From Paramecium tetraurelia (taxonomy: Eukaryota > Ciliophora > Oligohymenophorea > Peniculida > Parameciidae), in contig NW_001798955.1 of the NCBI RefSeq assembly GCF_000165425.1, forward strand, positions 496,001-560,000: a stretch of DNA of 64,000 nucleotides. Direction: 5' to 3'. Positions 1-64,000 of the stretch are shown piece by piece. The first letter of the stretch is position 1. Every line of letters begins with the position of its first letter. A program made the translations under genes and the position numbers. The notes under the pieces were generated by a model, which saw only the letters and a program-made list of their open reading frames with translations, made no database searches and had not been told where the DNA came from.

Positions 1-2040
1 ATTCTTCCTTTAACTCAATATGGCTGCTATGGTGACTCCTTCATATGCACATCCAATTATGTTACAATACATAATGAATCTTGTTAAGAAGATATCAATG
101 GGCATATCACCCATCATTTATCCCAACCTAGTTATATGGATGGTTGAATCTTGAGAGTTTGGATAAGAGAGAGCCCCTAACATTTAGAGATTGGAGATGG
201 CATTCTCAATTTATTTAGTGCTTGGAGGGTCAATAGCAGTTTTAAGAGTGCGACTGGGATCATTGAAAACCTACTTTAAATCAACAATTGTATTAAGTTC
301 TAATTTCTCAGTTTTATTTTCATTTTCCATGGATAGTTGATATAATTTCTTCAGTCTCAATATAATAATTTCTAAGGGACATCTCAACATCTCACAAACA
401 GAATATTGTGTCATTTTATTTTTAAATATGGTTTAAGGTATCAAACGAAAACAAGTTCCAGGGAATAAACGTCCAGTCCTTCCCTTTCTTTGATCAGCAG
501 ATGCTTTAGAACAGTATTACAATGCTAACTTTTCTGTTAGATTCTTAGGATTGTATATAATTTCTTTGGTTAAACAGAAATCAATAACAAATCTACAATC
601 CGGAACAGTAATACTACTTTCAGCCACATTTGTGCTTAATATTAATCTTCTTTTTCTCTTGTGAGTCTCATCAAACTCTTTAGGGATAGTGACAGTGCTA
701 TGTAGTATGATAATGATGAATCTCTCTTCCCCAAATTTTTGATAGATCTCTTCTCTAATATCCATGATTTCTTAATATCCAGGAAGGAAAATCAAGATAG
801 CCCCAGCTCCTTACATGCCTATAGTATCTTTAATTTTATTGGAGTCTAAGAATTCTAGTATTTATAACATGGCTTAGACACTATCCTATTGAACCTTAGG
901 AGTATCTTAAAAGTATAATGAGGTTTGAAATCTTAAAGGTTGATGGAGTTCTAATTTCGCAGTGTCAGCATCATTGAAATATGAATGTATTTCTTCCATA
1001 TAATAAGTTTCAATAGGGTATTTCTAAGACATAGGGACTTTAATAATAGGTGCAGCTTGGTCTTCATCTCCATCCAAGAAATGCTATCCTAATTCTCTTA
1101 ATTCATTCTACTTCTACTCTAATTCTCTCTATTCTTAGGTTAATTGAACTTATCTCTCGATTTCTTTCCATGGTTGACCCCATTGCGTGGAAATGTCATG
1201 ATCTTCTTCCCCTTCAAATTTGATGGATATTTCTACATCATTTTCTTATGTCATATCTGTAAACTTGTACTTTCTATCTACTCTTTGTATATATGTTAGA
1301 TCATCAACCAAATTAAGTGATTTTTTGGAAAAATAGTTAGCAAATTTATCACTGCAGATAGTTGCAGACATCAAAATCAATTTAGTTTCTGGAAAATGCT
1401 TCAATAGATTTTTGATTATGATTAGACAAAAGTCTATGTCAATGTCTCTTTCATGGACTTCATCCATTATAATGTGAGTATAATCTTTCAAGACTTGTTC
1501 TCTGTCATGCACTAATTTTTATAGAAATATTCCTGTGGTTACAAATTAGATTTAGGTTTGTCTAGAACTTATTTGTGAATCCATCCCAACCTAATAGCCA
1601 ACAAGAGTGCCTAATTAACAATCTAACTCCTATGCCACTCTTTTGGCCAATGATTTAGCAGCCAATCTTCTTGGTTGAGTACATAGAATATTCACTGTTT
1701 TTGGTGTTTCGAATTCTGTGTTTGTATGATGCCTCAAAATCATCTGTGGCACTTAGGTTGATTTACCACAACCTGTCCCTCCTGTAATCACAATGACTTA
1801 ATTATTCTGCATTTCTTCCAGAATTTTGTTACTCACATTATATATAGGCAACGCTTTTCGTTCTCTTTCTGTCAGTGGTTTTATAACTCTTTTCCTCAGA
1901 TGAGTCGATTATGATATCTAGGCCTCTTGTTGTTATTATAATGGAATATAATCGCCAAGATTATCATCTTAAGTTCTCACCTTTTTCCTTACTATATCCT
2001 CTACTTAAGATTCCTTCTTCACGACCATTTCTTCCTCCAT
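1..2040 (-). CDS. DEAH-box RNA helicase (3' end outside window)
   Basis: Start is the ATG at 2038-2040; 680 codons read to the window edge with TAA/TAG as Gln and no TGA, so the C-terminus is missing. Walker A GGTGCGKST lies near residue 88, motif II is DEVHER near residue 189, followed by SAT about 35 residues later. A long acidic insert precedes FLPG, then STNVAESSITVP and QRKGRTGR near residue 515, which are motifs V and VI of DEAH helicases. The last visible segment (GVTIAAILSQRK) is the winged-helix/ratchet region. The family unwinds RNA or RNP using ATP. The acidic insert and DEVH box recall TDRD9/Spindle-E types more than the splicing helicases, but this subfamily placement is inference. 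Confidence 0.88.
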
Positions 2041-2600
2041 TTACATTTATTATCTTTTAAATTGCTTTTTTTGGCTTCAAAATAGGTATCAAATATTTAT
2101 ATTATACTTAAATATTTAGTAATAAAATAATTTTAAACAATTCAATTTTCAAATATTTGTTAATCTCAATTCTATTTATGTCCTTTTCATTATTCAAAAT
2201 GTTGATAAGCAATATACTAAGTATTTCTGGGATTTATAGATTTTCTTGAGTATATTTTATATTTATCTATAAGAATTGTATTTCAACAACCCTTACATCA
2301 ATATTCAAATAACCTTAGTAAATAATCATCTCTTACTATAATTATTCAAAATTTTAAATAGTTTGATGTTAAAAAGAATTATTAACATTAATAATTACTA
2401 TTTTATTCCAAATACAAAAAATTATTATTATAACAAAACATAAATTAAGCTAAAGTAGAAATTTCTGTCAACCATAAAATTATCACATTAAATAATTTGT
2501 TTTTGATATAATTATATAGAGATCTAAGATTAAAATGCAAAGCAATATCAATTATATGTAAAGAATTTCAATTGGAATTATGTTATTTTAATATGACATA
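2041..2600. other. AT-rich spacer between helicase 5' end and LZIC 3' end
   Basis: About 560 bp of very AT-rich DNA. No reading frame with ciliate-code bias or homology was seen. It must contain the helicase promoter and the LZIC 3' untranslated region. Confidence 0.5.
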
Positions 2601-3196
2601 TCATTTCATGTTATTAGCAGCCAATTATTATTCTGCTGATTTAAGCAATGTTTTTCCTTAGACATTATCTTATTTAATTACAAAGTTATCTTTTCCTGTG
2701 TTAGAGTTGATAAAATTAATTTCTTATTGAGTAAACTAAAGTAATTAATTTATAATTTACAGGTATTCCAATATCTTGCAATTAATTCAAGCAATTCAGA
2801 GTTTCTTTCACATATTAAGCTTAATTTATTCTTTAAAGTGTATAGTCTTAATCTAATTTCTTTATCTTTTCTCTTATTGAAGTGCCTTATGATGATGACA
2901 TGAGATGTTTGATTTCTTCAGAGTTAAAAGAATTCTTGATTGCTGCTCGTAATTCTTCTTATTATTGTTATAGTGCATTCTTCAATGTTAGATCGCCCTA
3001 TTCTATTTCTTATAATTTGGTTTGGAAAATCTCTAACTCCTATAATGTGTCATTTTTCATTTGTCTATAATGTATACGATGGAGCATACTTATATTCTTC
3101 AGGATCCAATTCATTTTTATATTCCTCCAGATCTTTAAGTTGTTCAAGCAGTCTTTTTAATTGTTATTCAATGTTTTCTAATATCTTTTTATCCAT
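2601..3196 (-). CDS. LZIC: LZIC (leucine zipper and CTNNBIP1-domain protein) homologue
   Basis: Three exons; removing 25-nt introns at 3065-3089 and 2736-2760 gives 181 residues, close to the roughly 190 of animal LZIC. The N-terminus is a coiled coil with the family block LEQLKDLEEYKNELDPEEYK, then DTLQELEIF, then the CTNNBIP1/ICAT-like middle. The C-terminal stretch (QDIGIPFTQQEINFINSN) matches the LZIC tail. In animals the protein has been tied to beta-catenin-like signalling and DNA-damage responses; its role in a ciliate is unknown. TGA stop is at 2601-2603. Identity is from residue pattern recalled, not a search. Confidence 0.82.
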
Positions 3197-3248
3197 TTGT
3201 TTATAGAATATTAATCTTAATATTTAATATATTGTATTAATTCATAAT

Positions 3249-4250
3249 TCATTTTTAAGGTTCCAAAGAAATTGATCTCTAATCTAATTGTTCATCAATT
3301 AATTGATTTTCTTCAGGATCCACCATTTCTCCAGGTTCTCTCTCATCATTAGACTATTGTTATTGAGGTTCCTATTATGAAGTAGAATCTAACTGTTGTT
3401 AGACTTCCTAAGATTCCTATAGTATGATATGATTCTTCATTTCGCTCTCTTATTATTCGCATTGATTTTTATCTGATAATGCAGTGGGTTGATTTAAAAT
3501 AGTTTTTTTGCTATCAGACTGAGTAAAGTTGATGATGGCATTTTTATTTTATTGAATAGGAGGATCCTGTTATTTTTATTCTTCAGCATGAACATAGCTA
3601 GGCTGTTTGTTAGTATCAGTATATTTGGGATTGCGAAGCAGGATCTACTTAATCAATTATGCTCTTTCTACATTATCTTTTCCAGGAGCATAGAATTTGA
3701 TATCTGCGTTATTTTCATGACCTACTATACAATTCTCTAAAAAGTTCATAAAGAGCAATGGAGCAGCCAATTTGAATTGATCGTATTAGTAGAAATCTGA
3801 AATAGGGACTACTCCATCTGCTCTGGGTTTCCATTTGACTTCAAAGACGCAGTCCTCATTTGTTAACATCAAATGTACACTGTCTATTTCATCGCATTTT
3901 TGAGGGTAGGAACTACAAAATTTTTAAGCCATTTCCTTTTATTTGTTTAAGAGAAGTTCTTCAGAATAACTGGGATGTTTGAGACTTTATTAGACTTACT
4001 ACATGACAGGTAATTGTTGTGCTACATTTTTAAGATTTTTTTATTTTTGCTCTTAATATGATTATTAATTCTAAAGGAATTCTTCTAAAATTGAGCGTCG
4101 AACATTTTGTTCATATTCCCAAGTGGTTTAATCAGTTCCTTTCCATTTCATTAAATACTAGATTTGATTGTTTATTAGTCTTTTTTTGAGAATCCTTTCT
4201 GGAGATCGAGGAGTTATTAATTAATAATCCTATTATTTAGTGGGGCGCAT
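3249..4250 (-). CDS. Chromodomain protein with chromo-shadow-like domain (HP1-like)
   Basis: A single exon of 333 residues from ATG 4250 to TGA 3249. Residues about 16-55 form a chromodomain: PERILKKRL, QYLMKWKGTDQTTWEYEQNV and ILEEF carry the aromatic cage and W-x-P/W-E positions of HP1-type readers of methylated histone H3. A second block (about 120-175) with FEVKWKPRADGVVPISDFYY and PLLFMNFLEN looks like a chromo-shadow domain, the dimer and partner-binding module. The remaining tail is Gln/Glu-rich and probably disordered. It likely acts in heterochromatin or in developmental DNA elimination, as other ciliate HP1-like proteins do; that role is inference. It shares a 103-bp spacer with the divergent gene at 4354. 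Confidence 0.8.
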
Positions 4251-4353
4251 AATAATTAATATTAATTGAATTGATTTGAAGCCACTAAAATTTAAATCCT
4301 AAAAGTGCCAAAAATTCGCATCCAATTCACAAAATAAACAATGCTATTATATA
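4251..4353. promoter_or_regulatory. Divergent promoter spacer, 103 bp
   Basis: The start codons of the chromodomain gene (minus) and the small unknown gene (plus) face away from each other across 103 bp of AT-rich DNA, so both promoters must sit here or overlap the coding regions. No specific motif was recognised. Confidence 0.5.
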
Positions 4354-4893
4354 ATGTAATATAAAAAGAATTACCCTAATATATAATTTGATCTTTCAAT
4401 TGATTAATTTAGACTGACAGATGACGAGATAATACTGACTACAAACCTGACTAAGAGGCCTAAATATTAGATAAAAAATATTTAATAAACAGCCAATTGC
4501 ATTTCTCAAGTCGTGAAGGAAAATGAAATCAAGAAAAGACCCCAAATAGAGATTCAAAAAGAATTGTGCACACCCAAAAGACCACTCAATCAGCACTTAA
4601 GAAATTACGATTCCCTGTTGTTCCCATTCATAACTACGAAACAAAGCCATCTGCCTAATTTTCTAGAGTTATCTAAACTAATTAAATTAACTGAAACTCC
4701 AAGAATTTCAAATAATATCAAACTTAGATCTAGGAGTACTGATTAACGAATCACTTTTCATAAGAGTTCTTCGATTAAAAAGCTGTAAACTGATGTTAAA
4801 AATATTGAAGAACAATTTCAAGAAACCAGGAATTTAATTAAGAGATTTAACAGAATCAAAAGAAAACAAGTCAGATTCGATGTTTCTACTTGA
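4354..4893 (+). CDS. Hypothetical basic protein, 179 residues
   Basis: One uninterrupted ciliate-code frame from ATG 4354 to TGA 4891-4893. The protein is basic with scattered KRP motifs (TKRPKYQ, KKRPQIE, PKRPLNQ) and ends in a predicted helix (KKLQTDVKNIEEQFQETRNL) followed by a Lys/Arg-rich tail. No domain is recognised. The start is supported by in-frame Gln codons directly after it and by the divergent arrangement with the chromodomain gene. It could be a nucleic-acid or microtubule-associated protein, but nothing in the sequence proves that. Confidence 0.6.
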
Positions 4894-4923
4894 TTATTAT
4901 TTTAAGGAAAAATAATTACTATT

Positions 4924-5783
4924 TCATGCATTATTTTCAGCATTCTCTTCTTTCATCTTTTCAATCAGTAAATTCCATTCCTCCAATTATTTGGGATCCG
5001 GCTATTTCTAATGCTCTATCATCTTGAAACATTCATCCTTCGGCTTCGTCTGCTACTACTATTAATGCAATTGCTATAATTTCTATTATTTCCTCTCCTG
5101 CTTCTCCTGATCTGGAGATATTCCCAGATCCCCCAATCTATTAGCTTTCTTAGATCCACCTACTTTCTTACGATTCTGATGTAATTTCATATACTCTTCC
5201 AATGCCTTTCTCTCCCTTATATAGGTTAATTCCTATTATTTTCTTATTTTACAAAACTCTTGTAATTAATGTGTGTTCATCCACTGTCTTGTAATTATCT
5301 TTCTCTTATTCAACCCTTTGTCATCTAGGGGCTCCACCTAAACATTCTGATCCAAATCAAATATGTATTGCTTGTTATTTACATACATTATAAGGAGAGG
5401 CTTCAATTATTAATTATTTTTACTTCTCCCTTGACCATCAAGTCTTCCAATTAATTTTGTATCACTTTTTCATATTGAATCCACGTCTGCCCATTGTAGT
5501 AGGACCACTTGCCTTGCTATATTTTAATTTGCCTTGACACTATGGAGGATTCTCTCCTAATTTTATAATAACTAATTTAATGATGCATGACCATGTGATC
5601 ATAGTCAACTATAAACTACATGTCCTTGAAAATGATCTGGAACTCTCCTTGATTGCAGTAATGAAGCATATTCTCCAGGAGATTGCACCTTCTCCAATCA
5701 AATATTTTCCATTTCCCATCTTCATCCAGGTAAAACCAATCAACATCATGATGTGGGGGTGGGAATGTGCTGATGGTCGGCAT
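4924..5783 (-). CDS. Tandem WWE-domain protein
   Basis: 278 residues after removal of a 23-nt intron at 5401-5423, which ends in AAG. The first WWE module (about residues 15-75) contains DVDWFYLDEDGKWKIFDW, a central LEN-x-LH helix and FIVDYDHMVMH. A second (about 90-150) begins with GKWSYYNGQTWIQYEKV and ends after FDLDQNVQVEPLD. WWE domains bind ADP-ribose or iso-ADP-ribose in ubiquitin ligases and PARPs. Here no catalytic RING, HECT or PARP domain follows; the C-terminus is a Lys/Gln-rich helix with a poly-Gln run. It may be an adaptor in ADP-ribose signalling. The start at the ATG just upstream of the first domain is the only one that fits. Confidence 0.72.
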
Positions 5784-6163
5784 TTGCTGGGGCCTATATA
5801 AATAAATAAATAATTGTGTTTGTAATAATACATATCAATAAGTGAAGGTGTAAATGTATATTAAGGCTATAAAAATAAGTATTATAAAAATATACTTGGA
5901 AATCTATATAGCGTATAATATATAAATATAAACTTACATAATGGCTGCACTATTTGAGGAACATTAAATTAGTACATACTAATTTCTTCGTTCAATTATT
6001 TAATAAATAATTATATGAATTTTAATAAATGTCATACATACATTAATTACCATTGTAATAATATGAACTCTTAAGGGGGAGAGACACATTTTCAATATCT
6101 AAGATCAAATTTAAAATTTATGAATTTTATATATGCTCGATAAACAATACTTCAATTTTTCAT
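5784..6163. other. Spacer, no gene seen
   Basis: About 380 bp of AT-rich DNA between the WWE gene start and the 3' end of the giant gene. A short G-rich patch near 6074-6080 is the only compositional change. No open frame of note. Confidence 0.5.
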
Positions 6164-9100
6164 TCATTCCTACTTGCTCTCTACGACAGCCTTAAAACTA
6201 ATTACACTGGGCTATTTTGAAAAATATCTATTCTGTCTCAACAGTCTACCAGTATTACGATTAGAACTTGATAATGGGTCAGTAATTATTGTCTATTCAT
6301 CCTTCCTCGTTGTCAACTTAGGCATATACAAATCACATGTCATAGAACTAGTTTAATCACTAATAAATACGATTTAAATTCGATTATCTATTGGGCTTAA
6401 TTGATTAAATAAAGTCTAACCATCTTGAATCGGTCTTTAATCAGTTTCTTCCTTAGCGAATTCTTAATGAATATTCTCTTTAAAGTCCTATTCTTGTTGA
6501 TTATATGAGGGAACTTTAGATAAATGATTGTCTTGATCTCATCGATAGTTTTTTCCATTTTATCAAAATAAGCATATACCAATTTCTATAGCATGTTTGC
6601 AACAAACAAAAAGTTTAAGACTGCTAAGATTGTATAAAATGGCAACACAACCTCAATTATGTCAAAAGATTATGCTGTATAGATTGAAGATGCTAAGACT
6701 ATAGAAATAGAACAGATAGACGTGGATAAGAAGTCGATTTTATTCAACGGAGCAGATTGATAAGGCTTGTACTTAGTGCTTAAATGGCTGTAGATATAGA
6801 GAATCAAGAAAACTAAAGAAGCCTTTACGGCAACATAATCAGAATAGTATAGTAGGACCAAAATGATTATTTCTTTCTACAGGATTTTCAAGGTTTCCCA
6901 GTAATACGTTTCCAATTTGTATTCGTTGTATAAATAACCCCACATCTTCCTTACCTTCATCGAATTCAACTATTTCCTATTATAGTACACAACGAACCAA
7001 AATAAAAAGGGTATAAACAACCCTAAAATGAAAAGACTTGGTATAACAAAACTGATTAACCAAATAGTGTGTTGATATGTATTATACAAATAAGATACAT
7101 TGCCTGACACCCAAAATTCATTAGAGATCTTTCTATAAGACAGCAATCCGATTAATCCACTGACTATGTTTGGGAATAAGTAAATGTAAATGTAAATAAA
7201 TGTTGTTGTCATAAACGTTATCTAAAACTTGCCTTTCTTTAAGAATAAAAGCATTATATAAATCGAAAAAAAGAGCATTATATATATTCCGATCGTTAAG
7301 AGACTAAAAATAATTCTAAAGTATAGTATTGGAACGATTTCAATTGAGTCAGCTAAAAAACAATCCAATGAAAATGCCATGGAATCCATTGGATTGCCAA
7401 CTCCACTAACTACTAAAGATATCCCAGAAGGTATCGACAGTTGGAATGAAGTTATTGAACTGATAATCTAAAGATAGTTAGTAAAAACTTTCAATAGAAC
7501 AGACGTCGATGTTGGTTGGGTTATCATGTAATTCCGTAATGATTTAAGTTTCAACTGAAAGATAAACTCTTCAATCATCTGAACTGTGCTAGTAACTGAA
7601 ATGAATAGAGATAATAAAGTCCATAAGACAACTAAAACTATATTGATAATGTTTTTTGCCACTTGCTCACAACCACTACAACCATATGCTTAGCTTATAG
7701 AGAAGTAACCTTAGCCTCGAATGTTATACAAATCACACTATTCACATAAAGCTCCAATGTGTCCTAATCCACAGGAAGGATTCCCAGCAAACCATCCTCC
7801 CTAACAATTTTATTGTTAATGATAACAGAGTTCTACGACATTGCTGTAGTAATATGCTCTCCAATATCCTGATCTTAATTCAATCATTGCTGGCTTAATT
7901 GATTTCATTTTCTATTCATTTTTGAATTAACAAGCTTAGGCGTTTTCTTAAACTGAGTATTAATTTTGAGTTATATCACATTAAACACAACCTCCTGAAG
8001 TAGAATTTAAATATTCTCCTAATTGACACTTGAAAGTACGCAAATGCAATAATAATATATAATTATCTAGAGTGTAATTGAGTTCGTATGGAGAATAGTT
8101 ATTAAAAACAGGAATCTTAATTGCCTTACATATAAAAGCTAATTAAAGTGAATATTATTGTTCTTGTAAAGGGTTGAAGTATACAGTCAGATTATCTAAG
8201 TTGTAATCTTAGGTTTAATCATTAAACTTCACTTAAGTATATGATAGTGATTAAGCAGAGATATTCTCCAAGATGTTCTAAATTTTCTCTTATATGTTAC
8301 TTGTATTCACAACTGAAGGGTTTATGGTACATTCTGTGCCATTTAGATTTTTCATTTGCTCAAATTATATATTCAACGGAATGAGTCTAAATGAGAAATT
8401 ATAGTCGATGTAAGAATTACTCTAAGCATCGAAATGTTTGTAATCATAGATTTTAAGACCTGATGGTACTAAGATTTAATCAGTTTTTTCTTCGGCACCC
8501 AAATAATAATAGGGCTAGACCTCAACTTCATCAATCTATGTAGTTTGATTCTTAAATAGCAGCTTGTTTTTTAATAAATTTAATCCATCCAACGAAAGGC
8601 TCAGATACATAGGCACTGATGCAAGGTTATCTGCATATTTCGTCCCTAAATTTTCCTTTATGTACACATTCCCTTTTGTAAGTTCTTGAATTGTTTCTCC
8701 ATTTTAATATAATCCACCTCCAATTTAAGCTTTATTCTATATAAGCTAACTATCAAGAATCAATATATGATTTTGCTCTTCTGAGTAATAATATATAGCC
8801 CCTCCTGTCTCTCTAGCCTGATTATTATTGAATAAGCATTTTTCGATTAACATATTCAAATCAATAAAAAAGCAGGCCCCACCATAATCGGCTATATTAT
8901 TTATAAATAAACTATTGCTAATTTTTAATTGGATTTGTTTGTTTTAAATATTTTTAATTTTTTCAACTGAATTTTAGAGGATACGATTTTATTGATTCTC
9001 GTTAAGATTGAAATTAGAGTTTTGTAAAAATGATAAACAACCAATTACACCACATGTATTATTAATCAGACTTACATTCTTCAATCTTAAATTCATAGAA

Positions 9101-12100
9101 TTCACTTTCACATCCTATACAGTGAATACTCCAAAGTAGCAGTTAGAACATTCGATATTAGAAATTAATAAATTCTCTATTAGTAATTCTTGTTCGTTAT
9201 CAATACTTTTTATCTCAATTAAACTCATGTTATAATTGGCTTCTTCAAAAATCAATTTTTTATTGCAGATTAATTGATTGGTTAAATTGTACTTTTTTAA
9301 TTCGACCAAAGGGTTCTAAACAATATCAGATAAATCATCAAAACATAGTAAATCTTTTGTCGCCACTATTTCCACCTCCTGGCAATCTTCGATTTGGGTT
9401 TGATATTGTTGTAGTTTTTGCAACTTAAAATCTTAAAGTAATATCTTGCCCATAAAACCTATAAAACATATATTTAATATTACCTTCTCTTAAGGAGATT
9501 CTTAGAATTGGAGATAGATAGTAAGTACTGTTCAAAATTTCTATATTATTTAAGTTTATGAGATATCCATTATATATCTCCAAAATGGTGGCTATGTGAA
9601 ATTAAATAAATGAACAGTTGACCATTGTAAAATTACAATATTGAACATACATAGTGGGATTTTCTCTTTGAAATGGCTTAACATCTTAAGAAGATATATC
9701 TTATAATTAGGATATGTAGTAGTTGAATGCATTTTCACTATTAATTATAAGGGAGTTTGAAATTTTAAAGTTTGAATACACAGAGTTTTATCTACTTGGC
9801 GAAAAAGTAAGTATGGAATTTTAGATTGAGAAGGATTCCTATATGGTTAAGTTATCTAGATTAATTTCATTTTTCAGAAATGAAGGTTCTATGTACAAAA
9901 GTCCTGCCTGTGTTCTGGAAGAAGTAAGTTAGAATATTGAATCATGAATATTAAGATTGAATCTGCTTTTTGAAGAGTCAATATAAAAGCAACCTCCAAC
10001 TGATATTTAATATCCATTAATTGTAGTTGAAGTATTTATAAATTTTGAATTGCTTATTTCTATTGAACCTTGTTGAGTTGTGATTATATAAAATGCTCCT
10101 CCATTTAAGGCCAAAGACTATTCAACTTGAATTTACTCTAGTAACGCAGAATTTATTAAAAGGTAGCCATTTCCACCAGATGATAACACCTGAAAGTTAA
10201 GCATAATGTTGGAAGAAATTTCAGTATCTGTTTTGGAGACAAATAAGTACTTCTCGAAAATAGTGGGGTTTAGTTAATTTTATTTAGTAAAGACACTATT
10301 TGAAATGTTAAGATAATTTGCCTTAATGAAGAGATTTGAATCAGTAGAATTGGAAATTATATTTTGATCAAAAAAGCAATTTGATATAATTACTTCACTT
10401 GATTGGGCATAGATGACTAAAGTTGAGGATGAAAATAATTAATAATCTTGGAAATATTCATTCAAGAAGTTTTAAGTAAAGTTTGTATTTACAATGTTGA
10501 TATTCATTAGTTGCTCTGTTTTAATGTATATAATTGAAGTAAATTTATTTTATTATGTTACTATCAACATGTTATCAAAAAACTTTGAATTTTTTATAAC
10601 TATGCTATTTTCTACCTAATCATCAAATTAATTTTAACTTGCAAATAAGAAAAATGAATTATCAAAAATAACGGATTAAAATATAACTACATTATCCAAT
10701 TCCACTTGATTGAAGGAACTTAGGTAAAAAACAAAGTATATGTCTAAGTATAAAAATTGTTCAATGCATTTATAAGAGGAATGCAATGTCTTTGTAATGT
10801 ATTGAGGACTCTGCTAAATGATGATATTTGAAAATTTCAAAACTTTACTTTGAAAAATCGCAATTTCTGGATATCCTAAGCCTCTAAGTATTTCCACTTT
10901 ATCCAAAATACATACTTAACACTCTAAGTAGATCAAGGATTGATCATTTGTCAATGACTTAATTGAATTGACTCCTTTTAAAATATTATAATATTGATTG
11001 TTCTTTAAGGTTAAACCTTCAATTATGAGTGAGTTATTTGAGATTTGATTCTAAAATATAGCAATAAAACATTAAGAATTATGGTAAATGTTTTCAATAA
11101 AACTTGCATTTTTAATCCTAATAGATTCAGCATTTTTTAAAGCTTGAGTTGCCTTTGATGAAGTGCCTTTATTAGTAATTAAGTAGCCTGTATTTATGAT
11201 TATATTAATAGCTAAAAAGTCTTCGATATTAATTATGTTGGATAGTAAGAAGGAGGACGAATCTAAAAAAATAATGTTTTTTAAAGTTAAATTTTTGATG
11301 GAACATGAGCCAGAACCCATAAGATTCAAAAGTTAAGAAGCATTCATCAATGTGATATTTTGGAAATAAAGATTCTCAAGAGTGATGTATCCTACATGAT
11401 ATTGCAATAAGAATGAAGTATAAATAAATTAGGATCCTGCTCTAAAAGTTAGATTAGAAGCATAAACATTGGAAATTGATATTTGATAATCAGGACTGAA
11501 TTTTAACGATTCAAAACAAAAGATACTTGATTTAGTAAAGTTAGAGTTGATGAAAACTAAATTTTGAGCATGGAATTTAGGATTTTTAGTACTTTATAAA
11601 GGCTGAAAGTCTATTAACTTAGAATCTGTCAAATTTAAATCTAAGAATGTAACATTATCAAACAAGATATTCAAAGAGTTATTGCTCATTATCGTGTAAG
11701 AAGTTAATCTAAAACTATTAGCACATAGTATTTAGGAATCAATCAATTTAAAAGTGACTGGAAAGAATTCATTAAGTATACTAATTTTACAATAAATATT
11801 GTATAGACTTGTTGAAGGATGACTTAAGGTTGATGTTGCTAATATACCAACATTTTAAAAATGGACTTCATCAAAATTCATAACATTATAATTTGATTAA
11901 GTAAGCAGGAATGTTAGTTCTTCACCTATGAGTTTAATTCTGGCTGTTTTTATAGTAAATACTTATGAAGAAAAGGGATTCTTAATCTTGACTGATTAAG
12001 CCTCCCATTAAAAACACGGACCAGGATATTTAGGGAGAATTTTGAGTAAATTAACAAAATTGACTTCTATAATTGATTACTCATTGAGGAAGTCATAAAT

Positions 12101-15100
12101 ATAATCTTCTAATTCAACACCATAAACAGTAAATTAATAGTATGTCTTATATAATTATCGATAATTTTAACGTTCCTCTTTGAAGAAATCGTAATACATG
12201 TAAGATGAATCACAATAAACAAATTGAGTAAAGGTTAAGGTCTTGATGCATTTATCATACTTCTAACATTTATAAGGTGTTTTAAAGAATGGGTGAAAAT
12301 TAATTTCATTTTTGTATTAGATATTGTACTTTATATCTTCATCGGATTGTTATATCTCCTGATCAAAACTGTAACATAAATTAGTGTATTTCGAGTCATT
12401 TGTAATAAAAGGGTTTAAGTAGCTTATTTATGAAACATCTCTTGATTCACAGGCTTTACAAAATACAACGCATTCTTGACATACAGTCAAATCCTTTTAA
12501 TTTGTACTTCTCTATTTATTATATAAAGCATTATTGCATTAAAAACATCGAGGTGATTAGGGTTAAGTGGTTGAAGAATAATAGTCATTTATAATTTAAC
12601 AATTACTGCAGTCTTATCCACAATTCTTAAAGCACTCGTTCTAATATAAAAAACTATCAGAAAAACAACTAGTGCATACAATTTCAAAATTTTTGGTATT
12701 AAAATTTAGACCATATTATTCGAAATAATGGTCTTCATTAGAATTTACAAAGTATTTATAAAATGCTTTAATATCCCATTTCCAAAAATCCTCATGATTT
12801 TTGTTCTATTATTGACAAGTCTTGCAAGTGAGAGGACATTATTTACATTGCCCAGTTGTGATAGATGAATAATATCCATCACTACACTTTATGCAAAAAC
12901 CATCAGTATTAATGTAATTGAGAATGCATTATTCACAAAAGGATATTGTAAGACATTCTGTTTATTATATTCCCACTAGAGGAGTTAGACTTTTAATACA
13001 AATAGACTTACCAAAATCTTTAGTAATGATGCCAAAAGAACATTTAACATCATTATTAAGCTATTCTTCGCATTAATTAGTTTGAAAGTTGAAGTACATA
13101 TTCTAATTACATTAGGCACAACCAATTTTAATTAACTCTTATTGAATATTTTCCATGAAGGGTTCATAATCTAGAGTTGTGTAGTACTTGTCATCTGATT
13201 AATAATATTAGAAACAATATTAGCAATCTTTGATATTGCAAATTGCACAATTTAATTTATCAAATGAGATAAAGTAACCTTGATTATTTATACAATAAAG
13301 ACATTTTGATTATATGCACTTTGCACAATATTAACCACAATCATAACATTATTATTCAGACCAATATTAGTTGCTTAAACAATCAGTCTCAAACATGCAA
13401 ATCTCTTTATTGTTTTCAAGCATACAATTATGACATAATCCGCATTTTTAACAATTACCATCTTTTCTCAATGTATACCCAATAAAACAGACTTAACAAC
13501 TAGAATCAATTAGACATCCTGAACATCCCTCCATACATTTTTTACATTTTCCATTTTAGTCTCTGTAATAACCAAACTTGCAACCATATGTATATTCTCC
13601 TTAAATTAATTTAAGTTAACTCTTCCCGAATTCATCTTAAACTATTTTGAATACTTCTTATTGCTAAGCTCCTCTAATTACTTTTTGATAGATAAATTAT
13701 TTTGATTTATCCAAAACTTTAAAATCATAACTGCAAATTAACGCAGATGAAAAAATTTCAGGAGCAAGTACGCAATCTCCGCATTCTATAGATTCATCTA
13801 ATATTTCAAAGTTCAATCTCGGACACATAAGACATTCATTGCCAGCCAAAAAATAACCATAATCACATTAAATGTTATCCTCATTACAAGTGAAATATCC
13901 AACTTTATCGCACTTTCTCTCATACTCATCAATTACCAAATTCCCCATTGTTTCTTCCAGAGCTTTATAATCACAAATTAATTTACTTTAACAGGTTTCT
14001 CTATCTGCTACTTCAACGTATCCATATGCACATTGACATCGTTTTTATTCTTCAGAATATAATCTATGACTCTCACTGTTGCAACTTAAACAATTTGAGG
14101 ATGAAATACCATCACAAGTCTTACATGAAAAGTGACATTTTATTTTAAACTATACATCTACTGGATAACAATAGATAGAGAATGACCAGTCACTTAAAAA
14201 TCCAGAAAACTAATTAGAAACAAAGTCATCACCACCTATAAAGTAATAAAATTTGCTATTTGTAAAATGATTGATCTATTTATTCCATTTCCATTGTTAT
14301 TTCTAATTTAGAAATGCAAAGTACATCGTAAACAATGGCTATCCATTATTAGTTTTGGTTCCTACCTCATACTAAAAATAGTGCCAATATATTATTGCCT
14401 CACTATATTGTTTACCCATTATAGTTATTTTATCTAGATCATCATGGTAATAAGTTTCCTCGATTATTGGAAATTTATAACTATTTAGAGACACCGTAAA
14501 TCCATTCTGATCTTAAATGATGTTTTGATGATAAACGATATATATCAAACGATCTCCATACTACTTATCATTAAAATATTAATATCGAGTTGTCACTCTT
14601 AATAACACTGTATCCAATTATTAAATTGACTCAATCTTATTTAACTTTACCCAACCTTGTATCACATATCCTACTTTGTGTAGTTCATTTGATAATGTCT
14701 ATCCTGATACAATCTTATTCTTTTTGAATTCCTGATTATAACCTACCAGGGACTATTGTCCTTCTATACAAAATTAAAACAATGGACAGTCTGTATTATA
14801 TTATTCCAAATTAGTAAATATATCACTAAAAAATGTAATGAATATAGATCCCAGCTTCCCAGGAAAATTTTTATATTTTACAACTTCAGACCCTTCAATG
14901 TTCTAAAAGGTTCCAAAATTTCTTTAGAAAGTCTTCTTCCCATATGAAATTGAACCAATATGTTACTTAGAAAATATCACTTTTGTTCTTGAATTAAAGA
15001 GATAAATAATTATTTATTTGGATGCTTAATCAACATAATAGTATAATAAGTGCCAATCGCCTTCAAGATTTGAAGTATCTAATAGTTACTCAAATACATA

Positions 15101-15504
15101 AGATTGAGTTTACAACTAAAATACTCCTTTTAATTTAATTTGTTCCAAATCTGCATCTATATCTAAATAAAATATTATTGAGTATTCAGTAGATTCAGCG
15201 TTTTCCACAATATATAGGAGATAATTCATTTATTTAATAACAAATGATTAAGATGCTAAATATTTAGATCAATTTCATACTCAAAGACTCAGAATTTGGT
15301 AAATAATTAAACCAAAAACCAATTCCTAATTTTTCCAAAAACTAAAACATTGATGTATCAACAGGGACCCATTATATGTTGGAATCAAAAATGTAATTCC
15401 AGTAATTAGAATTTTCATAATAGGGACAGTATGCAAATATTTATCTATCATATGGTACAGCTTTACTTCAATAGTACTAAACAATTGATTAGAGTCAAAA
15501 TCAT
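6164..15504 (-). CDS. Giant cysteine-rich multi-pass membrane protein, about 3,090 residues
   Basis: Reads from ATG 15504 with a hydrophobic leader (MILTLINCLVLL) to TGA 6164. Introns seen near the ends are about 22 nt at 15445-15466, 25 nt near 15277-15301 and 23 nt at 6348-6370; at least one more is needed to balance frame. After the leader comes a beta-rich region resembling a concanavalin/LamG fold (15.4-14.2 kb), then many Cys-x-x-Cys furin- or GFR-like repeats (about 14.1-12.4 kb). A long run of short N/S/I-rich repeats typical of right-handed beta-helices follows (about 12-8.6 kb). Several transmembrane helices lie between 7.7 and 6.6 kb (for example NIVLVVLWTLLSLFISV and NFLFVANML), then a short basic cytosolic tail. 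Such giant proteins form large ciliate surface families of unknown function; adhesion or surface sensing is a guess. Confidence 0.78.
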
Positions 15505-15689
15505 AATAAAATATATTATATTAAATATATAAATAATATAGGTTTTAGGAAAATGAATGAACACTATTCTTAAATAAAAGTTTTGCATAATTTTCAAATA
15601 ATAGTTAAAGTTAAAGTTCATCTTCAACTAAATTAAGATTTTTCTTTTATTTTTATAAATTTCAATTAATTATAAAGAAGAAATTTAAA

Positions 15690-15803
15690 ATGAGTAAAGA
15701 TTTGCTTCTTAATTACATTGATAGCTAAAGCAAAAAGGCTTAATATTTTTATGTTATAAACTCTCCAACATAAATTTAACGATTCAAAGCACTCCCATTA
15801 TGA
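15690..15803 (+). CDS. Possible short ORF, 37 residues
   Basis: ATG 15690 to TGA 15801-15803, opposite and between two minus-strand genes. It contains in-frame TAA codons (MSKDLLLNYIDSQSKKAQ), but so does much AT-rich spacer. No homology is recognised. It may be chance; the remaining spacer 15505-15894 shows nothing else. Confidence 0.2.
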
Positions 15804-15894
15804 ATCTACTCCAAAAGTATGTAGAATGCTTTTCATTTTGTTGAGAATGAATTTAAAAAAAAAGATAATATTTATTTTTTGTATTAAACATTAA

Positions 15895-16617
15895 TCAACC
15901 TCCCAAAAGAAAGTTTGCTGCTTATTCTTCATCATATCCAAATCTGAGGAGAGCTTCCTAGTACATTTAATTACAATTCTTACCTTAACTACGCCGACTT
16001 CAAAACCTAAATTGACTAAATTTTACACCTTCTCCTCTTATTTATTTTTTGAAGCATAATTTTATGTCCATTCTCTATGAAATTATTGAATAACATACTT
16101 TGCTGTTTTAACATATAAATCTTTTTAGGTTTTGAATTGGTTGGCAACTACAGCATCTTGAGGGGAATCTAATTTATGTATTAGAAAATTCATTACCTGG
16201 TTAAGGATCACACAATAATGCCTAAAGTGACAGCAAAGCTGTACGTATTGAAAGGGCAGGTGACCACTCATCTTTTAATATATCCAAACAAATAGCTCCT
16301 GTTTGACTAGATATAGTGATAAAAATTACGAAGAGATGTTAGGATGCCAAATGCGGGTGTCGAACTTCATTTTTGGAGGTTTGTATGGATATTCTGGAGG
16401 AATCACAATGTCTACTTGAAAGTAACCATTAGCATAGGGAGTATCAGATGGCCCATTTATAAAGCCCTTCCAATGAGTGATATTTTAATCAACTAACAAA
16501 ATTGAAATTCCAGAATCTTCTCCCTTAGAAGAATAAATACAAACAGAATACTTTTTTTTCTCTCTCTTTAAAGTCCTGCAATTCCTTATTCAATCGATTA
16601 GTTTATGTTTTTTACAT
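15895..16617 (-). CDS. UBE2K: Ubiquitin-conjugating enzyme E2, UBE2K type with UBA domain
   Basis: Four introns (28 nt at 16524-16551 ending AAG, then 23, 28 and 26 nt) leave 205 residues; human UBE2K has 200. The UBC fold shows [23 protein letters not shown], the HPN motif with IWHPNISS, and active-site cysteine in [13 protein letters not shown], then [17 protein letters not shown] and [10 protein letters not shown], all characteristic of UBE2K. The C-terminus is a UBA domain (NLVNLGF ... [17 protein letters not shown]). UBE2K builds K48-linked ubiquitin chains for proteasomal turnover. The first intron was at first suspected to be a frameshift, but splicing to the AAG acceptor restores frame exactly. 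Confidence 0.92.
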
Positions 16618-17195
16618 TAAAATAATTAAATAATGAATATAATCATAAGTAATCCATTTAATTAATCAAAAAACTCATTTCTAAGAATATAATAAAATAG
16701 GACAGTAATTTTGTGCTTTACTTTTTAATTATTCAACTAAATTTAGTCTTTCTATTTCTATTTCCATTACATTATTTTATTTTATGACTTTTAGAATCAC
16801 ATTTAGAATGTAATAGTTACAGTATTCCATATATATTACTATTTTATGAATGATTCAATCATTTATTTTTATTGAAATCACAATAATATGAACATTTTAA
16901 TTGATATACACTAATAAAGTACATTTTAAATTCTCTATTAATTAATTCTGGAGCAGAAATGGCAAGTTAATAAACCCTAATTATTTTTAAAGTATATTAT
17001 ATTTTATTTATTATATTCTCTATGTTGATCATAATATATTTTTGATATGTATATATTATACATAATTGAAAGTATACATCTTAATGAAAAGAAGTTAGTT
17101 TTATAAATAGAAAAAATTTGAATTCTTTTAATAATATAGCTTTTCTTGGTATATAATATTATAGAGTCTTGCTAATTTATCTTGAATTAATTAAA
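16618..17195. other. Divergent spacer between UBE2K and NECAP
   Basis: 578 bp of strongly AT-rich DNA separating two divergent start codons; it must hold both promoters. No conserved element, RNA gene or open frame was recognised. Confidence 0.5.
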
Positions 17196-18088
17196 ATGTC
17201 TATTGAATACGTGCTTTTAGTTAAACAACAATAGGTTTGCCTATTTAAGATTCCACCGGTTAGCAGTAGCAAGGGTTATTATTTGGATGATTGGAAAGAG
17301 ATGTTTTGGGAAGGTAAAATAAAGCTTATAATTAACAGGGGGAATCAAATTAACAGAAAAAGGTGGGTAATTGACTTTATATTTTATCGACAAAAACACC
17401 TCAGCTGTTCAGACCTTCGTAAATTTTCCAGATAATCCATACTAAGCAATTGAGAAAACAGTGGACAGTTAAAGGTAAAGAATTAGTATTTATTATTAGA
17501 GGATACGCAATAAGATTAGTAACTCCAACAGGAGGTCATCAATGGGTTGGGTGTGTGTTTAGAGATAGAAATGATGCGTTTGATTTCAACGAAAAGATAT
17601 TGAAATTCATATCAGATCGAGAAATGGAAAGAAACCCAGAGAAATTTAAAAATGAATTCCAACCTTCATAAGACTTTAGTTTGAAGTAAGGATAGAAAAT
17701 CTAAATATCTTTGGGAGAAGGAAATCAATAAAAGAAGTAAACATAGTAAAAAGGGTAAACTAATTTGTCTGAATTTAAATTTGCACCTCCACCTGATGCA
17801 GGCGATTTTGGTTAATTTTCATAGCCAGTTCAACAACAACCAACTCAATCAGTGTAGAATAGTTGGGGTAATTTTGATTTCAACTCTTGGAATCAACCCA
17901 GCGTACCATAGCAGAACACATTCTAACAGGCTCCTCCATAATAATAATAATCATTTGGATTCGGATAACAATATCAATCATAGCCTCAATAATAATTTAA
18001 TCCCTAGTCTTAGGCATTTACAAACTAATCATAACCATAATAATAAAATTAGGCAAAGACAAAGGAATTGAATTTATTAGATTTATGA
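17196..18088 (+). CDS. NECAP: NECAP, adaptin-ear-binding endocytic protein
   Basis: Two 25-nt introns (17314-17338, 17475-17499) leave 280 residues. The N-terminal PHear domain is clear: an early VLLVKQQQVCLFKIPP strand, DWKEMFWEGGIKLTEKGG, the middle LYFIDKNTSAVQTFVNFPDN, RGYAIRLVTPTGGHQWVG, and the signature FRDRNDAFDFNEKI, which matches the GDRGDAFDFN block of NECAP. The tail is Gln-rich with WGNFDF and SWN motifs and ends NLLDL, a clathrin-box-like element. NECAP joins AP-2 and accessory factors at clathrin coats. Its stop lies 30 bp from the convergent proteasome gene stop. Confidence 0.92.
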
Positions 18089-18118
18089 ATGCACATAATT
18101 AAATATATTGTCATTATA

Positions 18119-19051
18119 TCATTCTATAATTACCATTTCCTATCCAACTTCAGATAATTCTTATTTTTCAATATCAAACTAATATTTTTTAAGAGCAGCT
18201 AAGATTAATCTATAAAAATGATACGTGTGTTGTTGATTGGGAAATCATAAGGTACTTGCCTTTAATATGATTTTGCATTGTATTATCTAATGTTTCTTTT
18301 ATAATCCACACCATCCTTTGTAATGGCGACAACATCGACATTACTTCCAGATCTAGAAAATCAATAGAAATAACATTTTACCCCATATCATGGAAAATAC
18401 CAGCTTCGATGGCTTCAATAGCGAGATCAATAGCTTACTATTTTGTAAGTCCATCCTAAAACTTGGCTTCTAATATACCCAAAGCAGCAAGTGATCCACT
18501 TCCCATAGATTGGAAAGGATGATAAACATAACTATGTAAATAAGGATGATATTTACTTTCCATGAGGAGACACTGAAGCTAATTAAGGTCCATTGCAATC
18601 TATTCCTCCAATAATCAAAGCTACTCCAATATGACCTCTATAAGGGAAGAGCTTAGAAGTAAGTTTAGTGATGACTTCATTCACTCTACTTTATCTATTT
18701 AGATTTAGTCTTTAGAGTTTGAGTTTGGCATTAAAATGCGCACATTGATGATGTAAATCAGCAGCTGTACCAGCTCCAGCAGCCCAGATGTTTGGAGCTA
18801 GAGTGTGTAATTTTTCACAGTTTTTATCAGCAACTATAGATCCTGCTGTAGCTCTTGTGTCGGCAGCCATCACCACTCCTCCATCAAATAAAACACCGAC
18901 AATTGTTGTTCCTGTTTTTGTGAATGGCATTTCTTTAAATCCTTAAGCTTTCATTAATTCATTTCTTTAACTATAAAATCATTTTTTACCTTTTCACATT
19001 TGTATAATCGTAACCTCCTTTGGATTCAAGATAATTGTCCAAGTATTACAT
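18119..19051 (-). CDS. PSMB7: 20S proteasome beta-7 subunit (beta2, trypsin-like)
   Basis: Four introns (19 nt at 18971-18989, 25 at 18532-18556, 29 at 18353-18381, 26 at 18199-18224) leave 277 residues, the same length as human PSMB7. A propeptide precedes the catalytic Thr in [21 protein letters not shown] supplies Asp17 and [10 protein letters not shown] supplies Lys33. [32 protein letters not shown] and the SGSNVD loop match beta2 subunits; the long C-terminal arm ends in an acidic helix. The subunit cleaves after basic residues in the proteasome core. It shares only a 44-bp divergent spacer with the radial spoke gene. Confidence 0.95.
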
Positions 19052-19095
19052 ATTTATAATATTTAAATTTAATTATTATTATTCAGATTAGGATA
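19052..19095. promoter_or_regulatory. 44-bp divergent spacer between PSMB7 and RSPH4/6
   Basis: Both start codons are supported by in-frame conserved protein, so transcription of the two genes must initiate within 44 bp or inside the opposite gene. The spacer is A/T only except for a few bases; no motif stands out. Confidence 0.6.
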
Positions 19096-20559
19096 ATGGA
19101 GGAGCAATTATAATAAATATTCAATTCCAAATACAAAAATAAGACTCTCTACAATCATTTTTGTGAATTGTACTATCAGATGCAAGAGAATAAATATTAT
19201 AATGCAAAAAGTAAACACATCTTTTAATTTAACTAGATTTAGCAGATTTTGAAGATTTGAGTAATTTTATTAAAGAGAACAGATTTTATCATGTTCCACT
19301 CTAATCAGCAGATAAGGTTAATAATTTAAAAGATAAAGCATTCCCATGGTAAGAATATTGTGCTAAATTAATGTAACTTATTCAATTCAAAGTTAAATAA
19401 GTTAATGCCAATATCTAGAATTTTCTAAAATTAAACACCTTATTGAATATCGTTGGGTATGGTGTCAATGATGATGATGCATACGTAATATAATAATGTC
19501 TTAAACAAATTGCATAAAGAGATCCAAATATTTAAAGCGTACGTTTTTGGGGGAAAATACTAGCACAACAAAAGGATTACTTTGTTATTGAAGTTACATT
19601 AAATAAATAAATAAAAGAACCCCAACCTCCTGATTGTGATGAAAAACTAAATGAATATGTACATTATGTCACTTAAGATTGTAATTCTGATTGCATAATA
19701 AATTAGTTTTGGAAGATTGGGCCTTATTGCCATAAATAACACGCAAATAAATGGAAGCCAGTAGATTAATTACTTACGTTTTCAGTGGAGATCTTAACAA
19801 AAACATAATTTAATATCCATACTTTGAAGGGAAAGAAAAACATCTATTGAAAGCTTAAATATTAAGAATAACACACGCCAATTTATTAGCTCCACGAGGG
19901 TTGTATAAATATGACGATGAAACAAAAACAATAGGATTTGAAGAAGAATTCAAGATGCCTGAATCAACTCAATTGGCAACTATGGATGAATGGGTTCATT
20001 TGCCTGCTTATATTTTAAAATAAGGAAGAATTACATTTTATGAAGATCCTTCTTTAAAGGAAGAAGAATTAAATTAGATGAAGGAGTCTGACCCTGAATA
20101 AGAGAGATTAAAATCAATTAAGGATGATAAACGTAATAATTGATAGTTATTGTATAGAATTTGAATAAAATGATGGTAATTGGTTGATTAAAATTTTTGG
20201 AGAAACATAATAATATACTGTCAATTCAGATGAATAATTACCTTTAAGTTATTAAGTAGTCTTGTTGAGAAATTTTTTGTGGCCTGGAGCAGTGACTGTT
20301 AGCAATGTATATATTTAATTGTATAACATCTAAGTCGAATGAATACATAAGTGTTTACTTTGGATATGGGTTGAAGAATCAATAACATTCTTTTAATCCT
20401 TTGGCTCCAAAAGATGTGCAAGAGGATCCTGAAGACATTGATGAAGTTCCTGAACCAAATCCCAGAGAACAGCCAGATGAGTTGGAACCAGATAGTGATG
20501 ATGAAAGAAGAAGAGAATAGGAGAGAAGGGAAGCTGAATTACAATAGTAATAAGAATGA
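19096..20559 (+). CDS. RSPH4A: Radial spoke head protein 4/6
   Basis: Four introns (26, 26, 25 and 28 nt, the last at 20307-20334 ending AAG) leave 452 residues. Conserved blocks in order: VRFWGKILAQQKDYFVIE; DWALLPQITRKQMEASRLI followed by FSGDLNKNI and YPYFEGKE; HLLKAQILRITHANLLAPRG; MDEWVHLPAYILKQGR; NFLWPGAVTV; and ISVYFGYGLKNQQHSFNP. These are the signature of RSPH4/RSPH6, components of the radial spoke head that contacts the central pair in motile 9+2 cilia. The C-terminus is acidic and then Gln-rich, as in homologues. It sits 58 bp from the convergent kelch gene stop. Confidence 0.93.
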
Positions 20560-20617
20560 TATATTTATAATATATTTTTGTGTTTTATTTAAAAAAGCTC
20601 TTGGATTTTCTGTTCTT

Positions 20618-22299
20618 TCAATAATTGTGTTGTTGTTGTTGTTATTGTTATTGTTGTTGTTATTATATTTATTATTATACTTATGTTTATTCCTCTTGCT
20701 TTCCAAAGTTCATAATATAAAAATGTTCATTGCGTCTAAAATATTAGTTCAAAATTACTTAAGCCCAATGTTTCCTCCTAAAATCCACAACTATTCCCCG
20801 TTGTAAATATCTGCCGCATGAAAATACCTTGGAGATGGCATTTAACCATATTGAGTAGGAGTAATCCATGTATTGGTTATGAAATCGAATAGATGTAGAT
20901 CATTCAGTCGATTAGATTTGCTATTTCTACCACCGAAAATACAAATTTTAGATTTAATCAAATTGGTTGTATGGCCATATCTTGGTTCAGGAGCAACCCC
21001 TTAAGTTTGGATCTATTGCCATTAAACACTATCAAAGTTCAGCACCCATATATCATTAAAATATTCGTCTTAATTCTTCCCACAAAATATGTACATCTTC
21101 TCATTAACTTAGATGGCAGTATGTCCATATCGTGGAGATGGTTAATTATTAATGTTCAGTTTCACCCATTGCATGTTCTGAATGTTCATATAATAGACAT
21201 CATTGTATATCAATTCGACTTCAAGATCAGGAGATAAATAATATCCACCAAACAGTATTACTAATTCTTCCTAAGCATAAAAAGTTAGACTTGCTCTTTC
21301 TCTCTCAGTCCATTTCTTATCAGTTTTAGCCAAATACCAAGTTTTGGCTGATGTTACATATACAAAATGGTCATTCAATATATTATGTTCATCCACACCA
21401 CCAAAGAATAATATTTTATCTCCATAAGCTAATGCATTATGATAAGCTCTCGGTCTTGGCATTTCTCCTTCAGTTTCTTCTAAATTCAATTAATGATCTC
21501 CAAATGTTAACTTATACATTTCATTTCTACTTGGAGCTCCACCAAATATGTAGAATTAATTCCCAATACTTGTCATTGTATGTCCATATATGTGATCAAA
21601 TGTATGATATAATAAGTCATGTTTCGTCCAATAAACATTATTGAAGTCTAGTTCTTATGATTCCGTTCTATTTATTAACACAACCATGATGTTATTTTTC
21701 CTTCCAAAAGAGTTCATTATGGTTGGCTGGCAACTATCATGAAAGTATTGACTTCCCCTTTTAAAAATGAATTCATAACGCCCTTCTTGCAAATCTACAT
21801 ACGTATAATATTCATCGCATAGTTTGAACTAGTTATATCGCTTTTATAATTTCAGTGGTTAACTCCAATTATCCCATGAACCAATCACTTCCTCAGCTAC
21901 TTCAAACAGTCTTATCAGAGGTTTTGCATTAGATTCAAAGATCTGATACGCTCTTTTAGGAAGCACTTAAATCTGTAATCATTATAAATTTTACCATATT
22001 ATTATATGATCCATGATTGTCATTCACAGTCTCTTGATTCTACAGATATCTCCATTGATTATCTACCAAGAACTTATATTCATATTGTCCAACTGCCAAA
22101 TTTAAAGTGCATTTATTTCCAATTAATTTAGTCCCCACTTAGAAAAGATTCCATGATCCAAATAATAATACATCTATACCTTCATAAGGCCTATTGAATA
22201 TTCACAATAATACCAAATAAATGTTACTGGTTGAGCAGCACAGGGTTATCTAGGATGTATATTTCCACAATCTTAACATCGATTCATGTTAATATTCAT
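20618..22299 (-). CDS. Protein with two AMPK-type CBM48 domains, kelch repeats and poly-Gln tail
   Basis: Three introns (23 and 22 nt near the start, 23 nt near the end) give 537 residues. An N-terminal CxxC...C segment is followed by a first glycogen-binding domain: DVLLFGSWNLFQ, YEYKFLVDNQWRY and NDNHGSYNN. A second follows: IRLFEVAEEVIGSWDNWSQP, YEFIFKRGSQYF and MNSFGRKNNI. About six kelch blades then run from near residue 215 (HTMTSIGNQFYIFGG, PRPRAYHNALAYGDKILFFGG, SPRYGHTAI, PRYGHTTNL, PRYFHAADIY). After the last intron the chain ends in a Gln tract coded by CAA/TAA. It likely binds starch or glycogen and a protein partner. The upstream of two in-frame ATGs (22299) is used. Confidence 0.83.
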
Positions 22300-22320
22300 T
22301 AAATTATATAAATATATAAA

Positions 22321-23970
22321 TCAAATGGACTGCCAAAAGTTTTATCTTAATTTCAAATTATTTAATTATATCTAGGCCAATCTGTTTATCATCAGTAGAT
22401 ACAATTGATATCTTTCTTTGAAATAACTAAATAGAAATATAACTTATTTTACTTATCAATGTAATAATTTGCATATGACTTTACTAGAATACTCCAAATA
22501 GATTAAATAAGCGAAAATTGAGTTTTTGCAATAGTTAATTCCTCCTATTTAAGTTTTTAACTCATAATCTTCTATTCTAATTTATTCTTCTACTATTCAA
22601 GATCTTTGATATAATTCATGCATTAAGACATAGCATTAGCTTCTCTCTATTCTGTTACGAAATAATCGTAAACATCATTCATTGTATCAATTTACATTTA
22701 TAAACCTCTATCTATGGAATTTGATTTCCTTCTTTAAATGACTTCTTCTGACTACAAATTAAGATGAATCAAATGCAACTCTGGAAGGATATATTTCGAA
22801 AGATAATTGACATTCTTAGAATGATATTCAAATAATTTTTTGATATCTGAAAAATCGTTTACTTTTATTTATTCTAATTTAGACATCAGAAGCGAAAAGT
22901 CATTACATTTTTATCTTTATTATTCGTTAACTGATTCTTTTGTTTCAAATTCTTCAAAATTCTATTTATATCTTAAATCAATTTATTCAAGGCTAATTTG
23001 TTGGGTCATCTCCTTCAATTTATTTTGCACATACTCCATTTCTTAATTGCTATCCTTATTTGTTTTGGTTATAAAAACATTGAATTCCACCGATTATGCA
23101 AAATAAGTTATCTTGGATAATTTCATCAAAAAGTATTCAATGGCCTTCCTAACATTCTCTATGTGTTCATTTGAATAATCCTCGAATGTTGATTTATTCA
23201 TCAAAGGCGGGATATAAACTCCAGGCCTAAACTTTTATTATTCTGTTTATTATACCATCTCAATTGCAATATTTATCGTAATTAAAATACATCTTAAAAT
23301 CTCCTTATCACTTCCTACTCAGTGTTATCTACTATACGAAATTAAACAAATTTATTTGTTAGTCCTTATTATATAATTTATGGATCACAAACTCTATATT
23401 ACTTACCAATATATTCAAACTTACTGTTTTTTTAATTACCTTCGTTTTAGGACAAATATAATTGGTATAACTATGATTAGTATTGTGTTTATTGTTCAAC
23501 CAAAGGAATTATTTGCCACTCCAAAAATTATAATTATTATTTGTATCCTCCAGCTATCGCCCCTAATTGGTAGTTTTATTCCACTTTAAATTCCTTCTTC
23601 TCGCCATCCTTTTATCCTAATTGAATTTATTGCTTATTTGTCTATATTTCTACTCGATTTATGCCAATCTCATTTTAATACCATGTCAATGAAATGATGT
23701 ATTCACTATTATCCAAAACTAACCTTTATTCATTTACTCCAAAAATTTTTGATGATCTATAATCTATTGATTAAAATACCTGTGTTCTTTGCATTTTATG
23801 ACTGATTGAGAGCTAAATGAATAGTAGTAATTTTGAATCCCCAAAATCCCTTAGTTTGTAAAAAAGATCTTCACAGTATGAATTTTATAAGGGATCAATG
23901 ATTATAAATCAATTGAGTCATCAAAATATTTAAGATCTCCTTGTTTGATTCCCAAAATTATAGATTCCAT
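22321..23970 (-). CDS. Jacalin-like domain + PX domain + helical (BAR-like) C-terminus
   Basis: Introns of 23 nt (23757-23779), 29 nt (23227-23255) and 26 nt (22427-22452) leave 523 residues. Residues 1-145 read as a jacalin-like lectin fold: GILGIQNYYYSF, LDNSEYIISLTWYQNEIGIN, EIQTNKQQIQLG and LGAIAGGYKQQ. Next is a PX domain (about 180-300): YRVCDPQIIQ, FVQFRIVDNTE, VIRRFQDVFQLRQIL, then RWPGVYIPPL and VRKAIEYFLMKL. PX domains bind phosphoinositides on endosomes. The rest is a long coiled helical region like sorting-nexin BAR domains. A lectin-like N-terminus on a cytosolic sorting nexin is unusual; the jacalin call rests on pattern only. Confidence 0.72.
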
Positions 23971-24176
23971 AGAAAATTAATTAATAATTGTAAGCATAAA
24001 ATTCAATATTCAAATTCTAAAATTAGAATAGAATTGGATTTACTATGTAGCTAAGTCTTATTTTTAGTTAAAAATCAAATTTTAAAAGACTTTTAGAGAT
24101 AACTTATAAATCGAAATATATATTTTAAACAGATTAAATAAATATGTTCCTTTATTATTTTGTTAAATGAAAAATA

Positions 24177-26615
24177 TCATGGCAACTTTTTTAAGAAATT
24201 AGCTTTTGGTGCTTCTAAAGGATGCTAATTATATCTAATTTTTGGTTATTCTTATTCTTATTATGTTTATTATTATTAAATTTATGGAGAGGTTGGTTGT
24301 AATTATTAAATAGTTGGTGAATTCTAAGATGCCTTTTATTATTATTACTATTATTACTATTATTATTACTATTATTACTATAATTATTACTATTATTATT
24401 ATTATTATTACTATTATTATTACTATTATTATTGTTACTATTATTATTATTAATTCTAGTTCTATTATAAGTAGGATGATTCTTTTGAAGCCTATTATAT
24501 TAATGGACTTGGTTATTATTAAGTAGATATCGGTGATTATTATGTATAATTTGATTAAACTACTTCTCTGGTAGGTGTTTCAGAACCAAGGTATACTTAA
24601 TTGCCACTTGTCTTTTAAACATTAACATTAGGGTTAGTTGACAATGGATTTTTCTTATCAAATATAACTACTTTTTTTTAAACAGTATTTCCTTATTAGT
24701 TTTAATTTGCTTATGGTTAATAATATAAAGATTGAAGAACAGATAATGAATTAATCTTTTGATTTGGCTCTATTTTACCATCATTTTCAGCAAATTTAAG
24801 CAATTCCTAAGCTTATAGATCATAAAGCGAAAATACTCTTGCGTACTTCACTAAAATATTCTTAATCTCTTATTTATCCACTCTAAATATTAATAATGTA
24901 TATTACTTAAAGTTTATCATATTAAGTGTTAAAGTCAATAAATTAGAATATATAACGTTCTTATCCTTAAATATTTGCTCATTTGAAAACTGAATTGTAT
25001 CTTTCATAGCAGATTTATCAATCTCTGACTCAATCGTTGTATAAATTAAACCTTCCCATAAATCAATTTATTTCCAAATTTGCATAGATATTAAACTATC
25101 TTGTAAGAAAAATCTTTTCTCATGCTCATCTATTGTGTAGATAGTGGAGATCATGGTAATAATCCTTTTGACTAAAGTTAATTCTCCTTCTTTTTATGAT
25201 ATCTCTAATAATTTCTAAGTGAACTAATGCATATTTTTGAATCCATACGAATTTAAATTTGAGCACCTAAAGAAATAAAACTATAATCTTACCCTGCTTA
25301 TCGAAATGATTCAAGGATTATGCATCCTAATTCTCTAAAGAACTTTGAATCAAAAATCTCATCCAAATTTCTTTTTTATAATTCAGGTATATTTTTCCAA
25401 CCTTTTATTTATTGTTCTTAAGTCTATTAAATCACATGTTTTATGAAACTATAAGTATTAATAAGTTATTATTCGCCATATTGATCTTTATATTTATTCA
25501 CCATTTATTGAACTCCAGCTGGTTGTTCGTCAGCATTTTTTGGTTTATTTTTATTATTAACTTTTCCAATTAATTTAATTGTTACTCCTTTTAAATCATC
25601 AATAAATTCCTAATTAGCTAAGAATATATCAAAAGAATCAACGTTTTCTACTTAAGCAGAAGAAGCTGTAGTTTCTCTTTTAATATTCAGTCTGTGATTA
25701 AGAGAAATTTAATCTGCTATACTCCTTAAAAAAGAAGAATTTAATTGAGAATTAACTTTTAAATAGTTCTCTTTAGAAATTCCAATCTAACTTGAGGGTC
25801 CTGGAGCTGTAGGGTCATTTTAGGGATCCAAATAAATCTCAGCCTGCTTAAAAAACTGTTCACTATCATATTAAAGATTTCTAGTTTTGGAAATCTCATA
25901 AACTAAGATCTTCATTACAATGTCCTAATTAAATATTTATATACTTTAGCTATTGAAAATATTTGATTATATGATGTAGTTAGCTATTAAATGCCATTCT
26001 ACAAAGAAGTGCAATAGGATTAAACAGCTTAATTATAAATTGTAGCTGCCTATCTCAAAGCAGATTCATTCTCTTACTTGTATTGTAATTGTGAATTCAG
26101 TCTGTGTTATGCTTTTGATCTTTATTCTATATTGCATTCTTTGTTCCAACACAACGCTTCTAATGTAATTGCAGATTCCTCATATTCCTTTGATGCTCTC
26201 ACTGTCTTCTCCTTTTGACGATCATACTTATCACAGGATATTTTGATTTCTTTATCCATTTTTAACACATCTTGAATAAGTGGTTTGAATTAACTTTGGA
26301 TTTATCTAAGCTCATTGATGGCTTACTCTACATCATGCTTGTACGATTAATTGAATTGCTTAGTTACAAATACCCACATACCTTATAGTACTGGGCCCTT
26401 TGATTCAGATCTATCTTCACTCCTCTCACTAAATCATCCATATCTCCTCCACTATTTTACATTTGTCCACTTATTTTCTCCAAAGCCTTGTGGTACTTCT
26501 CTTCGGCTTCAGATCGCTCGAAAAGCTGTCCCAACATAAATTCTGTTACTTTGCTTCTGTCATTCACTCTACGATAGAGAACATCGAAATTTGTAGCTAA
26601 TTATTTAATATTCAT
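24177..26615 (-). CDS. F-BAR domain protein with poly-Gln tail
   Basis: Begins at ATG 26615 with an FCH/F-BAR start: NFDVLYRRVNDRSKVTEF, MLGQLFERSEAEEKYHKAL, then long helices with KEYEESAITLEALCW. An intron of 23 nt (26359-26381, ending AAG) and a 24-nt intron near 24890-24913 are clear; frame arithmetic requires at least one more. F-BAR dimers bend membranes during endocytosis or cytokinesis. The C-terminal third is low complexity, with S/T/P-rich spacers and a long Gln tract at about 24310-24460 written mainly with TAA and TAG codons, then a basic end. No SH3 domain is seen, unlike many animal F-BAR proteins. Confidence 0.78.
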
Positions 26616-27016
26616 TATTATTTATAAGGTATTCCATTAAATTATGTAAATTTATCAAACCAACTCAATATACTAAAAAAGAAAGAAGGAATTGAATGCT
26701 TTAATCAATAACTCCTTACTTTATAGTACTGAATTTCAGAATCTAACACTTTAATGATATGTGTAAAGCGATACAAAAAAACATATAACCTTAGATTTTG
26801 CAAATTTATGTTTACACATGTATACTTAATTTTAATAGGTCTCTTTATTTTATCTCTTTTTAAATGAGAATCCATTGCCATGTAGCCTTTCTTAAAGATC
26901 AAATGTAATAAATTCATAGAATATAATTTTGTTCATTGGCAATTTTAATAACTCTTGTAATTAATATATAATCATTGTGTTGTAATTAAGTGGAAATTTA
27001 ATTTATAATTTTAATT
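26616..27016. other. Spacer with one doubtful small frame
   Basis: About 400 bp. A minus-strand frame 26705-26917 would encode 70 basic residues (starting MNLLHLIFKKGYMAMDSHLK), but it has no homology and no close fit to neighbouring gene composition. It is not called as a gene. Confidence 0.3.
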
Positions 27017-28112
27017 TCATAAGATTTTCAAATTTTATTCTTTAAGAACTTTCACCTTCAAATAATTTTAATATAATTGGCAAAAATGAGGCCAAACATC
27101 TAATTCGATGATATCAGGATTCTAATTGATATTTTCATCAATTTCAGGATTCTAAGTGATGATTTCAATTGGAACAAATATATCAAATTTTCTTTAACTC
27201 CAATCACAACAATTTTATTTTTCAAAAATAACTTTGATTAGAAGAATATGATGCGATTCTATTTTCTATCCTAAATATAATGGTGCAATATTCTAAAGTT
27301 AGCCTAAATCCAATTCGAAATCCACTTCACTATTATGATTATTATTCTCTACATTTTCCAGTTTTTTAGAAATTCTCTGAGTTAATTGATGATATGCTTA
27401 TTACATATTATCAAAAATAACTCTGTTATACAAAACAACTTCCACTTATGGAAGAGGGTGCTTTAAAAATCGGCTTTGTAATTTTATTTCTATTTTTTAA
27501 TTTTGAAATTAATAAAAAACAGTTGAATTCAATCTAAGAATAATTGGGATTCTATTTTAACCTGATCTTTATAGAATTAATTCATGTTAAATTGCCTTCT
27601 GTAAAGATTCATTCTCATTATCATACATAAAGTAGTCAACATGCATCTATTTGTATTTTTAAGAATTAACATCATAGAATTTATTAAATTATATAATAAA
27701 GTCCTTTTATTTTCTCTCTTCATCAGATATATAGCATATTGTTAGTTTATTTAAAGAACTAAATTCTATATATTATTTATAATTAGTTAGGGTTAAGCAT
27801 TGATGAATGGGGATTTCCCAATATAACTCACGTAAATTGTTTCCCCCCTCAACAATCTTCATGCTTATGGGACGCTAACATATAATCTTAGACTCCTATT
27901 TGTAATTTATTTCTAGGCTAGGAGCTTGCATTGATTCTATGCTACTAATCTTTAATAAGAATAAATAATTCTACTGAGGCAATAAAGCATGATTTTTTTG
28001 GAGTAGTTTGCAGACCTCCTATTTCGGCTTTAATTTTCAAAATTTATATTTTTTAATTGGAATTAGCTTCTTATATTGACATTTTATATCCAACTTTTAT
28101 TTTGTCAAACAT
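27017..28112 (-). CDS. Hypothetical protein, possible arrestin-like fold
   Basis: ATG 28112 to TGA 27017, 356 residues after removing a 25-nt intron at 27950-27974 that ends AAG. The protein is beta-rich with segments such as RELYWEIPIHQ, RIPIILRLNST, VEVVLYNRVIF, IESHHILLIKVIFEKQNCCDW and FDIFVPIEII. The last two resemble the C-terminal strands of arrestin or ARRDC folds (a sorted HxI/L strand followed by a P-x-x-I strand). This is a weak resemblance and no trafficking motif confirms it. A structure prediction would settle the fold. Confidence 0.5.
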
Positions 28113-28429
28113 TATATTATTTTAATACTTAATTATAAAATATATTAAAATTAATTTGAATAAAATAATTTATCTCATGGAACAATTAAGTGCGAGAATA
28201 AATAATAAATCAGAATAATAATTTGTAAGATGGCTTATCTCTCTTCAAATAACTTTAAATTTTGAGAGTATAAATTATTGGAATATGAAAAATAAAACTT
28301 AATAATCTTAAATACTTTCTCTAGATATAATTATGATTACAAGGCTTTAAAATAATTTCAAGTATTTTGATAAATTTTTTGAAAACACTAAGGATATAAA
28401 ATTATTAAATCAAACTTTCTTATATAAAT
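28113..28429. other. Spacer, no gene seen
   Basis: 317 bp of AT-rich DNA between the unknown gene start and the 3' end of the channel gene. Nothing recognisable. Confidence 0.45.
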
Positions 28430-30866
28430 TCAATATTTGCCAAGTAATTTGGTTGGTTTCGTCTATTTTTAAATCTTTAAACAATAATAACAATATATAC
28501 TTTTAAGATAATTTAAATAATTTTCTGAATATGTTTCTTATTTATTTTAATTAGAATCCGATTTCTCCATTTTTAATATTGTCAACAAAATAAAATTAAT
28601 TATCTATTTTCTAAAAATTATATTGAGTAGACTAATTGATACGCATAAAGGTAAGCCAGCATAAATGAGCCATTCATAATCCCAAAACAATTTAACAAAT
28701 AAATATATTTTAATTGGATAGAATGCTATAGAATAGACTTTGATTTAATGTCTCATCAAGATTATTGTGAATCTTTTATCAATAGCATAAATGTGAGTTG
28801 TAGTATATCTATCGAAAAAGTACATAAACAAATTAAAGAAAAAGCATATTAAGGTTATTAGTGGGCAAACGTAGATCAGACATAATCCAATGGTAATACT
28901 ATAAAGAGCGTTGCAATTTCTACTTCTCTATGGAAAAAATGGAGGTGTTATTAATTAATTTAATTGTCCTTAAAAATATTGTAAATAATTTTTGAGTGCT
29001 TTTCTTGTTCTTAGTAAGGATGAAATAAATCTTATATGGAATAAGTGAAATATATGCTTAGTAATTAATTTATTTTACGTTAGTGATATTAAATTATAGA
29101 TTGCAGCAGGTTTCTCCTTTCCATTCCATAACTCAAAAGTAAATAAATATGGAACAAATGTAACTAATAGATAATTTACAACAATTAAAAAATGCATAAA
29201 ACCCCGTTCTTAATGAGCAAATGTACTTTTTTAAGCCTTTTTTTAATTAATGATAACAGCAAGAATGGCACTTGTTGTAATTATTGGAACAAGTATTGTA
29301 AAAATGTTTGTCGCTGCTTTTTCTCCTGTAGTCAGTTTCCCAGATGCCTTGTTAGTTTAAAAATCTGGGTCATTGACATATAGATAAATAAGTTCATATG
29401 CAACCATTAAAATTGCACATGCAAAGATCATAATTACGATTGATTTACATTTTTATATAACTCTATCCATACTCTTGGCTCCTAAATGATTCCAAAACAA
29501 ACCATTAATTCGATATGACTTTTTCACAGCAATTTTATCACTTAATTTAGGATGAACAATAAACTTTAATTTAATTTTTAAATCTTGGAAAAATGTTCTT
29601 TTAAAATTTGAGTGAACTAAACTAAAAACCTGTTTATCAGCAAAATGGATGATTGCTTTCTTGCTAAACTGTAATGAATCAATATCCTTTAAAGAATCTG
29701 CTGTTAGTTAATTAAGTTAAACATTTCCAGTCTCCTTTTAGATTTTATTATTAATATCCTCAAGCAATGTTAAATTGTTCTCTAATTTTGTTTAACAATT
29801 AATTTATTAAGCAAAATCTTTTTATAAACAGTATTTTGAGTAGTTTTATATATTTTGGATTATCTCTATTAAAACCGCCTCTCTGATTGATGCAAACTTT
29901 ATTAACTATTCAACGTCATATATATATATTATTTCTTTAAACAATGGGTCAACCAATTTACTAAATTTATTATATCATTACTCAGATTAAGAAGCAATAT
30001 CTTAGTTAGGATGCTTTTCAACACATCTTTTGATTAAATCAAATATTTCATTTGGTTGCATTTTATTTTATAAATGTCTAACATAAATAGAATGCTTAGT
30101 TTCTGTTTATCTTCGACAAGGTTCCCTACTCCAATATTTAATTTCTCTAGATTCATTTAAATAAATTACATGTAAGACACTAATAAATCATATAGAAATG
30201 GTAGATGAAGATTAATAAAAAAAACAAAGAATGCAGCAAATTCGAAATAATTTTTTTCATTATTATCTGCTTCGTTTGAAAAATATTTCTGAAGGCTTAC
30301 AATATCAATAAAGTGATAATTATCCCTAAATTCGCACATTTTGCAATAATCTGAAAAATAGTCATCACATTATTCTTGTAGTTACACTTTAGAAGGATCA
30401 CATAATTGATGCACAGTCTTCATAAAAATAATTCCGTATATGCAAAAGACTATAATAAAAATTATCACTTAAAATTTTATTAAAGTGAAGTAAAGCGGAA
30501 CAGCAATACCATATTCGTCAGTCATTTATTCATAAAAATCAGAAGTAATCCAATTAAACTTGTTTTTATTGATAGTTTTGCTAGAAAAATTTAAATTTAA
30601 TACTTGCAGCACGGACATGTGTTGAATTAGTATTTGTTGATTATTTCTTAGTTTGGACATAGATAATAGGCTTATTTATGCAATTAAGCTAAGTCTAAAT
30701 CAGGCGGATATTTGAAATAATTGGAATCACTTTTCCTTACAATCTCAAGTACCTTTTGAAATTGGATTTCTTTTTCCTATTGATTTTCATTTTGTTGAGG
30801 TGTTGCACTAGGTTACTCCTATATGAGCACCTTATCTTCATTATTTTCGATATTGATGGTAATCAT
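28430..30866 (-). CDS. OSCA/TMEM63-like ion channel
   Basis: Two 23-nt introns balance the frame and leave about 796 residues, a typical OSCA length. An N-terminal CPCC cluster is followed by WITSDFYEQ, membrane helices (FQVIIFIIVFCIYGIIF; FFVFFINLHLPFLYDLLV), then a cytosolic domain starting HSIYVRHLQNKMQPNEIF, like the VRHLP motif of the family. It ends with the HFADKQVFSLVHSNF strand and GLFWNHLGAKSMDRVI, matching the AP-x-DIxWENL motif. At least five further helices follow, including ITIGLCLIYVCPLITLICFF then FDRY, like the RSN1_7TM block. OSCA/TMEM63 proteins are mechanically or osmotically gated cation channels. The assignment rests on these motifs. Confidence 0.66.
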
Positions 30867-31113
30867 CAAGTAATACAAATTAAATTAATTCAATGAATTG
30901 AGAAAATAAAAAGGTTATTTCCAATAACAACAGAATATATATTATACTTTTGTACTGTTAAATATACGATTTCAAAAAAGAAATTTATAGATATACTGTT
31001 TATTGAGAACTTTTGGATCTTCTTAATTAATTTACAACAATTTTATTTATTTATGATACACTTTTAATAATTGTCATTTGATATATTTATAAATAATTAC
31101 ATTTTTGGAAAGT

Positions 31114-32238
31114 ATGGGATCATAGTGCAATAATTGTAATTGTGAAAAGGAGAAATTTGTAGATATTGAGAAAGCAGTAACTAAAGATCTCTCATTATAT
31201 CTTTTAGGAATATGTAGTAGTTGTTGCTACATCTTCTTAAAAATCAACGTCAAAAGCAATTGATAAAAATAAAATGGCAATCACAATATAGAAATATTGG
31301 AGGGGTTACTTTGCTAGGAAGAGGCTGACTTACTAAAAAATATTAGAATCGATTCCTTAAAAAACTATTCACACCAATGAAGTTGATCAACAAGAGTAAT
31401 TTGAATCTGGAATAACTATAAACTAAGATGAATTTGAGAAAGAAACACGAAAACCTTATAAGTACAAAATAAAAAGTATAAGATTTAAAGGAGGGGCAGT
31501 TTATACTGGAGAATGGAAAGGATAAGCTAGGGATGGAATAGGTATATAAGTCTGGCCAGATGGAGCAAAATATCAAGGAGAATGGAAACATAACAAAGCT
31601 TAAGGAAAAGGGAAATTTACCCATTCCAATGGTGATACTTATGAAGGAGATTGGGAGAATGATATGGCAAATGGGTATGGAATCTATTTACATGTTAATG
31701 GAGCAAAATATGAAGGATAGTGGTTCAATGATAAATAACATGGATATGGTTATGAAGTATGGCCAGATGGGTCATCATATCAAGGGTTCTTTCAGAACAG
31801 TTTTAAACATGGGAAGGGTAAATTTTATTCTTAAATTAGGTAAATACATTTGGCCGTCAGGATAATATTTTGAAGGAGACTGGGTTTACAACAAATTATG
31901 CGGTTTTGGTGTTCTAATTTGGTCAGATGGAAGAAAATATGAAGGGGAATTCTAGAATAACAACATGCATGGTAAAGGAACTTACAATTGGCCAGATGGG
32001 AGAAAATATTATGGGTAATATTTTAACGACTAAAAAAATGTATCTCTTAATCATTTAATCAAAGGGTTATGGAATATATGAATGGAATGACGGAAGACGA
32101 TATGAAGGAGAATGGGAAAATGGAAAATAGCATGGAAAAGGGCTCTATATTGTTGGGGAAATTGAAAGAACTGGAGAATGGTTGAATGGAAAACGGATTA
32201 GATGGGATGATGAGAAGAAAACTAATTAGAAGAAATGA
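31114..32238 (+). CDS. MORN-repeat protein with IQ motif and N-terminal acylation signal
   Basis: Introns of 31 nt (31177-31207), 22 nt (31818-31839) and 25 nt (32040-32064, ending AAG) leave 348 residues. The N-terminus MGSQCNNCNC has Gly2 for myristoylation and nearby Cys for palmitoylation. An IQ motif (ITIQKYWRGYFARKRL) for calmodulin or centrin follows. From about residue 110 there are nine or so MORN repeats such as YEGDWENDMANGYGIY and YEGEFQNNNMHGKGTY. MORN proteins act as membrane-linked scaffolds, often at basal bodies or the cell cortex in ciliates. The predicted acylation suggests a ciliary or cortical membrane location. Confidence 0.87.
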
Positions 32239-32788
32239 TTTTAAATTACTTAATTTATTCAATATTCTACCATTTGTTATTTTTGTCCTTTTTTATATGA
32301 AATTGATAAATATATAGATCATGACTCTCTAAATTCCATTTACAATAAAAATTTAAAGATGATCAACATTAATATATGCAGTTTTGTTTTTCCTCTTAAA
32401 TAATCCAATAATAAATATTTATTGAGTCCATTCAACTCATCTTTTTTACCAAGTTGTTAAATCAAAATAATTAAATGAATGTTTAGAAGCTGGGTTATAC
32501 TTACTACAAATTAAATTTGGAAACTTTATACCTCAAATGAAATTTTGAAACACTTGACCCCATTATTGTTATTTATCTAGTACAATTAATCGCAAAAAAT
32601 ATTTCCACTTCAAATAAGAAATAAAAATCTTATAGCAGTTGGTTTTCTCATTTATTGAAGATTTATAAATAAGATTAAGTATTTGTAAGGTAATTTGGTT
32701 ATAAAATTACCTAATGTAAACTTTCAATTGAAGTTTTTATTAGGTTTAATATTAATTGATATATTGAACACATTATTTTAAAAATAAA
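32239..32788. other. Convergent spacer, no gene seen
   Basis: 550 bp of AT-rich DNA between two convergent genes. No frame with coding character on either strand. Confidence 0.45.
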
Positions 32789-33828
32789 TCATTTTTTCTT
32801 AATCTAGCCTGATTAATTTACTCCTTGAGTTTTATTAGTTTGCTGTTAAACTTGACTCTTATTATTTTATGTTCCTTTAGTGCTTTTATCTATCTGTTAT
32901 GTGTTTTTTGTCTAAATAATTTGGTTTCCGTTTTGTATTGTTTTATGAGCTGAATTTTCATGTGAAATTGGTTATTTTTTTTTTTCTAATTACATCGCTT
33001 ATTAATTTTATTTTAATTAGTTCTACTAGTTTTGGGTTTACATATTAAATTAATCATCTTTTTTTTCAAATTCTTCTTCCATAGTTTATTTCCCAACACA
33101 AACTTTTTTAACATTTGTAGGCTGTTGTTTATCCTTTTTATTTGATTAATTGTTTGGTTTTTAATCTTAGTTCTTCGAAGTTGAACTATTATTAGAAGGT
33201 TTTAGAAAATTTTTTATCAGTTGTTCTCCACATTATTTTTTTTATATACTAAATTTATTATTATGTTCTATTACTTAACATTTTAAAAAATTTTTTGAGC
33301 ATCAGGTGGTTTATATTCATTATTTTAGACTTGGCTTAATTATTTATCTACAGCTTGAGTTCCCCAAATCACTTTCTCTAATGCATTTTAATTGAATTAA
33401 CCCTTGCTTTAAGTTTATTTTAGTGGAAGCTATTGTAATGCATATATGTCTTTATCACCAAAGAGTTCATTTATATAAAAATTGCAGATAGTTTTAACTT
33501 CAGGATGGGTATTCTAAATGATCTTCTTGTTTAAAGCTTCTTAAAAAATGGATTTGGCTTTAGATTTACAACTTTTAAAAAATTGTCCTTCTTTATTATT
33601 ATGTTAAGAATATTAATCAAAATAAATCCCAAAGGATAAATTAGCTTATAAAATTGCTTTGTTCATAGCTATAGGAAGATAGGGATGATCTTTCACCTTT
33701 TCTAATTTTTCGATTGTTTCTTCTAGTTGACCTAATTAGCACAAAGCATTTTCCAAATCCTAGAATATAAAGTACTAAATTTCTCTCTAGATTTAATTCT
33801 AAGCATTTTATAGCTTTTAGACCTACAT
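32789..33828 (-). CDS. Hypothetical helical protein with Lys/Gln-rich tail
   Basis: 337 residues after removing a 26-nt intron near 33264-33289. The first 200 residues are helical with a TPR-like look (LENALCQLGQLEETIEKLEKV, YLPIAMNKAILQANLSFGIY, KAKSIFQEALNKK), but no canonical 34-residue periodicity could be confirmed. The rest is low complexity, rich in Lys, Gln and Asn, probably disordered. The first ATG with an open ciliate frame was taken as the start. Function unknown. Confidence 0.6.
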
Positions 33829-34550
33829 TAATTTTAAGTACTCTTTTGATATAAACAAGGCTGTAAATAAAATTTTATTCTATTATATTTTTTCACAATA
33901 GAATAAAATAATAAATAAAATTATTAAAGAAAATTCATTTCTCCATTATATTAAACTTAATACTCAGTATGTCCAGGTGTTTAAACAACTAAAAAGATAG
34001 ATTTAATAAGTAATTTGTAGCAAGACAGTTTAAAATTCTATAAAATCTTGATTTTTCAAGTTCTATTAATAGTAAAAAATACTAACTTACTTAGATTCGA
34101 AAATTTAGAAAAAATGAAAACATATGAATATATTCCTTAAACCATATTGATTCTTTAATTGTTAGTTATTTTTTTAATTATTCATTAATTAAAAATACAT
34201 CACGAACAGTCTTAATATTAGAAATTTTAAGCAGAAGAATTCTCTAAATGATTAATTTAATGAATAAAATAATTAATATAAATAAAACAGTTAATAAAAG
34301 CAATATTATTAATGATAACTCTCATTTGAATAAAATATTAAATGAGGACTATATTTCATTCAGCATCATTTGTTTTCATAATTTATTCAACCATGATATA
34401 TCGAAAATCTATTAGCTTAAAATGATAAAATATGTCAGCAATCTCTCATTTTTCTTTATATAACACTTCAGATTATGTAATATTAACAGTATTTCTTTAT
34501 ATTTTTGAATTTCTATAATTGAAATTAAATATTTCATAAATAAAACCCAG
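33829..34550. other. Divergent AT-rich spacer, 722 bp
   Basis: The largest clean spacer in this half of the window, lying between divergent genes. It is almost pure A/T with TAAT and ATTA runs. No RNA gene or conserved promoter element was recognised. Confidence 0.45.
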
Positions 34551-37500
34551 ATGTCAAATACTGCTAATAAGAATGCCCCTGCTCCTAAATTGAAGAAAGA
34601 AAGTACAAATTAATCAACGACCAAGCTAACATCTTCGACTATTAAGAAACAACCGTAATATATTATTTAATTTAAGAGTTTAATAAACCTAAAAAGCAAA
34701 TGAGCCTCCTTAAAAGAAAATTGCAAACACTGATTCATTGCTTGAAAAAACTTCTGAGTCAGCATAGGCTGCCAAATCAACTAAAGTTGTTCGAACTACA
34801 ACAAGATCAATCACTACAAAATTAGACGATGGAAAACTTAAGCAACCAGCTGAATTGACAAATAAATAAGATTCTACTTAAAATAAGAATTCAAAAAAAT
34901 AAACTTTAAAACCTGGTAAACAGCAGGATAAACAAAAAGTGGAACAATAAAAAGAATAAGTTTAAACTAAGGGTCAAGGTGTAATAAAATCATAAGATGA
35001 TACTAATTCATAAGTATCAAATTAGTTTGATAAAACAACAGATATAAACAACTCAATTATAGAATAAGATTAAATTTAAGAGAATTATAATTAAGATACG
35101 ACAGAAGCAAATAATTAGGATAGTATATTGAATGAAGAATAATTTTAATATAGAAGTTAAACAAATTAATCACTAACTGAAAACGTAAATGAATCAGTTA
35201 ATCCAGATTATGATGGAGATAATTTATAGTCTGTTAAGGAAAATGATGTAAATGATGATGATAAATCTCCTTACAAGGATGTTAGTTTAATGGAGTATGA
35301 TGAGATAGATGATTAAAATATAGAAGAAAATTAAAATATATAAGATGAATAAAATGAGGTTAATGAAATAATGAAATAAAACTAGGAGCAAGAAAAATAA
35401 GTAGAAATGGAAGGGAATGAAAATAAAAAATAAGAGAAGGAAATATATTAAAAATTAGAAATAAAAAATGAATAACCTGCAAATATAATAAATGAATAAG
35501 TTGAAGAAACAAATTAATAAGATAATATAGGTTTGGAAGGATAATAAAAAGATATATAACTAAAAGTGAAAAAAATTATCGATTTAAATAACGAAATAAA
35601 AATAAATAATAATGAATAACATGTTGAACAATAAGTTGAAAATTAATAGGAAAAGGAAATTATCCATTAAGTAGAACATGTGATTGAATAACATCATTAA
35701 GAATAAGTAGAAAATTTTTAAGAACATGTTGAATAATAAGTTGAAAATTAATAAGAAAGGGAAATTATCCATTAAGTAGAACATGTGATTGAATAACATC
35801 ATTAAAAATAAGTAGAAAATCAGTAAGAACATGTTGAATAATAAGTTGAAAATTAATAAGAGAAGGAAATTATTCATTAAGAATAACAATAAGTAGAGCA
35901 AGTGGTTGAATAACATCATTAAGAATAAGTAGAAAATCAGTAAGAACATGTTGAATAATAAGTTGAAAATTAATAAGAAAGGGAAATTATCCATTAAGTA
36001 GAACATGTGATTGAATAACATCATTAAGAATAAGTAGAAAATCATTAAGAACATGTTGAACAATAAGTTGAAATTTAATAAGAGAAGGAAATTATTCATT
36101 AAGAATAACAATAAGTAGAGCAAGTGGTTGAATAACATCATTAAGAATAAGTAGAAAATCATTAAGAACATGTTGAATAATAAGTTGAAAATTAATAAGA
36201 GAAGGAAATTATTCATTAAGAATAACAATAAGTAGAGCAAGTGGTTGAATAACATCATTAAGAATAAGTAGAAAATCATTAAGAACATGTTGAATAATAA
36301 GTTGAAATTTAATAAGAGAAGGAAATTATTCATTAAGAATAACAATAAGTAGAGCAAGTGGTTGAATAACATCATTAAGAATAAGTAGAAAATCATTAAG
36401 AACATGTTGAATAATAAGTTGAAAATTAATAAGAGAAGGAAATTATTCATTAAGAATAACAATAAGTAGAGCAAGTGGTTGAATAACATCATTAAGAATA
36501 AGTAGAAAATCATTAAGAACATGTTGAATAATAAGTTGAAAATTAATAAGAGAAGGAAATTATTCATTAAGAATAACAATAAGTAGAGCAAGTGGTTGAA
36601 TAACATCATTAAGAATAAGTAGAAAATCATTAAGAACATGTTGAATAATAAGTTGAAAATTAATAAGAGAAGGAAATTATCCATTAAGTAGAACATGTGA
36701 TTGAATAACATCATTAAGAATAAGTAGAAAATCATTAAGAACATGTTGAATAATAAGTTGAAAATTAAATAAGAGAAGGAAATTCATTCATTAAGAATAA
36801 CAATAAGTAGAGCAAGTGGTTGAATAACATCATTAAGAATAAGTAGAAAATCATTCAAGAACATGTTGCTTAATAAGTTGAAAATTAATAAGAACAGGGA
36901 AATTATCCATTAAGTAGAACATGTGATTGAATAACATCATTATGAATAAGTAGAAAATTTTTAAGAACATGTTGAATAATAAGTTGAAAATTAATAAGAA
37001 AGGGAAATTATCCATTAAGTAGAACATGTGATTGAATAACATCATAAAGAATAAGTAGAAAATCATTAAGAACATGTTGAATAATAAGTTGAAAATTAAT
37101 AAGAGAAGGAAATTATTCATTAAGAATAACAATAAGTAGAGCAAGTGGTTGAATAACATCATTAAGAATAAGTAGAAAATCATTAAGAACATGTTGAATA
37201 ATAAGTTGAAAATTAATAAGAGAAGGAAATTATCCATTAAGTAGAACATGTGATTGAATAACATCATTAAGAATAAGTAGAAAATCATTAAGAACATGTT
37301 GAATAATAAGTTGAAAATTAATAAGAGAAGGAAATTATTCATTAAGAATAACAATAAGTAGAGCAAGTGGTTGAATAACATCATTAAGAATAAGTAGAAA
37401 ATCATTAAGAACATGTTGAACAATAAGTTGAAATTTAATAAGAGAAGGAAATTATTCATTAAGAATAACAATAAGTAGAGCAAGTGGTTGAATAACATCA

Positions 37501-39747
37501 TTAAGAATAAGTAGAAAATCATGAAGAACACGTTGAACAATAAGTTGAAATTTAATAAGAGAAGGAAATTATTCATTAAGAATAACAATAAGTAGAGCAC
37601 GTGGTTGAATAACATCATTAAGAATAAGTAGAAAATCATGAAGAACATGTTGAATAATAAGTTGAAAATTAATAGGAAAAGGAAATTATCCATTAAGTAG
37701 AACATGTGATTGAATAACATCATTAAGAATAAGTAGAAAATCATTAAGAACATGTTGAACAATAAGTTGAAATTTAATAAGAGAAGGAAATTATTCATTA
37801 AGAATAACAATAAGTAGAGCAAGTGGTTGAATAACATCATTAAGAATAAGTAGAAAATCATTAAGAACATGTTGAACAATAAGTTGAAATTTAATAAGAG
37901 AAGGAAATTATTCATTAAGAATAACAATAAGTAGAGCACGTGGTTGAATAACATCATTAAGAATAAGTAGAAAATCATGAAGAACATGTTGAATAATAAG
38001 TTGAAAATTAATAAGAAAGGGAAATTATCCATTAAGTAGAACATGTGATTGAATAACATCATTAAGAATAAGTAGAAAATCATGAAGAACATGTTGAATA
38101 ATAAGTTGAAAATTAATAGGAAAAGGAAATTATCCATTAAGTAGAACATGTGATTGAATAACATCTTTAAGAATAAGTAGAAAATCATGAAGAACATGTT
38201 GAATAATAAGTTGAAAATTAATAAGAAAGGGAAATTATCCATTAAGAATAACAATAAGTAGAGCAAGTGGTTGAATAACATCATTATGAATAAGTAGAAA
38301 ATCATTAAGAACATGTTGAACAATAAGTTGAAATTTAATAAGAGAAGGAAATTATTCATTAAAAATAACAATAAGTATAGCCTGTGATTGAACATCATAA
38401 CTAATAATCATTTGAAAATCATTAAGAATATATTGAACAACGAGGAAAATTTTAATAAGAAACAGAAATAATTCTTTAAACTACTACTATCTAAAACTAT
38501 CAGTAATAATTACTAATCTCAAATCTTATAAAAACCTATCGAAAAGTAAGTTTTTGAGTTTATAAGAATAAGTTATATTTAATTAAGATTAAAAGAATGT
38601 TGATTAAATTTAACCCATTAACCAACACACCATTTCAAGAAATCATAAGCCCTTATATTTTTAATAGTAACCTGGATATATAAAATTAAACCCCAACCCG
38701 GAGTAGATAAAATATTTTAAAATTAAACCAAATTAATAAAAACCCTGAAAAAATTCCTTAAGTNNNNNNNNNNNNNNNNNNNNNNNNNNNNNNNNNNNNN
38801 NNNNNNNNNNNNNNNNNNNNNNNNNNNNNNNNNNNNNNNNNNNNNNNNNNNNNNNNNNNNNNNNNNNNNNNNNNNNNNNNNNNNNNNNNNNNNNNNNNNN
38901 NNNNNNNNNNNNNTAAAAGAATGTTGATTAAACTTAACCATAAACAAACACACCATTTCAAGAATCATAAGCCTTATATTCTTAATAGTAACATGATTAA
39001 TAAAAATAAAACCCAGCCGTAGTAGATTAATAAAATAAAATTTAAACAAATTAATAATAACCTGAATAAATCTCTTAAGATTAAATAAGCAATAATGATG
39101 ATTCAATATTTGCTGGGTTAATAGTTCAAAATGTATCTCAGTCATCTTCTAGTTCTAAAGATACTAATAATATTAATTAGTTCGAAACAAATCCAAAATC
39201 ATTGGATTCACTATAACAAAACCAATAACAAACTAACATAAGTAATACTTAGATCATAAATAATATTGTTATTGAAAATAAAAATTCTCAATAAAATGAA
39301 AATAATCATCCAACTTTAGATATTAATTAAAAAAATCAAAACCAATAAAATAAATTTAAAGAAATGTAAATAAATGATAATTTAGATTATAAATCAGGTT
39401 AAAATACCAACAGATTTGAAAAATACTAGGAAATTGAAGACCAGAATTAAACTCAAGATATGATTGAATAAAGCTAATATTTATAAGATGATAAAACAGA
39501 TTTATTATATAAAAACTAAAGCTAAGGAAATGATTAAATAACTGATTATAATCTAACTTAAGCTGATGAAAGTAAAAACGAAAAATAACAATATAAAGAT
39601 TAGAAAGTTTAAAATATAGTATAAGTTTAGTAAAATGATCATATCATAGATATAAAATAAGTTAATCAGACACCATCCACTAATTTACAAGAGAATAAGC
39701 AATAAAAAAAAAAAACATTAATTTGTAAATGTTGCTAGATATTTTGA
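34551..39747 (+). CDS. Gln/Glu/His-rich tandem-repeat protein (assembly broken)
   Basis: ATG 34551, a 22-nt intron at 34655-34676 ending AAG, then a Thr/Ser/Lys/Gln-rich acidic segment to about 35610, a repeat array to about 38458, and an Asn/Gln-rich tail ending at TGA 39745-39747. Read with TAA/TAG as Gln the chain is open up to about 36765. Small insertions at 36765-36900 then shift the repeats by one frame, and a 150-base gap interrupts the tail, so no exact protein can be given. The product would exceed 1,600 residues and be largely disordered or coiled coil. No family is recognised. The C-terminus has a Cys cluster (CKCCQIF) that could be lipid-modified. Function unknown. Confidence 0.72.
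35612..38458 (+). repeat. Tandem array of about 25 units, 105 or 117 nt each
   Basis: Each unit encodes either 39 residues (EHVEQQVEN, QQEKEIIHQ, EQQQVEQVVE, QHHQEQVENHQ in order) or 35 residues, where the middle block is replaced by VEHVIE. The two forms differ by a 12-nt deletion and alternate irregularly. Copies are nearly identical at the DNA level, which suggests recent unequal exchange or gene conversion. The last copy, near 38400-38458, is degenerate. Unit length is always a multiple of three, as expected for a translated array. Confidence 0.93.
38764..38913. other. Assembly gap, 150 N, with duplicated flanks
   Basis: 150 consecutive N. The roughly 180 bp before the gap (about 38583-38763) and after it (38914-39085) are noisy copies of each other, so the two contigs appear to overlap and the gap is probably not real. 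Confidence 0.95.
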
Positions 39748-40411
39748 TTTAAATGTGTATATTTATTTACAAATATAAACTGAATCATTGCATAAAATTA
39801 TTTATAATTTTTTAATTACAATATGAAATGATTATAACTAAATAAAAATAATAAGTTTCTGCCTCTTTTTTAAGAATTAAGAATGAATGTAATTTTTATT
39901 AGAAAATATATTCAAATCCTACAAAAACCACAGATGGTACCTGTTTGAAATGAATAATCCAAAATATATAACCCTCATAAAAATTGAATTTCAAAAATAT
40001 TAGAGAATTTTATTATAAATATTCAAAAATTAAGGTTAAATTGGAGGAAATGGAGAGCTAAATTTTATAAGCACGATAAAGAATAAGAATTTAATTAAGA
40101 GAAATAAACTATCATCAAAAATGAGAAGAATATAATTCTCAGGAACCATAAAAACGAATTTTACCCTAAAATGAAGAAATTTAACAGAATTAAAAATATT
40201 AAAGATAATCAAAAAATATGCCAGCCAAAATATATAAAAATATAGGAGATATTTTATTCTTATTTAAATTCTCAAGTAAGCTAAGATAATCAACATTTTT
40301 AAATTTAACAAGAAATTAAATTAATTAAAATTGAAAGAGTTGAAATAAAAGTTTGAGAAGTAAACTAACTTATTGATTAATATAATAAAACTTAAAATAA
40401 ATATTTAATCC
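39748..40411. other. Spacer with doubtful small frames
   Basis: About 660 bp. On the plus strand a frame from ATG 39950 to TGA 40172 would give 74 residues (MNNPKYITLIKIEFQKYQ at the start), and a second overlapping frame without ATG runs to about 40350. Neither shows homology. They may be remnants or chance. Confidence 0.3.
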
Positions 40412-43400
40412 TCATATTTAGAGCATATTCTGAATTCTATTTATTACTTTCTAATGTGCAATCAATTTACATTTTATGAAATTTTCTAATGTTTCAAAGC
40501 ATCCTGCTTAATTAAAATTAATTCCATGCTATCTATAGTATGTTTGCTTTAGAATATCTTTTTCGCTATATTCAAAATGTTTAGGGCACAAGAAATAAGT
40601 TGATATATAAGGATCAAGACAATCTGGTTCGGTTTGTATAGTAATTTCAAACCCCCATAAAAAGGCACAAAACAAATGCATTTACTTATCGCATTCCTTA
40701 CATGACAATTAAACACCAATTTTTTCTTCACAAATCATACATGGACTTTAAGATTATTATATGATGCCTTTTTTCAGTTTAAATTATGTTTAATTAAATT
40801 CTAATAATCCACATAGTAATGCACAAGTGATATGAACCCAATATTATTCAATCTCTCTCAGAGGTATTCCTGTATAGCATTTTTGGCAAATATAGCAGAC
40901 CTATGAATTGTTTTATGATTTGCACTGATCACAATTTTCAAACTAATCTGTTGTGTTGTAACAATGTTTATGAAAAGTTGCTAAACAAGTACCACAGTAT
41001 GATAAATCATTATTACTATCTAATTAAATTAATTGATAGTTAAAACAGACTTTACAACATGTCTCTCTTGCTAATTCATCCTTTTAGCCTTATTTTAATT
41101 AAGAAGGATTGCATTTACCAAAAAAATTATCTGTTCTTAAACTACTTAAAAGATCTATCTTTTTTTTTATACTCATTTAATGTTCTTCATCTGTTATTTG
41201 TTTCATCCCCAACTTTGTGTTTTTCAATAATTAATAATATCGCAACTTGTCTAATTAAACATGTCCTTGCTTGCTAATAGAAATTTTTGCTTTCTCCTTA
41301 ATAGATTACTAATTCAAATAGTTAATGTCTATTTAATTTTGAAATTTCAATTTTTCGAGTTCATTTTCGTAATATTTTTCAAAATAATAATCCACATATA
41401 CTTAACTATCTTTGTCGTTTGAAAATTAATCGAAAACAGAATTTTCTGATTACCTCTATGGTTCTATAACTGTTAAGTTTTCTAGTACTAATTTTTATCC
41501 CTACCTGTCATAAATATCTTCATCTCCTTCCGAAGTATAAAATTTATTTTAAACATTTAGAATTTAAAATTGTATTCTTAATCCTCTTGTAGTTTTGGCT
41601 CATATAATTCATCATCCTATAAGCTATATTCAGCGTACATAATGTTTCCATTTCTAATCTCAAAAAGCACTTTCAAATTTTCTTGAAATTGTTTATCAGA
41701 ATCTTTAGTCTTCTTAAATTTTTCTATTGTTGAGTAGATATCCTATTTTGGATTAAAATATGTTTCCTCAACCTTATTCCACCATCCTTCCAGATTTTCT
41801 TCCCATGCTTCGTCAGATTATGGATAATAAATGATTTCATGTTATGCTTAAAGGGCTCTTGTTGTTTCATTTTTTCTACGATTTTTTGTTCTATTTTGTT
41901 ATTATTAATTTTTTAATAAAAAATTTAACAATTCTGAAGCAGACATACTTGAATAATCATCAACTTTGGTTAATTTAGAATTCTGTTTATCATTTTCAAT
42001 CATATCAGCATTAGGTATTTGTTTTTATTTCAAAGGCTCTTTTTAAAGTAAAACCTTTTTTTATCCTTCTTAATCATTATTATTAATAGGGTTGTTATTA
42101 TTGCTAATAATACAGCAATTAATATTACTATTTTGATTAATAACACCATTATCATTAGATTTATAATTAGTAGAATTACTATTAAAATTAGTAGTAGCGC
42201 TTTTATGATTATTACCATTGTTATGTATTTCATTAGTATTATTTTTAAATTAAGAGTTCAAAGATGACACTTGTTAATTATTTTCATTTAATATTCCTGC
42301 TCTTTTATCAGATAGTTCCATTTTTTTTTTAAGCAATTATTACATTTCATTTAATTCTCTCATTTCATCTTTTTCTTGTTATTCTTTATTGTTTTTTTAC
42401 TTTTCTACAACCTCTCTATATTAGTTTCTTTACTCAAAATAATTTGGAATAGTTGGGATACTACTTTTCTTTTCTCTAACAAAACTCAGTAGCTAATCAA
42501 GTGAAACATCACCATTTTCTTAAGTTTATTAATACGTCTTTTGTTCTTCCTTATCAATTTCTATTTATTCTGTTTTGATTTTTGAATAAGTGTTATTAAC
42601 TTTCACATTTGATTCTTACACTTTTTAAACAGGCTTAGCCTTTTTTTTTGGTTTTTCTATCTTATTAATTTCGATACCATCATCTGTTATGATGATTTCT
42701 TCCATAATCGCTTTTTTAATCGGTTATTATTATTATTCCTCTTCATCTACCGCAACTAACATCTCTTCCTTTTTTTTCGCTTGGTAATCAATTTAAAACA
42801 TTGGTCTTGGACCAAACTCATACTAGGATTTAAAATCTTTGCTTATATCCCAAAATTTCTATCTCTTTTTTTCCTATTCAACCTTTGTTTCTTTTTTTTA
42901 AACTTTCAACTTTTTAGTTAAATCTTCATCCAATCTTTTAAAGGAATTTTAATCTAGTTTTTCTCCTATTGTCTAAAATGGATCATCAACTGAGACAATT
43001 AAGTATTTGATTTCCCCTCTAAAAGCCTCTTCTTATTTGATATGGATATTTTCTTGGACTAAATTATACGCTATAGATTCCCATTAGTTCCAATCAGCTT
43101 ATAGTTCATTTTTATCAAAATGCTAATTACAGTAGAAATTGATCCTTGCTTTCGTGCAGGTTATTCTTTTTTTAACTTAAATGATGCAATCGATGTGATA
43201 TAGCATTTTGCATTTATGATGCGAACAATTAATGGAAGCCTTCTTTTGAGGAGCTTACACATTATTTAAACCTTAATCGCAAATAGAACAATCTATAAGT
43301 TGTTTGCTTTTGTGTATAGAATCCAATCCAAAAAATATATAGTCTGTAACGCATTTATCTTTAGCTAGATAATATTTCTCCTAAATTATTTGAACATTCT

Positions 43401-43878
43401 ATAGAAAAAACACTATGCATCCTAAATGACAATACTCTTTATAATTTTTCTTTAGAAATTATCTTTTCTCTTCCACTCTCTTCAATTCAAGGTAAGTTTT
43501 TCTATATCTATCCAATAAAATTGTATATAATTTCTCCTCTTTTTTTCTTCCACAAATGGAGCACAAAACCATAATTAAATATTGGGTATCAAATTCTAAA
43601 AGGATTTTTTCCTATTCAATTTTAAATATACTGCAAATATTTTCTAATTATAATATAAACCTTATAATCCCCTAAACTCAAAATTCTGAGGTTAACCAAA
43701 TTTGTCTGGTCATTTAAAATATACTTTTGAATTTATTGTTATCCAATTAATTAGGTTGCAGATAATGAGAAAATGAATAACTACCCTTATAATAAAAATA
43801 ATTAGGTTGGTTTTGCTATGTTATTATTTTGTTCCCATTTTGAAGTTTTCAACTACTTGTTAATTATCATCCTCCATA
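40412..43878 (-). CDS. PHD-finger protein with two extended-PHD modules
   Basis: Start at ATG 43878, stop TGA 40412. Several introns are needed near the 5' end and were not all placed. An N-terminal zinc region has VLCSICGRKKEE, YCHLGCIVFF, LIDCSICDQG, CSHHKCKMLYHIDC and NFYCNQHF: the C-C-H-C spacing of an extended PHD. The middle is low complexity, rich in Lys/Glu and Asn. The C-terminus has a PHD finger (CCKVCFNYQ, YCGTCLATFHKHC) followed by CYICQKC, WVHITCALLCG, CMICEEKIGVQLSCKECDK and MHLFCAFLWG, ending FLCPKHF: a second extended PHD. JADE, BRPF and AF10 proteins have this layout and read histone H3 in acetyltransferase complexes. A chromatin-reader role is likely. Confidence 0.75.
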
Positions 43879-44287
43879 TTTATAAAAAGTTCAAAATTTT
43901 CTGCTTATCAAATTGTAGTTTGCACTTAAAATAAATAAATTTAGATATTTATAGCTAATGATTTTGGATAAATAAATTTAATTTGAGAACAGAGAACTAA
44001 AGATATATAATAAATTCTTTGATTGTAAAGGATAAATCATCTGATAAATTTCTATTAAAGAAAGTTCATAAATACTTTTTGAATCTAAAATAATTGATAT
44101 TTACAAATTAATAATATACAATCCAAAACAGTATTTAATATAAATAATTAATGAATTGTAATAGTATGATAGAAAGTTTCGATCAGAGTTAACAGAGAAA
44201 TCTCTTCTAATAGAATAATTTAATGATATTTCCTTAAAGGTAAAAAATCGAAGATTTATTAAAAATTTAACAATTTTTTATAAATTT
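43879..44287. other. Spacer, no gene seen
   Basis: About 410 bp of AT-rich DNA between the PHD gene start and the 3' end of the first actin gene. Nothing recognisable. Confidence 0.45.
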
Positions 44288-45415
44288 TCAGAAACATTTT
44301 CTGTGAACAATAGATGGACCTTATTCATCATATTCTTATCTTTTAATCCATTAAGGTTACTATGTAGATAGTGTACATTAGATAGACCCTCCAATCCAAG
44401 CTGAAAATCTCCTGTCAGGTGGAGCTGCAACTTAAATCTTCAATTAAGATGGTACCAAGTTAGTCAATTCATTACTTAATCTGTTTGCGATTCCTGGAAA
44501 AAGAGTGGTTCCTCCAGATAAAACAATATTTCTGCATAGTTCTTACCTAAGATCAAGATCACACTTCTTAATAGAAGAATATGCTAAGTGATGAATTCCT
44601 GCTACTTCCAATCCTATCAATTTAGGCTAAAATAAAATTTCGGAACATCTAAATTTCTGGCTTTTAATTGTTAAAATATTCCCATCAGGTAATTTATAAG
44701 GACTATCTTGAGAATTACTTTCTTTATAAATTCTCTTCTCATCTTGTGGATCTAATGCTGTGTAACAAAGCCTCTCCTTAATATTTTTAACTATAATCCT
44801 TTGATGTGGTTCTGTTAATGAATATCCCAATTCCTAGAGTATTTGCGTTAAATAATCAGTGCATAATCTTCCTGCCAAATTTATTTTAGTAATAGCTTGA
44901 GGTATTTAATGACCTTCAAAAACAGGTACGCAATGAGTTACTCCTTCTCCTGAATCAACTACCAAACCAATAGTTTTGCCAGATGTATAAAGGGATAAAA
45001 CAGCTTCATTGGAAATATATAAGCATGGCGTATTAAAAGTTTCAAACATTATCTAAGTCATTCTTTCTCTATTAAATTTAGAATTCATCGGAGCATCAGT
45101 CATAAAAACAGGTTAATCCTCAGGAGACATGCATAATTCATTGTAAAAGGCATGATGCCAAATTATTTCTATATCATCCCAACTATTTATTATTCCATTT
45201 TGAATTGGTTCTTTTATTGCTAAAACTCCTCTTTTTGCTTATGCTTCTTCTCCCACATAATACTCTTTATTAAATGTTGAAAAAATACCATCGTTTTACT
45301 TTGATCTTCCAACAATAGCTGGAAAACAACTTGTTGGAGCATCATCTCCCGCTATACCTATTTTACAATAACCAGAACCATTATCTATTACCACTGCTGG
45401 ATATTAAGCTTACAT
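44288..45415 (-). CDS. Divergent actin 1
   Basis: One exon, 375 residues, the normal actin length. Phosphate loop 1 is [20 protein letters not shown], phosphate loop 2 is [17 protein letters not shown], the C-terminal half has [18 protein letters not shown] and SAWIGGSI, and the end is [15 protein letters not shown], all conserved. DNase loop and hydrophobic plug sequences differ from conventional actin (for example GRSKQNDGIFS). It should bind ATP and may polymerise. It is one of three actin genes within 5.3 kb, each quite different, so the cluster is old or fast evolving. Ciliates use many actin isoforms in phagocytosis and cortex. Confidence 0.93.
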
Positions 45416-45842
45416 TTGATTTTAGGATGATAAATTGAATATAAAATTATTTAGCTTGACGCATTCATGCAAATATTACAAAATTAATCTTATTGCTTTT
45501 ATTATTTTATCAACTGATGGTTATTATTATATTTAATTTTAATAATAGCCATTATAATTGCAGTATAATAAAATAAAATTAAAAAGTAATTCCAATTCAA
45601 TTACCTTTAAGAACTAAAAGTCAACTCAAAACAAATATTTTCCATTAATTTTATAGTTGATCTCATTAATTATATAATGATAATTTCGACCCTAATAATA
45701 TCATATAATGAAAAGAATATCACCATGGACAGTCTTGGTAAGTTAAAATTAGTTCATTAAGTTGATAATAGAATCCTAAAATAATAAATCAAAATTCTAG
45801 AATTAAACAATAGTATTAAATTTCATTATTTATTTATATTAT
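45416..45842. other. Divergent spacer
   Basis: 427 bp of AT-rich DNA between actin 1 and the small secreted-protein gene. It must hold both promoters; no motif recognised. Confidence 0.45.
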
Positions 45843-46153
45843 ATGTCGAAGACTCTATTGATTATTTTCGTCTTGCTAATCTCATTAAAGAGCATTGCAG
45901 CAGAAGAAATTGATCTCAGCTTAATTCGTGTACCAAATTGTACTTGAACATAATAAATTTAGATATTACATAAGAGGATGACATATAATTATATAAAATA
46001 AGAAAACAGCAGTTAGAATTCCAAAAATCTAAATATATGAAAATGAGCAAGGAAGAGAGGAAAAAAGTAGAGCAATAAAGTTTAGTATTTCAAAAATGGG
46101 AAAACGATCTCAAAAGGAAATATTAATATAAAAAACGATCAGACGATTTATGA
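45843..46153 (+). CDS. Small secreted or membrane-anchored protein, 95 residues
   Basis: ATG 45843, 23-nt intron at 45940-45962, TGA 46151. The N-terminus MSKTLLIIFVLLISLKSIAA is a clear signal peptide with an AxA-type end. The mature part is highly charged and helical (QLYKIRKQQLEFQKSKY, then MSKEERKKVEQQSL). No cysteines or family signature are present. It could enter secretory granules or the cell surface. Confidence 0.66.
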
Positions 46154-46405
46154 GTAATATTATTTGAATGTGTATAAATTGGGAAATTATACATTTTGTA
46201 GTTTTTACTTAATTATAGTAATTCAATTATCATTTCAATTTAAAGTTTTACAAAAAAAGTGTAAATAATTTTAATAAACTTATGAAAATAGATTTACTCT
46301 TTATCATCTCCTTTTCTATTATTGCAACTTAATTTTTCTATTTTCTAAAAGATTAAATCAATAATTATCTTTGCTTAAATATATCTATTTATAATAGTAT
46401 TAAAG

Positions 46406-47215
46406 ATGTTAGTTTATAAATAACAACATATATCTAATAGTTATTTCAAAAGTATCAGATTTTCCAAAAGGAATTAAAGAAACCTTAAATAAATCACTGA
46501 TATATGTCTCTTTATTATTGATAAAAAGTGATTTTTTATTGATTATAATGTGTCTATAGTATTATCAATTTTCTTGTTTGGATTATTAAAACAGAATTTT
46601 CAATTATCTTTCTTATTAAAATCTTTTCGACTTTTTTATTTAGTATAACATCAATATCTTTTTCAAGGCGTATCTTGGTTAAAAATTAGGATCATCTACT
46701 CTTCAATCCAAAAATTCCAGGTTTAGAATAGAATAAAAATAAATCTTGCTCAGTTTCCTTTAATCATTTTCCTATATTAATAGTTAATATGGAATTTAAT
46801 TAGTCTTGCTTATAACTTTTAGATGATAAAGTTAGATCTATTTATCTTAATAATTACTTTACATAATTATTACATTGTAAATTGAGTAAAATACCAAATT
46901 AAGATTGCCGGTCAATTCGACATCATAATTTATTCTTTAAAGAGATAACAAATTAAGTACATTATGATGAATTCAAATTAATAGGCTGAGAATCTCGATT
47001 AAGTAATACACCTTTACGAAAAAATGTTATCTATATCTTAATATTTTATTTAAACCATTTGTTATTTAGAGAATAGAATTGATAACATCCTATTTGAATA
47101 GTATTATGGTTTGATTTAATTCATAAATTACATTTTTGATACTAATCAATTTTAGAAAAAATAGGATTATTCTAAGTTAATATATGAACAGAAATTGATT
47201 ACTTAATGCGTATGA
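46406..47215 (+). CDS. Hypothetical protein, about 249 residues
   Basis: ATG 46406 to TGA 47213-47215 stays open if a 32-nt intron starting GTG (46536-46567) and a 28-nt intron at 46959-46986 are removed. The product has a hydrophobic stretch (INFLVWIIKTEFSIIFLIKI) and a helical C-terminal half. An alternative upstream ATG at 46282 starts a hydrophobic leader in another frame and ends soon after. No homology seen. The first intron's GTG start is unusual here, so the 5' model is uncertain. Confidence 0.45.
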
Positions 47216-47299
47216 ATTTTTGGGTCCATAAAACATATTATTATAATTTTAAACTCCATCTAACTTAAATTGTTTAATCAAATTTTTACAAATAAAATT

Positions 47300-48412
47300 A
47301 TGATAGAATCTCATCCTCCTGTTGTAATTGAAAATTCTTCATGTAACATAAGAGCTGGAATTGTAGGAGAAGCGGCTCCGAGGTGCTGTTTTCCAACTCG
47401 AGTTGACAAAGTACAAGAATCTTAAACGATTAAATTTTTAATTGGCAATCAAATAGAAGAAAACTAATACAATAATTAACCTTGTTATCCAATTCAAAAT
47501 GGGTAAATAATGGATTGGGAATCTATAGAGTAGATTTGGAGATATATTTTTGAAGTCCAATTAAAAATTTCACCTTCTAATCATCCTGTATTATTGACAG
47601 AAGCGCCTTGTAATTCTAAAATCAATCAAGAAAAGATGACATAGATAATGTTTGAAAATTTTGAAGTTCCTTTTCTTCACATTTCAAACTAGACTGTGCT
47701 CTCATTGTATTCATTAGGCAAAACTACAGGTGTGATTTTAGATTCAGGTGAAGGAGCAACATATTGTGTACCAATTTATGAAGGATTCCAATTGAGACAA
47801 TAACTTTCGAAATTAGATATAGCTGGAAGCAACTGCACTAATTATATGTCACAAACATTAAAGGAGGAATTTCTCAAAATTTACACTCCATTTTAAAGAA
47901 ATTAAATAGCAAAAGCTATTAAAGAATCCTTATGTTATGTGGCTTTAGATCCAATTGCAGAGGAGAATAAATATTAAGGAAATACATCCCATAATAGTTC
48001 ATACATTTTACCTGATGGAAATAAAATTTCAATTAAAGAACAAAAATACAAATGTCCAGAAATTTTATTCAATCCTGCGAAGGCTGGATATGAACTGCCA
48101 GGCATTCATGAAATAACATATTAGTCTATCTTTACATCTGACAGAGATATATAACAATAGCTTTATAATAATATTGTAATTACTGGAGGAACAACTCTCT
48201 TCCCTGGACTTTAAGAACGATTACTTAAGGAAATTGAAAATTTGGTTCAGTCACCAACTTAAACAAGGGTTATTGTACCTCCAAATAGATTAAATTCAAC
48301 TTGGATTGGAGGATCTATTTTATCTACATTAACGAGTTTTAAACCATTTTGGATAACAAAACATGAATATGAAGAATTCGGACCTAAGATTGCTCACATT
48401 AAATGTTTTTGA
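47300..48412 (+). CDS. Divergent actin-related protein 2
   Basis: One exon, 370 residues. The C-terminal part is actin-like ([42 protein letters not shown]) and phosphate loop 2 is [17 protein letters not shown]. Phosphate loop 1 is [14 protein letters not shown]: the DxGS signature is replaced by E-N-S-S, and the following DNase loop is shortened. ATP binding may be altered, so this may not be a polymerising actin. It is convergent with actin 3, whose stop is 86 bp away. Confidence 0.87.
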
Positions 48413-48498
48413 CTTGTAAAAAATAATAATGATCTAACATTTGTAGAACTTATTTATTTATTAAATACTATAATACCAATTAATAATCATATAAAATT

Positions 48499-49598
48499 TC
48501 AAAAGCACTTTCTTTATACTATATTTGGCCCATATTCATCATAATCATTTCTAGATATCCAATCACTTGAAATTTAAGCCAAATTAGTCATAATACATCC
48601 TCCAATCCAAACAGAGAATTTTTCACTTTTTATGAAATTCAGTTGTTAAGAATATCTGTAATTATTAATTTTGCTAAATTCATAGTGAAATCGTTCTGAG
48701 AATCCACGAATTAGAGAATTGCCTCCAGATATCATCGTATGTTTAAGCAATTATATTCTCAAATCTGAATCACATTACCCTATACTATTCAAGGCTAACT
48801 AATGAAATCCAAAAATACTAGAATTGTCATACAATTTAGGATTGAACATTATCTCAGGTGCTAAGAAGATTTAAATATCTAATTTTAAATGAGAACCATC
48901 GGGCAAATCATAACTAATTGCCTGAATTAGATTCTACTACTGTTTCTGTAATTCTTATTCTTTATCTAAAGTAATGTAGCAATACTTTTCTTTTATATAA
49001 TCAAGAATTTCTAAATTTCCTACTCTTTTCTAATTTGACTGTGTAATTAAATGATTTAAGTAAGTTGAACAGGATTTACCGGCAATATTACAGAAATTAT
49101 CTTTAATATCTAATTTATATCCTTCATAAATAGGTACAAAATAAGTAGTATCATTACCTGAGTCAACAACAAATCCTGTTGTTTTTCCACTGGAAAATAA
49201 TGATAGAATTGATTATATTTAGATTATGAATTTCGATATATTGAAAGTTTCAAACATTATCTGTGTAGTTTTTTCTTTTTCATTTTTTGAAGTGTTTAAT
49301 TATGATGTAATTAAAATTGAAGAATCTTCAGGATTAGTCATTAAATATTCAAAAAATGCTTTGTGCCAGACAGTCTCCATGGTATCAAAATCTACAATTT
49401 TGCTATTTAATATAGGATATTTAATTATGTAATCCTCTTATATTTGATCTCTCGAATCTAGTAAATTTCAAGTTTACATTTCATTCTTTGAACAGGACTG
49501 GGGAAAGAACATCTTGGCATTCTATCTGATGAAAAGCCAACTCTGCAAAAGGCTGATCCATTATCAATGATAATAGAAGGTGAATCATTATTATTCAT
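48499..49598 (-). CDS. Divergent actin-related protein 3
   Basis: A 20-nt intron at 49458-49477 leaves 359 residues. Phosphate loop 1 SIIIDNGSAFCRVGF is intact; phosphate loop 2 is VVDSGNDTTYFVPIYEG, where the usual GxG is GND. HTMISGGNSLIRGFSERF and SVWIGGCIM follow, and the end is DYDEYGPNIVQRKCF. Overall it is as far from conventional actin as an Arp. Its start lies 75 bp from the IFT140 stop. Confidence 0.87.
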
Positions 49599-49673
49599 GT
49601 TATAATAAAAATAGACTTATAAAATAGATTTTGAATAACAAATAATTAATTTATTGATATGATTCATATTCCA

Positions 49674-52600
49674 TCATCAATAACTTCCTCTTCTTGGAAA
49701 TCATCTTCATTTTACTCCTATTATCTTCCAAATGGTTATTTTTTATTTTACTATGATTATTATTATTGTTATTATTGACTACCTACTTTTTATTTCATAT
49801 AATTCATAACTTTTTGTATCTAAAATTAAGTAAAATTTATACTAATTCTTAATCTAAATAAGGATTGAGTACAATGGATTTCTTCTGCATTTTCTGCATT
49901 TCCTCATAAGCCTTTTCATATTGCCCTTGAGCATAATAGTATTCGATTAATTCAGCAAAGATATCTCCTTATCTCACTGCATATTCGATGTTACTCTAAA
50001 TTTATACTATAAATAAATACATCATTTAATAACTTATAGTAGAGTTATAACATTTCTTATGGAGACTTCTATTTGGCTTGAACAAAATCATTGATTAATT
50101 TTAATTTCTATTACAATTATTATGTTTTCTATTGGTTTGTTGATTTATCTGAATATTTGATGGCTTCTTTTAAAGCAGCACAAGCCTTATCGTAATCTCT
50201 ATATTCATCGATTTCGACTGAAGAGCATGCTTCAAAGAAATTAGCCAAATGATCAAATGCTTTGGCTTTACTATAGAATTGTATAATGTGTTTCATCAAT
50301 TCAGGTGTTTTATGCCAGTCACCAGTTTAAAGATAATTACCAGCCAGAATATAGATTTCAGCCATTCTAGCATTATTAGCAAAGGCAATTATTTTTTCAA
50401 CATCACCCAATTTGCAAAGAGCCTTCATGGCTTTAACTCTTTCTCCCATCTGTATATACATTTTAGAGGCTTGTTCGAAATTGCCCATTTTCTTTGATTT
50501 CTCAGCAATAAGCAATTAAACTTCCTTCTTTCTTTTGTCATCTAGACCATCTAACATTTGTTTAACCAAATCATCAGTTATCTATAAACCTTAACTATCA
50601 CACATTTCTAAGACTTTTTCAAACTATTTTTTATTGATTAAATCTTGTAATGATCCTGGAGGTGGTGCCTTATCCCTTGATTAAGTAGATTATTATTATG
50701 GCTATTATTGATTACCTAATTTTTATTGTGATGGAGCTTCCTTCAATGAACCAGTATTAGTAAAGGTTAGGTCTACCGTTTCCTATTTTTAAAGTGCAAT
50801 TTCTTAATTGATCTTCTTCACATAATCTGTCAATTTTTCTTTTTGAGCCAACTACAACGCTTTTTGTAATTGTCCTCCTCTCATGTAAAGTAAAACTGCT
50901 TTATCAATAATTTTCTTTTATTCGAAATATATAGCTGATTGAATCATAATCAACTTTGGTGCTTACAATGAAATAGCAGTAACATCCGAAATTAAAATTG
51001 GCCTCCTTTGCCAATCTAATGGCTTCACTATAGTATTAAGCCTTTGTATAATATTAAATGGCCTCAGGGATAATGTTCTTGGGCTTCTAGATATTTGGCT
51101 AAGAAGTAATGGTGCTGCTGGATCATTCTTATCATTACAAGTCTCTTTGGCATGTCTCACATTATCTTGGTGTAATAACACTCTGACAATACCCAAGGCA
51201 TCATTTGAATCTCTATAGAACTTCATTGCTTCTTCGTATTGTTCCTATGACTCTAGATGATTACCCCACCATTTATAAAGCACTGGGTCTTTCTTTTATA
51301 GGACGTAGCCTTCCAAATATTATAATTCATCAGCCTCATAAAACATTCTAGGTATTTCTTTTTGTGCATTACCTGACTTTTCATAATATTGGATTGCCTT
51401 ATCCCACTCCTTGGAAATTTCATATTGTTTAGCCAATTTGTAATACGTTGATAAGGAGATTGATTCTGTCCGTGTTTCTTCCTGCGATTTCCAATGCCTT
51501 TTCCCATTATCCTTATGCCTAATACAATTTATTGAGTAAATCATATCTCTTGCATTAATAATATAGTTTTTCAGCTTCAGAGATCATATTTAATTGAATA
51601 GCAACCATAGCTAATTAAGCTTCAAATTCAGGTTCCTTCTTTGTTTCTCTAATTGCCTTAGCACCTCTAGCGAATCTCATGTTTCCTATACAAATTTCAG
51701 CGACATCCAATCTTCTGGTTTTGACACTCATCTAAGCCATTTTTTCCCAGACTGTTGGATTTTGAATAGCCTTTACAGATTTATAGGCCTCATCCAAATT
51801 ACCACAAGATAAATGATAGGAGAAATTAATGACAGCTCTTTTGGTTGGTTCATCCGCTCTTTCTAAGCCAGTGAAATCATTCATGAGGATATCTTAAATT
51901 CTATATGATTGTTCTTTTTTCTGAATTACATTAATATGTGGAATACGAATAGACAGTACTCCTTCTTGTTTTTCATCAAGTACATAACAATCTTATTCTT
52001 TGATTCCTGTCTATGGATTGAAAAAGAAAGTGAAAAACTTCTTAGCTCTGAAATCAGCCTATTCCTCTTCAACATCGTTTTCACTATTTGTTTTAATTTT
52101 AGTGCAGATAGTAGTAACTCCAAAGAACCTTGGATCTGAATAGTCCCACATTATTTAAGTAGCTTTTCTGTATTATGGTAATTCAAATGATTAAAAGTTG
52201 TTGTTCTCTGGATTATAAACAAAAAATAAGTCATTTTGATTTCCATGATTATCTGCTATTATAGCCACATTGGATCCATCACAATTGACAGCACATTATT
52301 TAATTGTACCTAAAGGACCCTTGTCATTTTCAAACTTGCAATTAAATCCTGAAAGTTGAGCTTCTCTTCTACTAAAATCATATAATCTAAAATAATTGTT
52401 ATGTGTCCAAATGACCATTGTTTTATTGTTGAATTCATAATTAGCTATGATTCCATCACTCTCTGAGAAATCAACAAAGTATTTTTAAACTCCTTTAAAG
52501 TTTGTTACTTCAAATTTGTATTCATAAAATAATATAAGATCTTCTTAAAATAGAGCAGCCTTCACACATTTCCTATCAAATGACGATTTAGCTAGAATTT

Positions 52601-53968
52601 AAGAATTATCTAAATAGATTTATTTGTTTATTACTTGTAAATTCACTTATCTCAATCTTATTTGCACTCTAAACCAAAAGATGTTACTGAGAACAATCAA
52701 TTGACTTAATAGGAAATTTGCTATCCCATAAAAACATTGACCAAGGTCCTTTCTCTTTGTCCTGATTTTAAGAGTCATTTTTAAAATAGATTAAGATTTT
52801 ATTATGTTCTACTTACAATACTCTAACATTCTCGTATATTTTGCCATGAACCAAAGATTCTTGAACTATTCTAACGGAATCTGCTGATCTTGCAGCAATA
52901 ACTCCACTGTTCTTACCAATAGCAATTTCATTGACTGTTTTATTAAGGGTAATTATTTTTAATGCCTTCCACTACTCACTTTCAACTGGAGATTCATCTG
53001 TCAATGCATAGTTTTTCCAAAATACCAACCTGCCATCTTTAGTTCCAGCTACTAAATTCTTTGATTTCTTGCTGTATTGAACACAGGTAATCTTATCATT
53101 TAATATCTTTTCATTAGGATATTATTCTTAAAACTCATGCAGAGTGATAACATAATTTTCATCTGCTTCCAACTAAAACATTCTAATCATATTTTCATTT
53201 GATGAAATTGCTATTAAACATTATCCAATCCAAACAGATTACAATGATTCTGGCTCTCCTGCTATTGATAATTTAACCTTTTTGTCTGGCTATGTCTTCT
53301 CACTTGTACTGATTTTAAATTAAACTAAAAGCAAACCACTTGTGATAATGATAACTGAATTATATTTCTCGTATATCATCAAGCATTTAATACTACCCAC
53401 GACTTTACAGACTTCTGAACAATGTTTACTATCATCAGCCAAACATACCAATCCTGACTTCCCACCAAAAAAGAATAAATTTTAAGCCTTGATGATATTA
53501 TTTAAATCAGCAAATATGCAAATTGTCATTATACCTTCTTTTTGGTATGTACTCATTGGCGTTATTCCTCTCCATACGACTACCAGACCCGATATATCTG
53601 CACTGACCATTCTAGATCCATTGGTGTTATATTGTATTAAATTAATTTCTTCTTTATGCACAGCTGATTCCTCCTTGGCAGTACGTGTATCCTCTTACCA
53701 TATTGTTATTGTGCCTAAATTATACATCTTAAAATCTACCATTCTACCACCCTATAGACAATTGTGGCTGAATAGGATGCCATGCTATTGCAGTCGGTTT
53801 CTAATTACGAGCCAATTCATAATCAAATTTCTCTCCTTAATCATTATACAGCATCACTCTAGATATTGTACAGATCGCTATAGATGGACTTATAGCACTA
53901 TGTGAAACCGACATCATTGTTATGGTTTCACTTTTTATTGATATCGTATGTTCACTCAAAATTGACAT
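49674..53968 (-). CDS. IFT140: Intraflagellar transport protein IFT140
   Basis: ATG 53968 to TGA 49674 with several small introns. The N-terminal half is WD40-like: [40 protein letters not shown] then SGLVVVWRG, and [23 protein letters not shown], all matching IFT140. The C-terminal half is TPR-like: [50 protein letters not shown] and [21 protein letters not shown]. It ends in an acidic tail. IFT140 is a core subunit of the IFT-A complex for retrograde transport and ciliary entry of membrane proteins. Four apparent +1 shifts between 50970 and 51457 break the frame in the conserved TPR region; see findings. Confidence 0.88.
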
Positions 53969-54172
53969 TTTTAATATTAAAATTCAAAATTGAATACTCT
54001 TGCTAACAAATCACTCAATCTCATTACTTCATTGAATTACCTATTCTATCGACTCTGCTTTTAGAAATCTAAACAGAAATCTCAAATTTATCCTCCTACT
54101 ACTTTTTCATAGTAAATTGCATATAATTAATTTGATTCCTAATTCCAATCAACTATCACTAAATTTCCTTAG
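53969..54172. promoter_or_regulatory. Divergent spacer upstream of IFT140
   Basis: About 200 bp between IFT140 (minus) and the small plus-strand frame at 54173. No motif recognised. Confidence 0.35.
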
Positions 54173-54592
54173 ATGTAGATGTCAGATAAGAGGTCAAACA
54201 AAAATAATTATGCGATCTTACAGATTAAAAAGATTTCATCATACATTGTTATAATCAAGGATTATAATCCTGATCGTATTATCGTAAATAAATTTGTTAA
54301 AATACAAAAGAATAATCCTTTTAGAGACATATTCATTGAAATAAAATCATAGTTTATATATGATGATAAATATTTTTCATTATTTAATTCAATTTGCTAT
54401 AGATTTGAGGGTTTTTATTCAAGTATTTCCTCCTCTGGTACGTTCAGGAGCATAAATAATACTGCTCTACACTCAGCAATAACCATAATATTACATAATA
54501 TTTTCTATTCTAAAAGCAAATTTTAATTTATATATTTCTTGAATTTTATTTTATACCTCAAATCATAGGGAAATATTGAAAATTTGAGGTGA
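54173..54592 (+). CDS. Hypothetical protein, 139 residues
   Basis: A single open frame with in-frame TAG from ATG 54173 to TGA 54590-54592. The sequence is Ile/Ser/Asn-rich with no leader and no family match (start MQMSDKRSNKNNYAIL). An 11-bp inverted repeat overlaps its end. It may be a young or non-coding locus. Confidence 0.4.
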
Positions 54593-54600
54593 TTTGAGGT
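54555..54600. repeat. 11-bp perfect inverted repeat
   Basis: ACCTCAAATCA at 54555-54565 pairs with TGATTTGAGGT at 54590-54600 across a 24-nt loop; the loop also ends in a direct copy of TTTGAGGT. It could be a hairpin terminator or a fragment of a mobile element end. Confidence 0.6.
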
Positions 54601-54865
54601 TTATTCATTGGTTTTTAAAACCAAGGGCCATATGAAAAAAGCAGAAGGAGGTAAAAAGTTTGAAAATGCTCAAATTTTATTAAATACCATTTATTTATCT
54701 CTATTCTTGAATTCAATAACCATTTTGGTATTTTATATTAAAACTAAATTATTTGGGAACTTAAATTCATAGTAGTTTTTCTTACTAATTTCAACATAGC
54801 ATAGTTTATACTTTGAATTAAGCAATTTTTATTATAACAATTTACTTTCCTCTCATCAATTTAAC

Positions 54866-56042
54866 ATGAAATTTTATAATATTAATTATCTTTATATGAT
54901 GCATCTAATATTGATGGTCTTAGCCGTTCTAGGATAGTGTAAATTAAACACAAAACCTCACTAGAATCATTTCGAGAATATATTCTATTATGAAGATGAT
55001 TATTACAAAGTAATGCACAATAAAAGATTAGAATCATCTGCGTGTATCCAAAGTTTATTGGAATGCCAATTTCAATAAGCGTCTAAAAGATGTGGACCCC
55101 AGATATTTATATTACAAGGATGGAGACATCAAAAGATATACAAAATATGATAAAATAGGAAGAGGAGCATTTTCTTAAGTTTTCATAGGACTTCGAGATG
55201 ATGGGGAGGCAGTGGTAATGAAAGAACTAAAACCAATGAAATGGCAGGCAATCAATAGAGAAATTCAAGTGTTGAAAGCTATAAAGGGGACAACAAATAC
55301 ATTGTAGTTGATAGATGCTATTAGAAATCAAAATAAGAAACAGAATGCTACTTTTATTTATTAATATTTAAGTAGTGTGAATTTACTTCACCTATTTGGA
55401 AAACTAGAATTACCAAAGATATAATTATACATGTACTAATTGCTAAAAGTATTTACAACACTTAAAAGGCTCTAAATTAAGTACATAGTAAGGGAGTAAT
55501 GCATAGAGATGTCAAAATGGCGAATATCATTATTAAAGAAGATGATACACTCTACTTAATTGATTGGGGCTTGGGAGAGTTCTACCATCCAAAAAAGAGA
55601 TATAACACTAGAGTAGGAACTCGCTATTACAAAGCTCCAGAATTGTTAGTCAATAATAAACAATACGATTACAGTGTTGATATGTGGGCCTTTGGTTGTA
55701 CATTAGCAAGCATGATATTTCAAAAGTAACCTTTATTCAAAGGCAAAGATGTCTATGAATAACTAGATAAGATTGTTGCAGTTTTGGGAACTGAGGATCT
55801 CCTTAAATATTTGGAAAAGTATGATCTTGTCTACCCTGATCCACCCATGTAAAGATTATATATATATATCTATCAGTCACACTTAACAGCCTTTTACTAT
55901 TTATATAGATCCTGAGAATGCGCATTTAGTTACAAAGGAAGGCTTGGATCTGATAAGCAAATTGTTGATTTATGATCATAAATTAAGACTTACAGCAGAA
56001 GAGGCTATGGCACATTCTTTTTTTGATGGTGTTCGAATGTGA
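54866..56042 (+). CDS. CK2-alpha-like protein kinase with N-terminal secretory leader
   Basis: Introns of 22 nt (55010-55031), 20 nt (55449-55468, ending AAG) and 28 nt (55849-55876) leave 368 residues, or 358 from the second start region at 54896. The kinase domain is intact: IGRGAFSQVFIG, Lys in [17 protein letters not shown], the CK2-specific DWG in [17 protein letters not shown], then [32 protein letters not shown] and [14 protein letters not shown]. Before the CK2-like start ([19 protein letters not shown]) lies a hydrophobic leader ([15 protein letters not shown]) and about 20 acidic or polar residues. CK2 is normally cytosolic and nuclear. The leader suggests an ER or secreted kinase, or a membrane-anchored one. 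Confidence 0.87.
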
Positions 56043-56056
56043 ATTAATATAATAAA

Positions 56057-56961
56057 ATGTAAAAATTAATTGCTCCTCTTTTGACTATGAATAATGGCAA
56101 TAAAATCCCATAGATAGGTTATGGTACTTACTAGTGTAGTGGAAAGGAACTGGTGGATGGAATCAAATATGCTTTGCAAGTGTAATGAGATTTATAATTA
56201 ACATTATTTTAGTGGGTATACTCATATAGATTCAGCATCTTACTATCAAAATGGCAAAGATATTAGAGTTCCTAAAAGAGAAGACTTTTTCATAACTTCT
56301 AAGATTGCCTCATCTGAACAAGGATATGAGAACACTTTAAAATCGTGCAAAAAAATCCTCCAGGATTTGGATACAAAATATCTTGATTTATTATTAATTC
56401 ATTGGCCAGGTGTTGCAGGTAATCAGCTCAACAGTCCTAACAATGCTACTGTGAGACTTTAAACCTATAAAGCTTTAGAGTAATTGTTTTAGGAAGGATT
56501 AATTAAAAATATTGGTGTTAGCAATTTTTTAAAACATCATCTTGAACATCTTTTGTTGAACTGTAAAATAAAACCTGTTATCAACCAAATAGAAGTACAT
56601 CCCTTATGCTGGGATCAAGCTACAATTGAATATTGTCGATAACAAAGTAATTTTAAGTAATATATAATTAGGCATCTTAATTGAAGCCTATTCTCCTATT
56701 GCTAGAAATGACCCAAAACTGATCCAGAATTAGAAAATGATAGAGCTATCCAAGAAATATCATAAGACTGTTGCCTAAGTTAGTTTAAGATGGGCTGTTC
56801 AGAAGGGATTTATTGTGTTGCCAAAATCAAAGACTCCTAAGTATATAAAAGAGAATTTTGAGATCTTCGATTTTCAAATTTCGGAGGAGGATATTAAGGT
56901 TATTGATTAACTAAATGAAAATTATCACACTTGCTGGGATCCTAGCACAGTTATTTATTGA
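56057..56961 (+). CDS. Aldo-keto reductase
   Basis: Introns of 31 nt (near 56184-56214) and 25 nt (near 56646-56670) leave 282 residues. The catalytic tetrad is present: Asp in YTHIDSA, Tyr in SYYQNG, Lys in FFITSKI and His in DLLLIHWPG. IGVSNF, NQIEVHPLCWDQ, EAYSPIAR, VSLRWAVQKGFIVLPKSKTP and ENFEIFDFQISEEDI match NADPH-dependent reductases of carbonyl groups. The N-terminal block MNNGNKIPQIGYGTYQ is canonical. Substrate is unknown. Its start codon is only 14 nt after the CK2 stop, an extreme head-to-tail spacing. Confidence 0.93.
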
Positions 56962-57091
56962 GTTATTATTTATTTCTAAAAAGAATGATAGATATTGTAC
57001 AAATGATATTCATTTATTCATATATTTTAAAAAATACGTTTGAAAAGAACTCAATTCTTGGAATAACGAATACTATTAATAATTAAATTAA

Positions 57092-57429
57092 ATGGTGAGA
57101 CGTGTGATTGTGTTATTACTATTAGGAATAGTGCTTGGATTACAACCATATGAAGCTGATTTCTTGATGTTTGATTCGGATGGGGATAAGGTGCTGAAAT
57201 ATGATGAATTGAGAGCTCAATTTCCTACATAGAACCCATATAACACGGCTGATTTTGTTGCTTAATTCTTTCTAGATTATGATTCCAATGGAGGTATATT
57301 ACAATGATCATATGTTATTTAGATAAAATCATTGAGTTCAAGGAGTATTCAACCAAAAGAGAATAATAAAAATTAGAATAAGAATAATAATAGCAATCCA
57401 TAAGTTCTATGTATCATGATGATTTGTGA
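57092..57429 (+). CDS. Small secreted EF-hand protein, 102 residues
   Basis: A 29-nt intron at 57294-57322 is removed. The signal peptide is MVRRVIVLLLLGIVLGLQP. Two EF-hand loops follow: DSDGDKVLKYDE and DYDSNGDKIIEF, with calcium ligands at positions 1, 3, 5, 7 and 12. The C-terminus is Gln/Glu-rich and ends DDL, not a classic HDEL. It probably binds calcium in the secretory pathway, such as alveolar sacs, ER or trichocyst compartments; the compartment is a guess. Confidence 0.82.
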
Positions 57430-57526
57430 ATCTTTAACAGTATTTTAGTTTATGCAAACACTTTACAACATCATATTTATTTCATTTTAATAATATCCTT
57501 TCACTTTTACTAATTTTTATTTTTAA

Positions 57527-57924
57527 ATGTTCGCAAAATATCAATATTAAAAATCTAAACACACTTGATTAATAAATACGAATCATATCTATAAAAAATA
57601 TTTTTATTATTCTCAATATAAATTTTACACTCAAAATGATACTAATGAAAAGATTTTTCTTAACAATCTCTAAGCCAACGATCCCTTTTCTGGCTTATTA
57701 AGAATGAATTTATCGACTGCCATACCTAAAATCTACAAGAAAAAGTATCCCATAGCAAGTGATGAAAATGTTAGAATGTTGAAAGGCATAGAAAAGTCTG
57801 GATACGGCTATCTTGTAACCTAATGCGAAGTCAAGTATAATTCCCCATTGAAAATTACTGGAGAGGTAATCTATTGTAATTAGGGTATAATCTTACAATG
57901 TCCTATCCTCTTTCAGGATCATGA
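57527..57924 (+). pseudogene. Small gene with an in-frame TGA, possible pseudogene
   Basis: ATG 57527 opens MFAKYQYQKSKHT, then TGA at 57566-57568. The same frame continues for about 100 residues with good coding character (NLQANDPFSGLLRMNLSTAI, KYPIASDENVRMLKGIEKSG). A 32-nt intron ending TTTCAG at 57916 leads to TGA 57922. Either the TGA is a disabling or sequencing change (TAA would restore Gln), the start is further in, or a small intron was missed. No family recognised. Confidence 0.4.
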
Positions 57925-57991
57925 GGGTATTCTTCAAAGCTTTTCAATTTTTTGCTAAACTTAATTTTAACTAAAAAGGTCTCATTTTAAT

Positions 57992-59079
57992 TCAAATTTG
58001 CGGTAATAATAATTTTTTTTGTCTCACCTTCCCAAAAAAATTAGTTTTAACTTACTTTACTTGTTTCTAAGGTATGATAAATTGGAGTAAATTCATGTGG
58101 AAAATAAAGCAAAATGGTAGCAACCCCATCCTCATAGGCAGTCACTTATTGATGGATATAGGAATCAAAGGCAAACCAAGGTCCAGCACAGAACTTTCTA
58201 GTAGTTACTAAATTTATTATAATAAGTGATACTCTTAGGTTAGTATTTAATCATATTAGTATCATCTTATATTTTGCTTAACTGTCCCAATCTGAATTGT
58301 TTGGCTGATTTTAAGTTATATGTTATCGCTCTTGTAGAATGTTAAATTATTTCAGAATCAAATTCAGGACAGGAATGATAAGTCAGATTGGGATCTAGAT
58401 TAAAAATCTTAGACAAGGATTAAGTATCGTACTTGATGAGGAGTACAATTTTTTAAGTAGCTGTTTTGGTGGATATATCATATTCAAATTTGGCTTAGAG
58501 AGATAAATAGGTTGATCTAAATATTGTATTAGGATCAATAATCTAAGCTATTCCTTTCTTACCATTACATCCAAAATATTGTAGAATAAATTCTATTCCA
58601 TCAATGCAAATGTTATCAGTGGGATCATGTGCCAAAAGTACTTTGCCTACTTAGATTGTGTCATCATCAAATCCCATAAAGGAGAGTTGTGACTAATCTC
58701 CATTGAATTTATAATAATAAGCCTGATCATAGATCATATTGTATTTTGCAATTCTAAAAATTTCAGATACTTGATTAATAGCAATTAATTAATCAGCATC
58801 TTCGTTCGTTATAATAAGCACACCATGTTAGGGGGCATTAAGTTCAGGCATCATACCTTGTGTGGAGCTGATATATAATTCTCTGACTTTGCCATCTACA
58901 TGCAAATTTTCCAAATATGATCTAGGAAATAAGTAAAATGGTTATGAGATTTAAGTGAAATCAATTTAATGCTTATTAGTGATTGTGAATTGTGCAATTG
59001 ATTCATCAGCATTTGGGTAATGGAAGTGCAATTTTGATGTAAATTACGCTTAAACATAAACTAAGAAAAGTATTAACAT
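57992..59079 (-). CDS. Secreted hypothetical protein
   Basis: ATG 59079 begins a leader, MLILFLVYVQAQ. A 25-nt intron near 58207-58231 is well supported. The body is beta-rich, with segments such as KVRELYISSTQGMMPELN, ICIDGIEFILQYFGCNGKKG and KFCAGPWFAFDSYI. The 3' end is uncertain. If a 28-nt intron ending AAG is removed the stop is TGA 57992; if not, the frame runs on to TGA 57831 and overlaps the opposite gene by about 90 bp. No family is recognised; it resembles other ciliate secreted or surface proteins only in composition. Confidence 0.6.
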
Positions 59080-59414
59080 TAATTATTTTATAAACATAAT
59101 ATTACTAAATTTTGAGAATATTATAATATAAATTAATTTCTTAGTCTTAATTGTTTCACTAGAATCAATCAATCTGTAAGAACATAAAAACTATATTATA
59201 ATATGGAGATAATGATAATAAGAGTAATTTCATTACCCATTTTATTATGAATATGAAAGTTTATCAACTTTAGCATATTTTTAGAAATTGGAAGTTTAAT
59301 CCAATTGTCCTTGTATTTTAAAATACAAGAACTTTGAATTGGATTAGAGAGACAAGAATCAATCATTTATATTCTCCAGCATTTTTCTGAATTATTAAAA
59401 TTATAAAGATTTTA
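59080..59414. other. Divergent spacer
   Basis: 335 bp between the secreted protein (minus) and the DYRK-like kinase (plus). An imperfect inverted copy around 59299-59345 (CCAATTGTCCTTGTATTTTA and TAAAATACAAGAACTTTGAA) could form a hairpin. Confidence 0.4.
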
Positions 59415-60847
59415 ATGTTTAACCTCACACTCAGCTTTTCTTAATTTGGTATTTAAAAGAGTCACTTTTAATTATATGATTGTTAAATAGAGAGTCTTAA
59501 TAATAAACAATTGTAAAGGGATAAATAACCAATTCATCTTGTCACAACAAAAATCAGAGAATTGTTATAGTACGCTGAAACAATTTCTGTGACTCCTAGA
59601 ACTCTTACTCATCCAAATGCAGGTATCTAAATGCGATAAACTTAGCTGTCTACAATGATGGATTGGATAATGAAAATTATGATCTAATTGTAAGACTGGA
59701 TGATGTTATAGTAAATCAAAAGACAAACAATTAATATATTGCTAAAGAATGGCTAGGTGTTGGTACTTTTGGTAGTGTTTATAGATGTTAGAAGAATAAT
59801 TCTAATTTTGCAATCAAAATAATAAAAAATATTAATGCATATAATTTACAAGCCATGAAAGAAATTAAATTGATTAGACTGCTGAATAAAAAATAGGAGC
59901 ATGAAAGCATAATTAAGTTGATTGATTATTTCCTTTTTAAAAATCATGTTTGCATAGTCTTTCCATTATTGGGATTTAATTTGGAAGAATTACTACAAGA
60001 AACAAAATATTAGGGTCTTTCATTGTGCATGATAAAGAATATTTTAAAATAAGTCATATCAGGATTAGAATTCTTGCACTCTTTAAATTGGGTACATTGT
60101 GATATCAAACCAGAAAACCTGTTATTTACTGAGTAACTTTTTAGGATTATTATAGCAACACAGCCAAATAAATTCAGATAATTGATTTCGGATCTGCATC
60201 TGAAGTAAACATCCATTTATATTATTATATCTAAAGTTTGTATTATAGAGCACCTGAGGTATGTCTAATATATTATGTATATCTAGATTATTCTAGGCTA
60301 CAAAAAGACTTGCGCTATTGATATGTGGTCATTAGGATGTGTGGCTGCTTAGTTATATCTAGGATATCCATTATTCTAAGGGACATCATCGTTTGATCAA
60401 CTCTCAAAAATTCTAGGATTAATTTCTATGTAATCTATAATTTATCACTAATATTAGTACCAACTTTGGGTTGATCTCCAATAGTCCAAAATGTGAGAAT
60501 TATTTTATTAGGTAGGACTAAAATTTTGAACTTAAACCTATGAAAATGTATGAGAATGAATTTAATATCAATCTACCTGATCCTGGAATATAAAATATAA
60601 CTGATATATAGGAGTTGTATTTGGAATTCAATAAATCAAGTTTAAGAACAATCCAAGGTTCAAATTGGTAAGAAACTTATAATTAGAGATGGCCACTATG
60701 GAAGACTTCGTAGATTTACTAAAGAAGTTACTAGAATTTGATCCAACATAACGAATCACCGCTAGCCAATGTTTGTAACACCCGTTTTTAAGAGACTTTT
60801 AATTTAATATTAACGACATTCTTAAGTAGGACTTATAATTTCAATGA
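59415..60847 (+). CDS. DYRK/YAK-type protein kinase
   Basis: ATG 59415 starts an approximately 75-residue N-terminal extension; a 23-nt intron lies near 59624-59646, and more in the C-terminal half. The catalytic domain shows the DYRK-type lead-in YDLIVRLDDVIVN, glycine loop LGVGTFGSVYRC, Lys in FAIKIIKN, HCDIKPENLLF and IIDFGSAS. The activation loop is YYYIQSLYYRAPEV, equivalent to the Y-x-Y-I-Q-S-R-F-Y-R-S/A-P-E motif of DYRKs. AIDMWSLGC and DPTQRITASQCLQHPF follow. DYRKs autophosphorylate the loop tyrosine and then act on Ser/Thr in growth and stress control. Confidence 0.85.
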
Positions 60848-60969
60848 TAAATAGATGAACTTCAAAATGTTGTGTGACAATATATATATATATAAATGGG
60901 TATCATTCAATTTCATCTAGTAATTCCTGAATAGATTTAGAGTTTTCAGAAATTGGCTAGTCAATTAAC

Positions 60970-61407
60970 ATGAAAGGGTTTTTGCAAAACTACCGCCCCT
61001 TACTTACTTTATTAATTGTTTCAATCTACTCTAGTGTTGCTGGAGCAGATGCAGCTTTCCAGATTAAATTAAGAAGATCATTGAATTCTGTATTTTTTTC
61101 TGGCAACCCTATTATCTTTCTCTTTATAGGTATAGGCTGCAGAACATTGCTTTTAATACTAATCTGCATTTTATTTTATTAATTAAATTAATAAATGAAG
61201 ACATGTAATACAAACACATATAATTTTAAATATTTTGTATCATTCATTACATTACATTACATCATATTAACCCATTCTAATCAAGTTGTATTTTAATCTG
61301 AATCAAATCTACAAATTGAAACAAATCGATAGAAGAAGTTAAATAAAAATATTAAGTAACGATACTTAGTTTTGGAGGGATAAAATTATTAAGACTAATA
61401 AAAATGA
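60970..61407 (+). CDS. Hypothetical membrane protein, 145 residues
   Basis: ATG 60970 to TGA 61405-61407 is open without introns. The N-terminus has a leader (LLTLLIVSIYSSVAGADA) and a second hydrophobic stretch near residues 45-75 (IIFLFIGIGCRTLLLILICI). The rest is polar and Gln/Lys-rich. A run of ATTAC repeats near 61249-61262 is coding if the frame is real. An intron in the middle cannot be excluded. No homology. Confidence 0.45.
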
Positions 61408-61436
61408 GTCAATATTAAAACAAATGTATTAAATAC

Positions 61437-62327
61437 TCAAATTATTTTACAACCTTCTTTATCGATATTTGATTTTAAGGTTTTATAATTGTGCAGTTTT
61501 GATACTAAAAAGTCAGATTCTTATTCATCTTTTGGAAACGCAATACAAAACCCTCCATCTCCAGCACCAGTCATTTTTGCAGGAACACCTTCTCTTTTGC
61601 AAATTCTCTAAATCTAATTAGATTGATTACAATTATATCATTTATCCTATCAGTGCAAATGCCTAACCTATTCAAAAGATCATGATTTTCATATATCAAC
61701 TCTTTCACAAGTCCTTCTTTAATTATTTATTCAGTTACTTCTGAAATTCTATTCAAAATTTATCTTCCATCCTTTTACTCAACACAATTTTTAACTTTTG
61801 CAATTGATCCCTCAGTTCCTTTTTATTTTCTATCGCCTGAATCAATTAGCAATATATTTTGAATAGGAAGATTAACTTTCTAAATCGGTTTTCCTATCTA
61901 AAATATACATATGCCACCATGATTAGTGACCTACACATCTAATCCGCTTCCCCTCTTACCATGAAATATATTCTCAATTTCAATTGCTTATTCAATAGAT
62001 CCATTCATAGCTTTGGATAATGCAACAGCAGAAAGAGGCTGAGGATCCTAATCCAGAACTAATGGGTACTTCAGATTCCACTTCTATTATTGAGGGTTTG
62101 ATATTTAAGATGCGTGCCACTTAAGCTAACTAAGAATTAGTATTATTTGAATCTAGATTCAAGACTTCATGCCAATCATTTCCCCATCTTATCTCTATTG
62201 AATTAGCTTTGTTTGAGTGTATTTTAATTTTGGTGTATTTATTGATGGCTGCACATAATGCTTTATGTCCATACACAACAGAATGCTCACCAGAAATGAT
62301 TATCTTGGCTGGTGCTCTTACAAACAT
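61437..62327 (-). CDS. MVK: Mevalonate kinase (GHMP family)
   Basis: ATG 62327 opens MFVRAPAKIIISGEHSVVYG, the conserved start of mevalonate kinase, then ALCAAINKYTKI. The ATP loop SEVPISSGLGSSAS follows, then SAVALSKAMNG, FHGKRGSGLDV, ILLIDSGDRKQKG and the C-terminal GHMP motif AKMTGAGDGGFCIAF. A 23-nt intron lies near 61622-61644. It phosphorylates mevalonate for isoprenoid synthesis. About 282 residues would be shorter than the animal enzyme and nearer archaeal ones. There is an apparent +1 shift inside the ATP loop; see findings. Confidence 0.87.
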
Positions 62328-62814
62328 AATTAAAATTGAATATATATAGAATTTATTGAAACAATCATTCCTTATACAACAAACCAAATTATGATAGGAG
62401 TTAATGCCAAGATTGCTTAGAAGTTTGAAATTGGCTTAAGTAACCCTTATTCTTCGGATTCAAGTTTTTAAAACATTGAAACCCATTGGCTTTGATAAAT
62501 CATTTCAGATCTACATTTATTAAGAAGAAGAAGGAGACTGCAATTTATTCAAAGGAAAACATCAAGCTTGGAATTTGAACCTCGGAAAGTTTGAGCTACT
62601 CCTAGAGTAGAATAGCCTCCAACACATATTATTATGATGTCCGTTTAATTGAGATAAGATTATGGACCTTAAATAGAATGATAAAAGATCATGGAAGATG
62701 AAAGAAAGATTACGTAATAAACATATCTTAGATAATGAAATAGAGGGATACTAATCAAGAGAAAAAAATTGAATTAAGGAATTGAGCCTCTACTTATAAT
62801 GAGGATTAGTTTTG
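62328..62814. other. Unresolved region with overlapping small frames
   Basis: Several plus-strand frames open here: one from ATG 62391, one from ATG 62404 starting MPRLLRSLKLAQ, and a run with DVRLIEIRLWTLNRMIKDHG around 62637-62700. None could be joined convincingly by small introns. It may be the 5' part of the next gene or a decaying gene. Confidence 0.3.
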
Positions 62815-63282
62815 ATGAATACAACTATGATCATATTTGTAATCTCTTTGCCACATGCAATAACTAAAGAAAGAAGGATGTTATTAGAATATTACTATGA
62901 TATTCCACTTATATATAGCAATTGTATCATTTCTTAACAAAAGGAAGTAGAGCTAGATGAAGGTAAACAAGTTAGTTAGAAAAGAAGAAAGACCATTATA
63001 GAATTGGAGGAAGATCAAAAACAATAGATCTAATTATCGCCTGGAGATAACCTTGGTCTAAAACATATCATAAGAACAAATCTATATGAAAAATTCATAT
63101 CATGTAAGATACTAACCTTAAAACAATCTAATTTAGAAGGATAGTTGTTTTATTTAGATCGTGATAAGTATATAAGAGTACTATTGAATAATAGAATTTA
63201 AACTTCATCTTAAAATAATGGGGCAGAGCAAAGTCTATAAAAAATAGTCAAACGCAAGCAAGATAGAAATACCTTAGATTGA
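62815..63282 (+). CDS. Hypothetical charged protein, 155 residues (start uncertain)
   Basis: ATG 62815 to TGA 63280-63282 is open with in-frame TAA/TAG. It begins with a short hydrophobic stretch (TTMIIFVISLPHAI), then a charged helical segment (KRRKTIIELEEDQKQQIQL) and a C-terminal half with NLGLKHIIRTNLYEKF and LFYLDRDKYIRVLLNNR. Another frame (MRISFDEYNYDHICNLF) overlaps its start and may belong to an upstream exon. No family is recognised. Confidence 0.4.
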
Positions 63283-63626
63283 AATATTGTTGTAAAGTAA
63301 ACCATGATAATGATTATACAAAATAAAAGCTTATATTACATACGTTAATTTTTCTTTTAAATCTTCAGCCACTACTTTGTGAGGATATTGTGAAGAAAAA
63401 GTTCAACTATTAATGGTTAAAAGTATAAGGAAACTAATAGTAGAAATTAGTGATATCACTTGTTTAATAAAACACTGAATATAATCATAACCGACATAAT
63501 CACAAAAGCAATATTGATAACAACCAAAAATCCAAAACAGAAGAATGATTGGTGAATATAATGTGTTTATTATTAAATCAAATGAAGATTGTATTAATTT
63601 AAAAGATTTAATTAAGATCTTTTAAT
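63283..63626. other. Spacer upstream of RPS23
   Basis: About 340 bp of AT-rich DNA; must include the RPS23 promoter. No gene or motif recognised. Confidence 0.45.
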
Positions 63627-64000
63627 CATGGGAGTTGGTAAACCCAGAGGTATGAGAGCCGGAAGAAAGCTCAAAGATCACAGAAGAGTTAACAGATGGG
63701 CTGATAAGGAATACAATAAGGCTATGATTGGGTCAAGATATAAGAATCCATTCATGGGTGCATCACATGCTAAAGGTTTGGTTGTCGAAAAGATCGGAGT
63801 GTAAATATACTTTTTAATGTGTATCTAGTGAATCCAAATAACCAAACTCTGCTGTCAGAGAGTGTGTTAGAGTCTTATTGAAAAAGAATGGTAAAAAAAT
63901 ATCAGCCTTCGTTCCCAAGGATGGTTGCTTAAACTTTTTAAATGAAAATGACGAAGTCACTGTAGCTGGATTCGGAAGAAAGGGACATGCAGTCGGTGAT
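63627..64000 (+). CDS. RPS23: 40S ribosomal protein S23 (uS12), 3' end outside window
   Basis: ATG 63627, a 28-nt intron at 63801-63828, then open to the window edge, about 115 residues visible. Conserved blocks: [54 protein letters not shown], the universally conserved [11 protein letters not shown] and [20 protein letters not shown], then [13 protein letters not shown]. uS12 sits at the decoding centre of the small subunit. Codon use is more GC-rich than neighbours, as expected for a highly expressed gene. Confidence 0.97.

Follow-up and report, generated by a model that had tools for sequence, protein, structure and literature searches.

Protein kinase CK2 normally acts in the cytosol and the nucleus, and how secreted proteins become phosphorylated is best known from animal kinases of the FAM20 type. 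Fam20 has been reported from organisms ranging from sponge to mammals (PMC7948968). Departures of CK2 from its usual compartments are on record as well. The plastid CK2α of Arabidopsis (AT2G23070, pCKII) is retargeted by an N-terminal peptide, and this transit peptide offers, by analogy, a precedent for N-terminal retargeting of CK2; pCKII goes to the plastid, not to the secretory pathway proposed for the genes described below, and has a reported acidic CK2 motif (PMC4189921). In Leishmania, CK2 activity likewise occurs outside the cytosol, as an ecto- or secreted enzyme, and the main text of that paper never mentions a signal peptide or sequence, or the terms non-classical, leaderless or exosome (PMC4450227). 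Within the open-licence literature we recognized no report of a CK2 with a signal peptide in a ciliate.

The window, by which we mean the whole 64,000-nucleotide stretch that was analyzed (C2:496001-560000 within the 69.07 Mb genome), holds a four-exon gene with a complete CK2-type catalytic domain, read in the ciliate code in which TAA and TAG specify Gln (table 6). This code, introns 20-30 nt long and the presence of a closely related duplicate would be in keeping with Paramecium. Once all three introns are removed, no stop interrupts the frame between 54866 and the terminal TGA. The first-pass annotation was right about the first intron, the frame and the position of the stop, all of which the reconstructed gene model bears out; introns 2 and 3, which it did not give, are also needed. 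A start at 54866 is less likely, as the ohnologous copy on C211 has MHLILMILTILGQC at that place and no ATG. Because the upstream ATG is not conserved, translation more likely begins at ATG 54899 (MHL...) or at 54896 (MMHL...), as judged from the two copies. From ATG 54899 the predicted protein has 357 residues, arranged as a 14-residue leader, 23 mostly polar residues, the CK2-like N-terminal segment NHLRVS and a complete kinase domain. A Pfam scan of this protein (E 0.001) returned six kinase-like families, the best being Pkinase at 1.1e-54, and in a PDB search the best 60 of 2375 matches were all CK2 catalytic subunits (top match 1e-80).

Features of the window kinase gene and of the EF-hand gene downstream (window positions)
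Feature	Positions	Strand	Remarks
Exon 1	54899..55009	+	leader and start of the mature part; other in-frame ATGs at 54896 and 54866
Hydrophobic leader, predicted short signal peptide	54899..54940	+	10 uncharged residues in a row; Kyte-Doolittle mean up to 3.5 over 8 residues
Intron 1, 22 nt	55010..55031	+	GTAATGCACAATAAAAGATTAG; ohnologue counterpart GTAAACCACAATAAAAGCTTAG
Exon 2	55032..55448	+	N-terminal segment, then kinase N-lobe (GRGAFSQVF; VVMK; INREI)
Intron 2, 20 nt	55449..55468	+	required by the frame; absent from the first-pass annotation
Exon 3	55469..55848	+	contains the activation segment
Intron 3, 28 nt	55849..55876	+	23 nt in the ohnologue; absent from the first-pass annotation
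Exon 4	55877..56042	+	end of C-lobe; stop TGA 56040-56042; C-terminus HSFFDGVRM, with no KDEL-like end
EF-hand protein, 102 residues	57092..57429	+	ATG 57092; own leader MVRRVIVLLLLGIVLG; 29-nt intron

Whether a hydrophobic leader means anything in such a genome depends on how readily one arises. We therefore searched other kinase loci for a hydrophobic, ATG-led stretch reachable either directly or through one intron of 18-35 nt. At least one such stretch was present at 6 of 19 loci, three of these in direct frame, and the same script found one at 2 of the 4 leaderless CK2α loci tried. (In the window gene the script missed the real 22-nt intron, since the match from which it worked begins inside that intron; the counts for other loci are unaffected.) With 6 of 19 other kinase loci offering one, a leader taken alone is not beyond chance in this AT-rich genome. 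Comparison with the ohnologue on C211 (L010) changes the picture. This copy retains exon 1 gap-free from the second ATG onward, and 6 of the 19 substitutions between the two exons alter an amino acid. In the leader frame dN was 0.069 and dS 1.6 (dN/dS 0.043), whereas the other two frames gave dN/dS of 0.62 and 1.78 and hold 1-3 stops each in both copies; random placement of the substitutions produced so few changed codons with p = 0.001 (20,000 draws). Exons 2-4 of the pair gave a dN/dS of 0.056. On this comparison exon 1 of the window kinase is coding and conserved, and the hydrophobic leader that had been read in frame with the kinase recurs in the ohnologue under purifying selection in that frame. 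Set against its ohnologue, the window leader is beyond chance, and what decides the case for it is this conservation together with paralogues that also carry leaders.

These paralogues came from a protein search with the window kinase, repeated with two of its relatives; scoring of the best candidates and manual grouping gave at least 15 CK2-type genes in the genome. Six of them carry a hydrophobic leader and form three ohnologue pairs: the window gene and its C211 ohnologue, C40 and C51, and C156 and C157. The leaderless genes found number nine (C2:125844, C211:87092, C181, C166, C165, C135, C211:512653, C128 and C25), their start codons picked by eye. The best 8-residue hydropathy was 2.55-3.50 in the six leader genes versus 0.07-0.98 in the nine others, so that a leader is present in 6/6 of the subfamily and in 0/9 of the other CK2-type genes found. 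Leader-bearing paralogues, for which the first-pass annotation had suggested a search of other Paramecium genomes, are represented by five further genes, all within this one ciliate genome. In C40, C51, C156 and C157 the hydrophobic N-terminus lies in the open frame of the kinase itself with no intron between them (MNNYFMLFIISIFLLTFG, MQQIFWFLGLLFTIDCQD, MITFFLFLPIQILAFTYE and MILFFLLMPLQIFAFTYQ, respectively). For C40, C51 and C157 no other Met intervenes between the upstream stop and the leader Met, which follows that stop by 5, 8 and 16 codons, and in C51 the next Met falls where the kinase domain begins (NMSDY). The open frame of C156 reaches back over 200 codons further and contains additional Mets, and its start was therefore assigned from its likeness to C157. 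Between C40 and C51 the leader showed no purifying selection (dN 0.67, dS 0.67 over 15 codons); its hydrophobicity persists and its sequence does not. Such behavior is what a signal peptide would display, which is not by itself proof of one. Between the leader and the kinase segment NDLRVS these two proteins (L013 and L014) have a further stretch of about 75 residues with acidic patches, partly conserved between the pair, which is possibly a pro-region or a regulatory part.

To judge the quality of the window leader we used as a yardstick 12 chosen controls, namely the EF-hand protein listed in the table and 11 cathepsin N-termini of the same genome. The 11 were taken from 15 cathepsin N-termini whose first Met opens a hydrophobic start, among 30 loci scanned; the remaining loci lack a start of this kind, in many cases because there was no gene model. 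The control leaders have uncharged runs of 12-18 residues and hydropathy of 2.31-3.55. Measured in this way, the window leader is strongly hydrophobic but short, and it has no basic n-region. Its hydrophobic core is followed by polar residues, with small residues near a candidate cleavage site, which by eye could possibly lie after LG or QC. Past residue 30, no segment in any of the six leader proteins is hydrophobic enough to span a membrane (highest 19-residue mean, 1.27). No KDEL-like C-terminus was found in any of the six, nor any cysteine pattern hinting at lumenal disulfides (2, 2, 1, 3, 2 and 1 Cys). Within the kinase domain the leader genes have 1, 1, 3, 3, 3 and 3 Asn-X-Ser/Thr sites versus 0-2 in the ten others (two of them partial), counts that are compatible with a lumenal life without proving it.

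The shortness of the window run, at only 10 residues, and the missing basic n-region are reasons to consider that the N-terminus is truly hydrophobic but belongs to a cytosolic kinase, as a buried helix or as a weak membrane- or organelle-targeting segment. The N-terminal segment of CK2α packs against the catalytic core, which would suit a buried helix. A targeting segment would find its parallel in the Arabidopsis CK2α with its functional plastid transit peptide (PMC4189921). However, the two other pairs have similar N-termini of unrelated sequence, as signal peptides would, and the leader stands apart from the CK2-like N-terminal segment, by 23 mostly polar residues in the window protein (NHLRVS) and by roughly 75 residues in C40/C51 (NDLRVS). 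Furthermore, no arginine-rich amphipathic pattern was seen. We regard this explanation as unlikely, though less so than the other alternatives.

We then placed the leader genes by means of a tree built on a 293-column alignment of 22 kinase domains. Of its rows 16 are CK2-type and six come from CDK, GSK3 and other CMGC kinases, with no DYRK, CLK or SRPK among these. The CK2-type rows stand apart from the other six with support of 100/100. A branch with support of 85/84 unites the nine leaderless genes with human CK2α, and this support rose to 98/98 when three long rows (two outgroup rows and the leaderless C211:512653) were dropped. A weakly supported branch (74/68; 69/66 with the long rows dropped) groups the six leader genes, and the tree program warned that two long branches, one leading to C156/C157 and one to the window pair, meet there. 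A single origin of the six is likely on these sequences. Since a separate branch unites the leaderless genes and human CK2α, the leader genes lie outside canonical CK2α. A residue signature parallels this division: the six read [VM]GTR[YH]Y[KR]APE where the ten others (nine leaderless and human) read VASRYFK[GS]PE.

Residue by residue, with numbering according to human CK2α, the leader genes retain the catalytic machinery of CK2 and have lost much of its basic surface. Lys68, Glu81, Asp156, Asn161 and DWG are present in all six. DWG is typical of CK2; as a separate observation, six of the nine leaderless CK2-type genes (L016, L017 and L019-L022) have DFG. Positions 191, 195 and 198, whose Arg, Arg and Lys we take to form the substrate-binding pocket for an acid at n+1, are R, R and K in the window gene and Arg or Lys across all six leader genes, with Lys at 191 in C156 and Arg at 198 in C40/C51. 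In contrast, the basic cluster of Lys74-77, Lys79, Arg80 and Lys83 has become K-W-Q-A, N, R and Q in the window gene, and all six are without Lys49 and without most of Lys74-77. Loss of the 74-77 cluster is not unique to them, because the leaderless C211:512653, which has L-P-E-K at 74-77 and Arg at 49, also lacks most of it. The genes thus resemble CK2α and α′ (CSNK2A1/A2, CMGC) in their catalytic domain, in DWG and in the RxxxR of the activation segment, and differ from CK2α in the leader, the signature above, the absence of Lys49 and most of Lys74-77, and their position outside its branch. PDB searches with C40 and C156 agree with that made for the window protein, the 60 best of 69 and 86 matches being CK2 catalytic subunits throughout. 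The first-pass annotation had called the window domain plainly CK2-α. The grouping with CK2 at 100/100, the catalytic residues and DWG uphold the lineage, but not the assignment to CK2α proper; we file the window gene as CK2-like because its catalytic residues are those of CK2 while most of the basic cluster is gone and it stands outside the CK2α clade.

The same residues bear on whether the leader proteins, or at least C40 and C51, could be catalytically dead secretory pseudokinases that serve as lumenal binding proteins. The window pair has HRD, but C40/C51 have HLD in its place, and the glycine loop and the basic cluster have changed as well. However, other kinase families include active members that lack the HRD arginine, Lys68, Glu81, Asp156, Asn161 and DWG are intact in 6/6, and dN/dS is 0.056 across exons 2-4 of the window pair; we consider this reading quite improbable. 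Least probable of all, to the point that we give it hardly any weight, is a cytosolic kinase whose translation begins at ATG 54990 and runs through an unspliced intron 1 (MKMIITKQCTIKDQNHLRV...), exon 1 being left untranslated: its frame is open into the kinase and the ohnologue has an ATG one codon further on, but 6 of the 14 residues of the resulting peptide differ between the two copies (MKMIITKQCTIKDQ versus TMTNITKQTTIKAQ), for which reason this start was rejected, the exon-1 leader frame is under strong purifying selection with stops in the alternative frames of both copies, and C40, C51, C156 and C157 have their leaders without any intron. In the spliced frame the leader holds M1 and M6 and the next Met occurs only in the N-lobe (VVMKEL). 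A spliced transcript therefore offers no leaderless product with an intact N-lobe, and the leader is obligatory unless the unspliced 54990 start is used.

We also examined the regulatory subunit. Manual grouping of 27 matches gave 12 CK2β genes in this genome, and none of the 12 has a clear leader. Four have a leaderless start in direct frame, and the intron-joined starts of the others were judged by eye. One pair is ambiguous: L085 and L086 (C109 and C158) have direct-frame starts, MNVYLLLILNSKC and MNVDLLLILNSKC, with hydropathy of 2.39 and 2.11, and an alternative start, MSQS..., joined through a 28-nt intron present in both copies. The hydrophobic start is probably an artifact of this intron and we prefer the MSQS... 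start, codon counts favoring neither. The roughly 12 CK2β genes, spread over C184, C79, C109, C158, C188, C52, C177, C69, C29 and C3, are in themselves a large number of regulatory subunits.

Taken together, we think it probable that the six genes constitute a ciliate subfamily of CK2-like Ser/Thr kinases with a short cleavable signal peptide, which would act either extracellularly or within the lumen of the secretory or lysosomal system. Conserved exon 1 and five leader-bearing relatives sustain this part of the original proposal, that of a CK2-lineage kinase with a signal peptide; the strict CK2-α identity and a link to the EF-hand neighbor were not supported. We propose that the leader directs the kinase into the ER and is then cleaved, after LG or QC, and that the enzyme would be active in the lumen with ATP imported into the ER or Golgi. 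Because the CK2β genes are without a clear leader, the one ambiguous pair aside, the kinase would presumably work as a free catalytic subunit that does not need CK2β. The kinases are probably acidophilic, and the mature enzyme would phosphorylate Ser/Thr beside acidic residues on proteins of the secretory or lysosomal pathway, its substrates being secretory-granule, lysosomal or surface proteins. The choice of acidic sites would be kept through the Arg191/Arg195/Lys198 pocket at n+1, with less need for an acid at n+3; a shifted acidic motif is predicted since the n+1 pocket is kept and most of the Lys74-77 (n+3) cluster is gone.

Acidophilic Ser phosphorylation in the secretory lumen, as proposed here, would liken these enzymes to the Golgi casein kinase FAM20C and other animal secretory-pathway kinases. 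They differ from FAM20C in belonging to another kinase family, and the window protein has no Fam20C domain (Pfam scan, E 0.001). No Fam20C match was found in this genome by a search that lacks a positive control, as 14 control genomes also gave no positive; for this reason the absence of FAM20C is not used as an argument. The wider proposal, that a signal-peptide CK2-type lineage split off before or beside the animal and ciliate CK2αs and supplies FAM20C-independent secretory casein-type kinases with an altered pocket and a different acidic motif, seems to us an evenly balanced one. The CK2-derived leader kinases would be an independent route in a ciliate to chemistry of the FAM20 type, and a kinase type known from the cytosol and nucleus may have a branch working inside the secretory pathway. 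The subfamily would also serve as a natural experiment on what CK2 recognizes, as its members keep the catalytic core but have lost most of the basic cluster that reads acid. Feeding-RNAi and GFP tagging are standard in this type of protist, and the six genes give a concrete entry to the question of how granule, lysosomal or surface proteins are phosphorylated in ciliates.

The EF-hand gene with its own leader is present downstream of the kinase as had been described, with an aldo-keto reductase gene between the two. All three belong to a segment, roughly 17 kb long, that is collinear between this contig and C211, where the reductase and EF-hand genes also follow the ohnologue. As this collinearity reflects duplication, the proximity of the EF-hand gene says nothing on function, and we dropped both the functional link hinted at in the first-pass annotation and the neighbor as evidence for a substrate. 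The EF-hand protein itself is closely similar in the C211 copy and has a Gln-rich C-terminal part.

When viral contigs were scanned with an alignment of the family, no relative emerged. A contig search returned three distant kinase-like loci (L088-L090) at 24-26% identity, in two bacterial metagenome bins, one of Chlamydiae and one of Verrucomicrobiaceae. Lastly, matches to papain-type (cathepsin) proteases lie on the same strand about 0.5-0.7 kb downstream of the leader kinases of C156 and C157 (C156:131180-131759 and C157:348844-349420).
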